Shown here: positions 1 to 64,000 of the stretch, piece after piece
How positions within the stretch are numbered: position 1 is the first letter of the stretch
Layout of the letters: each line of letters begins with the position of its first letter
DNA from: Chloroflexota bacterium
GTDB lineage: Bacteria; Chloroflexota; Anaerolineae; Anaerolineales; VGOW01
Assembly: GCA_016197225.1 (NCBI GenBank)
Contig: JACPWC010000029.1
Span: 1-64,000, forward strand
Length of the DNA: 64,000 nucleotides
Direction of reading: 5' to 3'
Notes under the pieces: model-generated
What the model saw: only the letters and a program-made list of their open reading frames with translations
Told to the model about the DNA's origin: nothing
Databases searched by the model: none
Program-made: the position numbers and the translations under genes

Positions 1-22
1 CGGGTATGCTATGATGAACATC

Positions 23-80
23 GGAAGCCTCCAGGAATAGGTTTGGACACACCACTACCTTACTCCTGAGGCTTCCTTTA
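23..80 (+). terminator. Rho-independent terminator of an upstream gene
   Basis: GGAAGCCTC at 23-31 pairs with GAGGCTTCC at 68-76, and the adjoining AGGA/TCCT extends the stem with one bulged base. A TTTATTG tract follows on the + strand, so it should end transcription from a gene left of the window. The loop is long (about 27 nt). Bases 80-244 show no other recognisable feature. Confidence 0.6.
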
Positions 81-244
81 TTGTAAATTGTTAAGTCGGG
101 CTGGCGCTTGTCGCGCTAACCATTTCTTGGACACGAACTAGATAAGTTGTAGAACTTGTCGGAAAGATTACTGGCATTTGGCGCAAGTCACCTCCTTATC
201 GGCGAGACCGCGAATTTGCAGAGTGCTACGATGCAACGAGCGGG

Positions 245-1120
245 CTAACTCAGCATGGGCCGCGAGCCTCGCGCTTTCCTTTGCAAGCGATAATGTATCG
301 CTTCCATGAGATTGTTGCCGATCCCAACTACGAAGTAACTCAGCAAACTCGCCGGGCCTAATTTTACGTTGGGCAGATGACTGAAGCGCGGTTGCTCGAC
401 GCGGCCCAAGGCCCGTTTGACGGCGTAATCGTTCATGCGGTTGGCGAGCGCCATCAGTTCCGGGTTGTCGGGCGAGGGCGGGGCCGGAGCAGGCCGGGGC
501 GGGAGGGGCGTAGTGTCCTCCGCCGGGTAATGCACGCGCACGGCCACCGGGCCGAGGCCTTCGGCCTCTTCGGTGCGCGCCTCCAGCGGCCCCTCCCCGA
601 ACCCGCCGCTCAACTCGTAAAACCGCTCGGTGAGCAGGATGTACTCTTTGGCCGGGACGGTGTTCTTGAGCAGGCGGTGAATGAGAATGACATCCTCGCC
701 CGCCAATTCTTCAAACTGCCGGATTTTTTTGAAGGCCACCTCACCCACGTGGAGAAAGGCTTTGAGCTTGAGTTCCGCGATGTGGTTGCAGCCCTCACAA
801 CGGCAGGTATCGCAGGCAATCAACGCGCGCTCTTTGGCGTGGAAGGCTTCAAAGAATGCCGTCACTTGCCGCAGAATGTCTCGCGTAGCGGCGGCGGCGC
901 TGGCCTGGCTGTCGTCCTCAAGTGTGGCGTACATGAACGCCGCATCGCCTTCCAGTTTGCTCAGGGTAAGCGGAAACTCGGCATGGTCAAGCACCGCCTC
1001 CAGCAGTTCGGTGATGATGGCCTCGGCGTGCAGGAGGCTCATCGTGTGGATTTTCATAAAACGGGTGTAGCCGCTGATGTCGGCCATCACCAAAGCTACC
1101 CGTTTGATCTCCATCTCCAT
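245..1120 (-). CDS. DUF2652 family protein (nucleotidyl-cyclase-like fold), copy 2
   Basis: A 291-residue protein of the DUF2652 family. The N-terminus (VMADISGYTRFM, then LEGDAAF) resembles the core of class III adenylate/guanylate cyclases. A Cys cluster (CDTCRCEGC, about residues 103-111) suggests a bound metal. A proline-rich linker near residue 205 precedes a hydrophobic C-terminal segment (SLLSYFVVGIGNNL). It lies 12 bases downstream of a clear paralogue (1133-1975), so the two form a tandem duplication and a probable operon. Cyclase activity is not established for the family; a regulatory or lipid/ligand-binding role is equally possible. Confidence 0.8.
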   Translation of the reverse strand: MEMEIKRVALVMADISGYTRFMKIHTMSLLHAEAIITELLEAVLDHAEFPLTLSKLEGDAAFMYATLEDDSQASAAAATRDILRQVTAFFEAFHAKERALIACDTCRCEGCNHIAELKLKAFLHVGEVAFKKIRQFEELAGEDVILIHRLLKNTVPAKEYILLTERFYELSGGFGEGPLEARTEEAEGLGPVAVRVHYPAEDTTPLPPRPAPAPPSPDNPELMALANRMNDYAVKRALGRVEQPRFSHLPNVKLGPASLLSYFVVGIGNNLMEAIHYRLQRKARGSRPMLS

Positions 1121-1132
1121 CTCCTCTTGGGG

Positions 1133-1975
1133 CTAACGCTTGTGCCTCAGATGATCGCGCAAGACTTTGGGGAGGACGGTCACAATAAACACCAAGTTTT
1201 CCCACACGATCCTCCACCAGTCGAAGGGAGTGAGCCGGACGTTGGGCAAATGGCCGAAATTAGGCTGAGGTTCGCGGCCCTGGATGCGACGGCGCATGTG
1301 GTTGTCGAAACGATCAATGAGGGCCACGTATTCATCTGACTTTGGCGAGAAAGGCGAAGGCGGGGTCGGCAGGGGCGGCTCCTCGCCAATCGGGTAATAG
1401 ACTCGGATGGGCACCGGGCCAATGCCCTCGCATTCCTCGGTGCGCCCTTCGGGAGTCTGCCCTGTCAGGCCGCCGCTCAACTCGTAAAACGCATCCGTCA
1501 TGACAATGTACTCTTTGCCCGGGATCGAGTTCTTCAGCAGACGGTGAATCACGATGGCGTCTTCGCCGCCCAGCTCTTCGAACTGCCGAATCTTTTTGAT
1601 GGCGGTCTGGCCGACGTGCAGGAAAGCTTTGAGCTTCAACTGGCCGATGTTGTTGCAGGCTTCGCACGCACAGACATTGCAGGCAATCAGTGCCCGTTCT
1701 TTGGCTTTGAAGGCGTCAACAAAAGCCGTCACCTGCTGGACAACCTCCTGCGCCGCGGCCCGTCCGTCGCTACTCTCATCCAACATTGCGTACAGAAACG
1801 CCGCGTCACCCTCCAACTTGCTCAACGTGAGCGGATGTTCGGTGTGGTCAATGACGGCCTCCAGCAGTTCGGCGATGATGGCTTCCGCGTGGAGCAGGCT
1901 CACAGTGTGCATTTTCATGAAGCGGGTGTAGCCGCTAATGTCCGCCAGCACCATAACGGCTTGTTTGATTTCCAT
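1133..1975 (-). CDS. DUF2652 family protein (nucleotidyl-cyclase-like fold), copy 1
   Basis: A 280-residue paralogue of the downstream gene. It shares VLADISGYTRFMK near residue 10, LEGDAAF near residue 55, a Cys cluster (CNVCACEAC, about residues 98-106) and the GGEDAIVIHRLLKNS motif. The tail ends in a hydrophobic helix (WWRIVWENLVFIVTVL) and a basic end, so it may touch the membrane. It is the first gene of the two-gene - strand unit. Family assignment is strong; function is unknown. Confidence 0.8.
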   Translation of the reverse strand: MEIKQAVMVLADISGYTRFMKMHTVSLLHAEAIIAELLEAVIDHTEHPLTLSKLEGDAAFLYAMLDESSDGRAAAQEVVQQVTAFVDAFKAKERALIACNVCACEACNNIGQLKLKAFLHVGQTAIKKIRQFEELGGEDAIVIHRLLKNSIPGKEYIVMTDAFYELSGGLTGQTPEGRTEECEGIGPVPIRVYYPIGEEPPLPTPPSPFSPKSDEYVALIDRFDNHMRRRIQGREPQPNFGHLPNVRLTPFDWWRIVWENLVFIVTVLPKVLRDHLRHKR

Positions 1976-2144
1976 GCCCTTTGCCTCAGAGCCTAATTTA
2001 CGCCAATTCGCTAATCATTTTCCAGCCCAAAAAGTGTTCAATTTGTAACCAGGGCCGCCCGCCACACCCACACTCCCACCAGCCCGCTCTTGCCCTCCAA
2101 CTCAAACTGATTATATATCCAAAGGCGACTAACTCTGTCCAGAA

Positions 2145-3053
2145 TTAAGTCAGGGCTTCAGCCAGCACCACCGCCCCCCACAACGGCGAGTACGCCCCCA
2201 GTGCGGCAGGGGCAATTTCCACCCGCATCTGAGGCAGAACATAACCGGCGGCGGTTGCCCGTAGAGTCCGCCAATAAACCTGGCCGGCGTTCGCCACCCC
2301 GCCGCCGATGATCACCTTCTGCGAATTCATCAGCGTGATGGCGTAGCCGATTCCGATCCCCAACACCCGCGCCGCCGTTTCCATCACTTCGACTGCCAAC
2401 GGGTCACCCGCCTCTGCTTCCCGATTCACTTTCTCTGCCGTCCAGCCCGACTCACCCCGCCGCGCATTCATCGCTCGCGCGATGTTCGTGCCGGAGCCAA
2501 TCGCCTCCACACAGCCACGCTTGCCGCACACACAGACCGGGCCATTTGGGTCAACTGCCAGGTGGCCGATCTCGCCCGCCATGCTATCCGCGCCGCGATA
2601 GATTTGCCCGCCCAGCACCCAGCCGCCGCCGATGCCAGTGCTGACGGTGATGTAAAGCAAATTGTCGCACCCAATGCCCGCGCCGAACCGCCACTCGCCC
2701 AGCGCCGCCGTATTCGCGTCATTGTCCATCGCCACCGGCACACCGTAACGCTCGCGCAACATCTCGACCAGCGGCGCATCTTCCCAACCCGGAACGTGAT
2801 GTGAGAGAATGACTCGGCCACGCGCCCAATCCACCGGCCCGCCAAAGCTGACGCCGATGGCGGCCAACTCGCTGGGATGCCCGGCCAGCAACTCGTCGGC
2901 CAACGCAAACATCACCGCCCGGTCGGTTAGACCGTCACTGTTCGGCGGGGCCGGACTCCATCGTTGCCCCAACCACTGGCGGCCACCCACTTGAACCAAA
3001 CCTGCCGCGTGTTTCGTTCCGCCAAAATCCAGCGCAAGAAAAAGTTTAGCCAT
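2145..3053 (-). CDS. ROK family sugar kinase (glucokinase-like)
   Basis: The N-terminal phosphate-binding motif LALDFGGTK (residues 5-13), the sugar/catalytic segment DNDANTAALGEW, and the ROK zinc motif with CVCGKRGCVE identify an ATP-dependent hexose or N-acetylhexosamine kinase. At 302 residues it has the size of enzyme-type ROK proteins and lacks the N-terminal helix-turn-helix of ROK repressors. I place the start at the ATG at 3053 (MAKLFLALDF); a longer frame back to 3080 only reads through AT-rich intergenic repeat. It is divergent from the HAD gene at 3107. Substrate cannot be read from sequence. Confidence 0.88.
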   Translation of the reverse strand: MAKLFLALDFGGTKHAAGLVQVGGRQWLGQRWSPAPPNSDGLTDRAVMFALADELLAGHPSELAAIGVSFGGPVDWARGRVILSHHVPGWEDAPLVEMLRERYGVPVAMDNDANTAALGEWRFGAGIGCDNLLYITVSTGIGGGWVLGGQIYRGADSMAGEIGHLAVDPNGPVCVCGKRGCVEAIGSGTNIARAMNARRGESGWTAEKVNREAEAGDPLAVEVMETAARVLGIGIGYAITLMNSQKVIIGGGVANAGQVYWRTLRATAAGYVLPQMRVEIAPAALGAYSPLWGAVVLAEALT

Positions 3054-3094
3054 ACACCCAATCCAAAATCTAAAATCCACAATCTACAATCCAG

Positions 3095-3100
3095 TATAAT
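3095..3100 (+). promoter_or_regulatory. -10 box giving a probably leaderless transcript
   Basis: A perfect TATAAT sits six bases before the GTG start at 3107, so transcription would begin at or next to the start codon. No good -35 box is seen; the upstream DNA is an AT-rich degenerate repeat (aatccaaaatctaaaatcc type). Confidence 0.5.
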
Positions 3101-3106
3101 CCCCTC

Positions 3107-3772
3107 GTGCCCATTTCCCACCTGGTTTTCGACCTCGACGACACCCTCTACCCGCCCGGCAACGGCCTGTGGGATGAGATCGGCGAGCGCATCAACAGCT
3201 TCATGATCGAACGGGCGCATATTGATCCAGCGCAAGTCAACGAGGTTCGCCGGCGATACTATCAAACGTATGGCACTTCTCTTCGCGGTTTGATGACCGA
3301 CTTCCCTCACCTCAGCCCGGACGACTATCTGGCTTACGTTCACGACGTTGACCTTGAGCACTACATTCAGCCAAGCCCGGCCCTGGACGAAATGCTGGCC
3401 ACCCTGCCCGGCCTCAAATCCATCTTCACCAACGCCGACGCTCATCACGCCAACCGGGTGCTGGCCCGGCTCGGCGTCGCCCGCCACTTTGAAAGCATTG
3501 TGGACATTCGAGCGATGAACTTTGAAAACAAACCGCTCCCGCACGCCTACCAGGTTCTGCTCACCTGCCTCAACGCCAGGGCCGCCGATTGCATTTTAGT
3601 CGAAGACAGCCCGCGCAACCTGCGCCCGGCCAAAGTGTTGGGCATGACGACGATTCTGGTGGGCGACGGCTTAACGCCCGACCCGGCGGTGGATTTTCGG
3701 GTGGAGGCGATTTTGGAAACGGGAAAAGTAATCAAAAGTTTGGCGTTCAAAGAAAGAGAAGAGGCAGAGTGA
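3107..3772 (+). CDS. HAD-superfamily hydrolase, pyrimidine 5'-nucleotidase-like
   Basis: The HAD nucleophile motif FDLDDTLYP lies at residues 8-16, motif II at FTNADAHH, and motif IV at VEDSPRNL. Length (221 residues) and the LYPP version of motif I match the SDT1/pyrimidine 5'-nucleotidase group, which dephosphorylates nucleotides or other small phosphates. The start is GTG, close behind a TATAAT box, with no room for a ribosome-binding site. It leads a run with a small membrane protein (7 bases downstream) and a CoA-transferase. Confidence 0.82.
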   Translation: MPISHLVFDLDDTLYPPGNGLWDEIGERINSFMIERAHIDPAQVNEVRRRYYQTYGTSLRGLMTDFPHLSPDDYLAYVHDVDLEHYIQPSPALDEMLATLPGLKSIFTNADAHHANRVLARLGVARHFESIVDIRAMNFENKPLPHAYQVLLTCLNARAADCILVEDSPRNLRPAKVLGMTTILVGDGLTPDPAVDFRVEAILETGKVIKSLAFKEREEAE

Positions 3773-3779
3773 CGGAACT

Positions 3780-4040
3780 ATGGACAAACTACTCTCCAAC
3801 CCCCAAGCCCTCATCGCCCTCTTGTGCGTCGCCGGCCTGGTCATCGGCATCAACCTGGCATTGTTCAGCGCCCTGGGCCAGGGCAAGGTTTTGCAGAAGC
3901 AGGCTGAAATCTGGGGCAAGGCCATCGGCGGCGGGGCCGAGATCCGCAAACAGCAGAACAGCCAGTTGGACGAACTGCATCAGCGAGTCCAGCAACTCAA
4001 AGCGAAGACCGAGGATGACGAAGAAGAAAGCGACTCATGA
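3780..4040 (+). CDS. Small single-pass membrane protein with coiled-coil tail
   Basis: Residues 8-32 form a hydrophobic helix (PQALIALLCVAGLVIGINLALF), followed by a charged helix ending in an acidic run (KTEDDEEESDS). No family is recognised. Its stop overlaps the ATG of the CoA-transferase at 4037 by four bases, so the two are translationally coupled. Coding potential rests on the tight spacing and membrane-anchor/coiled-coil layout. Confidence 0.6.
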   Translation: MDKLLSNPQALIALLCVAGLVIGINLALFSALGQGKVLQKQAEIWGKAIGGGAEIRKQQNSQLDELHQRVQQLKAKTEDDEEESDS

Positions 4041-4819
4041 TAGATAAACGCCTCCCGCTCTCCGAAACGCCCAACCTGCTGAAGCCGGGCGACACCCTCG
4101 CCCTCGGCGGCATGACCCTCTACCGCCGCCCGGTCGCCTTCGTCCGCGAACTGCTTCGCCAATCCCCAATAACTAATTACCAATTAACGTTACTCGCCTT
4201 CACGGCCTCTTACGAGTCCGATCTCCTCGTCGGCGCCGGCCTGATCAAGCGCGTGCGAACCTGCTACTTTGGCCTCGAAGCCTTCGGGCTGGCGCCGATG
4301 TTCACCCAGGCCGCAAATTTGGGCGATATTGAAATCGTCGAAGAGACGGAAGCCAGCCTCGCCTTCGGGCTGAGGGCGGCGCTGGCCAACGTCGGCTTCA
4401 TGGCCGGGCGCGGCTGGCTGGGCACCGACCTGCCCAAACTGCGGCCCGACGTGAAAACCGTCGTTGACCCCTACAACGGTGAAACGCTCATCGCCTTCCC
4501 GGCCATCCCTTGCGACGTGGCCGTCATTCATGCCCTCAAAGCCGATCCATCCGGCAACGCCGTCATCGGCGGCAACCCCGGCGTGGATATCGAACTGGCG
4601 ATGCTGGCCCGCACGACGATCATCACCGCCGAAGAGATCGTGGACAAGCTGGATAAGGCCGACATCCCCTCACCCGCCGTCCACGCGGTGGCGGCCGCCC
4701 CACGCGGGGCGTGGCCCACCTCCTGTCATCCGCTTTATCCGCTCGGCGGCGGTGAACTCCTCAAATACATTGACGCCTGCAACTCCGAGCGGTTCGACGA
4801 CTATTTGAGAGGCCTATGA
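4037..4819 (+). CDS. CoA-transferase family I subunit (glutaconate CoA-transferase A-like)
   Basis: The GDTLALGGMTLYRRP segment near the N-terminus and the ESDLLVGAG, YFGLE and GNPGVDIELA blocks match alpha-type family I CoA-transferase proteins, which move CoA between acyl groups. At 260 residues it is a single subunit with no partner subunit next to it. Within the gene, bases 4161-4193 are abruptly AT-rich (SPITNYQLTL at about residues 46-55) and look like intergenic repeat captured in frame between VRELLRQ and LTLLAF. The stop overlaps the ATG of the corA remnant. Confidence 0.72.
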   Translation: MIDKRLPLSETPNLLKPGDTLALGGMTLYRRPVAFVRELLRQSPITNYQLTLLAFTASYESDLLVGAGLIKRVRTCYFGLEAFGLAPMFTQAANLGDIEIVEETEASLAFGLRAALANVGFMAGRGWLGTDLPKLRPDVKTVVDPYNGETLIAFPAIPCDVAVIHALKADPSGNAVIGGNPGVDIELAMLARTTIITAEEIVDKLDKADIPSPAVHAVAAAPRGAWPTSCHPLYPLGGGELLKYIDACNSERFDDYLRGL

Positions 4820-5107
4820 TTCGAACCATCTATCGCAACAGCAAAGGCGGCATCACCACCGACTTGCCGGAAACGCACTGGAAAATCACCTTGCATGATG
4901 CGGACGGTCTGTTCTGGATTGACCTGGCCAACGAACCTATTCAATCCGGCCACGAACGATCTCGACACCAATGAAATTGACGCTGGCATGAACTTTGAAT
5001 AGCTGCCCTTCTCCCGCCTCGAGTTCCTCATCGTCGGGCTGGCGGCAATGGCCGTCCTGCCCGTCATTCTGTGGTGGTGGTTCAAAAAGCAACGCTGGAT
5101 TGATTAA
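4816..5107 (+). pseudogene. corA: corA remnant: N- and C-terminal ends of a Mg2+/Co2+ channel
   Basis: The first 52 codons (MIRTIYRNSKGG to a TGA at about 4972) resemble a CorA N-terminus. In another frame, 4985-4999 encodes GMNFE, the CorA signature, followed at once by an in-frame TAG (5000-5002). After that comes LPFSRLEFLIVGL, a hydrophobic helix and KKQRWID, which match a CorA C-terminal end. CorA is normally about 300-350 residues, so the middle of the gene is gone. An intact mgtE at 13852 could cover Mg2+ uptake. Confidence 0.68.
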
Positions 5108-5131
5108 TTGTGCCGCTTTCACCGATGGCGA

Positions 5132-5137
5132 TATAAT
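5132..5137 (+). promoter_or_regulatory. -10 box upstream of the cupredoxin gene
   Basis: TATAAT lies 54 bases before the GTG start at 5191. A weak TTGTGC at 5108-5113, 18 bases upstream, could be the -35. A strong ribosome-binding site (AAGGAG) lies downstream. Confidence 0.45.
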
Positions 5138-5190
5138 CAGAGACATCTTTGCAGATATGCAACAAACAAAATTAAGGAGATCAGTTACAA

Positions 5191-5559
5191 GTGAACATCA
5201 AACGTTTCTTTTTCATCGCGGCTGTGGTTGCCGCGTTCAGCCTGGCGCTGGCCGCCTGTGGCGGCGGAACTTCAGCGCCCGAACCGTTGAACATCACCAT
5301 TCATGCCAGAGACATTGCCTTCGATGTCACCGCCATTGACGCCAAAGTCAATCAAACCGTCAACGTCACCTACATCAACGACGGCGCGCTTGAACATACT
5401 TTCCTGATTGACAACATGGTCGCCGAGCAAAAAGTCGCCGTCGGCCAGACGATCACCTTCTCGTTCACGCCCTCGGCCGCCGGAACTTTCCAGTATTACT
5501 GCAACGTGCCCGGCCACAAAGAAGCCCTGATGGTTGGCACGCTGACTGTCGCCCCGTAG
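5191..5559 (+). CDS. Cupredoxin (plastocyanin-like) lipoprotein
   Basis: A signal peptide with lipobox LAAC near residue 22 predicts a lipid-anchored extracytoplasmic protein. The mature domain carries type I copper ligands: His in LEHTFL, then Cys, His and Met in YYCNVPGHKEALM. This predicts a one-electron carrier or copper-binding protein at the outer face of the membrane. The start is GTG with AAGGAG about 11 bases upstream. It is flanked by its own -10 box and is probably monocistronic. Its redox partner is not evident. Confidence 0.85.
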   Translation: MNIKRFFFIAAVVAAFSLALAACGGGTSAPEPLNITIHARDIAFDVTAIDAKVNQTVNVTYINDGALEHTFLIDNMVAEQKVAVGQTITFSFTPSAAGTFQYYCNVPGHKEALMVGTLTVAP

Positions 5560-5686
5560 CTCAAATCGTCAGACGCCCGGTGTCTGGCGTTCGGACTCAA
5601 GGTGCTCGCCGCCTCTGCGGTGGGCACTTTCCGTTTAAGTCAGGCGTTACTCATCATGAGTTTACCTCCGTCTCATGCTTTTACGA

Positions 5687-5692
5687 TATGAT
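5687..5692 (+). promoter_or_regulatory. -10 box upstream of ctpA
   Basis: TATGAT lies 25 bases before the start codon at 5718. No convincing -35 is seen. The ribosome-binding site is CAGGAGA near 5703-5709. Confidence 0.35.
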
Positions 5693-5717
5693 GTGAGCGG
5701 TTCAGGAGACACTTTTT

Positions 5718-6959
5718 ATGAAAATACTTCGCTCGATTCTTATCGGCGCCTTCATTGCATTCTGCGCCGCCGGCGTCTTCAGCGCCGGGTTCGTCGTCGG
5801 CCACAACACCACCTTCAGCGGCCTGCCAGTAGTCGGCGGCCTCGTCGCCGCCAACCCGCGCCAGGGCGGCACCCCCGGCGAACTGGCCGACGACTTCGCG
5901 CCCTTCTGGGAAGCCTGGTCGCTCGTCCATCAAGAATACGTTGACCAGCCGGTGGACGACAAGGCCCTGGCGTACGGCGCAATCAAAGGCATGTTGGCCG
6001 CGCTGGGCGACCGCCACACCGGCTACAGCACCCCTGCCGAATCCGAAATCCTGTTCAGCGATTCGGCCGGCGAGTTGGAAGGCATCGGCGCCGAAGTCAG
6101 TTCGAAGGGCGACTTCGTCGAAATCATTTCCCCCCTCCCCGGCTCGCCGGCTGAAAAGGCCGGTATTCTGCCCGGCGACCTGATCGTCGAAGTGGATGGC
6201 GAAGACATCGGCGGCCAGGACTTGTTCACGGTGATCAGCAAAGTGCGCGGCCCGGCAGGCTCCAACGTCCATTTGACCATCACTCGCGAAGGCGAGGCCG
6301 AACCGCTGGAGTTCGACATCGTCCGCGCCAAAATCACCATCCCCTCTGTTGAAAGTAAAATGCTGGAAGGCGGAATCGGCTACGTCAAAATCAACAACTT
6401 CGGCGAGAAGACGACAAAGGAATTGAAGTCGCAATTACAGGCGTTGATGCTCCAGAACCCGCAGGGCCTGGTGCTGGATTTGCGCGGAAACCCCGGCGGC
6501 CTGCGCGACACGGCCGTGGAAGTGATCAGCCAGTTTATCGGCGACGGCACGGCCATGATTCAACGTTATGGCGACGGCGAGCAGGAGGTGTTCGACGTGG
6601 AGCCGGGCGGCTTGGCCACCGACATCCCGCTGGTGGTGCTCATCAACAAAGGTAGCGCCAGCGCGTCGGAGATTGTGGCCGGGGCGATTCAGGATTATGG
6701 CCGGGGCCAGATCGTCGGCAAGCAATCTTACGGCAAAGGCACAGTGCAAAACTGGCAGGAGCTTTCCAACAATCAGGGCAGTGTCCGAATCACCGTCGCC
6801 CGCTGGCTCACGCCCGACGGACGTTCGATTGACAAAATCGGCGTCGCCCCTGACATTGAAATAGAATTGACTAAAGAAGATCGTGAGGCCCTGCTCGACC
6901 CGCAATTAGACGCCGCCGTGAACGTGCTTCAGGGCGAAGCGGTGGGCAGTTCCAAATAG
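5718..6959 (+). CDS. ctpA: Carboxyl-terminal processing protease, S41 family
   Basis: An N-terminal membrane anchor (about residues 7-27), a PDZ domain around residues 110-190 (GIGAEVSSKGDF, PAEKAGILPGDLIVEVDG) and the S41 catalytic core are visible. The Ser-Lys dyad is in GSASASEI (from residue 313) and YGKGTVQ (Lys340). It should cleave C-terminal tails of extracytoplasmic proteins. HtrA is nearby at 7930, so this stretch holds three envelope proteases with the zinc metallopeptidase between them. Length (413) is normal. Confidence 0.92.
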   Translation: MKILRSILIGAFIAFCAAGVFSAGFVVGHNTTFSGLPVVGGLVAANPRQGGTPGELADDFAPFWEAWSLVHQEYVDQPVDDKALAYGAIKGMLAALGDRHTGYSTPAESEILFSDSAGELEGIGAEVSSKGDFVEIISPLPGSPAEKAGILPGDLIVEVDGEDIGGQDLFTVISKVRGPAGSNVHLTITREGEAEPLEFDIVRAKITIPSVESKMLEGGIGYVKINNFGEKTTKELKSQLQALMLQNPQGLVLDLRGNPGGLRDTAVEVISQFIGDGTAMIQRYGDGEQEVFDVEPGGLATDIPLVVLINKGSASASEIVAGAIQDYGRGQIVGKQSYGKGTVQNWQELSNNQGSVRITVARWLTPDGRSIDKIGVAPDIEIELTKEDREALLDPQLDAAVNVLQGEAVGSSK

Positions 6960-7075
6960 GTTTCAACATTCTGACGGTCCGCTAACGCCTTTTGTGGCAA
7001 AATAAGCCTGGCCGTAAGTTTTTGGATTTTGGCCATTGGGATTGGGATTTGGATTTTCAAGAACGGAGATGACAC

Positions 7076-7777
7076 ATGTTTTTCTTTAACCCCACCTATC
7101 TTCTTTTCATGGCCCCGGCGCTTCTGCTGGTCTGGCTGGCGAAGATGCGCGTGGACGGCGCTTATCGCAAGTGGAGCCAGATTCCGAACAGCCTGCGCCT
7201 GCGCGGCGCGGACGCCGCCCAGCGTCTCTTGCGCTACGCCGGCCTGTCCGACGTGCGGCTGGAAGCTGTGCCCGGCCAACTGACCGATCATTACGACCCG
7301 CGCCAAAACATTCTCCGGCTTTCCGAAGGCGTAGGTTACAGCGCCTCGGTGGCTTCGCTGGCAATTGCCGCGCACGAGATCGGCCACGCCATGCAGGATC
7401 GCGACGGCTACGGGCCGCTGAAGTTCCGCTCGGCCATTGTCCCGGCGGTCAACATTGGCTCGAACCTGGGCTGGTTTCTGATCTTCATCGGCCTGATTCT
7501 GCGCATCGTAGAAGTCTCGTGGCTGGGCGTGCTCTTCTTCGCGGCGGGCGCAGTGTTCGCCCTCATCACGTTGCCGGTCGAATTCAACGCCAGCAAGCGG
7601 GCTATGGTTCTGCTCACCGAAACCGGCGTGATCACCAGCCCGGAAGAAGGACGCGGCGTGAAGGCAGTGCTCGACGCGGCGGCGTTGACTTATGTGGCCG
7701 GTTTGGCCGCCGCGCTTTCCCAACTGTTGTACTACGTCTTCCTCCTCTCAGGCATGGGCGGGCGTCGGCGCAACTAA
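7076..7777 (+). CDS. Membrane zinc metallopeptidase, YugP family (PF04298)
   Basis: The HEIGHAMQ zinc motif lies near residues 105-112. It is preceded by an N-terminal membrane helix (LLFMAPALLLVWL) and followed by two hydrophobic blocks (about residues 125-170) and a C-terminal helix. The layout matches the neutral zinc metallopeptidase_2/YugP group, a 220-240 residue membrane protein. Substrates are unknown. The leader (7017-7065) is made of a degenerate ggattttgg/gggatttgg repeat. A terminator follows. Confidence 0.85.
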   Translation: MFFFNPTYLLFMAPALLLVWLAKMRVDGAYRKWSQIPNSLRLRGADAAQRLLRYAGLSDVRLEAVPGQLTDHYDPRQNILRLSEGVGYSASVASLAIAAHEIGHAMQDRDGYGPLKFRSAIVPAVNIGSNLGWFLIFIGLILRIVEVSWLGVLFFAAGAVFALITLPVEFNASKRAMVLLTETGVITSPEEGRGVKAVLDAAALTYVAGLAAALSQLLYYVFLLSGMGGRRRN

Positions 7778-7800
7778 CTTCATAAGCGCCGGATAAGTTC

Positions 7801-7846
7801 AGACCTGACGGGTTGCGAAAGATCAACCGTCAGGTCTTTTTATTTT
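7801..7846 (+). terminator. Rho-independent terminator after the zinc metallopeptidase
   Basis: AGACCTGACGGGTTG pairs with CAACCGTCAGGTCT across a short loop and is followed by TTTTTATTTT. The arm sequence resembles the repeat at 20168-20231, so this terminator may derive from a dispersed palindrome family. Confidence 0.85.
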
Positions 7847-7929
7847 CTTATTCAACCTTGCCCGCATTTTCATTCTGTTCTAAGTCTTAGCAAGCACAAT
7901 GATCTCAAATTAAATTTTGGGAGGCTTCA

Positions 7930-9057
7930 ATGTCAATCAAACGCATCGCAATCGGCTTCATCGCCCTCGCCGTCGTCGGCGTGGTTGCATTCGGCGGCGC
8001 CGCCGTAGGCGGGGCGGCAGTGTACTTTGCCGCGCGCGGCAATCCACCATCGGCGCCGGCGGTGGAACAACAACCGGTGGCGTTGCCGCCGGCGCAAGAG
8101 CCGACCGGCGGACAACTTCAAACAGTGGATGTGCAAACCGCGATCACAGACGCGGTAGCCAGGGTCGGCCCGGCGGTCGTCACCGTCATCAACGACACCG
8201 GCCAGGGTCAGGCCTCGGGCTCGGGCGTCATCATCTCAAACGACGGCTACATCCTCACCAACAATCACGTCGTCGAAGGCCAACGCGCATTGTCGGTCAT
8301 TTTCCAGAATGGCGAGGCTGCCGAAGCAAAACTTATTGGCAGTGACCAGTTTGCCGACGTGGCCGTCATCAAAGTCGGCGTCTCCGTTCCAGCCGTCGCC
8401 GAACTGGGCAACTCGGATTCGCTCAAACCCGGCGAGTCGGTCATTGCCATCGGTTCGCCGCTTGGCTCCGATTTCAAGAACACTGTCACCGTCGGCGTGG
8501 TGAGCGCCACCGGGCGAACCATTGAAAACGACAACGGCTACCAGATGGAAGACTTGATCCAAACCGACGCCGCCATCAATCATGGCAACTCCGGCGGGCC
8601 GCTGGTGAATCTGGCCGGGCAAGTGATTGGCTTGAACACGCTCGTGGTTCGCGGCAACGGCTTTACCGGCGACCAGGCCGAAGGCCTGGGATTTGCGGTG
8701 GCGGCCAACACCGTCCGAGCGGTGAGCGATCAGATCATCCGTCAGGGTTATGTGGCCCGGCCTTATCTGGGCGTGCAGTGGCAGGCGATCACCCCCGCTG
8801 TTGCCAGCCAATACAATCTCGGTGTGGCCTGGGGTATTTATGTAACTGACCTGGCCGGCGATGGTCCGGCCAGGCAAGCCGGAATACAGCCGGGTGACAT
8901 TATCACCGCCATCGGCGACACGACTCTGGACGAGAGTCATCCGTTCATCAACTCCCTGCTTGAGTACCAGCCCGGCCAGCAGGTGCCGCTCACCGTCTGG
9001 CGGAACGGGCAAACACTCACCGTTCCGGTGACGCTTGGCGAACGGCCAAGAGCATAG
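7930..9057 (+). CDS. htrA: HtrA/Deg-type trypsin-like serine protease
   Basis: An N-terminal membrane anchor (about residues 8-34) is followed by a trypsin-fold domain with the triad His113 (TNNHVVEG), Asp143 (FADVAVIK) and Ser221 (GNSGGPL), and one C-terminal PDZ domain (PARQAGIQPGDIITAIGD). This is the single-PDZ DegS/DegQ-like form, acting on misfolded envelope proteins. A good GGGAGG ribosome-binding site precedes the ATG. The gene lies between two terminators, so it is probably transcribed alone. Confidence 0.93.
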   Translation: MSIKRIAIGFIALAVVGVVAFGGAAVGGAAVYFAARGNPPSAPAVEQQPVALPPAQEPTGGQLQTVDVQTAITDAVARVGPAVVTVINDTGQGQASGSGVIISNDGYILTNNHVVEGQRALSVIFQNGEAAEAKLIGSDQFADVAVIKVGVSVPAVAELGNSDSLKPGESVIAIGSPLGSDFKNTVTVGVVSATGRTIENDNGYQMEDLIQTDAAINHGNSGGPLVNLAGQVIGLNTLVVRGNGFTGDQAEGLGFAVAANTVRAVSDQIIRQGYVARPYLGVQWQAITPAVASQYNLGVAWGIYVTDLAGDGPARQAGIQPGDIITAIGDTTLDESHPFINSLLEYQPGQQVPLTVWRNGQTLTVPVTLGERPRA

Positions 9058-9117
9058 CACTGGCGAGGAGGCCGCACCTGGGGGTGCTGGCTCCTCAAGT
9101 GCGCGCACACCATCCCG

Positions 9118-9153
9118 CCATCCCGTTGGCACGAGCGCCTTCGGGATGTTTTG
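9118..9153 (+). terminator. Rho-independent terminator after htrA
   Basis: CATCCCG (9119-9125) pairs with CGGGATG (9142-9148), with further GGC/GCC pairing inside the loop, and is followed by TTTTGTG. A TATAGT at 9157-9162 immediately after may be the -10 of the next gene. Confidence 0.6.
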
Positions 9154-9172
9154 TGTTATAGTCACCGCGCTC

Positions 9173-10189
9173 ATGCGCCGACTTGTTTTTGCTCTTCTCT
9201 TGCTTCTGGCCGTCAGCTTTGTCATATCGCAATTGGGTCGTCTGGAAGAATTTGCCGCTGTTATTCAACGGGGCCGGCCGGTATGGATCGGGCTTGCCTT
9301 TGTGGTTCAGGCGGCCTGGCTGTTGAACTTTGCAGCGCAGTACCGGGCCACTTACCGGGTGCTGGGCATGAGTCGCAGCGTCCGGTCCATGTTGCCGCTG
9401 GTGCTGGCGAGTTATTTCCTCAACGTGGCCGCGCCAACCGGCGGCGCGAGCGGCATTGCTCTGTTGTTGGACGACGCGCGCCGTCGCGGCCATTCGAGGG
9501 CGCGGGTGACGATTGCCGGGGTGTTGTTCATCGTCTTCGAGTACATGTCGTTCAGCGTGGTGCTGGTGTTGGGCCTGATCGTCCTCTTCCGGCGCGGCAA
9601 CTTGCACCTGAGCGAATTGATTGCCTCGCTGATTTTGTTTTGCGCCGCCATCGGGCTGATCTCGGTGGTGGCCCTGGGCATGCGGTCGGCAGAGGCGCTG
9701 GAGCGCTTTCTGGTGTGGATGGCGCGGCTGGTCAACCGGCTGACGCGCGTCATCCTCAAACGCGATCTGGTCTCCGAGCCGTATGCCCACGAGTTCGCCG
9801 CCGAGGCCGCCGAAGGTTTGCAGTCTCTGCGGAATCAGCCTCGGGGCAGTTGGCTGTTTCCCATTGCAGTGGCGCTCAGCAGTAAGGCCCTGCTCATCAG
9901 TTTGCTCTTTCTGCTCTTCCTGGCGTTCAATCAACCGTTTTCAGTCGGCACGCTGATCGCCGGGTTCAGCATGGCGTTTTTATTCACCATCGTTTCCCCC
10001 ACGCCGATGGGCATCGGAATTGTGGAAGGGGTCATGGCGCTGTCTCTGCAAACCCTTCGCGTGCCGTTGGAGGCGGCAGTGATCATCGCCCTGGCTTATC
10101 GCGGGTTCACCCTGTGGTTGCCGCTGTTTTATGGAGCGCTTATTCTTCAATTCAGCGGGTTGCGCGTAAAAGCGTCTGAAAAGGTTTAG
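9173..10189 (+). CDS. Flippase-like integral membrane protein (UPF0104/YbhN, LPG-synthase TM type)
   Basis: It has about eight hydrophobic helices, the conserved NVAAPTGGASGIALL block (near residue 85) and the late SPTPMGIGIVEG motif (near residue 285), both typical of the lysylphosphatidylglycerol-synthase membrane domain. No catalytic synthase domain follows. Members are thought to move lipids or lipid-linked sugars. I start at the ATG at 9173 because the longer frame from 9035 would run through the htrA terminator and overlap htrA. TATAGT lies only 11 bases upstream, so the mRNA may be almost leaderless. Confidence 0.82.
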   Translation: MRRLVFALLLLLAVSFVISQLGRLEEFAAVIQRGRPVWIGLAFVVQAAWLLNFAAQYRATYRVLGMSRSVRSMLPLVLASYFLNVAAPTGGASGIALLLDDARRRGHSRARVTIAGVLFIVFEYMSFSVVLVLGLIVLFRRGNLHLSELIASLILFCAAIGLISVVALGMRSAEALERFLVWMARLVNRLTRVILKRDLVSEPYAHEFAAEAAEGLQSLRNQPRGSWLFPIAVALSSKALLISLLFLLFLAFNQPFSVGTLIAGFSMAFLFTIVSPTPMGIGIVEGVMALSLQTLRVPLEAAVIIALAYRGFTLWLPLFYGALILQFSGLRVKASEKV

Positions 10190-10190
10190 T

Positions 10191-10219
10191 TTGACGAAGG
10201 ATGTAAACAGGAGTATGAT
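10191..10219 (+). promoter_or_regulatory. Near-consensus sigma-70-type promoter of the kimA operon
   Basis: TTGACG (10191-10196), a 17-base spacer, and TATGAT (10214-10219) form one of the best promoters in the window. Transcription should start near 10226, leaving a leader of about 105 bases before the kimA start codon. Confidence 0.75.
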
Positions 10220-10227
10220 TTCGCGCC

Positions 10228-10303
10228 GTCAACAAAACCTACCTCAAGTGTAGGCGCACTTTTGCGCCGCGACGCTCGCTGCCATGCCAGCATGGTTGAC
10301 AGC
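10228..10303 (+). promoter_or_regulatory. Folded 5' leader of the kimA operon (riboswitch-like architecture)
   Basis: GTCAAC (10228-10233), at the predicted 5' end of the transcript, is complementary to GTTGAC (10295-10300). Enclosed are hairpins CCTAC/GTAGG (10238-10254), GGCGCA/TGCGCC with a CTTT loop (10253-10268) and CCATG/CATGG (10282-10295), so a multi-branched fold is possible. Alternatively GCTG/CAGC (10278-10281 with 10300-10303) extends the last hairpin and excludes the closing helix. I do not see the conserved blocks of the c-di-AMP (ydaO) riboswitch that controls kimA in Bacillus. Confidence 0.4.
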
Positions 10304-10331
10304 CCCGCCCGACGCCCAAAAAGGAATACCC

Positions 10332-12257
10332 ATGGCAACCACTGCCAAGCCACCCAGAGTTAGCACTTTGAAAACACTGCTCATCGGCCCGCGCCTGCTC
10401 ACAGCCGATGCGCCTCATCAAACCATCAGCAAGAAAGTGGGGCTGGCCGTCTTCGCCTCCGACGCGCTCTCGTCCACCGCCTACGCCACCGACGAAATCC
10501 TTCTCATCCTAATTCTGGCTGGAACCGGCGCGCTTTCGCTCTCTCTGCCAATTGCGCTCACAATTGCTGTCTTGCTCGCCGTTGTCACCATCTCTTACGA
10601 GCAGACGATTCATGCTTATCCAAGCGGCGGCGGGGCTTACATTGTCTCGCGCGACAATCTTGGGGAAGTAGCGGCGCAAGTGGCCGGGGCGGCTCTGCTC
10701 ACCGACTACATCCTCACTGTGGCCGTTTCCATCTCGTCCGGCGTGGCTCAGATTACATCGGCGTTTCCACAGCTTTACGATTGGCGGGTGGTGATTGCCC
10801 TGGCGATGGTAGGCTTCATGATGCTGATCAATTTGCGCGGCGTCAAAGAGTCTGGAGCGGCCTTTGCCATTCCCACCTATTTCTTTTTAGGGACAACGCT
10901 GTTCACCATCGGCGTCGGGTTGTTCCGGTATTTCACCGGAACGCTGGGCGTGTTGCCCCCGCCAGCCGAAACAGCGCACGAGGCGGTTGAAACCTTGTCG
11001 TTGTTCCTGATCCTGCGCGCCTTCTCCAGCGGTTGCACGGCCCTCACCGGCGTGGAAGCCATCAGCAACGGCATCCCGGCCTTCTCCGAGCCAAAGAGCC
11101 GCAACGCCGGCCTTACCCTGATCTGGATGAGTTCGATCCTGTCGGTGATGTTTCTGAGCATCACTTTCCTGGCCCGGCAGATTCAGGCCGTCCCCTCTCA
11201 TACCGAAACGATCTTCTCGCAGATTGGCCGGATGATATACGGCGCCGGTACTCCGCTGTATCTGATCTTGCTCGGGGCGACGACGTTAATCTTGATCATG
11301 GCCGCCAACACCTCGTTCGCCGACTTTCCTCGGTTGAGCGCCATCCAGGCCGGCGACGGTTTCCTGCCCAAGCAGTTGACTTACCGGGGCAGCCGCCTCG
11401 TTTACACCTATGGCATTGTCGCCCTGGCTTTTTTTGCCTCCCTGCTCATCATCATCTTCCAGGCCCAAACCAACGCCCTGATTCCGCTCTATGCCATCGG
11501 CGTGTTTCTCTCTTTCACCCTCTCGCAAACCGGCATGGCCGTGCGCTGGTGGAAGAGCGGCAAACTCAAGCCCGGTGAGGAGCAACCTCAAATCGCCTCG
11601 GTGCTTCATCACGATCCAAAGTGGCGGCTTAAGTTAATTATCAACGGCTTCGGCGCGATCTGCACCTTTGTCGTGATGATCGTCTTCGCCGTTACCAAGT
11701 TTAAGCCGAGCGATCAGTTTGCCGGCGCGTGGGTGGTCATCATTATCATCCCCACACTCGTCATCGTCTTTTTGCGAATTCACCGCCACTACAAACACCT
11801 CGCCGCCAGGTTGTCGCTCGACTCCTTCGGCGCACCCACTCGTATCAAACGGCATCGGGTGATCGTACCCATCAGCGGTGTGCACAGCGGCGCTTTGAGC
11901 GCGCTCCACTACGCCCGCTCGGTGTCGGACGATGTTACCGCAGTCTACGTCGCCATTGATCCTGTAGAGGAGACAAAGGTGAGAAGCAAATGGGATCGCT
12001 GGGGCGACGGTGTGCGCCTGCACGTCATCCAATCCGAGTATCGCCTTTTGATTGAGCCTTTGTTAGACTATATTCAGCACATTGCCGACCAGCGCCAGCC
12101 CAGTGAAGTCATCACGATCGTCGTGCCGGAATTTGTCCCGGCCAGACGCTGGCACAACTTGCTCCATATGCAAACAGCCTTCTTTCTCAAGTTCGGCCTG
12201 CTGGGGCTAAAGAATATCGTCATCACCGAAGTGCCTTATCATGTGGAGCAGGAGTAA
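10332..12257 (+). CDS. kimA: KimA-type potassium importer (APC superfamily)
   Basis: The 641-residue protein follows Bacillus subtilis KimA from end to end: SDALSSTAYATDEIL, YPSGGGAYIVSRDNLGE, AFSSGCTALTGVEAISNGIPAF, AANTSFADFP and ALIPLYAIGVFLSFTLSQTGMA in the membrane part, then a cytosolic USP-like domain (VIVPISGVHSGALSALHYARS to FVPARRWHNLLHMQTAF). KimA proteins take up K+ with protons and are inhibited by c-di-AMP. I choose the ATG at 10332 with AAAAAGGAA upstream. Two RCK proteins follow within 5 bases, forming a K+ operon. Confidence 0.88.
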   Translation: MATTAKPPRVSTLKTLLIGPRLLTADAPHQTISKKVGLAVFASDALSSTAYATDEILLILILAGTGALSLSLPIALTIAVLLAVVTISYEQTIHAYPSGGGAYIVSRDNLGEVAAQVAGAALLTDYILTVAVSISSGVAQITSAFPQLYDWRVVIALAMVGFMMLINLRGVKESGAAFAIPTYFFLGTTLFTIGVGLFRYFTGTLGVLPPPAETAHEAVETLSLFLILRAFSSGCTALTGVEAISNGIPAFSEPKSRNAGLTLIWMSSILSVMFLSITFLARQIQAVPSHTETIFSQIGRMIYGAGTPLYLILLGATTLILIMAANTSFADFPRLSAIQAGDGFLPKQLTYRGSRLVYTYGIVALAFFASLLIIIFQAQTNALIPLYAIGVFLSFTLSQTGMAVRWWKSGKLKPGEEQPQIASVLHHDPKWRLKLIINGFGAICTFVVMIVFAVTKFKPSDQFAGAWVVIIIIPTLVIVFLRIHRHYKHLAARLSLDSFGAPTRIKRHRVIVPISGVHSGALSALHYARSVSDDVTAVYVAIDPVEETKVRSKWDRWGDGVRLHVIQSEYRLLIEPLLDYIQHIADQRQPSEVITIVVPEFVPARRWHNLLHMQTAFFLKFGLLGLKNIVITEVPYHVEQE

Positions 12258-12262
12258 GGTTT

Positions 12263-12958
12263 ATGACAGAGAAACATCATCCGGAGAAAAAGCCGCAGGA
12301 CAATATCATCATCGTCGGTTGCGGGCGCGTGGGCGCCGAACTGGCGCTTTCCATTGCGCGCCAGAATCATCAGGTCACTATCGTTGACGTGAATACCCGC
12401 TCCTTCGACCGCCTGGGGCCGGACTTCCGGGGCCGCACGGTTCAGGGCGAGGCGATTGACGAAGATGTGCTCAAACGGGCCGGGATAGAATCCGCCCATG
12501 GCTTTGTGGCGGCGACCACGTCCGACAGCGTCAACTTTGTAGCCGCCCGCGCCGCGCGCGACATCTTCCACGTCGAGCACGTCGTAGCCCGCGTCTACAA
12601 TCCACGCCGGGCGCAAATTTATGAAAGGCTTGGCATTCAAACCGTCACCTCGTCGTCGTGGGGCGCGCAACGGCTTGAACAACTCATCCTGCACTCGGGC
12701 CTGAAAAGCGTGTTCTCTGCCGGCAGTGGCGAAGTGCAACTCTACGAATTCTCGGTTCCTCAGGAATGGGAAGGCCGTTCGCTGGAGAGTCTGATCGCCG
12801 GCGCAAATGCGGTGCCGGTGGCGCTGACGCGAGGCGGGCGGGCGTCTCTGCCCGGCCTCGAGGTTGTATTGAAAACTCAAGATGTCGTCAATTTGGCCGC
12901 TACCGCTGAAGGCGCCATGCTTTTGGAAAGCCGCTTGCGCGCCAAGGGGGAGAAATAG
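12263..12958 (+). CDS. trkA: RCK/TrkA potassium-uptake regulatory protein 1
   Basis: A Rossmann RCK_N domain (IIIVGCGRVGAELA from about residue 15, with VDVNTRSFDRL binding the nucleotide ribose) is followed by an RCK_C domain. At 231 residues it has the size of a single-RCK KtrA-type subunit. It lies 5 bases after kimA and 2 bases before a second RCK gene. Such proteins sense NAD(H)/ATP or c-di-AMP and gate K+ channels; the membrane channel normally gated is not in the window, so KimA or a distant Trk/Ktr pore could be the partner. Confidence 0.87.
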   Translation: MTEKHHPEKKPQDNIIIVGCGRVGAELALSIARQNHQVTIVDVNTRSFDRLGPDFRGRTVQGEAIDEDVLKRAGIESAHGFVAATTSDSVNFVAARAARDIFHVEHVVARVYNPRRAQIYERLGIQTVTSSSWGAQRLEQLILHSGLKSVFSAGSGEVQLYEFSVPQEWEGRSLESLIAGANAVPVALTRGGRASLPGLEVVLKTQDVVNLAATAEGAMLLESRLRAKGEK

Positions 12959-12960
12959 CC

Positions 12961-13638
12961 ATGTTTGTCATGATTGTAGGCGGGGGTCGCACCGGTTCTC
13001 ACCTCTCAACGCTGTTGATAGCCCAGGGCCACGAAGTGCGGCTAGTTGAATCTCGCCCGGATACTCTATCCAGTTTGCATCGCGAACTCCCCACCGAGAT
13101 GATCTTTGAAGGCGATGGCACCGACCCGCAAGTGTTGGAAACCGCCGGAATTCAAAAGGCGCAGGTGCTGGCCGCCGTCACTGCCAACGACGCCGATAAC
13201 ATCGTGGTCTGTTCGCTGGCTCGCGAAGTGTACGGCGTGCGGCGGATCATTGGCCGCATCAACAACCCCAAGAACGCCTGGCTCTTCACCCCCAGCATGG
13301 GCGTGGACGTGGCCCTCAACCACGCCGACCTGATGGCCCGGATGATCGAAGAAGAGATGTCGCTCGGCGACATGATGACCATGCTCAAATTACGGCGAGG
13401 CAAATTCTCGCTGGTGGAAGAAAAAATCTGGCCGGGGGCCAAAGCAGTTGGCGTTGCCATTAAAGACCTGCCCCTGTCCCCAAATTGCACCATCTCTGGT
13501 ATCATCCGCCACGGCGAAATGATCCTGCCGCGTGGCGTCACCACTCTGCAAGCCGAAGACGAAGTGCTGGCTCTGGTGGATGACGCTGCCGCCGAAGAAC
13601 TGGCCCGTCTGTTGGGCCGGCCCGGCGACTTTAAGTAG
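12961..13638 (+). CDS. trkA: RCK/TrkA potassium-uptake regulatory protein 2
   Basis: A second single-RCK protein (225 residues): FVMIVGGGRTGSHLSTLL at the N-terminus, an acidic ribose-binding position (VESRPDTL), the FEGDGTDPQVLETAGI block, and an RCK_C domain from about residue 140 (FSLVEEKIWPGAKAVGVAIKDLPL). It is paralogous to its neighbour and probably forms a hetero- or homo-octameric ring. It is the last gene of the kimA operon; an inverted repeat follows. Confidence 0.87.
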   Translation: MFVMIVGGGRTGSHLSTLLIAQGHEVRLVESRPDTLSSLHRELPTEMIFEGDGTDPQVLETAGIQKAQVLAAVTANDADNIVVCSLAREVYGVRRIIGRINNPKNAWLFTPSMGVDVALNHADLMARMIEEEMSLGDMMTMLKLRRGKFSLVEEKIWPGAKAVGVAIKDLPLSPNCTISGIIRHGEMILPRGVTTLQAEDEVLALVDDAAAEELARLLGRPGDFK

Positions 13639-13644
13639 GCGCCA

Positions 13645-13694
13645 GGCAGAAGACAGTAGGCAGTTGTTGAAGCTGCCGCCTACTGCTTTCTGCC
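13645..13694 (+). repeat. Imperfect inverted repeat after trkA
   Basis: GGCAGAAGACAGTAGGCAG is mirrored by CTGCCGCCTACTGCTTTCTGCC with two central mismatches. It is followed by a further TGCCGACTGCCTTCTG copy. No T tract follows, so it looks more like a dispersed palindrome than a terminator. Confidence 0.6.
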
Positions 13695-13799
13695 GACTGC
13701 CTTCTGATTGCATGAATACCGACCCTGACTCTTATCAACAAACCGCGCCCCCAGGCATCACCCACTGCTGAGTCCCATTCAGTTGTTCCGCGCTTCAGC

Positions 13800-13834
13800 C
13801 GCGCCTCGACTCAACAGTCGGGGCGCGATTCTTT
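13800..13834 (+). promoter_or_regulatory. Strong hairpin in the mgtE leader
   Basis: A 12-bp stem (CGCGCCTCGACT with AGTCGGGGCGCG, one G-U pair) with a CAAC loop is followed by ATTCTTT, 18 bases before the mgtE start. It could be a terminator ending kimA-trkA transcription or an attenuator controlling mgtE. I do not recognise the M-box core in the 213-base gap. Confidence 0.45.
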
Positions 13835-13851
13835 AGCCAAAGGAGATCGCC

Positions 13852-15216
13852 ATGGAACAACTGTTGATTGATCGCACCCTCGACCGTATCCGCGCCGCGC
13901 TCGAGGCCGGGCAGGTGGACGAAGCCATCACTGCCCTCACCAGTCTCCACCCCGCCGACCAGGCTGAAGCCTTCGCCGAACTGGAGCCGGAAGACCAGGC
14001 CGAAGTTCTGCCCCGGCTCGACGCCGAAGAAACCGCCGAGATCATCGAACGACTTGAAGATGAGGACGCCATGCAAGTGGCGGCTCAACTCTCTCCAGAC
14101 CGTCTGGCCGACGTGCTCGACGAGATGGAGCCGGACGACGCCGCCGATGTGCTGGGCGACCTTTCACCGGAACGGGCCGCCACCGTCCTGGCCCAGATGG
14201 ACGCCGAGCAGGCGGAGGACGTCAAACCACTGTTGGCCTACGAGGACGACACCGCCGGCGGCCTGATGACGCCTGACATTCCTCATCTGCGGCGGCAGAT
14301 GACGTGCCAGCAAGCCATTGAGCACATCCGCAAGCTTCACCCGGACACCGAAACGCCGTATTACCTTTACGTCGTAGACCGAAACGGCAAACTCATCGGC
14401 GTCGTCGGCCTGCGCGACTTAATCATCGCCGAACCAGCCACCTCTGTTGAAGCCGTGATGAATCCCAACATCATCAGCGTCCCGCTTGGCACCGACCAGG
14501 AAGAGTGCGCCCGGGTCATCACCCGCTACGGCTTGCTTGCCCTGCCGGTGGTAGACCCCGAAGGCCGGCTGGTGGGCATGATCAGCCACGACGACATTGT
14601 CGAAGTCATGGAAGAAGAAGCCACCGAAGATATGTATCGCCTGGCTAACGTTTCCGACAGCGACCTGCAAGTCTTCAGCCCCATGAGTCTCTCGGTGAAA
14701 AAGCGATTGCCCTGGCTACTCGTCAACCTCTTCACCGCCTTTCTGGCCGCTTCAGTCGTCAGTTTTTTCGAGGCCACCATTGCCAAAGTTGCGGTGCTGG
14801 CTGTCTTTCAATCCATCGTGGCCGGCCAGGGCGGCAACGCTGGAACCCAAACCCTGGCCATGATGGTGCGCGGCATGGCCCTGGGCGAGATAGAATTTAA
14901 AGACGCCTTGCGAGCCGTTACCCGCGAAGCCGGAATTGGCGTCTTGCACGGCCTGGCCGTCGGCATTTGTGTTGCCATCGGCGCTTACTTGTGGAAAGGC
15001 ATTCCGGTGCTGGGCCTCATCATCGGGCTGGCCATGGTTGGCAACATGATCGCCGCCGGCATCGCCGGAACCCTGGTGCCGCTCACGCTCAAGCTACTCA
15101 AGCTCGATCCGGCCCTGGCCTCCGCCGTCATCGTCACCACCGTGACCGATTGCGTTGGCTTTGGTTTGTTTTTGGGATTGGCGACTCTGTTCTTGCCATA
15201 CTTACAGACTCGATGA
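13852..15216 (+). CDS. mgtE: MgtE magnesium channel
   Basis: The order is the MgtE N-terminal superhelical domain (residues 1-130, rich in acidic DEMEPDDAADVL repeats that sense Mg2+), two CBS domains (about 140-255), then five membrane helices. The channel motifs GQGGNAGTQT and TTVTDCVGFGLFLGLA are present, including the pore Asp. The 454-residue length is standard. The ribosome-binding site AAAGGAG is strong. The stop overlaps the ATG of pabB. Lying behind a K+ uptake operon, it adds to a cation-homeostasis block; a corA remnant at 4816 suggests MgtE is the working route. Confidence 0.93.
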   Translation: MEQLLIDRTLDRIRAALEAGQVDEAITALTSLHPADQAEAFAELEPEDQAEVLPRLDAEETAEIIERLEDEDAMQVAAQLSPDRLADVLDEMEPDDAADVLGDLSPERAATVLAQMDAEQAEDVKPLLAYEDDTAGGLMTPDIPHLRRQMTCQQAIEHIRKLHPDTETPYYLYVVDRNGKLIGVVGLRDLIIAEPATSVEAVMNPNIISVPLGTDQEECARVITRYGLLALPVVDPEGRLVGMISHDDIVEVMEEEATEDMYRLANVSDSDLQVFSPMSLSVKKRLPWLLVNLFTAFLAASVVSFFEATIAKVAVLAVFQSIVAGQGGNAGTQTLAMMVRGMALGEIEFKDALRAVTREAGIGVLHGLAVGICVAIGAYLWKGIPVLGLIIGLAMVGNMIAAGIAGTLVPLTLKLLKLDPALASAVIVTTVTDCVGFGLFLGLATLFLPYLQTR

Positions 15217-16625
15217 TCACGCCTCTCGTCCTCGAAACATGGCCCGACCCCGAGCCGCCGGTGGAGATGTTCGACCGTCTCCCACACGAACCATTTCGCT
15301 TCCTGCTCGAAAGCCAGGGCGGGCCGGGAGACATTGCCCGCTGGTCGTTCCTGAGCCACCGCCCGTTTCTGCGCTTTCAGAGTCGAGGCCGAGTGCTGAC
15401 TCTTTGGGATGACAAGGGGACTCGCCAATGGGAAGGTGATCCGCTGGAAGCAATGGAGACGTTGCTGGCTCAACACGCGGTGGCGGCCTCACCGGGGTCG
15501 CCGCCGTTCACCGGGGGCGCGGTCGGCTACTTCAGCTACGATCTTGGCCGCCAAATCGAGCGACTACCCGACACTGCTCACGACGATCTGCAACTGCCCG
15601 AAATCCACCTGGCTTTCTACGATCATCTCATTGCGATTGATCATCACCAGCAAAGCGGCGCCCTCATCGCCCTGCCCTTGCCAGGGCGTGAAACGAAAGC
15701 CATTGAGGCAGCTCAGGAGCTTATTCAATTCTTACGAAACTCTCCCCCCTCTCCTGAACTCGCTTTTAGAGTTCAGGAGAGGAGGGTGAGGTCCAACTTC
15801 ACCCGTCCTCAATACTGCCAATCCGTCGAGCGCGCCCTTGAACGCATCGGCGCTGGACACATCTATCAAGTCAATCTCTCGCAACGCTTTACGGCGCCGC
15901 TGAACAGTTCCGCCGAATCACTTTACCGGATACTGCGCGCCAACAACCCGGCCCCCTTCGCCGCCTTTCTCGATCTCGGCGATTTCCAAATAGTCAGCGC
16001 CTCGCCCGAACGATTTTTGTTTGTAGCGCCGCTCGCGCGCCGCGTCGAAACCCGGCCCATCAAAGGCACGCGCCCGCGTGGCAAGACGCCCGGCGACGAC
16101 GAGCGCCTGAAAGCCGAACTGATTGCCAGCGAGAAAGACGCCGCCGAGTTGGTGATGATTGTGGATTTGGAGCGTAACGACCTGGGGCGCGTTTGTGAGT
16201 TCGGCTCGGTGCGCGTGCCTGACCTGCGCCGCGTTGAAGCCTATCCGACCGTTTGGCATACGGTCGCCACAGTGGAAGGCCGATTGCGCCCCAACGTCAC
16301 TCGCGCCGACTTGCTGCGGGCAACGTTCCCCGGCGGCTCGATCACCGGCGCGCCAAAGATTCGCGCCATGCAGATCATTGAAGAGCTTGAGGGCCTGCGC
16401 CGCCACGTCTACTGCGGCTCGATTGGCTATCTGGGTTTCGACGGAACGCTGGATTTGAACATCGCCATCCGCACCCTCACCCTCGTCAATGGGCAGGCCT
16501 ATTTTCATGCCGGCGGCGGCATCGTCGCCGATTCACAGCCCGAAGACGAATACGAAGAGACTTTGCACAAAGCGCAGGCGTTGGCGAATGCGCTCGGTTT
16601 TGACGTGAGGCAAATTAGCTCATGA
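15213..16625 (+). CDS. pabB: Aminodeoxychorismate synthase component I
   Basis: The chorismate-binding motifs IKGTRPRG, LIASEKDAAELVMIVDLERNDLGRV and FPGGSITGAPKIRAM are all present, as is AGHIYQVNLSQRF. It converts chorismate to 4-amino-4-deoxychorismate for folate, with ammonia normally from PabA, which is not nearby. IKGT rather than a Trp-sensitive loop, and pabC next door, favour PabB over TrpE. The ATG at 15213 overlaps the mgtE stop. Residues near 177-193 (NSPPSPELAFRVQERRVR) come from a palindromic element inserted in frame in the linker before the chorismate domain. Confidence 0.9.
   Translation: MITPLVLETWPDPEPPVEMFDRLPHEPFRFLLESQGGPGDIARWSFLSHRPFLRFQSRGRVLTLWDDKGTRQWEGDPLEAMETLLAQHAVAASPGSPPFTGGAVGYFSYDLGRQIERLPDTAHDDLQLPEIHLAFYDHLIAIDHHQQSGALIALPLPGRETKAIEAAQELIQFLRNSPPSPELAFRVQERRVRSNFTRPQYCQSVERALERIGAGHIYQVNLSQRFTAPLNSSAESLYRILRANNPAPFAAFLDLGDFQIVSASPERFLFVAPLARRVETRPIKGTRPRGKTPGDDERLKAELIASEKDAAELVMIVDLERNDLGRVCEFGSVRVPDLRRVEAYPTVWHTVATVEGRLRPNVTRADLLRATFPGGSITGAPKIRAMQIIEELEGLRRHVYCGSIGYLGFDGTLDLNIAIRTLTLVNGQAYFHAGGGIVADSQPEDEYEETLHKAQALANALGFDVRQISS
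15748..15782 (+). repeat. Palindromic element inside pabB, in frame
   Basis: CCTCTCCTGAACTC (15748-15761) and GAGTTCAGGAGAGG (15769-15782) are perfect 14-base arms around GCTTTTA, followed by AGGGTGAGG. The arm ends and the trailing GGTGAGG match the element inside pabC at 16989. Confidence 0.8.
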
Positions 16626-17512
16626 GCAAAATCTGGGTTGAAGCCAACGGCATCGGCCAACTACTCGCCGACGATTCGCCGGTCGCAGGTATGAGTGATC
16701 GCGGCTTTGCTTACGGTGACGGCTTGTTTGAGACGATCCGCATCAGCAAAGGCGAGCCGCTTTTCCTGGCCCGCCATCTGCAACGGCTCCTCGACGGGCT
16801 GGAACAGTTGACATTCCCATCCGTCTGGAATGCTGGCATGTTGATCGAACGTAGCCGGAATTTGATCCACGAGAATAATGTGAGCGAGGGCATTCTGCGG
16901 CTTGTCGTTTCACGAGGCGGCGGCCCACGCGGCTTTGAGCCGCCGGCCTCCGCACACCCATCGTTATTTATTCAAGCCTTCAATACTCCCTCTCCCGTCG
17001 GCGCGCTAACTGACGGGAGAGGCGATCAAGGGGTGAGGGCCATCCTCGTTCCCTGGAAAGCAGACCCGTCTTCACCGCTGTGCTACCTCAAACACCTGAG
17101 CGCGCTCGACAAAGTGCTGGCCCAAAAAAACGCCAAACTGGCGGGCGCAGACGAAGCGCTCTTGCAAAACATCAACGGCCACCTTACCGAGGCCACCTCC
17201 TCAAACCTGTTTCTGGTCGTCGGCGGCCAAATCCTCACCCCGGCTTTGCGTTGCGGCTTGTTGTCCGGAGTCGCTCGCGGCCTTCTGCTCGAAACGTCAC
17301 CACGCCGTATCGTCGAGACTGAAATTCCAATCACAATACTGGCTGAAGCCGGCGAAGCCTTTCTCACCAATGTTGTCGTCGGAGTCCGGCCACTGGTGAG
17401 AGTTGGTAGTCAAGTGATCGGCAATGGTGAGCCTGGGCCGATCACCCAAATGATGGCCGAACACTATCAAGGGCTGTGCGCCCAAGCCGCTCAAGGAAAA
17501 CCTGATGTCTAA
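16622..17512 (+). CDS. pabC: Aminodeoxychorismate lyase, PLP class IV
   Basis: FAYGDGLFETIRI near residue 31, the Lys-bearing YLKHLSALDKVLAQ (like the PLP lysine segment of E. coli PabC) and DEALLQNINGHLTEATSSNLF define a class IV PLP enzyme. It turns aminodeoxychorismate into p-aminobenzoate and pyruvate. It overlaps pabB by four bases. A palindromic element (16989-17022) adds about 15 residues (SPVGALTDGRGDQG) before VRAILVPW. Length (296) is slightly above the usual 270 for this reason. Confidence 0.88.
   Translation: MSKIWVEANGIGQLLADDSPVAGMSDRGFAYGDGLFETIRISKGEPLFLARHLQRLLDGLEQLTFPSVWNAGMLIERSRNLIHENNVSEGILRLVVSRGGGPRGFEPPASAHPSLFIQAFNTPSPVGALTDGRGDQGVRAILVPWKADPSSPLCYLKHLSALDKVLAQKNAKLAGADEALLQNINGHLTEATSSNLFLVVGGQILTPALRCGLLSGVARGLLLETSPRRIVETEIPITILAEAGEAFLTNVVVGVRPLVRVGSQVIGNGEPGPITQMMAEHYQGLCAQAAQGKPDV
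16989..17022 (+). repeat. Palindromic element inside pabC, in frame
   Basis: CCTCTCCCGTC (16989-16999) and GACGGGAGAGG (17012-17022) are perfect 11-base arms. The downstream CGATCAAGGGGTGAGGGC matches the tail of the pabB copy (GGTGAGG). Confidence 0.8.
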
Positions 17513-18326
17513 ACACCTGATCGTCAACGCCGACGACTACGGTCGAACCGCCTCTGTTTCCAGAGGCATTCGCCAGGCCCATCTGCATGGCATCGTTACT
17601 ACCACTACGGCCATGATGAATTTCCCCACTGCTCAAGAAGATTTGCGAGTTGCAATGGCCGAATGTCCCCGCCTGGGCCTGGGCGTGCATCTCACCCTTA
17701 CTGCCGGTCACCCGGTCCTGCCGCCGGAACAAGTGCAGTCTCTGGTGACTGGTCGAGGCCTTTTTCCTTCTATGTTTCAATTTGTCATGATGGAAAAACG
17801 CATCAATTCCGCTGAGCTTCGGGCCGAGTGGCAGGCGCAGATCGGAAAATTTCTAGCGACAGGCGCGATGCTCGATCACCTCGACAGCCACCATCACACG
17901 TCATACCTCAGCCAAATTGCTTTCAATGTCATGCTCGACCTGGCCAACGAATACCGCGTTTCCATTCGCAGCCCCTTTAACGCCAACACAAACGACATAG
18001 CTGGAGCTGGCGCATTCGCCGGTCAAAGCGCTGAAAATGTCCGGCGGTTGATTCAGGAAAGGCAAATCAAGCGCCCTGACAATTTCGTCGCCGGTTTTTT
18101 TGGTAAAGGCGCAACTCTTGCCAACTTGTGCGACACCCTCAACACTTTGCCTGACGGCGTTACCGAGATCATGTGTCACCCCGGCTTCGTAGATGAAGAT
18201 ATTTTGAACAATAGCTCTTACGACCGGCAGAGAGAAGAAGAGATAAAGGTTTTGACGTCAGTTGAAGTTAGAGAAGCCATTCAAGAGCATGGGATTGAAC
18301 TGGCTACGTTCGGGGCTGTGCTCTAA
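17505..18326 (+). CDS. ChbG/HpnK (YdjC) family carbohydrate deacetylase
   Basis: The NADDYGR motif (residues 7-13) supplies the metal-binding Asp pair. HLTLTAGHPVL and LDSHHH supply further His ligands. Family members remove acetyl groups from N-acetylhexosamines or hopanoid/sugar lipids. The start overlaps pabC by eight bases. The start of the glycan gene cluster lies 4 kb downstream, but the direct neighbour is folate synthesis, so substrate is open. Length (273) fits the family. Confidence 0.85.
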   Translation: MSKHLIVNADDYGRTASVSRGIRQAHLHGIVTTTTAMMNFPTAQEDLRVAMAECPRLGLGVHLTLTAGHPVLPPEQVQSLVTGRGLFPSMFQFVMMEKRINSAELRAEWQAQIGKFLATGAMLDHLDSHHHTSYLSQIAFNVMLDLANEYRVSIRSPFNANTNDIAGAGAFAGQSAENVRRLIQERQIKRPDNFVAGFFGKGATLANLCDTLNTLPDGVTEIMCHPGFVDEDILNNSSYDRQREEEIKVLTSVEVREAIQEHGIELATFGAVL

Positions 18327-18328
18327 TT

Positions 18329-18985
18329 ATGCGACTACTGCTCCGCGCCTTCTTTCGATTACTCTACAACGAATTCGCTTTCACTTACGACCTCGTCAGT
18401 TGGACGGTGTCCGTCGGCCAGTGGCGCGAGTGGCAGAGGCAGGCCATCCCCTTCATCGTCGGCGAAACCGTGTTGGAGGTGGCGCACGGCACGGGCGATC
18501 TGCAAATTGATCTGGCGGCGAAAGGCTACAAGCCGGTGGCGTTCGACCTGTCGCCTTACATGGGCCAGATCGCCAAGAAGAAATTAGCGCGGCACAATCT
18601 GTTTCCACCGTTTGTGCGCGGCAGTGTCACCGCCCTGCCGTTTCCGTCAGGCCATTTCACCACCATCGTCTCCACTTTTCCAGCCGAGTTCATCGTTCAC
18701 CCTGAGGCCGTGCGCGAGTTCAAACGTGTGCTGGCGAGCGGAGCGAGCGGCGGGCGCATGATTTTCGTCCCGGCGGCCACCATCATTCCCGGCCACATCG
18801 CCGACCGGCTGGCGCAATGGCTGTTTGAGGTGACAGGCCAGAGCACCGCACCCGAGCCGGACGGCGGCGGCTGGCCGCCCCGGCTGACGCAAGCCTATCA
18901 GGCCGCCGGGTTCGAAATCAGGATTGAACGTGTGCCGCTGGCTCGCAGTCTGGTTTGGGTCGTCGTGGCAGAAAGCCATGAGTGA
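18329..18985 (+). CDS. Class I SAM-dependent methyltransferase
   Basis: The SAM-binding motif VLEVAHGTGDLQIDLA (about residues 50-65), the acidic end of beta-2 (VAFDLSPYM) and the LPFPSGHFTTIVSTFPAEF segment are typical of UbiE-like methyltransferases. The usual central G of motif I is His (AHGTGD). It starts two bases after the deacetylase stop, so they share an operon. Substrate is unknown. Confidence 0.8.
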   Translation: MRLLLRAFFRLLYNEFAFTYDLVSWTVSVGQWREWQRQAIPFIVGETVLEVAHGTGDLQIDLAAKGYKPVAFDLSPYMGQIAKKKLARHNLFPPFVRGSVTALPFPSGHFTTIVSTFPAEFIVHPEAVREFKRVLASGASGGRMIFVPAATIIPGHIADRLAQWLFEVTGQSTAPEPDGGGWPPRLTQAYQAAGFEIRIERVPLARSLVWVVVAESHE

Positions 18986-19080
18986 AGTGTGGAAACACGT
19001 GATTAGAGAATTAGAGATTAGAGATTTGACGTTTCACGTTTTACGTTTGACTTTCCCATTCTGAAGTAAAATCTCCCCTC

Positions 19081-20139
19081 ATGAACCTTATCTGGCATCG
19101 CGCCAAACATCGATTGCCACAACTGCGAAACCTGCGGGCCAGCATCCGCGACACTCTCGTTTTGCTCAACGAATTCAAGGACACGCTGATCGGTTTCAGC
19201 CTGACCCTGATCGTCGGCGGCTGGGTGTATTCTCAGCTTTCCAAAATCGCCGGAACCGAGTTGTCATTGGCCGAGTCCACTTTCCTCATCCTGTCCATGA
19301 TTTTCCTGCAGGCCAACACGTCGTTTCCGAACGAGTGGTATCGGCAGATTTTCTTTTTCGTCATGCCCGTCATCGGGCTGGCGTTGCTGGCGCGCGGGGC
19401 AGACTTTGGCGTTCTGCTTTTCAATCGCCGCTTACGAGGGGAGGCCTGGCAAATGGCAATCGCATCAACGTATTCCGATCACATTATTCTGATTGGCCTG
19501 GGGCATCTCGGCTTTCGGGTGGCGCGCGAATTGCACAACCTGGGCGACGATGTGGTCGTCATCGAACTCGATCCCAAAGCCGACTTGCTGGCCGAGGCGC
19601 AGACGATGAACATCCCCATCATTCAGGCTGACGCGACCAAGCCTGAGACGCTGAACGCGGCGGGCATCGCCCGCGCCCGTGTCGTCATCGTTTGCACTTC
19701 CAATGACACTATGAATTTGCAAATGGCGATCAAGGCCCGCACCCTCAACAGCAGCACCCGGATTCTGGTGCGGGTGTTTGACGAAGAGTTCGCCCGACAG
19801 ATCGAAAATCAGTTCGGGATCGATCAGGTGTTTAGCGCCTCCACGTTGGCCGCCCCGGCCATCGCCGGGGCGGCGGCCCAGTCCGACGTCACCAGCCCCA
19901 TCACCCTCTCCGGTCGTCCCCTCAGTCTGGCCCGTTTTTCCATCAAAAGCAAATCGTCGCTAATCGGCCAAACCATCGAAAAAGTTGAGGACAATTTCGA
20001 TTGCACCATCGTCTTGCTTGAGCGAAAGGGTCGCGCCGATCTGCACCCGAAGAATCACGAGGCGCTGGCGGCGGGCGATCAGATCGCCGTCTTTGCCGAG
20101 CCGGGAACGCTCAACAAACTCTCGCGGGCGAATCGTTGA
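19081..20139 (+). CDS. Two-helix membrane protein with RCK domains (K+-channel-like)
   Basis: Residues about 35-110 hold two membrane helices around a pore-loop-sized segment (LILSMIFLQANTSFPNEW). From residue 135 an RCK_N domain (HIILIGLGHLGFRVARELHNLG, then VIELDPKADLL) and an RCK_C domain (from about 275) follow. The plan is that of MthK/Kch-type channels, but the TVGYGD selectivity filter is absent. It may conduct another ion, be a regulatory subunit, or be non-conducting. TAAAAT at 19067 nearly abuts the ATG, so a leaderless mRNA is possible. Confidence 0.75.
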   Translation: MNLIWHRAKHRLPQLRNLRASIRDTLVLLNEFKDTLIGFSLTLIVGGWVYSQLSKIAGTELSLAESTFLILSMIFLQANTSFPNEWYRQIFFFVMPVIGLALLARGADFGVLLFNRRLRGEAWQMAIASTYSDHIILIGLGHLGFRVARELHNLGDDVVVIELDPKADLLAEAQTMNIPIIQADATKPETLNAAGIARARVVIVCTSNDTMNLQMAIKARTLNSSTRILVRVFDEEFARQIENQFGIDQVFSASTLAAPAIAGAAAQSDVTSPITLSGRPLSLARFSIKSKSSLIGQTIEKVEDNFDCTIVLLERKGRADLHPKNHEALAAGDQIAVFAEPGTLNKLSRANR

Positions 20140-20167
20140 TTCAGCGATAAGATTCAGTTCAACTTTT

Positions 20168-20231
20168 CAGACCTGCCGGGTCTCGTCCATTTCGCTTCGC
20201 TACAGATGCTTCGCAAGACCCGGCAGGTCTG
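20168..20231 (+). repeat. Inverted repeat, AGACCTG(C/A)CGGGT family
   Basis: CAGACCTGCCGGGTCT (20168-20183) and AGACCCGGCAGGTCTG (20216-20231) are perfect 16-base arms around 32 bases. No T tract follows. The same arm motif builds the terminator at 7801 and appears in part (gagacctgtcaggtcc) at 49270. Confidence 0.8.
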
Positions 20232-20252
20232 GCTGAATCTTGAGAGGGTTCT

Positions 20253-21353
20253 ATGATTCTTGTCACTGGCGCGTCCGGTTATCTCGGCAGTCACATCCTC
20301 AAACGGCTGGCAGAGGCGGGCAAACCTGTGCGAGCATTAGTGCGTAGCCGGGCCTGGGCCGAGGCTGAAGGCCGCCTGGTCGGGCTGAACGTCGAGTGGG
20401 TCGAGGGCGATGTCACCAAGCCTGAGACTCTTGCCAACGCCGTCAAAGGCGTAGAGGCCGTTATTCACACGGTGGCGATTGCCATTGAAAAAGGCGGTCG
20501 CACCTATGAGTCCATCAACTACCAGGGCACGATCAATATTGTAAACGCGGCCAAAGCCGCCGGAGTCAACCGCTTCGTCAACATTTGCCAGTTGGGAGCC
20601 GACTCTAAACTGCCCTACCGTTTTCTCGCTTCCAAAGGCAGAGCGCAGGAATACGTGGCCGCTTCGGGTTTGGAGTGGACGGCGTTCCGGCCTTCGGTGA
20701 TCTGGGGGCCGGAAGACGAGTTCGCCAACACCTTCGCCAGACTCGCGCCGCTCTCGCCGATCATCTATCCTATCATCGGCGACGGGCAGGCGAAGTTTCA
20801 ATCGGTGTGGGTCGAGGACGTGGCAACCGCCGCCGTCAAGTCGCTCGATGATCCTTCCACCCTCGGCCAGGATTTTGAACTTGGCGGGCCGGAGGTGCTG
20901 ACCATCGCCGAAGTTGAACGGCGCGCGCTTCAAGCAATTGGCGCGCGGCGGCTGATGATCCCCCTGCCCCTTCCCATTCTCCGAATCATCGTAGCGTTAA
21001 TGCAGGTCATCTTCCCCGCGCCGCCCGTCACCACCAGCCTGCTCGACTTGCTGGGCGTGGACAACACGACGAAGAACAATGCCCTCAGCCGATTTGTGTC
21101 CCAGCCAAAACCGTTCACGGTTGAAAACATTTCGCCTTACATGCGCCGATTCAAAGTCGGCGATACACTGCGGCAACGAAGTGCTTGTCGCGCCCTTGCG
21201 CATCAAGCTTTGGGAAGAGAAATATCGCGAGCCAGATGTTGTGTTCATGTCTGCGCAAAACGCCGCCCGGCGCGGCGAAGACTTTTGGCTTGGGGCAGAC
21301 CTGGTGATGGAAGTGGTGAGCGAGGGCCTGGAGAACAGAGAGCGCGACCTTGA
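20253..21353 (+). CDS. NAD(P)-binding SDR, NDUFA9-like; 3' end lost in a deletion fusion
   Basis: TGASGYLGSHILKRL (residues 4-18) is the extended-SDR nucleotide motif. LEWTAFRPSVIWGPEDEFAN and the C-terminal PFTVENISPYMRRFKVGDTLRQ match complex-I NDUFA9-type NAD(P)H-binding proteins, often linked to quinone biology. After about residue 307 the frame runs into uma2 DNA and yields an unrelated Arg/Cys-rich tail of 60 residues. The native stop is therefore missing and the protein is probably altered only at its end. Confidence 0.78.
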   Translation: MILVTGASGYLGSHILKRLAEAGKPVRALVRSRAWAEAEGRLVGLNVEWVEGDVTKPETLANAVKGVEAVIHTVAIAIEKGGRTYESINYQGTINIVNAAKAAGVNRFVNICQLGADSKLPYRFLASKGRAQEYVAASGLEWTAFRPSVIWGPEDEFANTFARLAPLSPIIYPIIGDGQAKFQSVWVEDVATAAVKSLDDPSTLGQDFELGGPEVLTIAEVERRALQAIGARRLMIPLPLPILRIIVALMQVIFPAPPVTTSLLDLLGVDNTTKNNALSRFVSQPKPFTVENISPYMRRFKVGDTLRQRSACRALAHQALGREISRARCCVHVCAKRRPARRRLLAWGRPGDGSGERGPGEQRARP

Positions 21354-21558
21354 GAAAAAGCGTAAAGACTATGCCGAAGGCGGCATCCCCGAATACTGGA
21401 TCATTGACCCTCAAGAGCAAAAGATTACCGTTCTCAAACTTGAAGGCGTGGCGTATGCCGTTCACGGCGAATTTGCGCCGGGCGTGTCAGCCTCCTCTGC
21501 GCTTTTGAACGGCTTCTCGGTGGATGTTGAAGCCGTGTTTGCGGCGGCGAAACAATAG
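21169..21558 (+). pseudogene. 5'-truncated Uma2 (DUF820) family endonuclease-like gene
   Basis: Read in the frame from 21169, GNEVLVAPLRIKLWEEKYREPDVVFM, DLVMEVVSEG, KRKDYAEGGIPEYWIID and ITVLKLEG are the second half of a Uma2-type PD-(D/E)XK protein: REPDVVF, the E in MEVVSEG, and EYWIID. The first third is absent and the DNA before it belongs to the SDR gene. A deletion with its join near 21160-21175 explains both ends. The in-frame open stretch upstream (from 21079) is SDR-derived and gives no real N-terminus. Confidence 0.75.
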
Positions 21559-21561
21559 CCA

Positions 21562-22191
21562 GTGACTCCCTCTCACGCCCCTGTTGTCATCGGCCTTGCC
21601 GGGGGAACCGGCTCCGGTAAAACCACTGTCGCCAACGCCATCCTCACCCACGTCGGAGCCGACCGGATCGCCGCCGTGCCCCACGATGCCTACTACCACA
21701 ACCTCGACCAACTCGCCCCGCCCCTGCGCGACGCCCTCAACTTCGATCATCCCGACTCGCTCGAAACAGAACTGCTGATCGAGCATCTGCGCCAACTAAA
21801 ATCCGGCCAGCCTATTAAAGTGCCGATCTACGACTTTACGACGTACGCCCGCGCCCGCCAGACCGCGCGCGTTGAACCCCGGCCCGTCATCCTGGTGGAC
21901 GGCATCCTCATCCTGGCCGAACCGGCCCTGCGCCAACTCTTCGACATGAAAATCTACGTGGACACCGACGCCGACCTGCGCTTCATCCGCCGCCTCGAAC
22001 GCGACGTGGCCGAGCGCGGGCGCACGCCGCAATCGGTCATCAAACAATACCTCACCACCGTCCGCCCGATGCACCTGGAATTCGTCGAACCCTCCAAACG
22101 CTACGCCGATGTCATCATCCCCGAAGGCGGCCACAATCAAGTCGCCATCGAAATGGTTGTGGCTCGCATCGAAGCCCTGCTGAGGCGGTAA
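21562..22191 (+). CDS. udk: Uridine kinase
   Basis: GLAGGTGSGKTT (residues 11-22) is the P-loop. HDAYYHNLDQL, NFDHPDSLETELL and VPIYDFTTYAR are uridine/cytidine kinase signatures. It phosphorylates uridine and cytidine for nucleotide salvage. The start is GTG, three bases after the uma2 remnant. The TAA is followed within six bases by the apparent CTG start of the first glycosyltransferase. Confidence 0.92.
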   Translation: MTPSHAPVVIGLAGGTGSGKTTVANAILTHVGADRIAAVPHDAYYHNLDQLAPPLRDALNFDHPDSLETELLIEHLRQLKSGQPIKVPIYDFTTYARARQTARVEPRPVILVDGILILAEPALRQLFDMKIYVDTDADLRFIRRLERDVAERGRTPQSVIKQYLTTVRPMHLEFVEPSKRYADVIIPEGGHNQVAIEMVVARIEALLRR

Positions 22192-22197
22192 ACACCC

Positions 22198-23229
22198 CTG
22201 CGCGTCCTCCTCACTTCGCACATCTACGCCGCGCCGACCAACCGGATCAAGTTCGACGCGCTCCGCGCCGCCGGGGTCGAGTTGACGGTTGTGACCGCCG
22301 ACCGCTGGCAAGAGGCCTTGTTCGACGTGCCGCCGTCACCTGATGAAAACCTGATCTCGCTCCCGACCCTCTTCACCGGGCGCAACAACGCCTTTCTCTA
22401 TCGCGCCAACTTGCGCCGCATCTTGCTTCAAGCCCGGCCCGACGTTTTGCACATCGAGCAAGAGCCGGTAAGCCTGGTGATGGTGCAATGGTTGTTCGCG
22501 GCGCGCGGCCTGCCTATCAAAATCACTTTCTTCATCTGGGAGAACCTCGCTCGCCGTCTCTCGCCGCTTCAGCGTTGGATCGAAGGCTTGACATTGAACC
22601 AAGCCAAAGGTTGTATAGCCGGCAACACCGAGGCCGCGAACTTACTGAGAGCAAAAGGCTTCTCAGGCAAAATTGTCGTCAGCCCGATTCTGGGAATCGA
22701 TTCCACCAAAAGTCATTCCGAGCCGCGAAGCGGCAAAGGCAAGTTCACTGTTGGCTTCGTCGGCAGGCTGGTGAGGGAGAAAGGGATCAGAGTGTTGAAC
22801 GAAGCCGTGCGCGGGCTGGACGCGCGCCTGCTGGCTGTAGGCAAAGGGCCGGAGTCGGTAAATGGCGAAGTAACGGGCGGCGTGAGGCCGGAGCAGGTGA
22901 ACGACTACTTGCGCCAGATGGATGTGCTGGTTCTGCCCTCGCTCACCACGCCAAAATGGAAGGAGCAGTTTGGCCGGGTTCTGATCGAAGCGATGGCTTG
23001 CGGCCTGCCCGTCATCGGCTCAAACTCTGGCGCGATCCCGGAGACGATTGGTGACACCGGGCTGATCGTGCCAGAGGGCGATGTGGCCGCACTACGAGCG
23101 GCCATCGTCAGACTGAAGGATGATGCAAAGCTACGAGCCGAGCTATCGCGGCGAGGCCTGGAGCGGGTAAAGCGGTGGTCACACGAAACGATTGCGAAAG
23201 AATTGATGGGTTTATGGCAATCCATTTGA
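22198..23229 (+). CDS. Glycosyltransferase family 4 (glycan cluster, first gene)
   Basis: The GT-B donor domain shows VGFVGRLVREKGIRVL, PSLTTPKWKEQFGRVLIEAMACGLPVIGSNSGAIPE, and TGLIVPEGD. The frame is coherent upstream of the first TTG (22282): it reads LRVLLTSHIYAAPTNRIKFDALRA, a normal GT4 opening. Only six bases separate the udk TAA (22189-22191) from this point, so the start is probably CTG at 22198 with AGGCGG nine bases upstream. A TTG start at 22282 would cut off the first beta strand. Confidence 0.8.
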   Translation: MRVLLTSHIYAAPTNRIKFDALRAAGVELTVVTADRWQEALFDVPPSPDENLISLPTLFTGRNNAFLYRANLRRILLQARPDVLHIEQEPVSLVMVQWLFAARGLPIKITFFIWENLARRLSPLQRWIEGLTLNQAKGCIAGNTEAANLLRAKGFSGKIVVSPILGIDSTKSHSEPRSGKGKFTVGFVGRLVREKGIRVLNEAVRGLDARLLAVGKGPESVNGEVTGGVRPEQVNDYLRQMDVLVLPSLTTPKWKEQFGRVLIEAMACGLPVIGSNSGAIPETIGDTGLIVPEGDVAALRAAIVRLKDDAKLRAELSRRGLERVKRWSHETIAKELMGLWQSI

Positions 23230-23294
23230 ACCGCAAAGGCGCGAAGAACGCAAAGAATTACAAGAAACCTTCGCGCCCTTCGCGTCTTCGCGGT
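23229..23294 (+). repeat. Intergenic palindrome, CCGCAAAG...CTTCGCGG family, copy 1
   Basis: ACCGCAAAGGCGCGAAG is mirrored by CTTCGCGCCCTTCGCGTCTTCGCGGT. Related copies lie at 26423, 33236 and 36611, always between genes. Confidence 0.75.
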
Positions 23295-23302
23295 GAGATT
23301 TT

Positions 23303-24346
23303 ATGAGCAACAAACTGAAAGTTCTCATCGTTGATCACGCGCCAATCTTTGGCGGCGTAGAAGCGATGATTACAGATTTGATCGGCGCAATGGATCGCGA
23401 GAAGTTCACGCTGACGATGGCTACTGACACAGCCAGTCGTGTCGAGTTTCGCGATGTTGACGTTCGCCGCCTGCCAATGCCGCGCGTGCGCGAGAATTTG
23501 GCGGCGATGATTACCGCCGGGCTGAGGCTGGCGGCGGTTGCCCGTCACGCGCAAGCGGACGTGATGATGACGACGACGGCTCGCACCCACGCAATTGGCG
23601 CGGTGGCGGCGCGAGTCTCCGGCGCGCCGCTCGTCTGGCGGTTGGCCGACGACACGTTTCCCCTGCCGCTGGCGGCGACCCTGTCGTCCATTCCCAAACG
23701 CATCATCACCGTGTCGTCGTTCATCGCCGGTCGTTGCTCGCCGAGTCCTGCTAAAACCATCATCATCCCCGATGGCCTACCTGACACACAACCACAAACG
23801 AAGCTCACACTAAACACGGGCAAGCCGGTAGCCGTGATGATTGCGCGGCTGGTGCGCTGGAAAGGGCACGCAGTTTTTGCGCGGGCGGTAAAATTGGCGA
23901 ACGTGGCCGGGGTCATCGTCGGCGGTGAGGATGAGTCGGAAGGGGAATTGGGGGGCAAGGGGTTGAAGGCTGAGTTGGCGGCCCTCAACGGCGAGATTCA
24001 GTTTCTGGGCCAGCGATCGGACGTGCGCGACATTCTCGCCGCAAGCGATATTTTTATTCACGCTTCGACTCGACCTGAACCATTTGGACGTGTCCTTGTT
24101 CAAGCGATGCTGGCCGGCGTGCCGGTGATTGCCTCTCGCGCCGGGGCAACCGCCGAAGTGGTGGGCAACGCCGGTTTACTTGTTCCCACTGGCGACGTTG
24201 AAGCATTAGCTGAGGCGTTGAAAATGGACGCGGTCACGCGGGCGCGGCTGGGGCGCGAGGGACGCGAGCGGGCGCTGGCAAGATTCGAGTTGGGGGCGAT
24301 GACGCGGCGGCTGGAACAGGTGTGGCAAGATGTTGCTGGCGTTTGA
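23303..24346 (+). CDS. Glycosyltransferase family 4
   Basis: The N-terminal domain opens KVLIVDHAPIFGGVEAMITDL. The C-terminal GT-B half has AVMIARLVRWKGHAVFARAV, HASTRPEPFGRVLVQAMLAGVPVIASRAGATAEVV and GLLVPTGDVEAL, the EX7E-like nucleotide-sugar site. A retaining sugar transferase for surface glycan assembly is likely. Overlap of 17 bases with the next gene indicates an operon. Donor and acceptor cannot be read. Confidence 0.85.
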   Translation: MSNKLKVLIVDHAPIFGGVEAMITDLIGAMDREKFTLTMATDTASRVEFRDVDVRRLPMPRVRENLAAMITAGLRLAAVARHAQADVMMTTTARTHAIGAVAARVSGAPLVWRLADDTFPLPLAATLSSIPKRIITVSSFIAGRCSPSPAKTIIIPDGLPDTQPQTKLTLNTGKPVAVMIARLVRWKGHAVFARAVKLANVAGVIVGGEDESEGELGGKGLKAELAALNGEIQFLGQRSDVRDILAASDIFIHASTRPEPFGRVLVQAMLAGVPVIASRAGATAEVVGNAGLLVPTGDVEALAEALKMDAVTRARLGREGRERALARFELGAMTRRLEQVWQDVAGV

Positions 24347-25313
24347 TGCGCGGACGATAGGCGATCATTATCCCGGCATCGGGCGCTATGCGTTTGGATT
24401 GTGGTGGGCGCTGGGCGAGCGCGTGGGTGTGACCATCGTTGATCCGGCGTTGAGAAATACGAGATTTGAGATTGGAGGATTGCGGCGCGAGAGTTTCAGT
24501 GTGCGCTCGCCGCTGGCGCAGATTGATGTGCCGTTGAAGAGTCGCGGCGCAGATGTTTATTACTCGCCGTACTACCTGATGCCTTATATGTTGCCGTGTC
24601 CGGCAGTGGTAACTTTGTACGACGCCACGCCGTTGCTTGGGCCGGGCTTGCCGCCTCTGGCAAAATTGGCTTATCGTCTGGCTCACCGATTAGCAGGCGT
24701 TGCGGCGAAGCGGGTGATCGTGCTGAGCCAGTCGGCGCGGGAGGAGATTGCGGCGTTGGGCGTGCCGCGCGAAAAGATGCATGTCTGCCCGCCGGGGCTT
24801 GACCCCAAGTTTCGCCCAGCGACGAGAGATGAAACTGAGCGAGTGCGACAGAAGTATGATTTGCCGGACGAGTTCTGGCTGTGCTTCGGCTCGCGCAAAT
24901 GGCACAAGAACACAGGGGCGGCGGTGGAGGCGATGAGGGGGCGGACGTTGCTCATCGTAGGGCACGCTTCGCGTGGCAATTTGCCCTACGTTGCCGAAGA
25001 AGATTTGCCCGCCGTGTATTCAGCATCACGCGGGCTAATGTTCCCATCATTGTGCGAAGGCTTCGGCCTACCCGTCGTCGAAGCTATGGCCTGCGGCACG
25101 CCGGTTGTCTGCCTGCCCGCGCCGGGGGTGAAAGAGGCGGCGGGTGAGGCGGCAGTGATGGCCGATGACATGACGACGGCGGCGCTGGCTGAGGCAGTTA
25201 ATCAGTTAGATGATCTGGCAGTGCGAGAGTCAAAAATCGAAGCCGGGTTTGAATGGGTCAAACGGTTCACATGGGAAAACACGCTCGCAACAATTGAGAA
25301 TTGCGCATTGTGA
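24330..25313 (+). CDS. Glycosyltransferase family 4 with an embedded palindromic element
   Basis: It opens LAFDARTIGDHYPGIGRYAFGL, typical of mannosyl/rhamnosyl GT4 enzymes. FGSRKWHKNTGAAVEAM and PSLCEGFGLPVVEAMACGTPVVCL form the donor site. Between the donor-site strands a palindromic element (24956-24990) supplies HASRGNLPYV. At 327 residues it is slightly short for GT4. It overlaps the previous gene. Confidence 0.83.
   Translation: MLLAFDARTIGDHYPGIGRYAFGLWWALGERVGVTIVDPALRNTRFEIGGLRRESFSVRSPLAQIDVPLKSRGADVYYSPYYLMPYMLPCPAVVTLYDATPLLGPGLPPLAKLAYRLAHRLAGVAAKRVIVLSQSAREEIAALGVPREKMHVCPPGLDPKFRPATRDETERVRQKYDLPDEFWLCFGSRKWHKNTGAAVEAMRGRTLLIVGHASRGNLPYVAEEDLPAVYSASRGLMFPSLCEGFGLPVVEAMACGTPVVCLPAPGVKEAAGEAAVMADDMTTAALAEAVNQLDDLAVRESKIEAGFEWVKRFTWENTLATIENCAL
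24956..24990 (+). repeat. Palindromic element inside a GT4 gene, in frame
   Basis: CGTAGGGCA (24956-24964) pairs with TGCCCTACG (24982-24990); CACGC/GCGTG forms an alternative inner hairpin. Confidence 0.65.
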
Positions 25314-25324
25314 ATTGAGTATTG

Positions 25325-26416
25325 ATGAAAATCCTGCACGTTTACAAAGACTATTTCCCGGTGCTGGGCGGCATCGAGAATCACATTCGGACGTTGGCCG
25401 AAGGGCTGGCGGCGCGGGGGCACGAGGTGAGCGTGCTGGTTTGCCACACCGGGCCACACACCGAAGTTGCGACGATGAACGGCGTGCGCGTGATCCGGGC
25501 GGCGCGGGCGCGGACGGTTGCCAGCACGCCGCTCTCCGCCGAACTGCCGCGACTGCTGGCGCAGGAACACCCTGACATCACTCACCTGCACTTTCCTTAT
25601 CCGTTTGGAGAAGTGAGTCACTGGTTGCGCGGAAGCGGTCACGGGCCAACCATCATCACCTACCACAGCGAGGTGGTGCGGCAAAAAGTGATTGGCGCAT
25701 TTTACAGGCCAGTGATGCGCTGGGGCCTGCGTCGGGCAAAGGCCATCCTGGCGACGAGTCCGAATTATGTGGTATCGTCACCCGAGTTGGTGCGGCTGGG
25801 GAGCAAGTGCCTGGTTCTGCCGCTGGGCATAGACGTGGAGCGGTTCGCAACCCCGCCCCGGACTCGCCGCGAGCGCCCGACCCTGCTGTTCGTCGGGCGG
25901 CATCGCTACTACAAAGGTCTGAGCGATTTGCTGAAGGTCATGCCGGAGATTGACGCCGACTTGATCGTGGCCGGCGACGGGCCGATGAGGCCGGGCTGGG
26001 AGCGGCTGGCAGGTGAACTGGCGCTCGGCGAGAAGGTGCGCTTTCTCGGCACGGTTCCCGATGAAGCGTTGGCCGCTTTGTATCGAAGCGCCGACATTTT
26101 TGTCCTGCCAGCCAGCGCGCGCTCGGAGGCGTTTGGGATCGTTTTGCTCGAAGCGATGGCCGCCGGTTTGCCGTGCGTGACAACCGAGCTTGGCACGGGC
26201 ACGTCTTACGTGGTGCAGGATGGCGTGACCGGGCTGGTCGTCCCGGCGCGCACCCCGCCCGCGCTGGCCGAGGCCCTCAACCGCCTGCTGGCCGACGAAG
26301 CCTTGCGGGCGCGCATGGGCGAAGCCGGGCAAGCGCGCGCGCGGCGCGAGTTTAGGCAGGAGACGATGGTGGAGAGGGTGGAGGCGGTATACCAAAGTGT
26401 TTGCGGCCAAAGGTAA
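25325..26416 (+). CDS. Glycosyltransferase family 4
   Basis: KILHVYKDYFPVLGGIENHIRTLAEGLAARGHEV is the GT4 opening. LFVGRHRYYKGLSDLLKVM, LPASARSEAFGIVLLEAMAAGLPCVTTE and TSYVVQDGVTGLVVP build the donor domain, and the last block is common in mannosyl/galactosyl-transferases of the WbdB/WcaI kind. I choose ATG 25325 over TTG 25322. It closes the run of four GT4 genes. Confidence 0.86.
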   Translation: MKILHVYKDYFPVLGGIENHIRTLAEGLAARGHEVSVLVCHTGPHTEVATMNGVRVIRAARARTVASTPLSAELPRLLAQEHPDITHLHFPYPFGEVSHWLRGSGHGPTIITYHSEVVRQKVIGAFYRPVMRWGLRRAKAILATSPNYVVSSPELVRLGSKCLVLPLGIDVERFATPPRTRRERPTLLFVGRHRYYKGLSDLLKVMPEIDADLIVAGDGPMRPGWERLAGELALGEKVRFLGTVPDEALAALYRSADIFVLPASARSEAFGIVLLEAMAAGLPCVTTELGTGTSYVVQDGVTGLVVPARTPPALAEALNRLLADEALRARMGEAGQARARREFRQETMVERVEAVYQSVCGQR

Positions 26417-26422
26417 AATCTC

Positions 26423-26494
26423 AACACAAAGACACCAAGGCGCTAAGACACCAAGTTTTCTTTGAGTCTTTGAGCCTTCGTGCCTTCGTGTCCA
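26423..26494 (+). repeat. Intergenic palindrome, CGCAAAG family, copy 2 (diverged)
   Basis: ACACAAAGACACCAAGGC is mirrored by GCCTTCGTGCCTTCGTGTC, with CTTTGAGTCTTTGAG in the centre. It is a diverged relative of the copies at 23229, 33236 and 36611. Confidence 0.6.
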
Positions 26495-26502
26495 AGTATT
26501 GA

Positions 26503-29500
26503 ATGCATTCCACAAAACTAAGTCGTTTCTGCGAAGGCCTGATGGAAGCGGGCTGGCTAGCGGCGCTAGTGCTGGCCCCGCTGTTCTTCAACTCATATTC
26601 GAGCCGCACCTTCGAGCCGGACAAGATCGCGCTCGTGCGAAGCATCGCGCTGATCATCGCGACTGCGTGGGCCGTGAAGCTGATTGAAGAACGCGGCCTG
26701 CGTTGGGAAGTCGTCGCCTTCAACCCGCGCCACAAGTTCGAGTCGTTCCGGCAGTTGCCGCTGGCCCTGCCGGTCGCCGCCCTGCTGGCCGTCACCCTCC
26801 TCTCAACCCTGCTCTCCCTCACGCCCCGCATCAGCTTCTGGGGATCGTACACGCGCCTGCAAGGCACGTATACGACGCTGGCCTATCTCGTCGTCTTCGC
26901 CGCCGTCGCCGTCAACCTGCGGCGCAAAGAGCAAGTCGAGCGCCTCGTCAACACCGTCATCTACGCCAGCCTGCCGGTGAGTCTGTACGGCGTCATGCAA
27001 CGCCTGCGGATCGATCCTCTGCCCTGGGGCGAAGATACTTCGCAACGCATCACCTCCACCCTCGGCAACGCCATCTTCATCGCCGCCTACCTCATCATGG
27101 TCGTGCCGCTCACAGCCATGCGCATCGCGCAAACCTTCCGGGCAATCTTGCGCGAAGAAGCCGGGCTGACTCGCAACATCATCCTGGCCGCCGTCTACGT
27201 CTTCACCGGCGCGATGCAGTTGGTGGCGATCTGGTTCAGCGGCAGTCGCGGCCCCTGGCTGGGGTTGCTGGCTGGAATGTTTTTCTGGGCGATCTTAATG
27301 TCACTCGCCTTCAGACAGAAGAAAGTCACGCTGGGCATCCTCGGACTGGCCGGGGTAGCCGCCGCGTTTTTAATTACCCTGAATATTCCAAACGGGCCGT
27401 TGGAGTCCTTGCGGCAAACAACGTCGTTGGGCCGCCTCGGTCGAGTGTTTGAGGTGCAAGATGGCACGAGCAAAGTGCGGGTGTTGATCTGGAAGGGCGC
27501 GGTTGACCTGATCCTGCCGCACGATCCAATTGTGTACCCCGGCGGGCGGCCCGACCCGTTCAACCTGCTTCGGCCCATCGTCGGTTACGGGCCGGAGTCC
27601 ATGTATGTGGCCTACAACCGTTTTTACCCGGCCGAGATCGGCCAGTACGAAGCCCGCACGGCCACACCGGATCGTTCGCACAACGAAACTTTCGACGCGT
27701 TGGTGACAACCGGCGTGCTGGGGCTGGTGGCTTACCTGACCGTGTTCGCGGCAGTGATTTACTACGGCTTAAAATGGCTGGGCCTGATCACGCCGCAAGA
27801 CAAGTGGTTGTACGTCGGGCTGTACGCTGGCGGCGGTGCGCTTGGCGCTGTGACGCTGGTGGCCTGGCGCGGCCCGGCCTATTTTGGCGTTGGCCTGCCG
27901 TTTGGCATGTTGATCGGCTTACTGGCTTACCTGGCCTGGCTGGCCCTCAACCGGACTCTCAGGTCGAATCCTGAGCGGAGCGGCACGCGCCCTTCGACTA
28001 CGACCACAAACGACGTGGCCTCCGCTCATGCGGAGCAGGCGCGCCGCGTAGTCGAAGGAGACGAGTGGAAGGCGCTGATCATCACCGCCCTGCTTGGCGG
28101 CATCGTGGCCCACTTCACCGAGATTCACTTCGGCATCGCCACCGTCTCGACCCGTTTGCACTTTTGGACTTACGCGGCTCTGCTGTTGGTGGTTGGTTGG
28201 GTGATGCCACTGAGGGTTTTACCCAAAGCTCAACAAACAGAGACGGCTGAACCGAAGTTAAGCCGACGGGCGAGAGCGGCTCGCGCCACCGAAAAACGCC
28301 CCTCAAACGCCAACGCCGCCACGGCCCTTTTCCCCATCTTCATCAACAGCCTAATTCTGGCGACGATGAGCTACAACTTTTTGGGCAACGCCGATAAAAC
28401 GACGTCGGTTGCCGGAATGCTGGCCGAGTCGCTGACGAAGTTGAATGGGACGACGAGTTTCGGGATGTTGTTGCTGTTTGCCGTTGTCTGGTTTGTGGGC
28501 GTTGCCTGGAGCGAAAACGAACGTTGGGCGCTCATCACGCTGGCCGGGTCGGCCCTGGTGTGGCTGGTCTTTGCGTTCTACTATCTTGGTTCGCTGGGCG
28601 CGATTGCGGCCCGCGAACCGGCAAACATTCAAGAATTTTTGAGCACGATGCGGTTGGTGGGCGGCGTCATCTCCGGCTTTGTGATCTGGCTGACCGTCTT
28701 GCTGGCGTTTGGCGCAATCACATTGGCAACCGAGTGGCCGGTTGAACTGCTGGGCAATAAGGCGCAGATGGTGCTGGCCCCGGCTCTACTGGCGCTGGCT
28801 ATCATGTTTGGCTATTTCTCAAATACGCGTTTGGTGCAGGCCGACATGGCTCACAAGGTAGCCCAACCCTGGGATCGGCAGGCGCGGTGGGATGTGGCGA
28901 TTCCGCTTTACGAGCAGGCAATCAATCTTGCGCCGGAGCAGGATCAGTATTATCTGTTTTTGGGGCGGGCCTATTTGGAGGCCGCCAACCGCTCGACCGA
29001 CCGGGTGGAGCAGGAGACAATTTTGAATGTGGCCCAGGGCGAATTGCAGGAAGCTCTGGCCCTCAATCCCCTCAACCCCGATCACAGCGCGAACCTGGCG
29101 CGGCTACTGCAACGCTGGGCGCGCACGACAACCGACCCGAACGAAGCCGACGTTCGCATCAACGCTGCCAACGGCCACTACGAAACGGCCCTCATGCTCA
29201 GCCCGAACAACCCCAGCCTCTGGAATGAGTGGGCGCGCTTCGATTTGAATTTGAAGAATGATTACGGAAGCGCGCTGGAGAAATTTAACAAGTCGTTGAG
29301 CCTGGACGATAAGTTCAACGAGACGTATGCCGCCCTGGGCGATTACTGGACTCAGGCGGGCGCCGTCGAGAGCGACCCGGGGACACAACTGGCCGATTAC
29401 GAAAAAGCGGCAGGCTACTATCAGCAAGCCATCACTGCCGAAGCCTTCAAACCGGGCACGCCGCCTTTGCTCACCGCCCGGCTGGGGCTGGCGGCGGCGG

Positions 29501-29727
29501 AGAGGACGCTTGGCAATTTGGATGCGGCGATTGCGAGTTACGAAGATTTAATTGGCGTGGCCGGGCCGGAGTACAATGTGTGGTCGGTGCAGGAAACGCT
29601 GGCCGAGATTTATCTGGAAAAGGGCGACAAAGCCAAAGCATTGGACTACGCCAGCCAGGCGTTGGCCGCCGCGCCGGAGGCGGATAAAGCAGGCGTGCAG
29701 GCGTTGATTGAGAAGATTGGGAACTGA
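26503..29727 (+). CDS. O-antigen ligase/Wzy-type membrane protein fused to TPR repeats
   Basis: About 20 hydrophobic helices span residues 15-780, with a periplasmic loop around residues 330-400 (YGPESMYVAYNRFYPAEIGQYE, DRSHNETFDALVTTGVLG) that has the RSHNxxxD-type Wzy_C signature of O-antigen ligases and polymerases. From about residue 785 a soluble region of TPR units follows (WDVAIPLYEQAINLAPEQDQYYLFLGRAYLEA). It probably polymerises or attaches surface glycan made by the neighbouring transferases. Residues about 490-520 come from an in-frame palindromic element. At 1074 residues it is more than double a plain ligase. Confidence 0.83.
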   Translation: MHSTKLSRFCEGLMEAGWLAALVLAPLFFNSYSSRTFEPDKIALVRSIALIIATAWAVKLIEERGLRWEVVAFNPRHKFESFRQLPLALPVAALLAVTLLSTLLSLTPRISFWGSYTRLQGTYTTLAYLVVFAAVAVNLRRKEQVERLVNTVIYASLPVSLYGVMQRLRIDPLPWGEDTSQRITSTLGNAIFIAAYLIMVVPLTAMRIAQTFRAILREEAGLTRNIILAAVYVFTGAMQLVAIWFSGSRGPWLGLLAGMFFWAILMSLAFRQKKVTLGILGLAGVAAAFLITLNIPNGPLESLRQTTSLGRLGRVFEVQDGTSKVRVLIWKGAVDLILPHDPIVYPGGRPDPFNLLRPIVGYGPESMYVAYNRFYPAEIGQYEARTATPDRSHNETFDALVTTGVLGLVAYLTVFAAVIYYGLKWLGLITPQDKWLYVGLYAGGGALGAVTLVAWRGPAYFGVGLPFGMLIGLLAYLAWLALNRTLRSNPERSGTRPSTTTTNDVASAHAEQARRVVEGDEWKALIITALLGGIVAHFTEIHFGIATVSTRLHFWTYAALLLVVGWVMPLRVLPKAQQTETAEPKLSRRARAARATEKRPSNANAATALFPIFINSLILATMSYNFLGNADKTTSVAGMLAESLTKLNGTTSFGMLLLFAVVWFVGVAWSENERWALITLAGSALVWLVFAFYYLGSLGAIAAREPANIQEFLSTMRLVGGVISGFVIWLTVLLAFGAITLATEWPVELLGNKAQMVLAPALLALAIMFGYFSNTRLVQADMAHKVAQPWDRQARWDVAIPLYEQAINLAPEQDQYYLFLGRAYLEAANRSTDRVEQETILNVAQGELQEALALNPLNPDHSANLARLLQRWARTTTDPNEADVRINAANGHYETALMLSPNNPSLWNEWARFDLNLKNDYGSALEKFNKSLSLDDKFNETYAALGDYWTQAGAVESDPGTQLADYEKAAGYYQQAITAEAFKPGTPPLLTARLGLAAAERTLGNLDAAIASYEDLIGVAGPEYNVWSVQETLAEIYLEKGDKAKALDYASQALAAAPEADKAGVQALIEKIGN
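27991..28058 (+). repeat. Palindromic element inside the O-antigen ligase gene, in frame
   Basis: CCTTCGACTACG (27991-28002) pairs perfectly with CGTAGTCGAAGG (28047-28058); an inner CTCCGC-TCAT-GCGGAG hairpin lies near 28020-28035. It encodes a polar stretch, RPSTTTTNDVASAHAEQ, between membrane helices. Confidence 0.75.
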
Positions 29728-29744
29728 TGATAGGCAGAGCTCCG

Positions 29745-29820
29745 GTCAACGAATGGGCAACGAATAAACGAATGGCCGCAAAGGCAAAGTATTCGTTTAT
29801 TCGTTTCAAAATTCGTTGAC
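29745..29820 (+). repeat. Nested intergenic inverted repeat
   Basis: Outer arms GTCAACGAAT (29745-29754) and ATTCGTTGAC (29811-29820) enclose inner arms AACGAATAAACGAAT (29759-29773) and ATTCGTTTATTCGTT (29791-29805). All are perfect. The right outer arm holds the TTG proposed as the start of the next gene. Confidence 0.85.
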
Positions 29821-30430
29821 TGGAAAGCATGAAAACGCCTTGTCTGAGTCTGCCACCAAGCCCACCAACTGGAAACTGACCGCCGCCCGCATTGGTGTGT
29901 TGCTGGCCGTGATCGCCATCTCGGTGTTCATCTATTCGATCCGCGATCAAATAGAGACCTTGCAGAGATTCGGCTATCCGGGGATTTTTGCCATCAACGT
30001 GCTGGGGAGCGCGACGATTGTTCTGCCTGCCCCGGCGCTGGCGCTGGTGTTTGCCATGGCGGCCTTGAAGTCGTCGGCGGGCGTGTTAGTCTTCAACCCT
30101 TTCTGGGTTGGCGTAGCCGCCGGTATCGGGGCGACGATTGGCGAGCTGTCGGGCTACGGGGCCGGGTTCTCCGGGCAAGCCATTGTGGGAAAAACGAAGC
30201 TCTATCAACGACTGCACGAGTTGACAGATCGCTACGGCATGTTCACGATCATCGTTCTAGCAATTCAACCGCTTCCCATTTTCGATCTGGCCGGTGTCGC
30301 CGCCGGGACACTCAAGATGCCGCTGGCGAAGTTCCTCTTAGCCACGCTGATCGGCAAGGTGATCAAGATGTGGATTGTGGCTTACGCCGGGGCAAATTCG
30401 ATTGGGTGGATCGCACAGTTCTTCAAGTAA
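29816..30430 (+). CDS. VTT (DedA/TVP38-like) membrane protein
   Basis: Hydrophobic helices and the GATIGELSGYGAGFSGQ and FTIIVLAIQPLPIFDLAGVAAGTLKMPLAKFLLATLIGK segments match the VTT domain of DedA/TMEM41/VMP1 proteins, implicated in lipid scrambling. The start is uncertain: TTG at 29816 lies in a repeat arm; TTG at 29840 is an alternative. An ATG nearby is out of frame. The next gene follows two bases later, so it probably serves the glycan-lipid pathway. Confidence 0.78.
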   Translation: MTGKHENALSESATKPTNWKLTAARIGVLLAVIAISVFIYSIRDQIETLQRFGYPGIFAINVLGSATIVLPAPALALVFAMAALKSSAGVLVFNPFWVGVAAGIGATIGELSGYGAGFSGQAIVGKTKLYQRLHELTDRYGMFTIIVLAIQPLPIFDLAGVAAGTLKMPLAKFLLATLIGKVIKMWIVAYAGANSIGWIAQFFK

Positions 30431-30432
30431 GT

Positions 30433-31407
30433 ATGCCTCCCGCCCTTTCCATCGTCATCGTCACCTACAACTCCGCCGCCGTCATTCGCGATTGCCTTGA
30501 GTCAATTCCTTGCGGCTGGGACGACGAACATGACGACCGACGACCGACGACTGACGACCGACTATCATCTTTCGTCCGTCGTCCACCGTCTTCCGTCGAA
30601 GTCATCGTCGTAGACAACGGCTCGACCGACGGCACGGTTGACGTCATCCGCAACGAATTTCCCTGGGCACGACTGTTGGCAGATCATGGCAACCTGCTAT
30701 TCGCGGGCGGCAACAACTATGGCTTCAAGCAAGCCACCGCGCCCCTCATCCTCATGCTCAACCCGGACACCGTCGTTCATCCCGGCGCGCTGAAAGCGCT
30801 GGTCGAGTTTGCGGACGTGCGCCCTGAAGCAGGTATGATCGCCCCGCGCGTCGTCAACCCGGACGGCTCACTGCAACACAACACCTTCCGCTTCCCCGAC
30901 CTCAAACAAGCCTTCTTCGGCTTCTTCGAAATGCTGGCCCCGCTAGACTCGCAACAGAATGGCCGCTATCTGCCCGAGGACTATAACCGCGAGCGTGAAG
31001 TTGAGCACATCCTCGGCGCAACTCTCCTCTTCCGCCGCAAACTCTACGAGCAACTGCCGGGCATGGACGAAAAGTTCGGCATCTACTTTGAGGAGACCGA
31101 CTGGTGCTACCGCGCTCGGCGGGCCGGGTGGAAACTGCTCTACACGCCGGCGGCCACCATCACCCACCTCGGCGCGCACAGCACATCCAAAAATCCCGAA
31201 AAGTCCTCGGCCCAGTTCTACAAGAGCCAGTCGTACTTCTACCGCAAAAACTACGGCCTGCTGAAATACACCGCCCTCAAGTGCCTCACCGTCGTCGGCC
31301 TGCTGTTCTGGCTGGCCCGCACCCTCAAGGGCTGGCTGACCGGTAAGGTAAGCGGCGAGAAGTTGCGGTTGAGATTGTGGAGCTATGGGGAAATTCTAAA
31401 GGCTTAG
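30433..31407 (+). CDS. Glycosyltransferase family 2 (rhamnosyltransferase-like) with a repeat-encoded insert
   Basis: SIVIVTYNSAAVIRDCLESI opens a GT-A fold. EVIVVDNGSTDGT, LMLNPDTVV (the DxD-like position) and FGIYFEETDWCYRARRAGW are classic WbbL-type rhamnosyltransferase motifs. Between beta-1 and the EVIVVDNG strand lie about 26 extra residues (WDDEHDDRRPTTDDRLSSFV and onward) encoded by a GACGAC/GTCGTC repeat. The start is ATG 30433. Confidence 0.86.
   Translation: MPPALSIVIVTYNSAAVIRDCLESIPCGWDDEHDDRRPTTDDRLSSFVRRPPSSVEVIVVDNGSTDGTVDVIRNEFPWARLLADHGNLLFAGGNNYGFKQATAPLILMLNPDTVVHPGALKALVEFADVRPEAGMIAPRVVNPDGSLQHNTFRFPDLKQAFFGFFEMLAPLDSQQNGRYLPEDYNREREVEHILGATLLFRRKLYEQLPGMDEKFGIYFEETDWCYRARRAGWKLLYTPAATITHLGAHSTSKNPEKSSAQFYKSQSYFYRKNYGLLKYTALKCLTVVGLLFWLARTLKGWLTGKVSGEKLRLRLWSYGEILKA
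30528..30600 (+). repeat. GACGAC/GTCGTC palindromic repeat inside a GT2 gene, in frame
   Basis: The left half is built of GACGACCGACGAC units and the right half of TCGTCCGTCGTC units, forming an imperfect inverted repeat. The same units form intergenic elements at 35765-35814 and 56305-56359. Confidence 0.75.
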
Positions 31408-31464
31408 AATTCAGGAGCCAGAATACGGAAGCCAGAATATTTTTCGCTTCTGACTCCTGAATTC
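31407..31464 (+). repeat. Intergenic inverted repeat between GT2 genes
   Basis: GAATTCAGGAGCCAGAA (31407-31423) pairs with TTCTGACTCCTGAATTC (31448-31464) with one mismatch. A second, shorter TTCTGACTCCTGAA follows directly. Confidence 0.75.
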
Positions 31465-31485
31465 TGACTTCTGACTCCTGAACTG

Positions 31486-32400
31486 ATGCAAGACGTTGCG
31501 ATTATTATCGTCTCCCACAACTCCAAAGAATTCCTCACCGCTTGCCTGAGCACCGTCCGGGCCGCGACTGAAGGTTTGAGCGCCACAGTCTATTTGGTGG
31601 ACAACGGCGGCAACGACGGCACGGCAGAGTTCGTTCGCCAGAACCACGGCTGGTGTGAAGTGATCGACTCACGGGCAAACGGCGGCTACTCGTTCGGCAA
31701 CAACCTCGGCCTCAAGGCCGCCGGTTTCCCCGACTCGCCCCGGTTTCGCTACGCCCTGCTTCTCAACCCGGACACTGAAACACCGCCCGACGCCTTCCGC
31801 CGAATGCTTGACCACATGGACTCGCATCCTGACGTTGGTGTGCTCGGCCCCAAACTCGCGCTGGCCGACGGCTCGCTCGACCTGGCCTGTCGCCGGGGCG
31901 AGCCGACGCCGCTCACGTCGTTTTATTACATCTTCGGCCTCGCCAAAATTTTTCCGAAGAGTTCGCGCTTTGGCCGCTACAACATGACCTTCCTGCCTGA
32001 AGACGAAACCGCCGATGTGGACTCGGTTGTCGGCGCGTGCATGTTGATGCGCGGCGAAGCCATTTGCAAGGCCGGGTTGATGGACGAAAGCTTCTTCATG
32101 TACGGCGAAGACCTTGACCTCAACCTGCGAATCAAAAAGCAAGGCTACCGGGTTGTCTACTGGCCTGAAGTCGTGGTCAAGCACCTCAAGGGCACGTCTA
32201 CGCGCAAACGACCGGAGCGCATGATCAACGCTTTCTATGATGCCATGCGCGTCTTTCATCGCAAGCACTACGAGAGCCACTACCCGGCTCCGTTCAACTG
32301 GCTGGTCTACGCCGCCATCGGCTTGGTGCGCCAGTACAAACTTCTGCGCGCCCGCCTCAGCCCGCCGGAGAAGCGCGTGGTGGGTTCAACTCGCGCTTGA
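31486..32400 (+). CDS. Glycosyltransferase family 2 (rhamnosyltransferase-like)
   Basis: VAIIIVSHNSKEFLTACLSTV, VYLVDNGGNDGTAEFV, LLLNPDTETP and ESFFMYGEDLDLNLRIKKQGYRVVYWPEVVVKH are the standard GT2 motifs. Lys/Arg-rich STRKRPERM follows the catalytic half. The 304-residue length is normal. The stop overlaps the TTG start of the next GT2 by four bases (TTGA). Confidence 0.87.
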   Translation: MQDVAIIIVSHNSKEFLTACLSTVRAATEGLSATVYLVDNGGNDGTAEFVRQNHGWCEVIDSRANGGYSFGNNLGLKAAGFPDSPRFRYALLLNPDTETPPDAFRRMLDHMDSHPDVGVLGPKLALADGSLDLACRRGEPTPLTSFYYIFGLAKIFPKSSRFGRYNMTFLPEDETADVDSVVGACMLMRGEAICKAGLMDESFFMYGEDLDLNLRIKKQGYRVVYWPEVVVKHLKGTSTRKRPERMINAFYDAMRVFHRKHYESHYPAPFNWLVYAAIGLVRQYKLLRARLSPPEKRVVGSTRA

Positions 32401-33236
32401 TACGGAGCGTAGTGATCACCTTCGTCGTCGTCAGTTATAACACTTGCGCTTATCTCGAACGTTGCCTCGCCACTCTCCCGGGCCCAACCATCGTGGTTGA
32501 CAACGCTTCCACCGACGGCTCCGCTGAGTTGGCGACGATTCGCAACGAGCGCAATCTCGGTTTCGGGATGGCGGCCAACATCGGGATCAAAGCGGCGGTC
32601 ACACCCTGGATATTTCTTCTCAACCCCGACGTTCAACTGTTACCGACCAGCCTCCCGCCCCTCCTCGCCGCCACTCAGGACTCGCGAGTCGGCATAATCG
32701 GCCCGTCACTGATCTCCCAGAATGGGGATGGTCGCCGCCAGCGTTCGACGTTTCCCGACCCGACCCTTTGGCGCGCAGTGAAGCGTCACCTTTTCTTCGC
32801 TGAAACCATCGCCGCCCGCTTCAGCAGACTTCGGAAGTCTGTTGAGACTTCCGAAGTCTCTGTTGATTGGCTACTCGGCGCGGCCATGCTCATCCGCCGC
32901 GAGTGCTGGGCGCAGATCGGCGGCTTCGACGAGTCTATTTTCTTGTACGGCGAAGATTGGGATTTTTGCTACCGCGCCCGCCAGGCAGGCTGGCGAGTGT
33001 TATTCGCGCCCGAAGCGCAAGTCATTCATCACGGCAATGCCGCCGGGGAAACTTTCGGCGAAGATCGGCTGACGCGAGTGACTCTTTCCGAACTGTATGT
33101 GATCGAGAAACATTACGGCGCGCGTCAGGCTCAAGCCCATCGCCTGCTGGCGACTCTCGGCTCGGCCCTGCGCGCGCCGTTCTCTGAAAAGCACAGGCGC
33201 TTACTCAAGGCGCTTCTGATCGGAAGCAAGAATTAA
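32397..33236 (+). CDS. Glycosyltransferase family 2 with an embedded palindrome
   Basis: TFVVVSYNTCAYLERCL, TIVVDNASTDGSAEL, FLLNPDVQLL and FDESIFLYGEDWDFCYRARQAGWRVLFAPEAQVIHHG define a WbbL-like GT2. The start may be TTG 32397, overlapping the previous stop, or GTG 32412 with GGAG upstream. A perfect palindrome at 32826-32859 encodes LRKSVETSEVS just before VDWLLGAAMLIRR. It is the last gene of the glycan cluster on this strand. Confidence 0.84.
   Translation: MIRSVVITFVVVSYNTCAYLERCLATLPGPTIVVDNASTDGSAELATIRNERNLGFGMAANIGIKAAVTPWIFLLNPDVQLLPTSLPPLLAATQDSRVGIIGPSLISQNGDGRRQRSTFPDPTLWRAVKRHLFFAETIAARFSRLRKSVETSEVSVDWLLGAAMLIRRECWAQIGGFDESIFLYGEDWDFCYRARQAGWRVLFAPEAQVIHHGNAAGETFGEDRLTRVTLSELYVIEKHYGARQAQAHRLLATLGSALRAPFSEKHRRLLKALLIGSKN
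32826..32859 (+). repeat. Palindromic element inside a GT2 gene, in frame
   Basis: AGACTTCGGAAGTCT (32826-32840) and AGACTTCCGAAGTCT (32845-32859) are perfect 15-base arms around GTTG. Confidence 0.85.
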
Positions 33237-33325
33237 CCGCGAAGACGCCAAGACCGCGAAGATTTTTCTTGATCTCTTTGCGTCCGCCTGCCCCGCTTCT
33301 TTTTGCGGGGTTGCGCCTTCGCGGT
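33236..33325 (+). repeat. Intergenic palindrome, CGCAAAG family, copy 3
   Basis: ACCGCGAAGACGCCAAGACC is mirrored by CCTTCGCGGT and ATCTCTTTGCGTC. A separate CCCCGC/GCGGGG hairpin (33291-33310) has been added in the middle. It lies between convergent genes and may act as a bidirectional terminator. Confidence 0.65.
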
Positions 33326-33366
33326 GAAATCATTTTGGAAGTTGGGCTTTTGGGATTTGGGGTTTT

Positions 33367-34311
33367 CTACGCGGTGACTTTCCAGCGTGGCGTTTTCCCC
33401 GTCAACACCGCCGCCACTTCTTCGGCAATGTCAACCCCGGCGCGGGTCTGGGCCTCGGCGGTTTGCGCCCCGACGTGCGGCGTGCCGATCACTTTGGGAT
33501 GCGTCGTGAGCGGCGTGAGGCCCGGCGGCTCGGTCTCGAACACGTCAAGGGCGGCCCCGGCCACCTTGCCCGACTCCAACGCGGCCAGCAGTGCGGCTTC
33601 GTCAATCACCCCGCCCCGCGCCGCGCAGATCAGGCGCACGCCGTTTTTCATTCTGGCGAACGAGTCGGCGTTGATGAGATGTTTGGTTTGCGAGGTAAGG
33701 GGCGAGTGAATGGAAATGTAATCGGAGACGGCCAACAATTCGTCAAGGGTGGTGGGGTGCGCCTGCCGCTGGCGAACGTCATCGTCAGAGAGAAATGGGT
33801 CGTAAGCCATCACCCGCATGCCCAGAGCCACCGCGCGCCCGGCCACTGCCGCCCCAATCCGGCCAACGGCCACCAGGCCCAGCGTCTTGCCGTAAAGCTC
33901 GCTACCGCTCAAGCCGCTCTTCAGCCATTCGCCCTTTTTCAAGGCCGAGTCGGCGCGAGGGATTTCACGCGCCAGCGCCAACATCAGGCCCAGCGTCAGT
34001 TCGGCCACCGACACGGTGGCGGCCAGCGGTGAGTTGACAACGGTGATGCCTTTGGCCAGGGCCGCGGGCACGTCAATGTTGTCCACACCCACCCCGGCCC
34101 GGCCAATCACCTTCAGGCTCGTCCCGGCCTCAATCACTTTCGCCGTCACTTTGGTGCGACTGCGAACGACGAGGCCCTGATACTGCGGCAGGGCGGCGAT
34201 CAGTTCGTCGGCGGCGATCTTCGGTTGCGTCACCACCTCGGCCACGCCCTGGAGCAATTTGATGCCGTCTTCGGCAAGGCCGTCGGAAATTAAAACTTTA
34301 GGTTTGGTCAT
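33367..34311 (-). CDS. serA: D-3-phosphoglycerate dehydrogenase, short form
   Basis: GRAGVGVDNIDVPAA, LVAVGRIGAAVAGRAVALGM (NAD Rossmann motif) and the catalytic Arg (CAARGGVIDE), Glu (FETEPPG) and His (GTPHVGAQT) mark a D-2-hydroxyacid dehydrogenase. GTDNIDVPAA-like context favours phosphoglycerate dehydrogenase, the first step of serine synthesis. At 314 residues it lacks the C-terminal ACT domain, so allosteric serine control is unlikely. It sits six bases after the DprE1-like gene. Confidence 0.83.
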   Translation of the reverse strand: MTKPKVLISDGLAEDGIKLLQGVAEVVTQPKIAADELIAALPQYQGLVVRSRTKVTAKVIEAGTSLKVIGRAGVGVDNIDVPAALAKGITVVNSPLAATVSVAELTLGLMLALAREIPRADSALKKGEWLKSGLSGSELYGKTLGLVAVGRIGAAVAGRAVALGMRVMAYDPFLSDDDVRQRQAHPTTLDELLAVSDYISIHSPLTSQTKHLINADSFARMKNGVRLICAARGGVIDEAALLAALESGKVAGAALDVFETEPPGLTPLTTHPKVIGTPHVGAQTAEAQTRAGVDIAEEVAAVLTGKTPRWKVTA

Positions 34312-34317
34312 GGGTAT

Positions 34318-35745
34318 TTATCCTTTTTGATCCGGCGCACAGAACAAGCGCCGATAGAGTTCGGTTTGCAAGAGGCAGTTCGGGTCACAGCGGCGTTTGA
34401 ACTCGGCGAAGCGGGCCAGCGTTTTCTCGCCTAGCGACTTCGCCACCGCATGTGAAGTAAGTGTGCTGTCTTTGGCGAAGTAGAAGCGGCCATTTGCTTG
34501 AAGAACGATCTCGCTCAAGTCGTCGGTGAGTTCTTGCAGGGCGGCGCGATTGCCGTTCGTCACTTTGAAATCCATCGCCAGCGAGTAGCCGTCCACCGCG
34601 TGGGAAAGCAAAAACTTGTCGGGGCGGTGGCGCTTGACCACAGCCAGGTAGTTCGGGAGGCCGCGCCGCTGAGTCGTTTTGAGAATCTCGCCAAAGGCAT
34701 CGGCGGCGCTGGCGTTGGGAATAAAGCTCTGATATTGAATCAGCCCGTCGCGCCCGTACGACTTCTCCCAGTTCGGCACGTAGTCAAGCAGAAAATTGAA
34801 AGCCACGAGGGATTGCAGAAAAGTCTTGCGGTGGCTCAACGTGCGCGAGGCTACATATTTGGCCGTGTTGACCAAAGTGACGCCGGGGTTGTTGAAGAAC
34901 GGTCTCATGAACAGCCACAGCACCGACTTGGGAACCAGCCCGAAAAAAGTGTCGGGCAACACCTGATACTCGCGCCGGAGTGTTTGCATCGAACTGGCGT
35001 CTTCACCGTCGTGCAGGTAATGAGCGCGATGCACCTGCCCCCGGCCCAGGCCACTGCCGCCCCACGTGCCGTCTACCCAGCCCACCAGGTAATCGCTGTC
35101 CGACTTCAACGGCTCCATCTCATCAATCATCTGCCGCAAGTTTGGCGAGGCCCAGGCTTCCACCCACAGGTTGCCGGAGTAGATGCGCTTCAGCTTCAAG
35201 GTGATTGAGGTGAACACGCCCAGCACGCCCACGCCGCTGATCATGGCGTAAAACAAATCGTCGTCGGGCGTGCAGGTGATTTCTTCGCCGGTCGGCAGTA
35301 ACGCGGTGAACTCAAGGACGTGCTCGCCGATTGGCCCGGCGACGTAGTTGTTCTTGCCGTGAATGTTCATGCCGAGACAGCCGCCGAGGGTGGGGAACAT
35401 GGTTCCGGGAACAACCGGCGGCCACCACCCATCCTCTAACGTGTGCTCCCACAAGCGTTGAATCGTCACACCCGGTTCAACTTTGATCACCCCCGTCTCC
35501 GGATTCCACTCCAGAATCCGATTCATGCGTTGCAGGTCGAGGACGATTTGGCCGCCGTTGAGAGAAGCGTCGACGTAACTGCGCCCCGCCCCGCGCAAGC
35601 CGAGGCTGAAACCGCTTTGCGCCGCCTGCCGAAACAGTCCGGCGATTTGCTCAACGTGAGTTGGACGGTAGAGGTAAGCGGGACTGCCGAGCGAGCGGCC
35701 AAAGTTTTGCAGAAGCGTCAGACGATCAAGAGAGGGAAAGGACAT
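34318..35745 (-). CDS. dprE1: DprE1-like FAD oxidoreductase (polyprenylphospho-ribose 2-oxidase)
   Basis: An FAD-binding PCMH domain (LRGAGRSYVDASLNGG, MNIHGKNNYVAGPIGEHV) and a C-terminal part (YGRDGLIQYQSFIPNASA, FYFAKDSTLTSHAVAKSL) follow mycobacterial DprE1 from end to end. DprE1 oxidises decaprenylphospho-beta-D-ribose in the first half of its epimerisation to arabinose. The segment aligned with the benzothiazinone-target Cys387 reads GYSLAMDF, so that cysteine is Ala here. The DprE2-like partner lies just upstream. I choose ATG 35745 over the longer frame from 35784, which enters a repeat. Confidence 0.8.
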   Translation of the reverse strand: MSFPSLDRLTLLQNFGRSLGSPAYLYRPTHVEQIAGLFRQAAQSGFSLGLRGAGRSYVDASLNGGQIVLDLQRMNRILEWNPETGVIKVEPGVTIQRLWEHTLEDGWWPPVVPGTMFPTLGGCLGMNIHGKNNYVAGPIGEHVLEFTALLPTGEEITCTPDDDLFYAMISGVGVLGVFTSITLKLKRIYSGNLWVEAWASPNLRQMIDEMEPLKSDSDYLVGWVDGTWGGSGLGRGQVHRAHYLHDGEDASSMQTLRREYQVLPDTFFGLVPKSVLWLFMRPFFNNPGVTLVNTAKYVASRTLSHRKTFLQSLVAFNFLLDYVPNWEKSYGRDGLIQYQSFIPNASAADAFGEILKTTQRRGLPNYLAVVKRHRPDKFLLSHAVDGYSLAMDFKVTNGNRAALQELTDDLSEIVLQANGRFYFAKDSTLTSHAVAKSLGEKTLARFAEFKRRCDPNCLLQTELYRRLFCAPDQKG

Positions 35746-35764
35746 GAAGGCGATGATGGATGAT

Positions 35765-35814
35765 GGACGACACACAACTGACAACGGTCGTCAACCGTCT
35801 GTCGTCCGTCGTCT
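35765..35814 (+). repeat. GACGAC/GTCGTC palindromic repeat between dprE2 and dprE1
   Basis: GGACGACACACAACTGACAA is loosely mirrored by CGTCTGTCGTCCGTCGTC. It belongs to the same unit family as 30528 and 56305, and overlaps the stop region of the DprE2-like gene. Confidence 0.6.
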
Positions 35815-36583
35815 AAATAGATAGCCGCCGGAAGATGAACGACGGGATGTGGCGGATGACGAACATCATCAGCCCCCAGCGGGCCGGGATGTAAATGGAC
35901 TGCTTGCGGCGCTTGATGGCCGACCAAACGTCGGCGGCGACTTGCTCAGCCGAGATGACCCACATTCTGCGCTTGACGCCTTTGAGCATGTCGGTATCAA
36001 CCATACCCGGTTTGACTGTAAGCACATGCACGCCTTTGCGCGACAGACGATTACGCAAGCCTTCGAGATAGGTGGTGAGCGCCGCTTTGCTGGAGTTGTA
36101 AACGGGGTTGATGACGCGCCCGCGATCCCCGGCCACCGACGAGATGCCTATAATGTGGCCGCCGCCCGTTCGTTCAAACATCGTCGCCGCCTGATCCAGC
36201 CAGGCCATCGCGCCCAGCACATTCACCTCAATCATCGCCTTGTCTTTCTCGAAGTTGAACTCCGAGAGGCCGGCGGGCGGCATTACGCCTGAGGCATATA
36301 CAACAACGTCAATACGACCCAGGTCACGCAGGATAGATTGAAAGAGCGGCTGGGCTTGATCGAATTGAGTCACGTCATGTGGATAGGCGAAAGCGCGGCG
36401 CTGGTCGAGTTGAGTGTTGATCGCATCGCAAATCTGGTGGAGGCGGTCGGCGCGACGGGCGACGAGGGCCACGGCGTAGCCCTCGCGGGCCAGGCGGCGG
36501 GCCACTGCCTCGCCAATGCCCGACGACGCGCCGACGACGATTGCGCCTTGTGTGGGTTGAAGGGTTGAAGAGTTTGAGGCCAT
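35813..36583 (-). CDS. dprE2: DprE2-like short-chain dehydrogenase (polyprenylphospho-2-keto-sugar reductase)
   Basis: VVGASSGIGEAVARRL is the SDR nucleotide motif. The catalytic Ser and YxxxK lie in ISSVAGDRGRVINPVYNSSKAAL. The C-terminus, LMMFVIRHIPSFIFRRLSI, closely matches the distinctive end of mycobacterial DprE2. DprE2 reduces the 2-keto intermediate to polyprenylphospho-arabinose, the arabinosyl donor. The start is ATG 36583. Gene order dprE2-dprE1-serA on this strand suggests one transcript. Confidence 0.78.
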   Translation of the reverse strand: MASNSSTLQPTQGAIVVGASSGIGEAVARRLAREGYAVALVARRADRLHQICDAINTQLDQRRAFAYPHDVTQFDQAQPLFQSILRDLGRIDVVVYASGVMPPAGLSEFNFEKDKAMIEVNVLGAMAWLDQAATMFERTGGGHIIGISSVAGDRGRVINPVYNSSKAALTTYLEGLRNRLSRKGVHVLTVKPGMVDTDMLKGVKRRMWVISAEQVAADVWSAIKRRKQSIYIPARWGLMMFVIRHIPSFIFRRLSI

Positions 36584-36610
36584 GATGGATAAAGACAAAA
36601 CAGAAGCTTT

Positions 36611-36668
36611 CACCGCAAAGACGCAAAGAGCGCAAAGTTTTCTTCGCGTTCTTTGCGCCTTCGCGGTT
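36611..36668 (+). repeat. Intergenic palindrome, CGCAAAG family, copy 4 (best preserved)
   Basis: CACCGCAAAGACGCAAAGAG is mirrored by TTCTTTGCGCCTTCGCGGTT. It lies between argS and the DprE2-like gene. Confidence 0.8.
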
Positions 36669-36680
36669 CAAGTCACATAG

Positions 36681-38489
36681 TCACATCACATCCGGCGCCT
36701 GAATGTTGAGCAGGCGCAGAGCATTGGCCAGCGTTTGCCGCGCGGCGGCCACCAGCCGCAGGCGGGCGTTCTTCACCTGCTCGCTCTCGGCTTGCAGAAC
36801 CGGCGTGCTGTGATAAAAACTGTGGAAGGTCTTGGCAAGTTCGTAAGCGTAGCTCGCCATGTGCAATGGCTTGTATTCCTGCGCCGCCAATTGCACCGTA
36901 GCCGGGAAACGCGAAAGCAGATCGATTAGCTCCGCCTCATGCTGGGTGAGCGGATAATCAAACAAAGCCGAAGACGGTGGAACGTTCTCAGCTTTCTTCA
37001 AGATGCTGTTCGCCCGGACGTAAGCATTTTGGATGTAAGGTGCGGTCTTGCCATCAAAGTTGAGCACCTCTTCCCACTTGAAGACAATGTCACGCGAATT
37101 ATCCACTTCCAGCATGGCGTAGACAATTGCGCCCTGCCCCACCTTGCGCGCCACGCCGTTGCGCTGTTCCTCGGAAAGGTCGGGATTCTTCTCGGCGATG
37201 ATGGCCTGCACTCGCCGGTACGCCTCGTCGGCGACATCGGTGAAATAGACAACGTTGCCTTTGCGCGACGACATGGCGCCTTCCGGCAGTGTCACCACGC
37301 CGTAAGCCAAGTGATGGCATTTGGCCGCCTGCGGAAAACCCCACAGCTCGAGAATTTTAAAAGCTTGCTGTAGATGCAGGCTCTGCCGGCTGTCTACCAC
37401 ATAGATTGAGCGGTCAACGTGATACTTCTCAAACTTTTGCTTGGCCAGCGCCAGGTCCTTGGTCAGGTAAAGTGTCGTGCCGTCGCTCCGCAAGATAACG
37501 CCCGTCCGATACTTTTCCTTCTTCAGGCCCAACTTCTCGTCAATCTTCACTATCACCGGGCCGCCCGTGGGCCGCTCGTCATCACCAATGCCGCGCTCGA
37601 TCAATTCCTTCACAATCTCTTTGCCGGGCAGGCTGGCTTCGCTCTCGAAGAAGAACACATCAATCTTGATGCCCAACATCTTCAGAATGTCGTCCAGTTC
37701 GTCCAGGCTCCACTGGCGTGTCATCCGCCACAACTCTCGAATCTCAGGATCACCCGCGTCCCACAGTCGGTATACGTCGCGCCGCTCGGCGTCGTAGACC
37801 TCGCGTTGCGCCTTCTCTTCCGCTGTTTCATTCTCCTTTAGAGTCACCAGTGCATTGGCTTCAGTGTAAATCTTGGCCAGCCAGCGCCCGCGCTCGTGCA
37901 CGCCTTGCGGCTCCTGGCCGCGATAAAACTTGCGATACGCCCAAACGCAGGTGAGCACGCCCAACCCTTCGTCGCCTGGATACGAAGCCCGAACCGTGTC
38001 GAACCCAGCGAACTCCACCAGCCGGGCCAGGGCTTCACCTAACAAGGCATTGCGCGCATGGCCGATGTGAAACGAGTGATGGGTGTTCGGTTGGGCATAC
38101 TCCACCATCACCCGCTCGCCCTTCGGCGCTCCACGACCAAAATCGTTGCCCCCGACAACGGCGGCTTCCACCACGCGGGCGGCGTAAGTGGCCGTATCAA
38201 AATAAAAGTTGACGTAGGCTTTGTCGGCGGCCACACGCGAAAAACCGGCGAGCGCACCCAACTGTTCAGTCACCAGCGCCGCCAACTCCTGCGCCCGCGC
38301 CGGAACGTTCACCTTCTTACCTGAGCGCGCCTCGGCGGCGGCGGCCTGAAAGCAAACGTTCGTGCCGATGCCCCACTGCCCGGCAAACGGAGTCGGTTGC
38401 CACTTCACCTCGCCCGCGCCGGAAATGCCCAGCCCGGCCAGGATGCCGGTAATTTTGTCCCCAATAGTTGCCAGATCACTTTCAAACAT
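36681..38489 (-). CDS. argS: Arginyl-tRNA synthetase
   Basis: The N-terminal additional domain (about residues 1-120) is followed by the class I core with HIGH (in SFHIGHARN), the MSSRKGNVV loop in place of KMSKS, and the C-terminal DALR anticodon-binding domain ending LANALRLLNIQAPDVM. It charges tRNA-Arg. The 602-residue length is slightly above average. A perfect 9-bp palindrome lies 20 bases upstream of its ATG. Confidence 0.93.
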   Translation of the reverse strand: MFESDLATIGDKITGILAGLGISGAGEVKWQPTPFAGQWGIGTNVCFQAAAAEARSGKKVNVPARAQELAALVTEQLGALAGFSRVAADKAYVNFYFDTATYAARVVEAAVVGGNDFGRGAPKGERVMVEYAQPNTHHSFHIGHARNALLGEALARLVEFAGFDTVRASYPGDEGLGVLTCVWAYRKFYRGQEPQGVHERGRWLAKIYTEANALVTLKENETAEEKAQREVYDAERRDVYRLWDAGDPEIRELWRMTRQWSLDELDDILKMLGIKIDVFFFESEASLPGKEIVKELIERGIGDDERPTGGPVIVKIDEKLGLKKEKYRTGVILRSDGTTLYLTKDLALAKQKFEKYHVDRSIYVVDSRQSLHLQQAFKILELWGFPQAAKCHHLAYGVVTLPEGAMSSRKGNVVYFTDVADEAYRRVQAIIAEKNPDLSEEQRNGVARKVGQGAIVYAMLEVDNSRDIVFKWEEVLNFDGKTAPYIQNAYVRANSILKKAENVPPSSALFDYPLTQHEAELIDLLSRFPATVQLAAQEYKPLHMASYAYELAKTFHSFYHSTPVLQAESEQVKNARLRLVAAARQTLANALRLLNIQAPDVM

Positions 38490-38508
38490 TGCTACTCCAA
38501 GATAGAAA

Positions 38509-38529
38509 CACCGAGTGGTTCACTCGGTG
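38509..38529 (+). repeat. Palindrome in the argS leader
   Basis: CACCGAGTG (38509-38517), GTT, CACTCGGTG (38521-38529) form a perfect 9-bp hairpin on either strand, 20 bases upstream of the argS ATG. Confidence 0.7.
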
Positions 38530-38567
38530 CATTGCCAAAATTGTAACATGAATGGCCTCACACCCTG

Positions 38568-38573
38568 TATAAT
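38568..38573 (+). promoter_or_regulatory. -10 box upstream of the first DinB-like gene
   Basis: TATAAT lies 26 bases before the ATG at 38599, with an AAAAGGAG ribosome-binding site between. No clear -35. Confidence 0.45.
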
Positions 38574-38598
38574 TCAATCCCGACGAAAAGGAGCGCAC

Positions 38599-39120
38599 AT
38601 GCCCGACCGCAAAGAATTGATTCTCAAACGACTGGCTGAGGAGGGCGCAAAGACCGTCACCTTTTTCAAAGGGTTGGCCGACTCACAATGGGGGCAACAG
38701 GTGTACACCACCGGCCCGGAATGGCGCATCCGCGAATTGTTGGCGCACTTCGTGAGCGCCGAGCGGACGTTTGTGTTGTACGGCCACGACATTCTGGCTG
38801 GCGGCTCCGGTGCGCCCGAAGATTTTGTGATTGACGAGTTCAACGCGACCCAGGTGAGCGGGCTAAAAGAGGCGACGACGGCTAACCTGATTCAGCAGTT
38901 TGAAGCCGCCCGGACCGAGATCGTCGAAATCGCTCAAAGCATGGCCGACGCCGACTTCGACCGGGTTGGCCGCCACCCCTGGTTTGGCCGGGTTCCGCTG
39001 GAGAACATGCTCAAGCTCATCTATCGCCACAACATGATCCACCAGCGCGACATCGCCAAAGCGCTTGAAACCGGCCAGCCTGTGCCGCATGTGGATGTTG
39101 CGCCACCGACAGCAAGCTAG
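38599..39120 (+). CDS. DinB-like four-helix protein, copy 1
   Basis: A 173-residue all-helical protein. WRIRELLAHFVSAER and the late RHNMIHQRDIAKAL resemble the DinB/maleylpyruvate-isomerase fold, in which His residues bind a metal and thiols such as bacillithiol or mycothiol may be used. I choose ATG 38599 with AAAGGAG upstream. It is clearly paralogous to 40934-41410: both share a W..R..LAH segment, (P)EDF, FN, ADADFD and GRH. The AAA/DUF4276 pair separates them. Confidence 0.75.
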   Translation: MPDRKELILKRLAEEGAKTVTFFKGLADSQWGQQVYTTGPEWRIRELLAHFVSAERTFVLYGHDILAGGSGAPEDFVIDEFNATQVSGLKEATTANLIQQFEAARTEIVEIAQSMADADFDRVGRHPWFGRVPLENMLKLIYRHNMIHQRDIAKALETGQPVPHVDVAPPTAS

Positions 39121-39133
39121 GAGGCAATAATTT

Positions 39134-40288
39134 ATGAGCATCCAAAGGCTTGAAATCGAAGGTTTTCGTTCGCTCCAAAGCGTAACTTGGGAACCTGGCC
39201 CTCTCAATGTGTTGATCGGCGTCAATGGTTCAGGTAAATCCAATTTGCTACGCGCCCTGCAACTATTGAAGAGCGCCGCCGATGGCAAACTCTCAGAAAG
39301 TGTTCGCGCTGCTGGAGGAATGGTGCCGTTATTGTGGGACGGGCAGGTCAATGCAATAAAGTTCAGTTTGCAACTCACGTCCCCTGCCGCCACTTATGAA
39401 CTCGTCGCAAATCGTTTGGGGCAAAGCGGAGCCTTCTACATCGAAAGTGAATTCCTAATAGCAAATGGCGACCCTGCTCAAAAAGTCCTGGAACGCACAA
39501 GAACGCGAGCTGCTGTTTTAAATGCCCAGCAAGTTAAGCTAGAACTTAATGCTGAAGCATTTGATGAAGATGAGCCTCTAATCGCATTCAGACCGGTTTC
39601 GGAACTGAATCAACCCTTTTCAAGACTCCAAAGGGCAATAGCAAACTTTTACATTTACCATGATGTGCGCGTGGATAGCGACTCGGAAATGCGACGTGCT
39701 ACCGTCTCACGCCGCGATTTGCGCGTTGACCCGGACGGAAGCAATCTAATCTCAGTTTTGCACACGCTTTACACAAACGACCGGTACTTCAAAGATGAAT
39801 TAAACGCGGCAATGAAAGCCGCCTTCGGTGATGAGTTTGAGGAGTTAGTCTTCCCGCCCGCTGAGGATGGTCGTATCCAACTCCGTTTACGCTGGCGTTC
39901 TCTGCGCCGTGAGCAATCGGCCAGCGACCTCTCGGATGGCACACTGCGCTTTCTATTTTTACTCACTGTATTGGCCGGATCGGCCGGTTCGGACCCGCCG
40001 TCGCTCATTGCCATAGACGAGCCGGAAACCGGCCTGCACCCCAGCATGTTGCCGCTCATCGCCGAATACGCAACCGACGCGGCCCGTTACACGCAAGTGA
40101 TCTTCACTACTCACTCGCCGCAATTTCTAAATGGATTCAAAGGGCGAGCCGATATTACAACAATAGTAGAGTCGATTGAAGGCAAATCTCGTTTGCGACG
40201 ATTGCCCGAAGCCGAGCTAAGTCGCTGGCTAGAACATTTTCAATTGGGCGATTTGATGTTGTCGGGAGAACTAGAGAGTATCGAATGA
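39134..40288 (+). CDS. AAA ATPase, OLD/SMC-like (AAA_21)
   Basis: Walker A GVNGSGKSN (residues 29-37), an ABC-type signature (SASDLSDGTLRFL), Walker B LIAIDEPETGLHP with Asp295-Glu296, and the H-loop FTTHSPQFLNGF make a complete SMC/OLD-type ATPase. There is no nuclease domain in this protein. The next gene, overlapping by four bases, encodes a DUF4276/Toprim-like protein, so the two split the parts of an OLD nuclease between them. Base composition is visibly more AT-rich than the surrounding genes, which suggests acquisition. Confidence 0.87.
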   Translation: MSIQRLEIEGFRSLQSVTWEPGPLNVLIGVNGSGKSNLLRALQLLKSAADGKLSESVRAAGGMVPLLWDGQVNAIKFSLQLTSPAATYELVANRLGQSGAFYIESEFLIANGDPAQKVLERTRTRAAVLNAQQVKLELNAEAFDEDEPLIAFRPVSELNQPFSRLQRAIANFYIYHDVRVDSDSEMRRATVSRRDLRVDPDGSNLISVLHTLYTNDRYFKDELNAAMKAAFGDEFEELVFPPAEDGRIQLRLRWRSLRREQSASDLSDGTLRFLFLLTVLAGSAGSDPPSLIAIDEPETGLHPSMLPLIAEYATDAARYTQVIFTTHSPQFLNGFKGRADITTIVESIEGKSRLRRLPEAELSRWLEHFQLGDLMLSGELESIE

Positions 40289-40917
40289 AAATCGTACTTC
40301 TCGTAGAAGGATGGACAGAGAAAGAACTGCCGCCATTTCTCAAGCGCTGGCTTGATCCCCAATTGCCACAACCCATTCGCATCCAGCCTGTGCGTTTTGA
40401 AGGCAACGCCCATTATTTGGATAACGTCGCCAACAAAACTCGGTTCCACTTATCCAACGATGATACCATCGCCGTTTTTGGATTGCTCGACCTCTATGGC
40501 TTGAAGCTCGACTATTCCAAACATGCTGACCGCGATCAAAAGATTGCCCACGCCCGCGCCGAGATAGTGAAACGTATTCCTGAAGCAGATCGCTCACGTT
40601 TCCGCCAACACTTTGCCGTGCATGAAACAGAGGCTTGGCTATTAAGCGATCCCCGTTTGTTCCCAGCCCTCAAGCTCTCCGCAAACTCTGCCCGCCCCGA
40701 AGATGTAAATTTCGATGAACCTCCATCCAAATTGCTAGATCGCCTCTTCAGCCAAAGTCGAGACGGGCGAGGCTACAAGAAAACGACTATGGCCCGTACG
40801 TTGTTGCCCAAACTTGATCCGGTTCTCGTCTATCAAAAGTGCCCCAACTTCAAATTGATGATGGACGAGATGCTGATGTTAGTCAAGAAAGCACTCGGCA
40901 ATCAGTCCAGTTCTTAA
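40285..40917 (+). CDS. DUF4276 protein, Toprim-nuclease-like partner of the ATPase
   Basis: The N-terminus, LLVEGWTEKE (Glu8, Glu12), resembles the LVEGxTE strand of OLD-type Toprim nucleases. FGLLDLYG holds Asp69 in a possible metal-site strand, and HETEAWLLSDP (Glu114, Glu116) is a DUF4276 hallmark. At 210 residues it matches the family. The start overlaps the ATPase stop (ATGA), so the pair is produced together. A role in defence is inferred from this architecture, which parallels PARIS and other ATPase-plus-Toprim pairs. Confidence 0.8.
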   Translation: MKIVLLVEGWTEKELPPFLKRWLDPQLPQPIRIQPVRFEGNAHYLDNVANKTRFHLSNDDTIAVFGLLDLYGLKLDYSKHADRDQKIAHARAEIVKRIPEADRSRFRQHFAVHETEAWLLSDPRLFPALKLSANSARPEDVNFDEPPSKLLDRLFSQSRDGRGYKKTTMARTLLPKLDPVLVYQKCPNFKLMMDEMLMLVKKALGNQSSS

Positions 40918-40933
40918 AGAGAAAGGTAAACCC

Positions 40934-41410
40934 ATGTCCCGTAAAGACTCCATCCACCAAAGAATTACTGCCGACCACGCCGCCAGCATGTCAATCTTCA
41001 ACAGCTTCACCGCCGAGCAGTGGGAAATGCCCGCGCCGTCCGACGAGGGCGCGCAGTGGAAGGCCCGCGACGTGCTGGCCCACCTCGCCGTCTCCGAAGG
41101 CGGCCAACTCGGCCAGATCGAGCGTTGCCTCAAAGGCGAAGCCCCCGTGCCCGACGACTTTGACCTCAACCGTTTCAATCGCCGCTCTGTGCAAAAACAG
41201 GCCGAAAAGTCAGTGGCCGACTTTCTAAATATGATCGAAACCGGCCACGCCCAGGTGCTGGCAACGCTTGATACCGTCGCCGACGCCGACTTCGACAAAA
41301 GCGGCAGGCACGCCCGCGGCGACGTGATCACCATTGAGCAATTCTTCATCCGCACCACCGAGCACCGGGTTCAGCACGCCGAAGAACTGAAGCGAGCTTT
41401 ATCAGGTTAG
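40934..41410 (+). CDS. DinB-like four-helix protein, copy 2
   Basis: A 158-residue helical protein paralogous to copy 1: WKARDVLAHLAVSEG, PDDFDLNRFN, ADADFDKSGRH, and a late TTEHRVQHAEELKRAL helix carrying His residues. A ribosome-binding site (AGAGAAAGG) lies upstream. It starts 16 bases after the DUF4276 gene. The two copies most simply represent an old tandem duplication later split by the two-gene insertion. Confidence 0.75.
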   Translation: MSRKDSIHQRITADHAASMSIFNSFTAEQWEMPAPSDEGAQWKARDVLAHLAVSEGGQLGQIERCLKGEAPVPDDFDLNRFNRRSVQKQAEKSVADFLNMIETGHAQVLATLDTVADADFDKSGRHARGDVITIEQFFIRTTEHRVQHAEELKRALSG

Positions 41411-41420
41411 CCTGCGTATT

Positions 41421-41472
41421 GCGTAGTGCGTATAGCGTAATGGCTCTACGGAATACGGAATATGCACTACGC
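41421..41472 (+). repeat. Intergenic inverted repeat
   Basis: GCGTAGTGCGTAT (41421-41433) pairs with ATATGCACTACGC (41460-41472) with one mismatch; the centre holds two tacggaa copies. Confidence 0.7.
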
Positions 41473-41498
41473 CCTACTTTACCAACCGACTGCCTCTT

Positions 41499-41960
41499 AT
41501 GCCACCCATCCACGACGTTGTAGTCAAAAAACTCGCTACCCACTCTGACGACCGGGGCTACTTCCGCGAAATTTTGCGCGAAGACGACAACCTGCTCCGT
41601 CACTTCGGCCAGACCTCCATTACCAAAACTTACCCCGGCGTGATCAAAGCCTTCCACTGGCACAACCACCAGGACGACATTTGGTACGTCGCCAGCGGCA
41701 TGGCCCGTGTGGTGCTCCACGACCGGCGCGAAGGCTCGCCCACCAAAGGCGTGACTCAGGTGGTTTACGCGGGCGAGGACAACCCGGTCATCATCCTGAT
41801 CCCGATCGGCATCGCCCACGGCTACCAGGTGTTGGGCAACCAGCCCGTCATCCTGTTCTACCACGTCACCAAAGCCTACGACCCCAAGAACCCGGATGAA
41901 GAACGCATCCCGTGGGACGATCCAGAGATCGGCTTCGACTGGTCTATCCAGAATCGCTAA
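41499..41960 (+). CDS. RmlC-like cupin (dTDP-4-dehydrorhamnose 3,5-epimerase family)
   Basis: DDRGYFREIL near residue 17 is the opening of the RmlC family. IKAFHWHNHQDDIWYVASGMARVVLHDRR and IPIGIAHGYQVLG form the cupin core with a His near the RmlC catalytic position. At 153 residues it is shorter than RmlC (about 185). It may epimerise or bind a nucleotide sugar, a plausible helper for the rhamnosyl-type transferases in the window, but there are no rmlABD genes beside it. Confidence 0.78.
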   Translation: MPPIHDVVVKKLATHSDDRGYFREILREDDNLLRHFGQTSITKTYPGVIKAFHWHNHQDDIWYVASGMARVVLHDRREGSPTKGVTQVVYAGEDNPVIILIPIGIAHGYQVLGNQPVILFYHVTKAYDPKNPDEERIPWDDPEIGFDWSIQNR

Positions 41961-41961
41961 T

Positions 41962-42008
41962 CTCCCATTCTCTAATTCTCTGATTCTCAGAGAATTAGAG
42001 AATGGGAG
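41962..42008 (+). repeat. Perfect 22-bp inverted repeat with a 3-base loop
   Basis: The left arm at 41962-41983 (CTCCCATTCTCTAATTCTCT and two more bases) is the exact reverse complement of 41987-42008. The loop is TTC. It begins one base after the cupin stop and ends 16 bases before the moeA ATG, with partial extra copies (gagaattggagaatt) running up to it. Confidence 0.9.
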
Positions 42009-42024
42009 AATTGGAGAATTCCGC

Positions 42025-43035
42025 ATGGCTGAGTTCTTCAACGTCCTGCCACCCGCTCTCGCGCTGGCCGAGTTGTTCAAGCATCTGCCTGCCAGCGTCC
42101 ACCCTGAAAGTATCCTCACGGTTGACGCGCTCGACCGCGTCACGGCCGAGCCGGTTCGCTCGCCCGCCGCGCTCCCGGCCTTCCCGCGCTCGACGATGGA
42201 CGGTTACGCCGTCCGCGCCCAAGATACTTTTGGCGCGTCCGCAACTTTGCCTGCTTCCGGGGCAACCGTCATCGAGGCGGGGAGACGTTTGAGGCCGCAA
42301 GACCTGGGTGGCTTGATGGCATTAGGCATCACGTCAGTGATGGTCGCCCGTCGTCCAACGTTCGCCATCCTTGCCACCGGCGATGAAGTCGTGCCGCCAG
42401 AGTCTCACGCAGGGCCAGGCCAGATTCGGGACATCAACTCGTATTCAGTGGGCGGCCTGGTTCAACGGGCTGGCGGCCTCCCCGTCCGTTACGGCATCGC
42501 CCCCGATAACTTCAATACACTAATAACCACTTCCACAAAAGCTTTGAGCGAATGCGATGGTCTGATTTTGTCGGCAGGCAGTTCGGTGAGCGTGCGCGAC
42601 ATGACCGGCGACGTGATCAACCGACTGGGCAAGCCGGGCGTGCTGGTGCACGGGGTGGCGGTGAAACCGGGCAAGCCGACCCTGCTGGCGGTGTGTGACG
42701 GCAAACCCGTCTTTGGCCTGCCGGGCAATCCGGTGAGCGCCCTGGTCATCGCCGAGTTGTTTGTCAAGCCAACGATTGAGCGCATGTTGGGTTTGCGCGA
42801 AAGCCTGACGCGGCGCGTGCGAGCCAAACTCACGCGCAACATTGCCTCCGAGGCCGGACGCGAAGATTACGTGCCCGCCCGCCTCGTCGAGCGCGACGGC
42901 GAAATGCTGGCCGAGCCGGTCTTCGGCAAGTCGAACCTGATCTTCACCCTCATCCGCGCCGACGGCATCATCCACATTCCGCTCAACGCGAACGGGGTGA
43001 GCGAGGGCGAGATGGTGGAGGTGAGGTTGTTTTAG
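42025..43035 (+). CDS. moeA: MoeA-like molybdopterin molybdotransferase lacking most of domain II
   Basis: FPRSTMDGYAVRAQDT, AILATGDEVVPP, ILSAGSSVSVRDMTGDVI, VAVKPGKPTLLAVCDGKPVFGLPGNPVSALV and a C-terminal domain IV identify MoeA, which inserts molybdate into adenylylated molybdopterin. After TFGASATLPA the sequence jumps to VIEAGRRLRPQDLGGLMALGI, so the domain II beta barrel with its TGAxxPxGADAVV motif is missing. The protein is 336 residues against about 400. The frame stays open. Either it is a natural short variant or an in-frame deletion mutant. The start is ATG 42025. Confidence 0.8.
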   Translation: MAEFFNVLPPALALAELFKHLPASVHPESILTVDALDRVTAEPVRSPAALPAFPRSTMDGYAVRAQDTFGASATLPASGATVIEAGRRLRPQDLGGLMALGITSVMVARRPTFAILATGDEVVPPESHAGPGQIRDINSYSVGGLVQRAGGLPVRYGIAPDNFNTLITTSTKALSECDGLILSAGSSVSVRDMTGDVINRLGKPGVLVHGVAVKPGKPTLLAVCDGKPVFGLPGNPVSALVIAELFVKPTIERMLGLRESLTRRVRAKLTRNIASEAGREDYVPARLVERDGEMLAEPVFGKSNLIFTLIRADGIIHIPLNANGVSEGEMVEVRLF

Positions 43036-43039
43036 TAGC

Positions 43040-43056
43040 GCGAGTTGCCAACTCGC
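43040..43056 (+). repeat. Short intergenic palindrome
   Basis: GCGAGTTG, C, CAACTCGC: a perfect 8-bp hairpin between moeA and the TrpF-like gene. Confidence 0.6.
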
Positions 43057-43077
43057 TCCACGTTTTCACGCCAGTGC

Positions 43078-43743
43078 ATGCTTATTCAAATCTACGCCTT
43101 CACGAACATTGAGCAGGCGCAAGCCGCCGCCGAACTTGGCGTGGATCACATTGGCTTTGTGGCCGGCAAGTACGGTCTGGTTCACGGCGAGTTGACGTTC
43201 GCCGAAGCGCGGCAACTGGCCGCCTCTCTGCCGCCGGGCACAAAGCGCGTGGCGCTGACGATGGCGACCGGCGTTGACGAAATTCGGCGCATGGCTGACG
43301 CCGTTCAGCCGGACATCGTTCACATTTCCACCGACGTTCACGAGGTGGGCGTGGAGGCGATGTCCCAACTGAGAAAGCAGTTGCCATCATCTGTCCAACT
43401 GATGAAGGCTGTGCCGGTTGAAGATGAATCCAGTATCGCCCTCGCCCACCAGTTTGCGCCAGTAAGCAACTGGTTTCTGCTCGACACCAAAGTGCGCGGC
43501 CTGCCCGGCGTGGGCGCAAGCGGCCGCGCGCACGACTGGCGCCTCAGCCGCCGCATCGCCGAAAGCGTCAGCGTTCCGGTCATTCTCGCCGGCGGCCTGT
43601 CAACAGAAAACGTAAGAGGGGCCATCGAGGCGGTTCAACCGTCGGGAGTCGATTCCAACACGGCCACCAACATGCCGGGTAGCCCGGTCGCAAAAGATAT
43701 GGATCGCATCCGCGCCTTTGTCGCCGCCGTGAAGGGGACATGA
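43078..43743 (+). CDS. TrpF-like (phosphoribosylanthranilate isomerase family) TIM barrel
   Basis: AAELGVDHIGFVAGK, FLLDTKVRGLPGVGASGRAHDW and VPVILAGGLSTENVRGAI follow TrpF, including the Asp of LLDTK. The catalytic Cys of the KICG motif is missing: the first strand reads LIQIYAFTN. A normal TrpF reaction is therefore unlikely, and no other trp gene is nearby. The PfkB kinase gene overlaps its stop (ATGA), which suggests a sugar-phosphate pathway. The start is ATG 43078. Confidence 0.72.
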   Translation: MLIQIYAFTNIEQAQAAAELGVDHIGFVAGKYGLVHGELTFAEARQLAASLPPGTKRVALTMATGVDEIRRMADAVQPDIVHISTDVHEVGVEAMSQLRKQLPSSVQLMKAVPVEDESSIALAHQFAPVSNWFLLDTKVRGLPGVGASGRAHDWRLSRRIAESVSVPVILAGGLSTENVRGAIEAVQPSGVDSNTATNMPGSPVAKDMDRIRAFVAAVKGT

Positions 43744-44723
43744 GCGAAGCCATCGTGTTGGGCGACATCAACGTGGATGTGTTGATGCCGATCTCAACTT
43801 ACCCCCGGCCCGGCGGCGACGCGCTATCCGGGCAGATGACGACGCAGGCAGGCGGCTCGGCGGCGAATACGGCCATTGCGCTGGCGAAGCTCGGTGTGGC
43901 CGCCAGCATGGTGGGGCGGCTGGGTGAGGACGTTTGGGGCAGTCTGGCACTGCGCGCCCTGACAGACTCTGGCGTGGAAGTCAGCGCGGTTCAACACGAC
44001 GAGGCCGCCTCAACCGGGTTGTTCTTCATCCCCATCACGCCCGACGGCGAGCGCACCATGTTCGGCCATCGCGGCGCAAACGTCAACACCGAACCCTCCG
44101 CCATCAACCCAACAATTTTCAAAGGCGCGCGATTTCTACATCTGTCGGGCTATGCCCTGCTCGAGCCGCCTCAGCGCGAGGCGGCTCTACAGGCAATTGA
44201 ACTGGCCGGGCAACATGGCCTCGCACTTTCACTCGACACCGGCCTCCTGCCGGCGCTGGCTCGAACAGACGAGATCGGCCAACTCCTGCCGCGCCTGTCA
44301 ATTTGCGTGCTGGGCGTGGAGGAGGCGCGGGCGCTGGCAGTCGGCGACTCGCCCGCCGACCTGGCCCGGGCGCTCGTAGCGCGCGGCGTAAAGCTGGTGG
44401 GCCTCAAGCTGGGCGCGGAGGGTTGTTTGCTGGCCGACTCGTCGGGCTTGTTTAACGTGCCGTCGTTTTCAGTGAAGGCGGTAGACACAACCGGCGCGGG
44501 CGACGCCTTTAGCGCCGGATTGATCTACGGGCAGTTGCGTGGCCTGAGCCTGCCTGCCGCCGGCACGCTGGCGAACACGCTGGGCAGTTTAGCCGCCGCA
44601 ACCTGGGGAGCCGGCCCGGCCCTACCAGGGCGCGAAGCCGTGAGGAAACGACTGGCTGCGGAGGCGGCAACTGCCGAGGATGAGCGAACGAGGTGGATCG
44701 AGGAAGTATTAGCGAAGGTTTGA
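43740..44723 (+). CDS. PfkB family carbohydrate kinase
   Basis: GDINVDVLMPI opens the fold. GGSAANTAIALAKLG is the N-terminal PfkB signature and DTTGAGDAFSAGLIYG is the C-terminal signature with the catalytic Asp. It phosphorylates a sugar or nucleoside such as ribose, fructose or a deoxysugar. It is translationally coupled to the TrpF-like gene. A palindrome-like GAGCCGCCTC/GAGGCGGCTC at 44163-44187 lies in the conserved EPPQREAAL segment and is probably native coding sequence. The gene is convergent with the exporter operon. Confidence 0.86.
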   Translation: MSEAIVLGDINVDVLMPISTYPRPGGDALSGQMTTQAGGSAANTAIALAKLGVAASMVGRLGEDVWGSLALRALTDSGVEVSAVQHDEAASTGLFFIPITPDGERTMFGHRGANVNTEPSAINPTIFKGARFLHLSGYALLEPPQREAALQAIELAGQHGLALSLDTGLLPALARTDEIGQLLPRLSICVLGVEEARALAVGDSPADLARALVARGVKLVGLKLGAEGCLLADSSGLFNVPSFSVKAVDTTGAGDAFSAGLIYGQLRGLSLPAAGTLANTLGSLAAATWGAGPALPGREAVRKRLAAEAATAEDERTRWIEEVLAKV

Positions 44724-44764
44724 GGTAGAGAGCCGGGCCGTCATCGGGCGACGAGACGTTGCCC

Positions 44765-46081
44765 CTACTTGTCGAACGTCACTGCCGCCGTCAGGCCCCA
44801 GCGGGCCAGCGGGTTGCCTTCGGTGAGAACGACTTTAACGGTGTAGGTGATGTCGCCGCGTTTTTCCTCAAACACCGTGCCAATGGATTCAACCTTGCCC
44901 CTCAATGTCACATCCGGCAGAGCATCCAACACAATATCCGCCCCTTGTCCTTCTGTGATCTTCACCACTTCGATCTCGGTCAGGTTGTCGGTCTCAACCC
45001 TCCAACTGGAGAAGTCGGCCAGGGTAACTACCGCCTGGCCCGGCGCAACCTGCTCGCCAACTTTCAGGCCAAGCTTGGCCACCGTGCCCGTGAACGGGGC
45101 ACGCAGTTCGGTATTGTCCAGCGCCACCTTCGCCGCCGTCAGCGCCGATTGAGCCGTGGCCAGCCGGGCCTCGGCCAGCGCCAGTTGATCCGGGTCGGGG
45201 CCGGACTGCACTTTGCCCAGCCGCCTCTGGACGTCGGTCAGGCGGGCCTCAGCCAGAGACGCCTCGGCCTGGGCCACGGCCAGCTTGAGGGCATCCGGCG
45301 AACGCTGGGCGGCGGCTAAATTCTGTTGAGAATCTTCCAGCGCTTTTTGCGCGTCTTCAATGGCATTGGCGTTCGCGGTCTGCGCCTGTTGCAAACGTAT
45401 CTCGGCAATGCGGACGGCGTGAGCGGCGTCATTGTAAACATCCTGGGCGTCCTCAACACTTTGAGGATCGCAGTTGCCACAGCCGTCATTCCCCGACTTC
45501 ACTCGGCCTAAATACTCCTCGGCCAACTTCAAACCATCGCGGGCCGCCTGCAAACCGGCTGTGGCCGCTCCAATGTCGGTGATCTCGGATTCCTGTTGAG
45601 CTTGAGTCAGCGCCAGTTGGGCGTCTTCCACCCGTTCCTGATAAAAATCAATATCCGGGTTGCTCAGGTTTCGCAAACGCCGCTGGGCCTTGTCCAGCGC
45701 CTCCCGAGCCTGAGCCGCTTCGGCTTCCAGCTGCGCTTTTACCAGCGCCGCGTTCTCTTTCAAATCGTCGAGCGCCTGTCGGGCGTTGAGCACCTCAAGC
45801 TCTGTTCGAGCCGCTTCGGCCTGCAAAGCCTCGCTGTTTCCCAGCCGGGCGATCACGTCGCCCTCGGCCACCGCTCCGCCCTCGGCGGCCAGCACCTCAA
45901 CCACTTTGCCGCCGGCGCTAAACGAGAGCTGAACAAAATTGGCCGGCACCAGCCGCCCCTCGGCGCTCACGGCAAAGTTGTCAACGACGATGGGCACCTC
46001 GGCGGCGGGAGTCGGGGTGGCGTTGCTGCAGGCGGCCAGCATGAGGCCGCTCACCAGAAGCATGAAGAAGGTTTTTTTCAT
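44765..46081 (-). CDS. MacA-type efflux adaptor, lipoprotein (HlyD family)
   Basis: A lipoprotein signal (LMLAACSN) is followed by a split lipoyl/barrel-sandwich domain (VVEVLAAEGGAVAEGDVIARLGN, and AKLGLKVGEQVAPGQAVVTLADF) that brackets a long alpha-helical hairpin (about residues 85-290). It bridges an inner-membrane exporter to the outside. It is the third gene of ATPase-permease-adaptor on this strand, 21 bases after the permease. ATG 46081 is preferred over 46096 because it begins the signal peptide. Confidence 0.85.
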   Translation of the reverse strand: MKKTFFMLLVSGLMLAACSNATPTPAAEVPIVVDNFAVSAEGRLVPANFVQLSFSAGGKVVEVLAAEGGAVAEGDVIARLGNSEALQAEAARTELEVLNARQALDDLKENAALVKAQLEAEAAQAREALDKAQRRLRNLSNPDIDFYQERVEDAQLALTQAQQESEITDIGAATAGLQAARDGLKLAEEYLGRVKSGNDGCGNCDPQSVEDAQDVYNDAAHAVRIAEIRLQQAQTANANAIEDAQKALEDSQQNLAAAQRSPDALKLAVAQAEASLAEARLTDVQRRLGKVQSGPDPDQLALAEARLATAQSALTAAKVALDNTELRAPFTGTVAKLGLKVGEQVAPGQAVVTLADFSSWRVETDNLTEIEVVKITEGQGADIVLDALPDVTLRGKVESIGTVFEEKRGDITYTVKVVLTEGNPLARWGLTAAVTFDK

Positions 46082-46102
46082 TGTGGTTAACTCCATATAC
46101 TG

Positions 46103-48493
46103 TTATTCGTAAGCCAGGCTTTCGCGCACGCTGATCCGGGTGGCCCGGCGGGCGGGCAGGCCGCTGGCCAGCAAGGACAGCGCCACCACGACCCCCAGCC
46201 AGATCCATAGGCCGGTGAAAGAGTAATGATAGACCGCCGGGAAATCAATCACCTCGCCCAGCGCGTCCACAAAAAATCTTCCGGCCAGCATGCTGAGCGG
46301 CACAGCCTGCGCCCAACTCAACACGCCCAGCAGGAGGCCTTCGCCCATAAAAATGAAACCCACATCCAACGACGACGCGCCCACCGCTCGCATCACGCCG
46401 ATCTCGCGGCGGCGCTCCAGCACGTTAATAGACAGCGTTCCCGACAGGCCGAAGCTCCCCACGACCGCGATCAAAAACGTCATGATCAGCAGAAGTGTGG
46501 TCAGGATACTGAACTGGGCGTTGGCCTGTTGCTGGCTTTTGAGGGCGGTGTCGGTGAAGCTCAAGTTGATGCCTTGCGACTTGAAGTAGTTGCGCATGTC
46601 TTTTTCAATGGCTGTCTGCGCTTCCAGCGTCTTCACTGTTCCGCGAATCTCAGCCACCGAGGCCCGGCCCACCAGACCCAGTTCTTCGTTGAGCGGGTCG
46701 CGGTACACATACGCCGTGTTCTGATCGCGCCCGGCCAGGTCGAAGATCAGGCCCACAATCGTCCACGACGACTTCCCCTTGTCGCCCAGGTCGAGTTGAA
46801 TCTGGTCGCCCACCCCCAGTCCCATCTTTCCAGCCAGCTTCTGATTCAACAACAGCGCCCGCCCGTCCGCCGGGTTCAACATTCGGCCCGCCGTTAATTG
46901 CGGCTCAAAGAGTTGCGTGTCTTTGGGAATACCGCGCAGAAAGATTTCGTGTTCACTGCCCGGGCCACTCGCGCCCGGCGCCTGGGCGTTAGCCGTGTAA
47001 AATACCCACATCTCGGCCTGATCCACGTCTGGCCGCGATTCGATCAGCGGCACCACTTCCTCAATCCGCTGAAACTGCTCGAAGCCGATGATGACATCGT
47101 AGCCGAAGCCTTTGAAGATTTGCAGGATGGTTTCGTTGAACGAGTAGTGGGTGCTGATGACCATCATGAAGATCGTCCCGGCGGCGATCAGGGTGATCTC
47201 GGTGAGGACTACGCGCCCGGCCCGCCGGAACGTGTTGCGCAGGGCAAGCGCCACCATGCGGGGGAGGCCTTGTACCTGGCCCAAAATTCGATCCAGCAAA
47301 CGTCCGCCATAACGCCCAGTTCCGAGGCCATAAGCATTCAAGGCTTCGCGAACCGAGATGGCAACACCTTGCAACACCGGCCACAGCCCGGCCAGCAGGG
47401 GCGTCACCAGGCCGGCGCCGACCTGAGCCAGCAGTGCGAGTTGCAGAACCTCAAACGGCGCCGCCGGAACGTTGATCAGGCCTAGCATCCAACGGGCCAG
47501 GGCGTCAGCGCCAATCGCGCCGAAGGGCACGGCCAGCGCCAGGCTCAACATGCCGTAGACGGCCACCCCGGCCAGATACAGAGTCGCAATCTGATTCGAG
47601 AGTCCGCCCACAGTCTTCATGATCCCGATCTGCGGCACTTGTTGGGCGATGAGAGCGTTGATGGTGTTGATCACCAGAATGGTGCTGAGGCCGAGCGACA
47701 TGACGGCCATGACAGCCATAATGAGGCCGACGCCGTCCATCGTGTCCTGCAAGAAGTGGCGTCTGGGGTCTTGCGTTTGCACAAAGCTCACGCCCACGCC
47801 AATCTTGTTGAGCCGGGTCTCCGCCGCGTCGGCGGCGTAGTCAGCTTTCTCTTTGGTGTAATCGGGGATGGTGAACTTGATCTGCGAAAACTCGCGGTTG
47901 CCGCCCAGCGTCACCAGAGCGTCGCGCGTGGCGTAAAACGTCACATCCTGGCTGAAGGGCGGCGGAAACTGTTGCGGGTCGCGCACCGTGCCGCCGATCT
48001 GCATGGCCTTGGGTTTGTTGTTGACTTCAAAATAGATCGCGCCGCCCACTGCCGGCACATGATGGGGCGTAACATGATTGAACTCGACCGCAACTGCATC
48101 TGACGACGGCCAGACCCCGGAGCGCAGTTCAATCAGATCAAATTTCTGGTTCTCGTAGTCATCGAGGGCGATAACGGTGGCTTGCTCCCATTCGGCGTCG
48201 AGCGAGGGTTTCCAGCGGATGCTCAGGCTGGCCAAGCCTTCAGCGTCCACAACTTCAGGCAGGCGGGCGACGCTCTTCACTGTTTCATCGTCCACCAGGC
48301 CGCGCAAATATAAAATCACATTCGAGGGCCGGCTGGCTTCCTGCGAGATCGTCATCTGACGAGTGAGCAGGGTGTTGCTGGCAAAGATCATGCCCAGGGC
48401 CAGCACGCCCACGCCAATGCTGAGCACGACCAGCACAGTGCGGCCCTTATTGTTCCACAGGTCGCGCCAGACTTTGCGAAAGGCGGTGTTCAT
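46103..48493 (-). CDS. MacB/FtsX-type ABC exporter permease
   Basis: A 796-residue protein with two FtsX domains: an N-terminal helix, a large extracytoplasmic domain, three helices near residues 255-360, then a second similar unit (about 415-790) ending ATRISVRESLAYE. The VLERRREIGVMRAVGAS motif is typical of LolCE/MacB permeases. Two units in one chain suggest a monomeric or pseudo-dimeric transporter. Its ATPase is two bases upstream. Confidence 0.87.
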   Translation of the reverse strand: MNTAFRKVWRDLWNNKGRTVLVVLSIGVGVLALGMIFASNTLLTRQMTISQEASRPSNVILYLRGLVDDETVKSVARLPEVVDAEGLASLSIRWKPSLDAEWEQATVIALDDYENQKFDLIELRSGVWPSSDAVAVEFNHVTPHHVPAVGGAIYFEVNNKPKAMQIGGTVRDPQQFPPPFSQDVTFYATRDALVTLGGNREFSQIKFTIPDYTKEKADYAADAAETRLNKIGVGVSFVQTQDPRRHFLQDTMDGVGLIMAVMAVMSLGLSTILVINTINALIAQQVPQIGIMKTVGGLSNQIATLYLAGVAVYGMLSLALAVPFGAIGADALARWMLGLINVPAAPFEVLQLALLAQVGAGLVTPLLAGLWPVLQGVAISVREALNAYGLGTGRYGGRLLDRILGQVQGLPRMVALALRNTFRRAGRVVLTEITLIAAGTIFMMVISTHYSFNETILQIFKGFGYDVIIGFEQFQRIEEVVPLIESRPDVDQAEMWVFYTANAQAPGASGPGSEHEIFLRGIPKDTQLFEPQLTAGRMLNPADGRALLLNQKLAGKMGLGVGDQIQLDLGDKGKSSWTIVGLIFDLAGRDQNTAYVYRDPLNEELGLVGRASVAEIRGTVKTLEAQTAIEKDMRNYFKSQGINLSFTDTALKSQQQANAQFSILTTLLLIMTFLIAVVGSFGLSGTLSINVLERRREIGVMRAVGASSLDVGFIFMGEGLLLGVLSWAQAVPLSMLAGRFFVDALGEVIDFPAVYHYSFTGLWIWLGVVVALSLLASGLPARRATRISVRESLAYE

Positions 48494-48495
48494 AG

Positions 48496-49194
48496 CTAAA
48501 TCTTGTTTCCGTTTTCGTACAGCACGCCATCCAACACTTCGATCAGGCGCGGCATCCGCTTGGCTAACTCAACATCGTGAGTGACCATGATGAAGGTCTT
48601 GCCTTTCTTCACTAGCTCTTCAAACAGGGTGAAGACCATGTCAGCCGTCTTGCTGTCCAGGTTGCCGGTCGGCTCGTCGGCCATCAGTAAAGGCGGGTCG
48701 TTGGCCAGGGCGCGGGCAATGGCCGCCCGTTGTTGCTGGCCGCCGGAGAGCGTGTTCGGCAATTTGTGGGCCTGGTCGGCCAGCCCCACCTGCTCCAGCA
48801 AATTCATCGCCCGTTCAGGCCGCTCGCGCGGCTTCCACACCCGGCAGAAGTCCATAGGTAGCATCACGTTCTCGGCCACAGTCAGCGTCGGCAGAAGTTG
48901 AAAAAACTGGAAGATGACGCCAATGTTTTTGCCCCGGAAGCGGGCCAACTGGTTTTCACTCATCTTCTCAATCGGCTCCCCGGCCACACGCACACTGCCG
49001 CCGGTAGGCCGATCAATGCCGGTGATCATATTGATCAACGTAGACTTGCCAGAGCCGCTCGGCCCGCGCACACCCACAAACTCGCTCTGGTTCACTTCCA
49101 GGTTCACGCTCTTGAGCACGTGGATGACACCCGCCGGCCCCTGAAAGTCTTTGTTGACGTTCTCAACATGCACTAAAGGTTTATTTTCAGACAT
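48496..49194 (-). CDS. ABC transporter ATP-binding protein, MacB/LolD type
   Basis: Walker A GPSGSGKSTLINM, signature LSGGQQQRAAIARAL, Walker B LLMADEPTGNLD and VTHDVELAKRMPR are intact. It drives the FtsX permease downstream. Together the three genes form a MacAB-like exporter for antibiotics, peptides or lipids. An extended -10 promoter lies about 115 bases upstream. Confidence 0.9.
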   Translation of the reverse strand: MSENKPLVHVENVNKDFQGPAGVIHVLKSVNLEVNQSEFVGVRGPSGSGKSTLINMITGIDRPTGGSVRVAGEPIEKMSENQLARFRGKNIGVIFQFFQLLPTLTVAENVMLPMDFCRVWKPRERPERAMNLLEQVGLADQAHKLPNTLSGGQQQRAAIARALANDPPLLMADEPTGNLDSKTADMVFTLFEELVKKGKTFIMVTHDVELAKRMPRLIEVLDGVLYENGNKI

Positions 49195-49309
49195 AACGAT
49201 GAAGACCCGCTCTTTCGCGCAGAAACCCGCTCTCTGTCAACTCCGAAAGAAAACGGGTTTCCCAGATGTGAGACCTGTCAGGTCCTTGGTCAACTTCCGA
49301 TAAAGCCCA

Positions 49310-49318
49310 ATTATATCA
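49310..49318 (-). promoter_or_regulatory. Extended -10 promoter of the exporter operon
   Basis: On the - strand TGATATAAT gives an extended -10 (TG-N-TATAAT). The leader of about 110 bases contains GAAACCCG/CGGGTTTC arms (near 49225-49262) and a gagacctgtcaggtcc repeat fragment. Confidence 0.45.
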
Positions 49319-49354
49319 AGCCAGGGAACGCATTTCAGACTATTAGATTGACTT

Positions 49355-49440
49355 GGAGAGGGAAAGTTTCAGCCACGCTGACAAAGGGGCAACCGCCACG
49401 GCTGTGGAGGCAGATTCCAGGCCCGACCCGCCTATAAAAT
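49355..49440 (+). other. Structured non-coding stretch, weakly cobalamin-riboswitch-like
   Basis: GGGAAAG (about 49360), GGCAACCGCCACGGCTGTG (about 49387-49405) and a CCAGGCCCGACCCGCC tail (about 49418-49433) recall the conserved blocks of B12 riboswitches in order, but the fit is loose and the + strand leads only into the antisense of znuB. It could be a relic or chance. Confidence 0.15.
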
Positions 49441-49476
49441 TGCCAGCATCTTCGGGAAAGTTATGGGGTTACGACT

Positions 49477-50322
49477 TCAAACGTGCGTGTGTATCAATCG
49501 TCGAGCACTGCGTTTTTGAATAGAGGTAACGGCCAGCACTGCGCCAAAGACGGCCGCCTGAAGCAAAACGATTGACGCCCCAGACGACACATCCACGTAA
49601 TAGCTGAGGTACATGCCGACCAATCCGGTCAGCGCGCCAATGCCAACGGACGACAGCATCATCCGGCTAAAGCTATCGGTGAGCAGGCGCGCCGTGATTG
49701 CCGGAATGACCAGCGCCGCGGCAATCAAAGTAACGCCGAGAATCTGCATGGAAGCAATGAGCGCCGCGGCCAGCATCAGGGCAAAGATCGTATCTATCCA
49801 CTCGGTTTTGACGCCGTACACTTTTGCCACCTGAGAATCAAAGGTGGTGAACAGCAATTGCTTGTACAAAAAGAAGACGATGACTGCAACCATCAATGTT
49901 ACTGCGCCGACCACCAATACATCCTGCCAGGTGACGCCGAGAATGTTGCCGAACAAAGCCGCGTCGAAGGAGCGAGTGAAACGGCGGTAGCGGCTGATCA
50001 ACGCCACCCCGGCGGCGAAACTGGCGGTGGTGATGACGCCAATGGCGGCATCGGCGTTAATTTTTGTGCGGCGCACTGTCTGGTTGATCAAAAGCGCCGC
50101 AAGGAAACCCCATAGCCCCGCGCCAATATAAAAATTCCATTGCATCACAAAAGCCACCACCGCCCCGCCGAAGATGGCGTGCGACAAGCCATGTCCAATG
50201 TAGCTCATGCCCCGCAAGACGATGTAAACGCCAATCAGGCCACACAGGCCGCCCACCAGCACTGCGGCAATCGTCCCGTTGCGGAAAAATTCAAATTGAA
50301 AGGGTTCTAACAAGATTTCCAT
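49477..50322 (-). CDS. znuB: Zinc ABC transporter permease
   Basis: Eight to nine membrane helices with GMSYIGHGLSHAIFGGAVVAF and LQILGVTLIAAALVIPAITARLLTDSF mark the ABC-3 metal permease family (ZnuB/MntB). It overlaps znuC by 32 bases and ends the zur-znuA-znuC-znuB operon. The 281-residue length is normal. Confidence 0.9.
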   Translation of the reverse strand: MEILLEPFQFEFFRNGTIAAVLVGGLCGLIGVYIVLRGMSYIGHGLSHAIFGGAVVAFVMQWNFYIGAGLWGFLAALLINQTVRRTKINADAAIGVITTASFAAGVALISRYRRFTRSFDAALFGNILGVTWQDVLVVGAVTLMVAVIVFFLYKQLLFTTFDSQVAKVYGVKTEWIDTIFALMLAAALIASMQILGVTLIAAALVIPAITARLLTDSFSRMMLSSVGIGALTGLVGMYLSYYVDVSSGASIVLLQAAVFGAVLAVTSIQKRSARRLIHTHV

Positions 50323-51157
50323 CTTCCGGCTCCAGCGTTGTGGCCGGGGTTTCGCCGGCCACCGGATTCAGCACAATATCATGATAGCCATGACTATGCG
50401 GCTTCTGTTGCACGAATAGCATTCCATTTTGGCGAATCACAAGCATGTCGCCCTGGTAAGTTTCGTTGAGCGTCTCGACCGTGAAGACATCATCCGGCGC
50501 GCCCTGAGCAACTACCCGGCGATTGAGGCAAACCACCCAGGGCAGGTGAGAGGCGGCCATGTTGAGATCGTGGGTGGTGATTAGCACCGTGATGCCCTGC
50601 CGATTCAGGTCGGCCAGCATATGCAAAATGTTTTCCGCCGTTCGCAAATCCACACCCGAAGTCGGCTCATCCAGCACCAGCAAGTCAGGTTCGGAAATCA
50701 GGGCGCGGGCCAGAAAAACACGTTGCTGTTGCCCGCCGGACAGATCGCGAATATGCCGCCCCGCCAGTTTGGCAATATCCAGCCTTTCCAGCACAGCCCG
50801 CAAACGATGCTTGTCTTCGACGCTCGGCCAGGGCCAAATGCTCGACCGCTGTACCCGGCCCATTAATACCACCTGCTCAACGGTGACCGGGAAATTCCAG
50901 TCCACCGTCTCCAACTGCGGCACGTACCCAACCTGGGGCGCAGGCTGGCCATTGAGCGCCTGGCCGTGAATGCAGACCTCGCCATGCGTGGGCTGGAGTG
51001 TGCCAAGAATTAGTTTTAGCAGGCTGGTCTTACCGGCGCCGCTTGGCCCAACCAGCGCGGCGAACTGGCCGGGGTGCAGATGCAGGCAAACATTTTCCAA
51101 CACTGGCTCAGCGCCGTAGCCGAAACTGACATGATTGAGTTCGACAAGTGGTTGCAA
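50291..51157 (-). CDS. znuC: Zinc ABC transporter ATP-binding protein
   Basis: Walker A GPSGAGKTSLLKLIL, signature LSGGQQQRVFLARAL and Walker B LLVLDEPTSGVDL are intact, with the Q-loop in VGYVPQLETVDWNFP. A C-terminal tail past residue 245 contains PHSHGYHD, which could bind metal, and then NPVAGETPATTLEP encoded by a palindromic element (50340-50362). The 3' end overlaps znuB. Confidence 0.9.
   Translation of the reverse strand: MQPLVELNHVSFGYGAEPVLENVCLHLHPGQFAALVGPSGAGKTSLLKLILGTLQPTHGEVCIHGQALNGQPAPQVGYVPQLETVDWNFPVTVEQVVLMGRVQRSSIWPWPSVEDKHRLRAVLERLDIAKLAGRHIRDLSGGQQQRVFLARALISEPDLLVLDEPTSGVDLRTAENILHMLADLNRQGITVLITTHDLNMAASHLPWVVCLNRRVVAQGAPDDVFTVETLNETYQGDMLVIRQNGMLFVQQKPHSHGYHDIVLNPVAGETPATTLEPEDGNLVRTLSI
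50340..50362 (+). repeat. Palindromic element inside znuC, in frame
   Basis: GTGGCCGG (50340-50347) and CCGGCCAC (50355-50362) are perfect 8-base arms around GGTTTCG. It encodes VAGETPAT in the ZnuC tail, 18 bases from the znuB start. Confidence 0.65.
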
Positions 51158-51175
51158 GGTGCGGCTCTTTCTTAG

Positions 51176-51206
51176 CAGGGCGCTCTCTCGAGTCTCGAGC
51201 GCCCTG
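51176..51206 (-). repeat. Hairpin between znuA and znuC
   Basis: CAGGGCGCTC (51176-51185) pairs with GAGCGCCCTG (51197-51206). No T tract follows on the - strand, so it could stabilise or process the upstream znuA message so that it outnumbers the znuCB part. Confidence 0.6.
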
Positions 51207-51219
51207 TCAACTGTGCGAT

Positions 51220-52221
51220 TTACTGTTGTTGTTCCACTGTGCTGTCGAGGCCGGGCAAGTTCGAGGTATCAAAGCTGGCAATGAGGTCAGGGTTGCCCCC
51301 GAGGGCGGCGGCCATAATCTTGAGGTCTTCAACCATCAGGCCCAGATACGAGTGGTTCTTATCGCCCGGTTTGCCGGGCAGATCATCGTCGCGCAACGTG
51401 TCAACGTACTGCACCCCTGCTTCCTTACCGATCTGCGCCAGCACCGGGGACGGGAATACTTCTGAGCCGAAGATGGCTGGAACCTGCTCCTGTTTCACTT
51501 GTTCGATGAGCGCCGCGACTTCCTGGGCCGAGGGTTCGGCAAAGTCCGAGGGCTGGATGGCGCCGATGACGGTCATTCCATAGCGCGGGGCAAAGTAGGC
51601 AAAGGAATCGTGATACGTTAGCAATTTGCGGTTGCCTTCGGGAATGCTGGCAATTGTAGCCTTGATTGCTTGATCCAGCGCTTCGATCCGGACCTTGAAC
51701 GCATCGTAGTTCGCGCGGTAGTAATCGGCGTTGGCCGGGTCGCGGCGGACAAGAACGTCACGAGCAATCTCAGCATAGCGCAAAGCATAGATCGGGTTCG
51801 GCCACAGGTGCGGGTTAGGGCTACCGGCTTCTTTGGGGAACGAGAAGTCATACCTATACTGATCAGGCTTAATGGTCTGTTCGCCAAGCACAATAATTTC
51901 AGCGCCTTGCTTTTTGTTGGCTTCAGCCAGTTTCAGGGTAGGTTCTTCAAGCTTCAATCCGTTCACGAAGATCAAATCAGCCTTTGCCAATTTCTTAGCG
52001 TCCGACGGAGCAGGCTCAAATGTATGAGAGTTTGTGCCCTCAGGGACGATGCCCGACAGATTGATCTTATCGCCGCCGATATTGTAAATAATATTCGTAA
52101 TTGGCGAGACGGTGGTGACGACACTTAGATTCCCGGCCGCGATCGGGGTTGAGGCTCCGCCACAGGCGACCAACAGCAAACCGGCAAGGATCACTGCTAC
52201 AAGCGACTTTCTGAATTGCAC
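51220..52221 (-). CDS. znuA: Zinc-binding lipoprotein of the ABC transporter
   Basis: The lipobox LLVACGG directs lipid anchoring. Metal ligands typical of cluster A-I proteins are visible: His in TNSHTFEP, His in NPHLWPNP, His in TYHDSFAYF, and Asp in DTLRDDDLP. Three His plus Asp is the zinc-type set; Mn-type proteins carry Glu at the third place. No His-rich loop is present. The start is GTG with AAAGGAG upstream. Confidence 0.88.
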   Translation of the reverse strand: MQFRKSLVAVILAGLLLVACGGASTPIAAGNLSVVTTVSPITNIIYNIGGDKINLSGIVPEGTNSHTFEPAPSDAKKLAKADLIFVNGLKLEEPTLKLAEANKKQGAEIIVLGEQTIKPDQYRYDFSFPKEAGSPNPHLWPNPIYALRYAEIARDVLVRRDPANADYYRANYDAFKVRIEALDQAIKATIASIPEGNRKLLTYHDSFAYFAPRYGMTVIGAIQPSDFAEPSAQEVAALIEQVKQEQVPAIFGSEVFPSPVLAQIGKEAGVQYVDTLRDDDLPGKPGDKNHSYLGLMVEDLKIMAAALGGNPDLIASFDTSNLPGLDSTVEQQQ

Positions 52222-52275
52222 GGTGTAATTCTCCTTTGGGTTTTGGGATGTAAAGGCAATATCGGGGCTGATCCG

Positions 52276-52704
52276 TTATTTAAGCCGCTGGCACTTCTGG
52301 CACAAACCGAACAGAGTAACATGATCCATATCTATTACGAATTTTTTCTCGCGTTGAATCTCGTCAAACAAGCCTTTCACAACATCGTGACCGATTTGCA
52401 TTATCTTATTGCATTTGCGGCAGATCAAATGGTGATGAGGAACTTCTCCGGCGATTTCGTAATGCATCTGCCCGCCAATTTGGGCGGCCACCACCAGCCG
52501 CATATCGCACAGAAAATCCAAGTTGCGATAGATGGTGGCCTGGTTAATAGCCGGGGCTTTGGCGTGGATGTGCTTGTAAATTTCCTCAGGCGTAATATGC
52601 CCCCCGCTCTCGCAGATCACATCCAGGATCAACTGGCGTTGAGGTGTTACGCGAAACCCGCGTTCGCGCATGAGGGCGGCGTAATCAAAGGCATGGTGTG
52701 ACAT
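52276..52704 (-). CDS. zur: Fur-family metalloregulator, probably Zur
   Basis: A winged-helix N-terminal half (RGFRVTPQRQLILDVICESGGHITPEEIYKHI, NQATIYRNLDFL) is followed by a dimerisation half with HHHLICRKC and LCQKC, the paired CxxC structural zinc site. Position as first gene of a znuACB operon argues for Zur, a zinc-dependent repressor. A palindromic candidate operator lies 96 bases upstream. Confidence 0.87.
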   Translation of the reverse strand: MSHHAFDYAALMRERGFRVTPQRQLILDVICESGGHITPEEIYKHIHAKAPAINQATIYRNLDFLCDMRLVVAAQIGGQMHYEIAGEVPHHHLICRKCNKIMQIGHDVVKGLFDEIQREKKFVIDMDHVTLFGLCQKCQRLK

Positions 52705-52799
52705 ACCGCTTCTCGATTAGTCTAACATTCCCCTTTCTTGTTACATGGAGTTGAAATCACCAAGCCCGAAGACCTGTCCAGGGAACCCGCTCTTGGCTT

Positions 52800-52817
52800 A
52801 TTGCAAATACTTGCAAT
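52800..52817 (-). promoter_or_regulatory. Candidate Zur operator
   Basis: ATTGCAA-ATAC-TTGCAAT is a perfect 7-4-7 inverted repeat upstream of zur-znuACB. Size and symmetry fit a Fur-family dimer site. No second copy is seen upstream of another gene in the window. Confidence 0.5.
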
Positions 52818-52834
52818 AGCGCAGACAGCATAAC

Positions 52835-52868
52835 AAAAAAACGCCTGAGCGTCAACCGCTCAAGCGTT
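52835..52868 (-). terminator. Rho-independent terminator of rlmN
   Basis: On the - strand, AACGCTTGAGCGGTTGACGC pairs back with GCTCAGGCGTT and is followed by seven T residues. It lies 24 bases past the rlmN stop and ends the tig-to-rlmN run. Confidence 0.88.
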
Positions 52869-52891
52869 GGATGTACAAGGCTTTATTTCAA

Positions 52892-53944
52892 TTACGCCGG
52901 CGCGGACTTGCCAGCGGCTACCCGCAACTGCCCGCACCCGGCGTTGATGTCAATGCCGCGCCGGACGCGGACGGTGCAGGTGACGCCGCCGGCTTCTAAA
53001 ATGGCTTTGAAGTTGGCGACCCGTTCGCGGGTGGCCGCCGCCCCGGCGTAATCGCGCGTGGGGTTGAGCGGGATGATGTTGACATGGCACAACAGTTTGG
53101 GTTGGGTGATGAGCTTTACCAGTGCGTGCGCTTGAGCGGGTGTGTCGTTCTGACCTTGAATGAGCGCCCATTCAAACGAGAGGCGGCGGCCCGTTTTAGC
53201 AACGTACTCCCGGCAAGCCGGAAGCAAAACTTTGAGCGGGTATTTCTTGTTGATGGGCAGAAGCTCAGTTCGCAACTCGTCGGTAGCGGCGTGGAGGGAG
53301 ACGGCCAAATTCACCTGCCGTTTCTCGTCGGCAAAACGCTCAATCATCGGAACCAGGCCGACGGTGGAGATCGTGATTCGGCGCGCGCCGAAGTTAAATC
53401 CGGTCGGGTCGGTGAGGCGGTCAACGGCGGCCAGGGTGGCTTCGTAGTTATGAAACGGCTCGCCCATACCCATGACGACGACGTTGGACAGCGCGTCGTC
53501 CTTTTTCTTTAGCTCACGGGCAAACCACAACACCTGCTCCACAATTTCGCCGGCGCTCAGGTGGCGGTCGAAACCCATCTGACCGGTGGCGCAGAACACA
53601 CAACCCATGGTGCACCCGGCCTGGCTCGAGATACAGGCCGTCGGGCGCTGGTTGTAGCCCATGAGCACGCTGTCGATCTGGCGGTCATCGTCCAGGCGAA
53701 ACAACAACTTGTTGGTTGTGCCGTCGGTGGAATGCAAATTGATGGCAGGAGTGAGGCGGCTGAATTGCAGTTCGGCGCTGAGGTGTTGGCGAAGGGGTTT
53801 TGGCAAATCCGTCATGGCTTCAAACGAAGGCGCCAGTCGTTGATATGCCCAGCCCCACACTTGTTTGGCGCGAAAGGCGGGTTGCCCCCACCCAGCCAGC
53901 AGACTCGCGAGGTCAGCTAGCGAGAGATCGAAGAGGTAAGTCAT
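52892..53944 (-). CDS. rlmN: 23S rRNA (adenine-2503-C2)-methyltransferase
   Basis: The radical-SAM motif CTMGCVFC (near residue 109), GEPFHNYEA, SVSLHA-type LAVSLHAATDELR, and the C-terminal catalytic Cys (INAGCGQL) are all present. It methylates A2503 of 23S rRNA and A37 of some tRNAs. The start overlaps the TPR gene stop by four bases. The 350-residue length is standard. Confidence 0.94.
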   Translation of the reverse strand: MTYLFDLSLADLASLLAGWGQPAFRAKQVWGWAYQRLAPSFEAMTDLPKPLRQHLSAELQFSRLTPAINLHSTDGTTNKLLFRLDDDRQIDSVLMGYNQRPTACISSQAGCTMGCVFCATGQMGFDRHLSAGEIVEQVLWFARELKKKDDALSNVVVMGMGEPFHNYEATLAAVDRLTDPTGFNFGARRITISTVGLVPMIERFADEKRQVNLAVSLHAATDELRTELLPINKKYPLKVLLPACREYVAKTGRRLSFEWALIQGQNDTPAQAHALVKLITQPKLLCHVNIIPLNPTRDYAGAAATRERVANFKAILEAGGVTCTVRVRRGIDINAGCGQLRVAAGKSAPA

Positions 53945-55503
53945 TTCATGGCCGCAATCTGGGCCAGACGTTCCTCGGCCAGTTGTTTGTTCCGAGGGTC
54001 ACGGGCGCTCTGGGCCACCTTCCTGTAGTCTTCGGTCGCCCGCTTGAAATCGCCGCGCACAAAATAAATGTCGGCCCGGCTGAGGTAGCTGGGCAGGTCG
54101 TTGCGGTCGAGGGCGATGGCGCGAGTGAAGGCTTCGAGCGCTTCGTCCATCTGGTTGTTTTCGTAGTAGGCGCTTCCCAGGTTGAAGCGAAGCACCGAGT
54201 CGTTGGGCCGGATTTGAACACAGTGCAGAAAATCTTCAACGGCCTGTTTGTAGTTGCGCAGGCGATAGTGAATCTCGCCCCGGTCGCGATACAACTCAAC
54301 CGCCTCTGGCAAGCCCTCAATGGCCTTGTCGTAATCCGTCAACGCCGACGAAAAATCGCCCTTCTCTCTCACCAGCTTGCCGTGCAGGGCAAACACCACC
54401 GGGTCGTCCAGCCCGTGTTCAATGGCGGCGGTGAGGTCGGAGAGGGCCGAAAGCTTGTCGGCCCGCATGGCATGAATGCGCGCCCGCTCCTCGTAAGCGG
54501 CGGCAAAGGTCGGACGATTGATGATGGCCTGGCTGAAATCCTGCATGGCCTGATCGATCAGCCGGTTGGCCATGTTCACCAGGCCGCGCCGGTAATGGGC
54601 GTCGGCGTTTCGGCGGTCAATAGCCAACAGCCGCTCGTCGTTGGCGGCCAGGGCGTTGTAGTCTTTCAACTCCAGCAAGGCGTTGCCGCGCATCGAGAGC
54701 GCTTCTTTGTGATTGTCTTTCAAGGCCAGCACCTTGTCGAAGTCTTTGATGGCGGCCCGGAGTTGGCCGAGGCCGGCCTGACAACGCCCGCGATAGAAAT
54801 AGCTTTCAACTTGTTTAGACGCAACCTGAACCGCCTTGTCAAATTCGACGATGCCCTGTTTGTATTGCTTGAGTTCAAAACAGGCGACGCCGCAGTTGTG
54901 CAGGTAAAGCGGATTGGTCGGCTCCAGGGAAACGGCCATTTGATAGTCGGCCAGCGATTTGTCCAACTGCTTGAGCCAGTAATAGGCCAAGGCCCGCAAG
55001 CTGTAGCTGGCCGCCACTTTAGGCGCGAGGGTGATGGCCTTGCTCAAGTCGGCCACGGCGGCGTCGTATTGCTTGAGCTTCATGAAAGCTTCGCCGCGAC
55101 CGTAATAGCCGTGCGGCTTGTCGGCCATGAGCTTGATGCACTTGCCGTAGTCGGCGATGGCCCGCTCCGGCTGGCCCAGGTCTTCCAGGCAACGGGCGCG
55201 CTGATAAAACGCCTGCCCCAAATTGGGATCGATCTCGATTGCCTGAACGAGATCGGCGAGCGCCATTTTGGTCTCATTCATCAGGCGGTAGATGGCGGCC
55301 CGCTCCACAAGAATTTGGGCGTTGCCCGGTTGAATGTCGCGGGCGGTGGTGTAATCGGCGGCGGCATCGGGGTAATTCTCCAGTTGTTTGTGGATGACGG
55401 CCCGGGCCATGAACGTTTGCCAGTCGCCGGGGTTGCGGGAGATTTTGGCGTTGGCCTCAGCCAGGCGTTTTTCCAGTTCGGGAGCGGGTTTGGGTCGGGT
55501 CAT
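53941..55503 (-). CDS. Tetratricopeptide-repeat protein
   Basis: The 520-residue protein consists almost wholly of about 14 TPR units (for example YGRGEAFMKLKQYDAAVADLSKAI and NLGSAYYENNQMDEALEAFTRAIAL). No signal peptide or membrane helix is seen, so it is a cytosolic scaffold. It is coupled by ATGA overlaps to the HAD gene before it and rlmN after it. Partners are unknown. A long + strand open frame opposite it is an antisense artefact. Confidence 0.88.
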   Translation of the reverse strand: MTRPKPAPELEKRLAEANAKISRNPGDWQTFMARAVIHKQLENYPDAAADYTTARDIQPGNAQILVERAAIYRLMNETKMALADLVQAIEIDPNLGQAFYQRARCLEDLGQPERAIADYGKCIKLMADKPHGYYGRGEAFMKLKQYDAAVADLSKAITLAPKVAASYSLRALAYYWLKQLDKSLADYQMAVSLEPTNPLYLHNCGVACFELKQYKQGIVEFDKAVQVASKQVESYFYRGRCQAGLGQLRAAIKDFDKVLALKDNHKEALSMRGNALLELKDYNALAANDERLLAIDRRNADAHYRRGLVNMANRLIDQAMQDFSQAIINRPTFAAAYEERARIHAMRADKLSALSDLTAAIEHGLDDPVVFALHGKLVREKGDFSSALTDYDKAIEGLPEAVELYRDRGEIHYRLRNYKQAVEDFLHCVQIRPNDSVLRFNLGSAYYENNQMDEALEAFTRAIALDRNDLPSYLSRADIYFVRGDFKRATEDYRKVAQSARDPRNKQLAEERLAQIAAMK

Positions 55504-56294
55504 GGTTCGGCTTGCCAGTGCATGGTCAGGTCGGCAATGTCTGTAAAAATCCAGTCGGGCCGGTAGTTCACCCCGGCCAGGTGTTCACGAGACGATATCC
55601 CCGACAGAACAAGGATGCTGCGAAGGCCGGCGTTCACTGCGCCCAGGATGTCAGTCTCCAAACGGTCGCCCAGGGCAACGGTGTCGGCCAGACTACCGCC
55701 GAGGCGAGCCAGGGCCTGCTGGTACATGATCGGCTGAGGCTTGCCCACGATGACGGGCGCGACCTCGGTCGCCGTTTGTAATAATGCCAGAACCGCGCCG
55801 TTGCCGTGAACAATGCCGCGCTCGGTTGGCAAAGTTGTGTCGGGGTTGGCGCCGATGAAGGTTGCCCCGGCGCGAATGTTCAAGGTCGCCTGCGCCAGCT
55901 TCTCCCACGTCAGCCCGCGATCCATGCCCACCACCACGTAGTTCGCCTCCCCGTCGCTGAGGGTGAAGCCCTGCTCGGCCAGGGCCTGGGTGACGCCGGC
56001 TTCACCTATGGTATACACCGGTTCGCCTTTTGGCGCTATCCCGCTCAGATAGATGGCGGCGGCCTGGGCCGAGGTCAAAATTTCATCGCGGGTGACGGCC
56101 ACACCCATCTGCTCAAGCTTCGCCACATATTGATCCGGCGTCTGGCTGGCGTTGTTGGTCGCCAGAATAAAACGAATCGCCCGGCGGCGAAGGAAGGCGA
56201 AAAATTCGACCAGGCCAGGGAGGGCCGTTTCGCCGTGCCAGAGCACGCCGTCCATATCAATGATGAGATGGCGGATGGAGGTGAGGGAGGGCAT
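55500..56294 (-). CDS. HAD-IIA hydrolase (NagD-like)
   Basis: Motif I is IDMDGVLWHGE, motif II is LATNNASQTPDQY, and VGKPQPIMYQQAL with LGDRLETDILGAVNAGL supplies motifs III and IV. This is the subclass IIA layout of NagD/PGP/AraL sugar-phosphate and nucleotide phosphatases. It may clear damaged or excess phosphometabolites. Length (264) is normal. Confidence 0.88.
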   Translation of the reverse strand: MPSLTSIRHLIIDMDGVLWHGETALPGLVEFFAFLRRRAIRFILATNNASQTPDQYVAKLEQMGVAVTRDEILTSAQAAAIYLSGIAPKGEPVYTIGEAGVTQALAEQGFTLSDGEANYVVVGMDRGLTWEKLAQATLNIRAGATFIGANPDTTLPTERGIVHGNGAVLALLQTATEVAPVIVGKPQPIMYQQALARLGGSLADTVALGDRLETDILGAVNAGLRSILVLSGISSREHLAGVNYRPDWIFTDIADLTMHWQAEP

Positions 56295-56304
56295 TGAAAA
56301 AAAA

Positions 56305-56359
56305 GACGACAGACGACGGACGAAAGACCAATGTCGTCATTCGTCCGTCGTCTGTCGTC
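56305..56359 (+). repeat. GACGAC/GTCGTC palindromic repeat, perfect copy
   Basis: GACGACAGACGACGGACGA (56305-56323) is exactly mirrored by TCGTCCGTCGTCTGTCGTC (56341-56359). Related elements lie at 35765 and, inside a coding gene, at 30528. An A8 run precedes it. Confidence 0.9.
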
Positions 56360-56385
56360 GGACAAAGAAACTGTGTAGTTGCGAG

Positions 56386-57006
56386 CTATGCTTTCTTGCC
56401 GTTATCCGACCGTTCCGGGGCGGTGAGAATTTGATCGATCAGGCCATACTTGACCGCGCCTTCAGCGTCGAGGTAAAAGTCGCGCTCCACGTCGCGCTCG
56501 ATCACGTCGAGCGTCTGGCCAGTGTGCGTGGCCAGGATGCCGTTGAGCTTTTCGCGCAGGCGCAAAATTTCTTTGGCTTGAATTTCGATGTCGGTGGCCT
56601 GGCCCTGCGCCCCGCCGAGCGGCTGGTGCAGGTGGATGGTGGCGTTGGGCAAGGCGTAACGATAGCCTTTGGTTCCGGCAGTGAGAAGCACCGTGCCGAA
56701 CGAGGCGGTGACGCCGACGGCGACGGTGGAGACCGGGGCCGTCATTTGTTGCATGGTGTCGTAAATCGCCAGGCCGGCGTAAATCTGGCCGCCGGGCGAG
56801 TTGATGTACATCTGGATCAGTTTCTCCGGGTCTTCCTGGTTGAGGAAGAGGAGTTGGGCGACGATGACGTTCGCCACCTGATCGTTGATGGGCGTGCCCA
56901 CGAAGATGATGCGGTTCTTGAGAAGGAGGGAGTAGATGTCGTAAGCCCGTTCGCCCCGCCCGGACGTTTCGATCACCATTGGAATAAGGTTTTGTGGAAT
57001 CTGCAT
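56386..57006 (-). CDS. clpP: ATP-dependent Clp protease proteolytic subunit
   Basis: The catalytic Ser lies in [16 protein letters not shown], the His in HLHQPLGG, and the Asp in the YGLIDQIL region. [18 protein letters not shown] forms the oxyanion strand. It follows tig as in many bacteria, but clpX does not follow; a HAD gene and TPR gene do. The SFG in place of the usual SMG near the nucleophile is a minor variation. Length 206 is standard. Confidence 0.92.
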
Positions 57007-57114
57007 TTTCCGTAAGTCCTTTCAGATAGCGCGTTTCCGCCGCGCCGGAATTGGTTCGCCTAAGCTAACACGCCGACTGTTAGAGTATTGCTAACAACCT
57101 GCCTAGCCGTTTGG

Positions 57115-58644
57115 CTACTCGGCAGGCGTTGCCTCTGGCGTTTCAGCCTGCGGTTCAATGGCCTCAGTAATAAGCGGGTCAGTGACCAGGACTTCAGGCT
57201 CGGCGACAGCTTCAGCTTCGGCAGTTGCTTCGGGAATCTCCGGCGCTTCGCCCTTGGCAATTGCCACCAGCCGTTGGGCGGCCCGTTCGCTCAACAAGTC
57301 CAGCCGCACCGAGCGGTGGCCGTTCTCAGTGTTCAGAATCTTCAAATACTTCTCGGCGTCCGGCCCGAAAGGAGTCACCATGAGGGCAATGCGCTCGTCA
57401 ATCTCCTCGTGCGACACTTCCACCTTCTCCAGTTCGATCACTTTGCTAAGAACCAGTGCTCGGCGCAGGCGCTCGTTGGCCGTCGGCTGGAGATCCTCCC
57501 TGAGTTTCTCTGTCGTCAGGTCTTGAATCTTCATGTAGTCTTCGAGCGTCAGGCGTTGCTCGCGCAAGCGGCGATCCAGGTCTTCCACCAGCCCGTCCAC
57601 TTCTTCTTTCAACAAAACCGGCGGATACTTAATCATCGCCCCGGCCACAATCGTGTCCATCACCGCCCGGCTGTACTCGTCGTCAACCCGGCGCTTGGCC
57701 CGCCTCAGCAGGTCATCGCCCACTTCGGTTCGCATGTCGGCCAGCGACTCATAATCACCCAGCGACTTCGCTAGTTCATCGTCCCACTCGGGCAAAGTTC
57801 GAAGCTTGACATCGTTGCACTTCACGTCAAATTTGGCCGTCTGGCCGCGCAACTGTTCGTTGGCATAATCGTCGGGGAAGACCAACTCAAAGTGGCGCTC
57901 GTCGCCCACGTTCATGCCAAGCACTTTTTCGTTGAAGCCCGGCATCGGCCAATCTACTTTGCTGTCGAGCAAAACTTCGACATCCTTGTCGTCCATTAGA
58001 AATTCTTCGACCGGGCCGGACGGTTCAACCACCGACTCGGTGGAGGCCGGGTCGGCGGCCTCACCGGCCTCTTCCGGTTTGGCCGCCTCTTCAGTGGGGA
58101 CGTCCGGCTCGTCTTTCGCCGTCGCCGGCAACATCGCCGCCGCTTTAATGTCCAGCTTGACCACGTCGCCCAACTGAGAAGGCCGCTCCACCGGCTCCAG
58201 GACGGCCTGCGTTTCGCGCATACTTTCCAGCGCTTCATTGATGGCGTCTTCGTTCACCATGGCCGGGGTGTAGCCAAAGCGCGTCGAACGATACGCGCCC
58301 AGGTCAATTTCAGGCTTGAGCGGCACGTTGAAGGTGAAGACGACCGGCTCGAGTTTGACATCGGTCAGCGCGCCGGGCGCGATCGGGTCGAGCTTGGTTT
58401 CCTCGAGCGCGGCCTGGTAGACTCTCTGGCCGAGTTCGTCGAGCGCTTCTTCCCACACCGCCCCCTCGCCAAACTGGCGCTTGATAATTTCGTAAGGGGC
58501 CTTGCCCTTGCGGAAGCCGGGGATGTTGTATTTTTGCGCCAGCCGTTTGGCGGCGGCGCGCTTGGCCTTGTCCACCTGCTCCGCGTCCACTTCAACCGTC
58601 ATTTGGACTTCGCAGGTCTCAAGGGGTGTTTGTTCAATTTTCAA
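57115..58644 (-). CDS. tig: Trigger factor with an acidic insert
   Basis: The N-terminal ribosome-binding domain carries GFRKGKAP (signature GFRxGKxP). The FKBP-like domain and C-terminal helical arms follow (EEVDGLVEDLDRRLREQRLTLEDYM). It is a ribosome-bound folding chaperone. At 509 residues it exceeds the usual 430-450 because of an acidic Ala/Glu/Pro insert (about residues 170-212) in the FKBP domain and an acidic tail after residue 475. The start is TTG with GGAAGGAA upstream. Confidence 0.92.
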   Translation of the reverse strand: MKIEQTPLETCEVQMTVEVDAEQVDKAKRAAAKRLAQKYNIPGFRKGKAPYEIIKRQFGEGAVWEEALDELGQRVYQAALEETKLDPIAPGALTDVKLEPVVFTFNVPLKPEIDLGAYRSTRFGYTPAMVNEDAINEALESMRETQAVLEPVERPSQLGDVVKLDIKAAAMLPATAKDEPDVPTEEAAKPEEAGEAADPASTESVVEPSGPVEEFLMDDKDVEVLLDSKVDWPMPGFNEKVLGMNVGDERHFELVFPDDYANEQLRGQTAKFDVKCNDVKLRTLPEWDDELAKSLGDYESLADMRTEVGDDLLRRAKRRVDDEYSRAVMDTIVAGAMIKYPPVLLKEEVDGLVEDLDRRLREQRLTLEDYMKIQDLTTEKLREDLQPTANERLRRALVLSKVIELEKVEVSHEEIDERIALMVTPFGPDAEKYLKILNTENGHRSVRLDLLSERAAQRLVAIAKGEAPEIPEATAEAEAVAEPEVLVTDPLITEAIEPQAETPEATPAE

Positions 58645-58674
58645 CGAGGGAGTTCCTTCCTGATGCGTGAACGC

Positions 58675-58724
58675 CTGGTCTTTCTGCCGTTCACGCGAAT
58701 TAAGCTTTGAGCGGGGGGATTATA
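58675..58724 (-). promoter_or_regulatory. tig promoter and leader hairpin
   Basis: On the - strand TATAAT (58724-58719) lies 75 bases upstream of the TTG start. The leader then folds GCGTGAACG (58675-58683) with CGTTCACGC (58688-58696 on the + strand) into a perfect 9-bp hairpin with a four-base loop core just upstream of the ribosome-binding site, which could modulate translation. Confidence 0.4.
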
Positions 58725-58790
58725 GCATGGGGAAGATAGGGTTGGGGAGGGTTGGAGTTAGAAGTTCAGGTTGAAGAAAAAAATTGTCAG

Positions 58791-59057
58791 TTATTTTCTT
58801 CCATTGAGAATAAGTGCCCCGACAAATAGTAAAAGGTCAACCAACATTAGACGTTGTAGGACAAGCCACAACCACATGATGTTTTTGATGTCCAACTTGT
58901 CAGCTCTTTGCCAGCCTTCTCTATAAGCATCATATTTACCGCGAGCCTTCCACTCACCATCGTTTTCTAGCCTGCTTTTTACATATGACTGGCAAGCAAA
59001 GTTTCCTGCGAATATTGCTATTAATGAGAAGAAAAGAATGTTCAGAATTGTATACAC
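58791..59057 (-). CDS. Small two-helix membrane protein, AT-rich
   Basis: An 88-residue protein with a helix at residues 4-23 (ILNILFFSLIAIFAGNFACQ), a charged middle (GEWKARGKYDAYREGWQRAD) and a second helix at about 60-85. No family is recognised. Its base composition is clearly more AT-rich than neighbouring genes, which suggests recent acquisition. There is no strong ribosome-binding site. Confidence 0.55.
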   Translation of the reverse strand: MYTILNILFFSLIAIFAGNFACQSYVKSRLENDGEWKARGKYDAYREGWQRADKLDIKNIMWLWLVLQRLMLVDLLLFVGALILNGRK

Positions 59058-59196
59058 TTGCGGCTACACCTCATTTCTGGCATCGAAGTTTCTAGGCTTT
59101 CATACTGAACAAGGTATCTCGGAATGACATGGCAGAGGGTCTTTTCAATCCTCAAAACTCTTTAGGTTTGAAACATTCTCGCGAAGCGTCCTTATT

Positions 59197-59667
59197 CTAA
59201 CTCCCCCCGCCTTCCGTAATCCCCCTCCTCGCCCGAATCACATTGATGCCGTTGCGTGCTTGTTGCAAATTGCGCTCAAGCTGGCCTTCCAGGTCGGTGA
59301 GGCTCTCCAGCACGTAACTGTCGGCGTCGGCGCGAATGGCTTCGGCCTCCTGCTTGGCCCGCTCGATGATCTGGTCGGACTTGTTCTGGGCGGCGATGGC
59401 CACGTTCTCGCGCAGGAGCATCTTCTCGCGCTCCTCGCGGGCCACCATCAGCGTACGCTCGGCCTCCTCTTTGGCCTGAGCCATAATCTTATCCTTGTCG
59501 GCCAGCGTCTTCTGGGCCTTCTTCACCTCGTCCGGGATTGACACCCGCATCTGATCGATCAGGTCAATCAACCGGTCTTCGTCAATCACAATATTGTGCG
59601 TCAGCGGCACCTGCCGGGCGCTGTTCACCAGTTCTTCCAGCCGGTCTACGAGATGAAGAATGTCCAT
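59197..59667 (-). CDS. Coiled-coil protein of unknown function
   Basis: A 156-residue soluble protein: an N-terminal segment (MDILHLVDRLEELVNSARQVP) followed by a long helix (about residues 45-140) rich in Ala, Glu, Lys and Arg with heptad character (AKEEAERTLMVAREEREKML). It resembles the DivIVA/V-ATPase E-subunit class of coiled coils, but no specific family motif is seen. It precedes coaD-recG in reverse order on the same strand with a repeat element between. Confidence 0.65.
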   Translation of the reverse strand: MDILHLVDRLEELVNSARQVPLTHNIVIDEDRLIDLIDQMRVSIPDEVKKAQKTLADKDKIMAQAKEEAERTLMVAREEREKMLLRENVAIAAQNKSDQIIERAKQEAEAIRADADSYVLESLTDLEGQLERNLQQARNGINVIRARRGITEGGGS

Positions 59668-59784
59668 AGTTGTTCTCCCATCAATCTACAATTTAGAACG
59701 CAGATTCCTTCCGAAAATGATCAGCGAAAACCAGCGTTCCATCTGCGTTCATCCGCGTCCTGATCACTACTTGGCCGTAAGAGA

Positions 59785-59905
59785 GCGTCTGAAAATTCAA
59801 GCCAGGCACGCTGAGCCTGTCGAAGCGGGCCGAGCCGGGCCGACTTCGCACCCTTCGACAAGCTCAGGGGGCTTGTTTTGGTTGCCAGAGCGATTTTTCA
59901 GACGC
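59785..59905 (+). repeat. Composite nested inverted repeat (MITE-like)
   Basis: Outer arms GCGTCTGAAAAT (59785-59796) and TTTTTCAGACGC (59894-59905) enclose inner arms CTGAGCCTGTCGAAG (59811-59825) and CTTCGACAAGCTCAG (59853-59867, one G-U). Total span is about 120 bases with no coding capacity. No target-site duplication is clear. Confidence 0.75.
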
Positions 59906-59919
59906 ACTCTAAGATTATT

Positions 59920-60447
59920 CTAATCACGCAAGGCCGTCATCGGCACGACGGTCTGGCCGTCGCCCAGTTCCTTGAACCGCCGTTTAAGAGCCTCTTCCAC
60001 CACCGGCGGCACCATCGAACTCACATTGCCGCTCAGGGCCGCAATCTCGCGCACCGTCGTCGAACTCAAGAACGTATGTTGCTCGCGGGTGACCAGCGCG
60101 CACACTTCCACTTCCGGCGACAGGCGATGATTGGCCAGGGCCATGCGGAACTCGTGCTCAAAGTCGGAGAACACCCGCAAGCCGCGCAAGATCACTTTGG
60201 CCCCAACCTGCTGGCAAAAGTCCACCGTCAGGCCGCTGTAGCCCACAATTTCAATATTCGAGTGATTGTTGAACACCGCCCGAACCAGCGACAGCCGGTC
60301 TTCGGGCGAAAACAGCAACGACTTCAACGGCTTGTCGTAGACGGCCACAATCAGCTTGTCGAAAATCGCGGCCCCTCGGTTGGCAATATCAATATGCCCA
60401 TAGTGAATCGGGTCAAACGTTCCTGGAAAGATGGCGGTGATGCCCAT
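59920..60447 (-). CDS. coaD: Pantetheine-phosphate adenylyltransferase
   Basis: FPGTFDPIHYGHIDIANR contains the nucleotidyltransferase HxGH motif. TVDFCQQVGAKVILRGLR and FLSSTTVREIAALSGNVSSMVPP are CoaD motifs. It makes dephospho-CoA from phosphopantetheine and ATP. Its start abuts the recG stop region by one base, so it is coupled to recG. The 175-residue length is slightly above the usual 160, due to a C-terminal tail. Confidence 0.93.
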   Translation of the reverse strand: MGITAIFPGTFDPIHYGHIDIANRGAAIFDKLIVAVYDKPLKSLLFSPEDRLSLVRAVFNNHSNIEIVGYSGLTVDFCQQVGAKVILRGLRVFSDFEHEFRMALANHRLSPEVEVCALVTREQHTFLSSTTVREIAALSGNVSSMVPPVVEEALKRRFKELGDGQTVVPMTALRD

Positions 60448-63086
60448 TAGCTAACGTCTCCTGCCCCATCAAGTCCCTGCCAAAACGCGGCCAGCTTCTC
60501 GGCCAGCAGGGCATGCTCCGGCTTCTCCAAATTCGGGTCGGCGGTGAAGAGCGTCTCGGCCTCTCTTCGGGCCAGATTAATGAGCGGCAGGTCGGTGAGC
60601 TTAGCCAGCCGCAGATCGCCGAACCCGGCCTGACGCGTGCCCAAAAATTCGCCGGGGCCGCGCAAGTCCAAATCCTTCTCGGCCAGCACGAAGCCGTCCT
60701 GTGTCTGTTCCATCGCCTTCAATCTTGCGTCGCCTTCGCCTTTAGAATCCATCCCCAGGTCGGAGGCCAGCAAACAATACGACTTGTGCTCACCGCGCCC
60801 CACCCGGCCCCGGAACTGATGTAATTGCGCCAGGCCAAAACGGTTCGCGCCCTCCACCAGCATCACGCTGGCGTTTGGCACGTCCACGCCCACTTCCACC
60901 ACCGACGTTGACACCAGAATGTGGTTCTCGCCGGCGCGGAAGGCGGTCATCACCTCGTCCTTCTCGTCGGGCTTCATTCTGCCGTGAAGTAGCCCTAAGC
61001 GCAAGTCGGGGAAAACCTGCGACTGGAGACGGGCGTGTTCGTCCACGGCGGCTTTGGCTTCAATCTTGTCCGACTCTTCGACGAGCGGGCAGATGATAAA
61101 CGCCTGCCGCCCCTGCTGAATTTGCGAACGCAAGAAAGCATAGGCCCGCTCGCGCTCATTGACATAGACCACCCGAGTCTCAATGGGCTGACGGCCCGGC
61201 GGCATCTCGTCAATGATCGAGAGATCGAGATCGCCATAGACGGTGAGGGCTAGCGTTCGCGGGATCGGGGTGGCCGTCATGACTAAGAGATGCGGATTCC
61301 CGCCCTTGCCCCTCAGTTTGGCCCGCTGGGCCACGCCGAAGCGATGTTGCTCATCCACCACCACCAGCCCCAAATTGGCGAACTCTACCTTGTCCTGAAT
61401 CAATGCCTGAGTGCCGATCACGATCTTGATGGAGCCATCGCGCAAGCCAGCATAGATGGTTTGCTTTTCGGAATCAGGGGTTGAGCCGAGAAGAAGCGCG
61501 ATGGCCGAGACACCAAGTGTCTCAGAGACACTTGGTGTCTCGGCGAATGTAAGCAATTTGGAAATGTTGCGATAATGTTGCTCGGCCAGAATCGCCGTCG
61601 GGGCCATGAGGGCGGCTTGGGCGTTGCTGTTCACGGCAACCGACATCGCCAGCGCGGCCACCACGGTCTTGCCAGAACCGACGTCGCCCTGCAAGAGGCG
61701 GTTCATCGGTCGAGTCCCGGCCAGGTCGCCGCGAATGTCGGCCAGAGCGCGAGTCTGGGCGCCGGTCAGGGCGTAAGGCAGAGTCGCCACTGTGCTGTTA
61801 AGTTGCTCGTCAGCGATCGTCAACGACTGGCTCACTGCCGATTGCCACTCGGCCCGCTGGCGGCGAATGCCGAACAGAAGCAACAGCAGTTCGTCAAAGG
61901 CCAGCCGTTTGCGGGCGGCGTTCAGCAGTTCCGGGCTGTCGGGAAAGTGAATCTGCAGAAGCGCGTCGGTGTAATTAATCAAAGCGGCGCGCTCGCGGAT
62001 GCCAGCCGGCAGAGGGTCGGGCACGCGCGAGGCGGTGTAGCCCACTGCCTCAAACATCCAGCGCCGCATCAAAGGCCCGGTGATGTCTTGAGTAAGATTG
62101 TAGATGGGCACGATGCGGCCAGAGTTGAGCGAGTCGGTGTCAACGTCCTCCAGTTGAGGGGTGCGGAGCGTGAGGCGGCCCAGGTATTGATCCACCCGCC
62201 CGGCCACCTGCACCTGCTTGCCCTGAGACAGTTTGTCCACCAGCCAGGGTTGGTTGAACCACGTCAACTCAATCGCGCCCGTGCCGTCGCTCAGCACCGC
62301 CGTCACCATTTGCGACTGCCCGCTTCGAGTGCGCTTGACGTAGCTCTCCCAAACAGTGGCAATGATGGTCACTTCTTCGCCGTACTCAAGGCGATTGATT
62401 GTCTTGAGTTGCGAGTAGTCCACGTAGCGGCGCGGGAAGTAGGTGAGCGCGTCGCGCAAGGCGCTCAGGCCCAGCTTCTTTAGTTTCTCGGCCCGTTCGG
62501 GACCGACACCGCGCAAAACGGTGAGCGGCGCATCGAGGCCAACACCAGAGGGTTCGGGGCCAAGGGCCGGACGCGCAAGTGCGCCGCTTGCTGATGCCCT
62601 GCGGCGCGGCGGCGGTGGCGGACTCGGCGGCCTGGGTTTAGGACTCGGTTCTGGTGGACGAACGACGGCTTGCGCCGGGGAAGCCGCCGCTTGCTGGGGA
62701 GGTTGCGTCGGTTCTTGTCGCCGCTCGCTTCTTTCGGGCGGTCGTTGTTGTTGGCTCGGTTGTTGAGTCGGCGCTGGCCTGGAGGGCGCAGGCCGGGCTG
62801 GCGGCTGAGCGGCAGGTCGAGGGGTCGGGGGTGTTGTCGTTGCCACCGGCAGGCGGGCCAGCAAGTCACTCATCGCCTTCGCCCGGTCATCCAGCGGCGT
62901 CGCCTGATAATTTTTCATCCAGGCGACCACATCGGCAATCAGCGCTTCGTCAAGGCCGGCGTTGCGGGCTTGCTGTTCAAAGGCGGGAATGAACTTGTCA
63001 ATGCCGCCCACCATGCCTTTGTTGTCGTAACCACGCGCCGCTTCATTTTGTAAAATCTTACGGAGAGTCTCGAATGGGTTTGTCAT
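60447..63086 (-). CDS. recG: ATP-dependent DNA helicase RecG with N-terminal extension
   Basis: The wedge/OB domain (VLRGVGPERAEKLKKLGL onward) is followed by helicase motifs: I (LLQGDVGSGKT), II (DEQHR), III (MTATPIPRTLAL), V and VI (QFRGRVGRGEHKSYC). It remodels stalled forks. About 190 extra N-terminal residues hold a helical region and a long Pro/Arg/Gln-rich linker. A perfect palindrome (61505-61543) adds ETPSVSETLGVS between motif Ia and the LLLGS strand. I choose ATG 63086 over the TTG at 63089. Confidence 0.92.
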   Translation of the reverse strand: MTNPFETLRKILQNEAARGYDNKGMVGGIDKFIPAFEQQARNAGLDEALIADVVAWMKNYQATPLDDRAKAMSDLLARLPVATTTPPTPRPAAQPPARPAPSRPAPTQQPSQQQRPPERSERRQEPTQPPQQAAASPAQAVVRPPEPSPKPRPPSPPPPPRRRASASGALARPALGPEPSGVGLDAPLTVLRGVGPERAEKLKKLGLSALRDALTYFPRRYVDYSQLKTINRLEYGEEVTIIATVWESYVKRTRSGQSQMVTAVLSDGTGAIELTWFNQPWLVDKLSQGKQVQVAGRVDQYLGRLTLRTPQLEDVDTDSLNSGRIVPIYNLTQDITGPLMRRWMFEAVGYTASRVPDPLPAGIRERAALINYTDALLQIHFPDSPELLNAARKRLAFDELLLLLFGIRRQRAEWQSAVSQSLTIADEQLNSTVATLPYALTGAQTRALADIRGDLAGTRPMNRLLQGDVGSGKTVVAALAMSVAVNSNAQAALMAPTAILAEQHYRNISKLLTFAETPSVSETLGVSAIALLLGSTPDSEKQTIYAGLRDGSIKIVIGTQALIQDKVEFANLGLVVVDEQHRFGVAQRAKLRGKGGNPHLLVMTATPIPRTLALTVYGDLDLSIIDEMPPGRQPIETRVVYVNERERAYAFLRSQIQQGRQAFIICPLVEESDKIEAKAAVDEHARLQSQVFPDLRLGLLHGRMKPDEKDEVMTAFRAGENHILVSTSVVEVGVDVPNASVMLVEGANRFGLAQLHQFRGRVGRGEHKSYCLLASDLGMDSKGEGDARLKAMEQTQDGFVLAEKDLDLRGPGEFLGTRQAGFGDLRLAKLTDLPLINLARREAETLFTADPNLEKPEHALLAEKLAAFWQGLDGAGDVS
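61505..61543 (+). repeat. Perfect 39-base palindromic element inside recG, in frame
   Basis: CCGAGACACCAAGTGTCTC (61505-61523) and GAGACACTTGGTGTCTCGG (61525-61543) are exact 19-base arms around one A. The element is 39 bases, exactly 13 codons. Confidence 0.9.
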
Positions 63087-63095
63087 CAAGGTGAA

Positions 63096-63917
63096 TTATA
63101 CCGTCACCAACGCCACCCCAACCGCATCCGTTCCAGCGTGCGTGCCCAGGGCTGGCGTGGCCTGAATGAGCAAGGGCGGTGTCTGCGCTTGCGGTTTGAG
63201 GCGCTCCAGCAGTTCAACTCCCAGGTCGCCGTTGTCGCTGTACAGCACGGCCAGCCGCTCCAGGCTACCAAACGATTGCACGAGCGAGATCAGCCCGGCC
63301 TGGGCCTTGCGGCGAGTGCGCTCCTGAGAAACGGGAGTCAGCTTGTCTTCGCCGATGTCTAGCAAAGGCTTCACTTGCAGAATCGTGCCAATCGAGGCGC
63401 GAATGAGGCTGATGCGCCCGCCGCGCCGCAAGTTGTCGAGGGTGTCGAGCAAGGCGAACATTTTCAGGCGGCGGCGGACGGAGGTAATCAACGCCAGCAC
63501 GGCGTTCAGGGGCGCGCCGCCTGCGGCAGACTCGGCGGCGGCAATCACCTGCCAGCCGATGCCCATGCTCACCGTGCCGGTGTCCACCACCGTCACCCGG
63601 TCGCCAAACTTTTGCGCCGCGATCCGGGCGGCGTTGAAGATGCCGCTGAAGGCGGCGGCCAAATGCAGAGAGATGATGGGGCCGTCAGGCAACGAGTCGT
63701 AAACCTCTTCAAATTCTCCGGCGGCGGGAGCGGCGGTGGAAGGCAGAGGATCTATTGTCGGCAGGCGGCGGTAAAACTCGTCGCGGGTCATGTCCAGGCC
63801 GTCGCGATACGTCTGGCCGCCCATGACCACGACGGCTGGTACGACGCGAATGCCGAATCGTTCGACCAGGTCGGCGGGCACGTCGGCGGTGCTGTCGGTG
63901 ACGAGGCTAATCGTCAT
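63096..63917 (-). CDS. DegV family fatty-acid-binding protein
   Basis: [14 protein letters not shown] at the N-terminus, [18 protein letters not shown] (lipid head-group region), [11 protein letters not shown] and a C-terminal [13 protein letters not shown] are DegV motifs. These proteins (FakB-like) present fatty acids to a FakA kinase. I start at ATG 63917, which overlaps the stop of another DegV gene by 11 bases. No FakA is in the window. Confidence 0.9.
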
Positions 63918-64000
63918 TGTCCTCTCCTTCAAACACAATGACGCCCATCGCCTCCGGCCCAATGTAGGTTGCCAGCGACGGGCCGTATGTCACCACCGGA
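63907..64000 (-). CDS. DegV family protein, C-terminal part (runs off the window)
   Basis: The last 30 codons read [20 protein letters not shown], then [10 protein letters not shown] and TAG (63909-63907). The [15 protein letters not shown] block matches the C-terminal DegV motif. A second DegV gene therefore precedes the first and overlaps it, making a tandem pair. The rest lies beyond 64000. Confidence 0.75.

Follow-up and report, generated by a model that had tools for sequence, protein, structure and literature searches.

Between two DinB genes of a Chloroflexota bacterium lies a pair of genes, one for an ATPase and one for a protein of DUF4276, a family without an assigned function; what does this pair do, and how did it come to be there? 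The initial annotation had proposed a two-gene defence module built along the lines of PARIS. The pair turns out to be already catalogued and is not new: it corresponds to HEC-01A/HEC-01B, a candidate defence system in PADLOC. We consider it probable that the locus represents a horizontally acquired HEC-01-type defence module composed of an ATPase switch and a Toprim-like nuclease. The features of the locus are given below, and "the window" refers to the whole 64-kb stretch of DNA that was analysed.

38599-39120, + strand: left flank, a DinB_2 family protein of 173 aa (Pfam DinB_2, E 8.8e-12), whose homologue in congeners is immediately followed by the second DinB gene
39118-40921, + strand: inserted segment (approximate), about 1.8 kb, two genes only; empty site in congeners G002, G003 and G004
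39120-39124, + strand: Shine-Dalgarno-like GGAGG 5' of the ATPase gene, read from the sequence
39134-40288, + strand: ABC/OLD-type ATPase, HEC-01A, 384 aa (AAA_21, E 1.4e-33; HEC-01A, E 3.3e-62)
40285-40917, + strand: DUF4276 protein, HEC-01B, 210 aa, proposed Toprim-like nuclease effector (PF14103, HEC-01B, predicted model)
40934-41410, + strand: right flank, a second DinB_2 family protein of 158 aa (Pfam DinB_2, E 7.4e-10)

The two open reading frames (ORFs) of the pair overlap by 4 bp. They share one strand with both DinB genes, at spacings of 13 and 16 bp, and promoter prediction at the pair returned no separate promoter; the pair is probably co-transcribed with its flanking genes. Such an arrangement is what one would expect of a housekeeping pair tied to the DinB genes, in thiol metabolism or stress, but three congeners lack the pair at this site, its base composition differs from that of its surroundings, and at other loci its relatives are found beside different genes, often ones for defence. 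We therefore disfavour a housekeeping role and regard it as highly improbable; the consistent housekeeping linkage that the initial annotation had named as counter-evidence did not occur among the relatives.

How, then, did the pair arrive? The two DinB genes are direct neighbours in three congeners, separated by an unaligned gap of roughly 148 bp (G002), 91 bp (G003) or 32 bp (G004); a fourth congener is uninformative, as its two DinB genes lie on separate contigs. Comparison with the congeners places the junctions of the insert between the end of the first DinB gene and about position 40921. Additionally, GC makes up 50.5% of the pair, whereas the window averages 59.0% (sd 2.5%); no other 1.8-kb stretch in the window is lower. 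Both the AT-richness of the pair and its position between two paralogous genes, as initially annotated, are borne out. Because of the empty sites and the shift in composition, an insertion into this lineage appears more likely than three losses. The insert shows no sign of an integrase, of terminal or flanking repeats, or of a target duplication. Just beyond the second DinB gene, at 41413-41481 of the window, there is a short repeat in the intergenic DNA, of which the host genome and its congeners contain some forty more matches.

The nearest relatives of the DUF4276 protein in the named-genome collection, at 39-47% identity, belong to Acidobacteriota, Paraliomyxa and Wallbacteria, whereas the best matches among sampled genomes of the class to which the host belongs reach 26-37%; this pattern fits horizontal transfer. 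The pair has most likely been acquired horizontally, and this copy is real and well supported. The clean insertion of just these two genes shows that they are able to travel as a minimal unit. The host genome also contains a second, divergent ATPase and DUF4276 pair (G000, contig C22:10209-10802; L002, L016 and L075), whose DUF4276 protein shows 30% identity.

Across the phylum, DUF4276 is patchy, occurring in 58 of the 400 genomes sampled and in 0 of 14 controls. Where it does occur, it is accompanied: an ATPase ORF lies directly upstream at 43 of the 44 DUF4276 loci examined, and the remaining locus is at the end of a contig. Decay has set in at one of these 43 pairs (L006; G041 C1:2831577): both ORFs are shortened, and the segment spanning D69 to E116 is missing from the DUF4276 ORF, which nevertheless stays in frame. 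A different kind of damage is seen in Paraliomyxa miuraensis (L018, ~7966-8001), where the DUF4276 frame is shifted just after VEGHTE, through either inactivation of the gene or a sequencing error. The evolutionary distances of the two proteins are correlated (Spearman 0.54 over 39 pairs, versus a maximum of 0.27 in 2000 permutations), a correlation part of which may be due to host relatedness. Scanning with the ATPase alignment placed the pair on two IMG/VR viral contigs, one of which has the layout of a transposable phage, with a transposase, a CI-like repressor and a terminase. In the transposable-phage-like contig IMGVR_UViG_2767802354_000002 (L072), the pair, at 4216-6727, adjoins a CI-like repressor. 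Viral-contig scans that started from the DUF4276 protein or from its close alignment gave no match. tblastn in phage and plasmid sequences gave none either, so this subfamily was not seen on the sequenced phages or plasmids covered.

What are the two proteins? For the ATPase, the HEC-01A match covers residues 2-375, and PADLOC also returns a match to AbiLi (E 4.7e-25). The predicted structure (pLDDT 88) adopts the fold of SMC/Rad50/OLD/PtuA ATPase heads, and the nucleotide-binding motifs are located as follows.

39218-39241, + strand: Walker A motif GVNGSGKS, from the sequence
39929-39943, + strand: ABC signature LSDGT, from the sequence and alignment
40004-40042, + strand: Walker B and D-loop LIAIDEPETGLHP, from the sequence and alignment

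The GxNxxGK[ST] form of the Walker A motif is present in 39/39 ATPases in our alignment, and the H-loop reads THS. Pfam and motif inspection revealed no nuclease domain in the ATPase chain, in agreement with the original reading of the protein as one with complete OLD/SMC motifs and no nuclease.

The DUF4276 protein matches PF14103 along the whole domain (Pfam, E 1.7e-28) and HEC-01B of PADLOC over residues 2-197 (E 1.8e-16). Its predicted model is of good quality, with a pLDDT of 83.5 and a pTM of 0.82, and it is on this predicted structure that the fold assignment rests. Structure prediction had been suggested at the outset as a check on the fold, and its outcome is mixed. VIA-align ranks the C-terminal Toprim regions of OLD proteins in its first four rows (Z 9.2, 9.0, 9.0 and 8.7; 162-166 aligned residues), with GajA at Z 6.7-7.6. 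The lead over unrelated folds is small (Z 9.2 versus 8.6), although two of the three rows at Z 8.6 align only 113-116 residues; the third aligns 170. Foldseek against the PDB, on the other hand, gave nothing significant (best E 0.02). The best fold match in the viral library is an RloB-like protein (E 7e-4). PDB sequence searches with the protein and with a 40-member profile returned nothing relevant, and by hhalign, profile comparison is weak with DUF4435 (E 9e-4, probability 23%) and negligible with RloB (E 0.026 over 11 columns). The model thus points, not conclusively, to a Toprim fold, with the OLD type closest; a prediction lacking such a fold, which the initial annotation had named as counter-evidence, did not arise.

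Conservation provides what we judge to be a stronger argument than the fold match for a Toprim-like nuclease. The residues in question, all identified by conservation, are these.

40303-40320, + strand: VEGWTE, with E8 and E12 as proposed metal ligands (OLD E400 and E404)
40489-40497, + strand: D69-L-Y71, the proposed Toprim DxD position with Tyr for the second Asp
40621-40638, + strand: HETEAW, with E114 and E116 as proposed metal B ligands (OLD T506 and E508)
40774-40782, + strand: YKK, with Y164 and K166, the latter the proposed catalytic Lys (OLD K562)

Among aligned relatives, E8 is found in 41/41, D69 in 43/43 and E116 in 42/42, and all three are invariant across 40 aligned relatives; the E12 position is E or D in 36/42, the E114 position is mostly acidic, and Y164 and K166 are retained in 40/43 and 39/44, respectively. 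The LVEGxTE-like strand, possible metal Asp and HETEAW motif that were first noticed in this one protein are all present. E8 directly follows the first predicted strand (residues 2-7) and D69 the third (residues 61-68), as a Toprim fold would predict. The order of residues, ExxxE...DxY...ExE...K, parallels that of OLD, for which the active site comprises E400, E404, D455, D457, T506, E508 and K562 in BpOLD (PMC6755086) and E377, D381, D431, D433, S478 and E480 in TsOLD (PMC7049728). The spacings are comparable: 61 versus 54-55 residues from E to D, 47 versus 49-53 from D to E, and 50 versus 54 from E to K. From this order and spacing we infer the residue-by-residue pairing, as the aligner gives range ends only (residue 1 of the model with OLD residue 393). 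Position 71, where OLD has the second Asp, differs systematically: it is Y in 27, E in 9 and D in 5 of 43 relatives. A tentative extension, to which we give somewhat less than even weight, is that DUF4276 forms a branch of its own among Toprim-like two-metal nucleases, most members of which have Tyr in place of the second Asp of DxD; an altered metal site or substrate throughout the family would then distinguish HEC-01 from OLD, PARIS and AbiL.

What would such a nuclease cut? One variant of our preferred explanation, differing in substrate and outcome, is that the pair works directly on invading DNA, which it would restrict or nick under the control of ATP in the manner of OLD or Gabija, and spares the host. 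The closest structural matches are indeed class 2 OLD DNA nucleases and GajA, and the conserved DUF4276 residues match the OLD active site; however, PARIS, with the same two-gene architecture, cleaves tRNA (PMC12409363), and no helicase partner is present. On balance, we view this host-sparing variant as the less likely course, though one of appreciable probability.

Is the family associated with defence at all? The regions around 20 DUF4276 genes (~12.5 kb each) were compared with 20 control stretches, which came from the same genomes and almost always from the same contigs; the annotated pairs (in controls, the central ORFs) were removed, and 107 case and 114 control ORFs were scanned with PADLOC at E<=1e-12. 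Matches were obtained to 200 PADLOC families in the case flanks versus 16 in the controls, counts that are inflated by redundant models. The best case-flank matches include type IIG RM, HmaA, HmaB, a type I methyltransferase and its specificity subunit, Drt4 and Cmr3, and where matches were traced to a protein, the strongest belong to three loci (L080, L087 and L090); control matches are mostly DrmC and generic ATPase models. L090 (G105 C8, 3193-11172) has its DUF4276 gene flanked by HmaB and HmaA, the setting that gave HEC-01 its name. On the question of whether the pair clusters with defence genes across genomes, these data show an association of DUF4276 with such genes, not an island around every copy; in the 64-kb window there is no defence island, the PADLOC matches of the other genes being weak and generic.

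The same neighbourhoods bear on another reading, in which the pair serves chiefly as a toxin-antitoxin (addiction) system, with a Toprim-like toxin held by the ATPase and persistence through self-maintenance in place of phage protection. AAA/Toprim-OLD pairs, including one of RloB type, have been tested as toxin-antitoxin systems in toxicity neutralization assays in E. coli (PMC10440598), and a small two-gene insert without other cargo would suit such a life; but defence genes surround the relatives to a far greater extent than they do control regions, one relative being embedded in Hma, and the two readings overlap, PARIS being both. We think it unlikely that addiction is the main role.

For the preferred reading, that of an HEC-01-type defence module, a sequence of steps can be proposed. 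HEC-01A would be an ABC/OLD-family switch, probably multimeric, that binds the DUF4276 protein and keeps it in check. On sensing an infection signal, HEC-01A would release or activate HEC-01B, a putative Toprim-like nuclease dependent on two metals, which would cut DNA or tRNA and stop phage growth, most likely by abortive infection. By analogy to PARIS or AbiL, the ATPase would most likely act both as the sensor of infection and as the partner that restrains or frees a two-metal nuclease. We infer the regulation by the ATPase, the nuclease activity, the trigger, the substrate and the defensive role; the coupling of the genes, their motifs and family membership, the insertion and the defence-rich neighbourhoods of relatives are direct observations. 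The two-gene defence module of the initial annotation is thus supported by family models, pairing, neighbourhoods, mobility and structure, with the amendments that it is an already catalogued candidate, that it is distinct from PARIS and that no island surrounds it here.

How does the pair compare with known systems? HEC-01 is the closest: both proteins match its models over nearly their full length and are encoded by adjacent genes. This copy differs in standing outside any Hma locus or defence island, as a lone insert between DinB genes, the Hma setting being how HEC-01 was discovered and not part of its protein models. HEC stands for Hma-embedded candidate; some HECs, including HEC-06, are antiviral, and HEC-05 is BrxU (PMC12988326, PMC11411939). 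HEC-01 is also among the systems predicted in Desulfovibrio piger (PMC12724379). In the literature collection searched, there was no published test of HEC-01 and no paper on the term DUF4276. PARIS (the ATPase AriA and AriB, a DUF4435 Toprim tRNase) likewise splits an ABC ATPase from a Toprim-type effector; its ATPase forms a hexamer that retains the effector, a phage protein sets it free, and tRNA is what it then cleaves (PMC12409363). Activation by an Ocr-like anti-restriction protein is a further mark of PARIS. The parallel initially drawn to PARIS stands for this split architecture but not for the effector, which here is DUF4276 and matches no DUF4435 or AriB model (Pfam, PADLOC). AbiL, or RloA-RloB, is a two-gene system of an AAA ATPase and a Toprim-OLD effector that causes abortive infection in Lactococcus (PMC10440598), whereas the effector here has no RloB/AbiLii family match (Pfam, PADLOC). 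Because the effector belongs to another family, the pair, judged by its sequences, is not a member of PARIS or AbiL. OLD and GajA share with it the ABC ATPase, have a Toprim active site (ExxxE, DxD, (T/S/D)xE, K) onto which its conserved residues can be mapped, and provide the best structural matches, but they are single chains where the pair has two separate ORFs, and they have DxD where it has DxY; Gabija, moreover, includes the helicase GajB. HEC-01 was thus already catalogued, and what we add is the evidence for insertion and a residue-level nuclease hypothesis for DUF4276: the map of E8, E12, D69, E114, E116 and K166 onto OLD turns a domain of unknown function into a specific, testable candidate nuclease.
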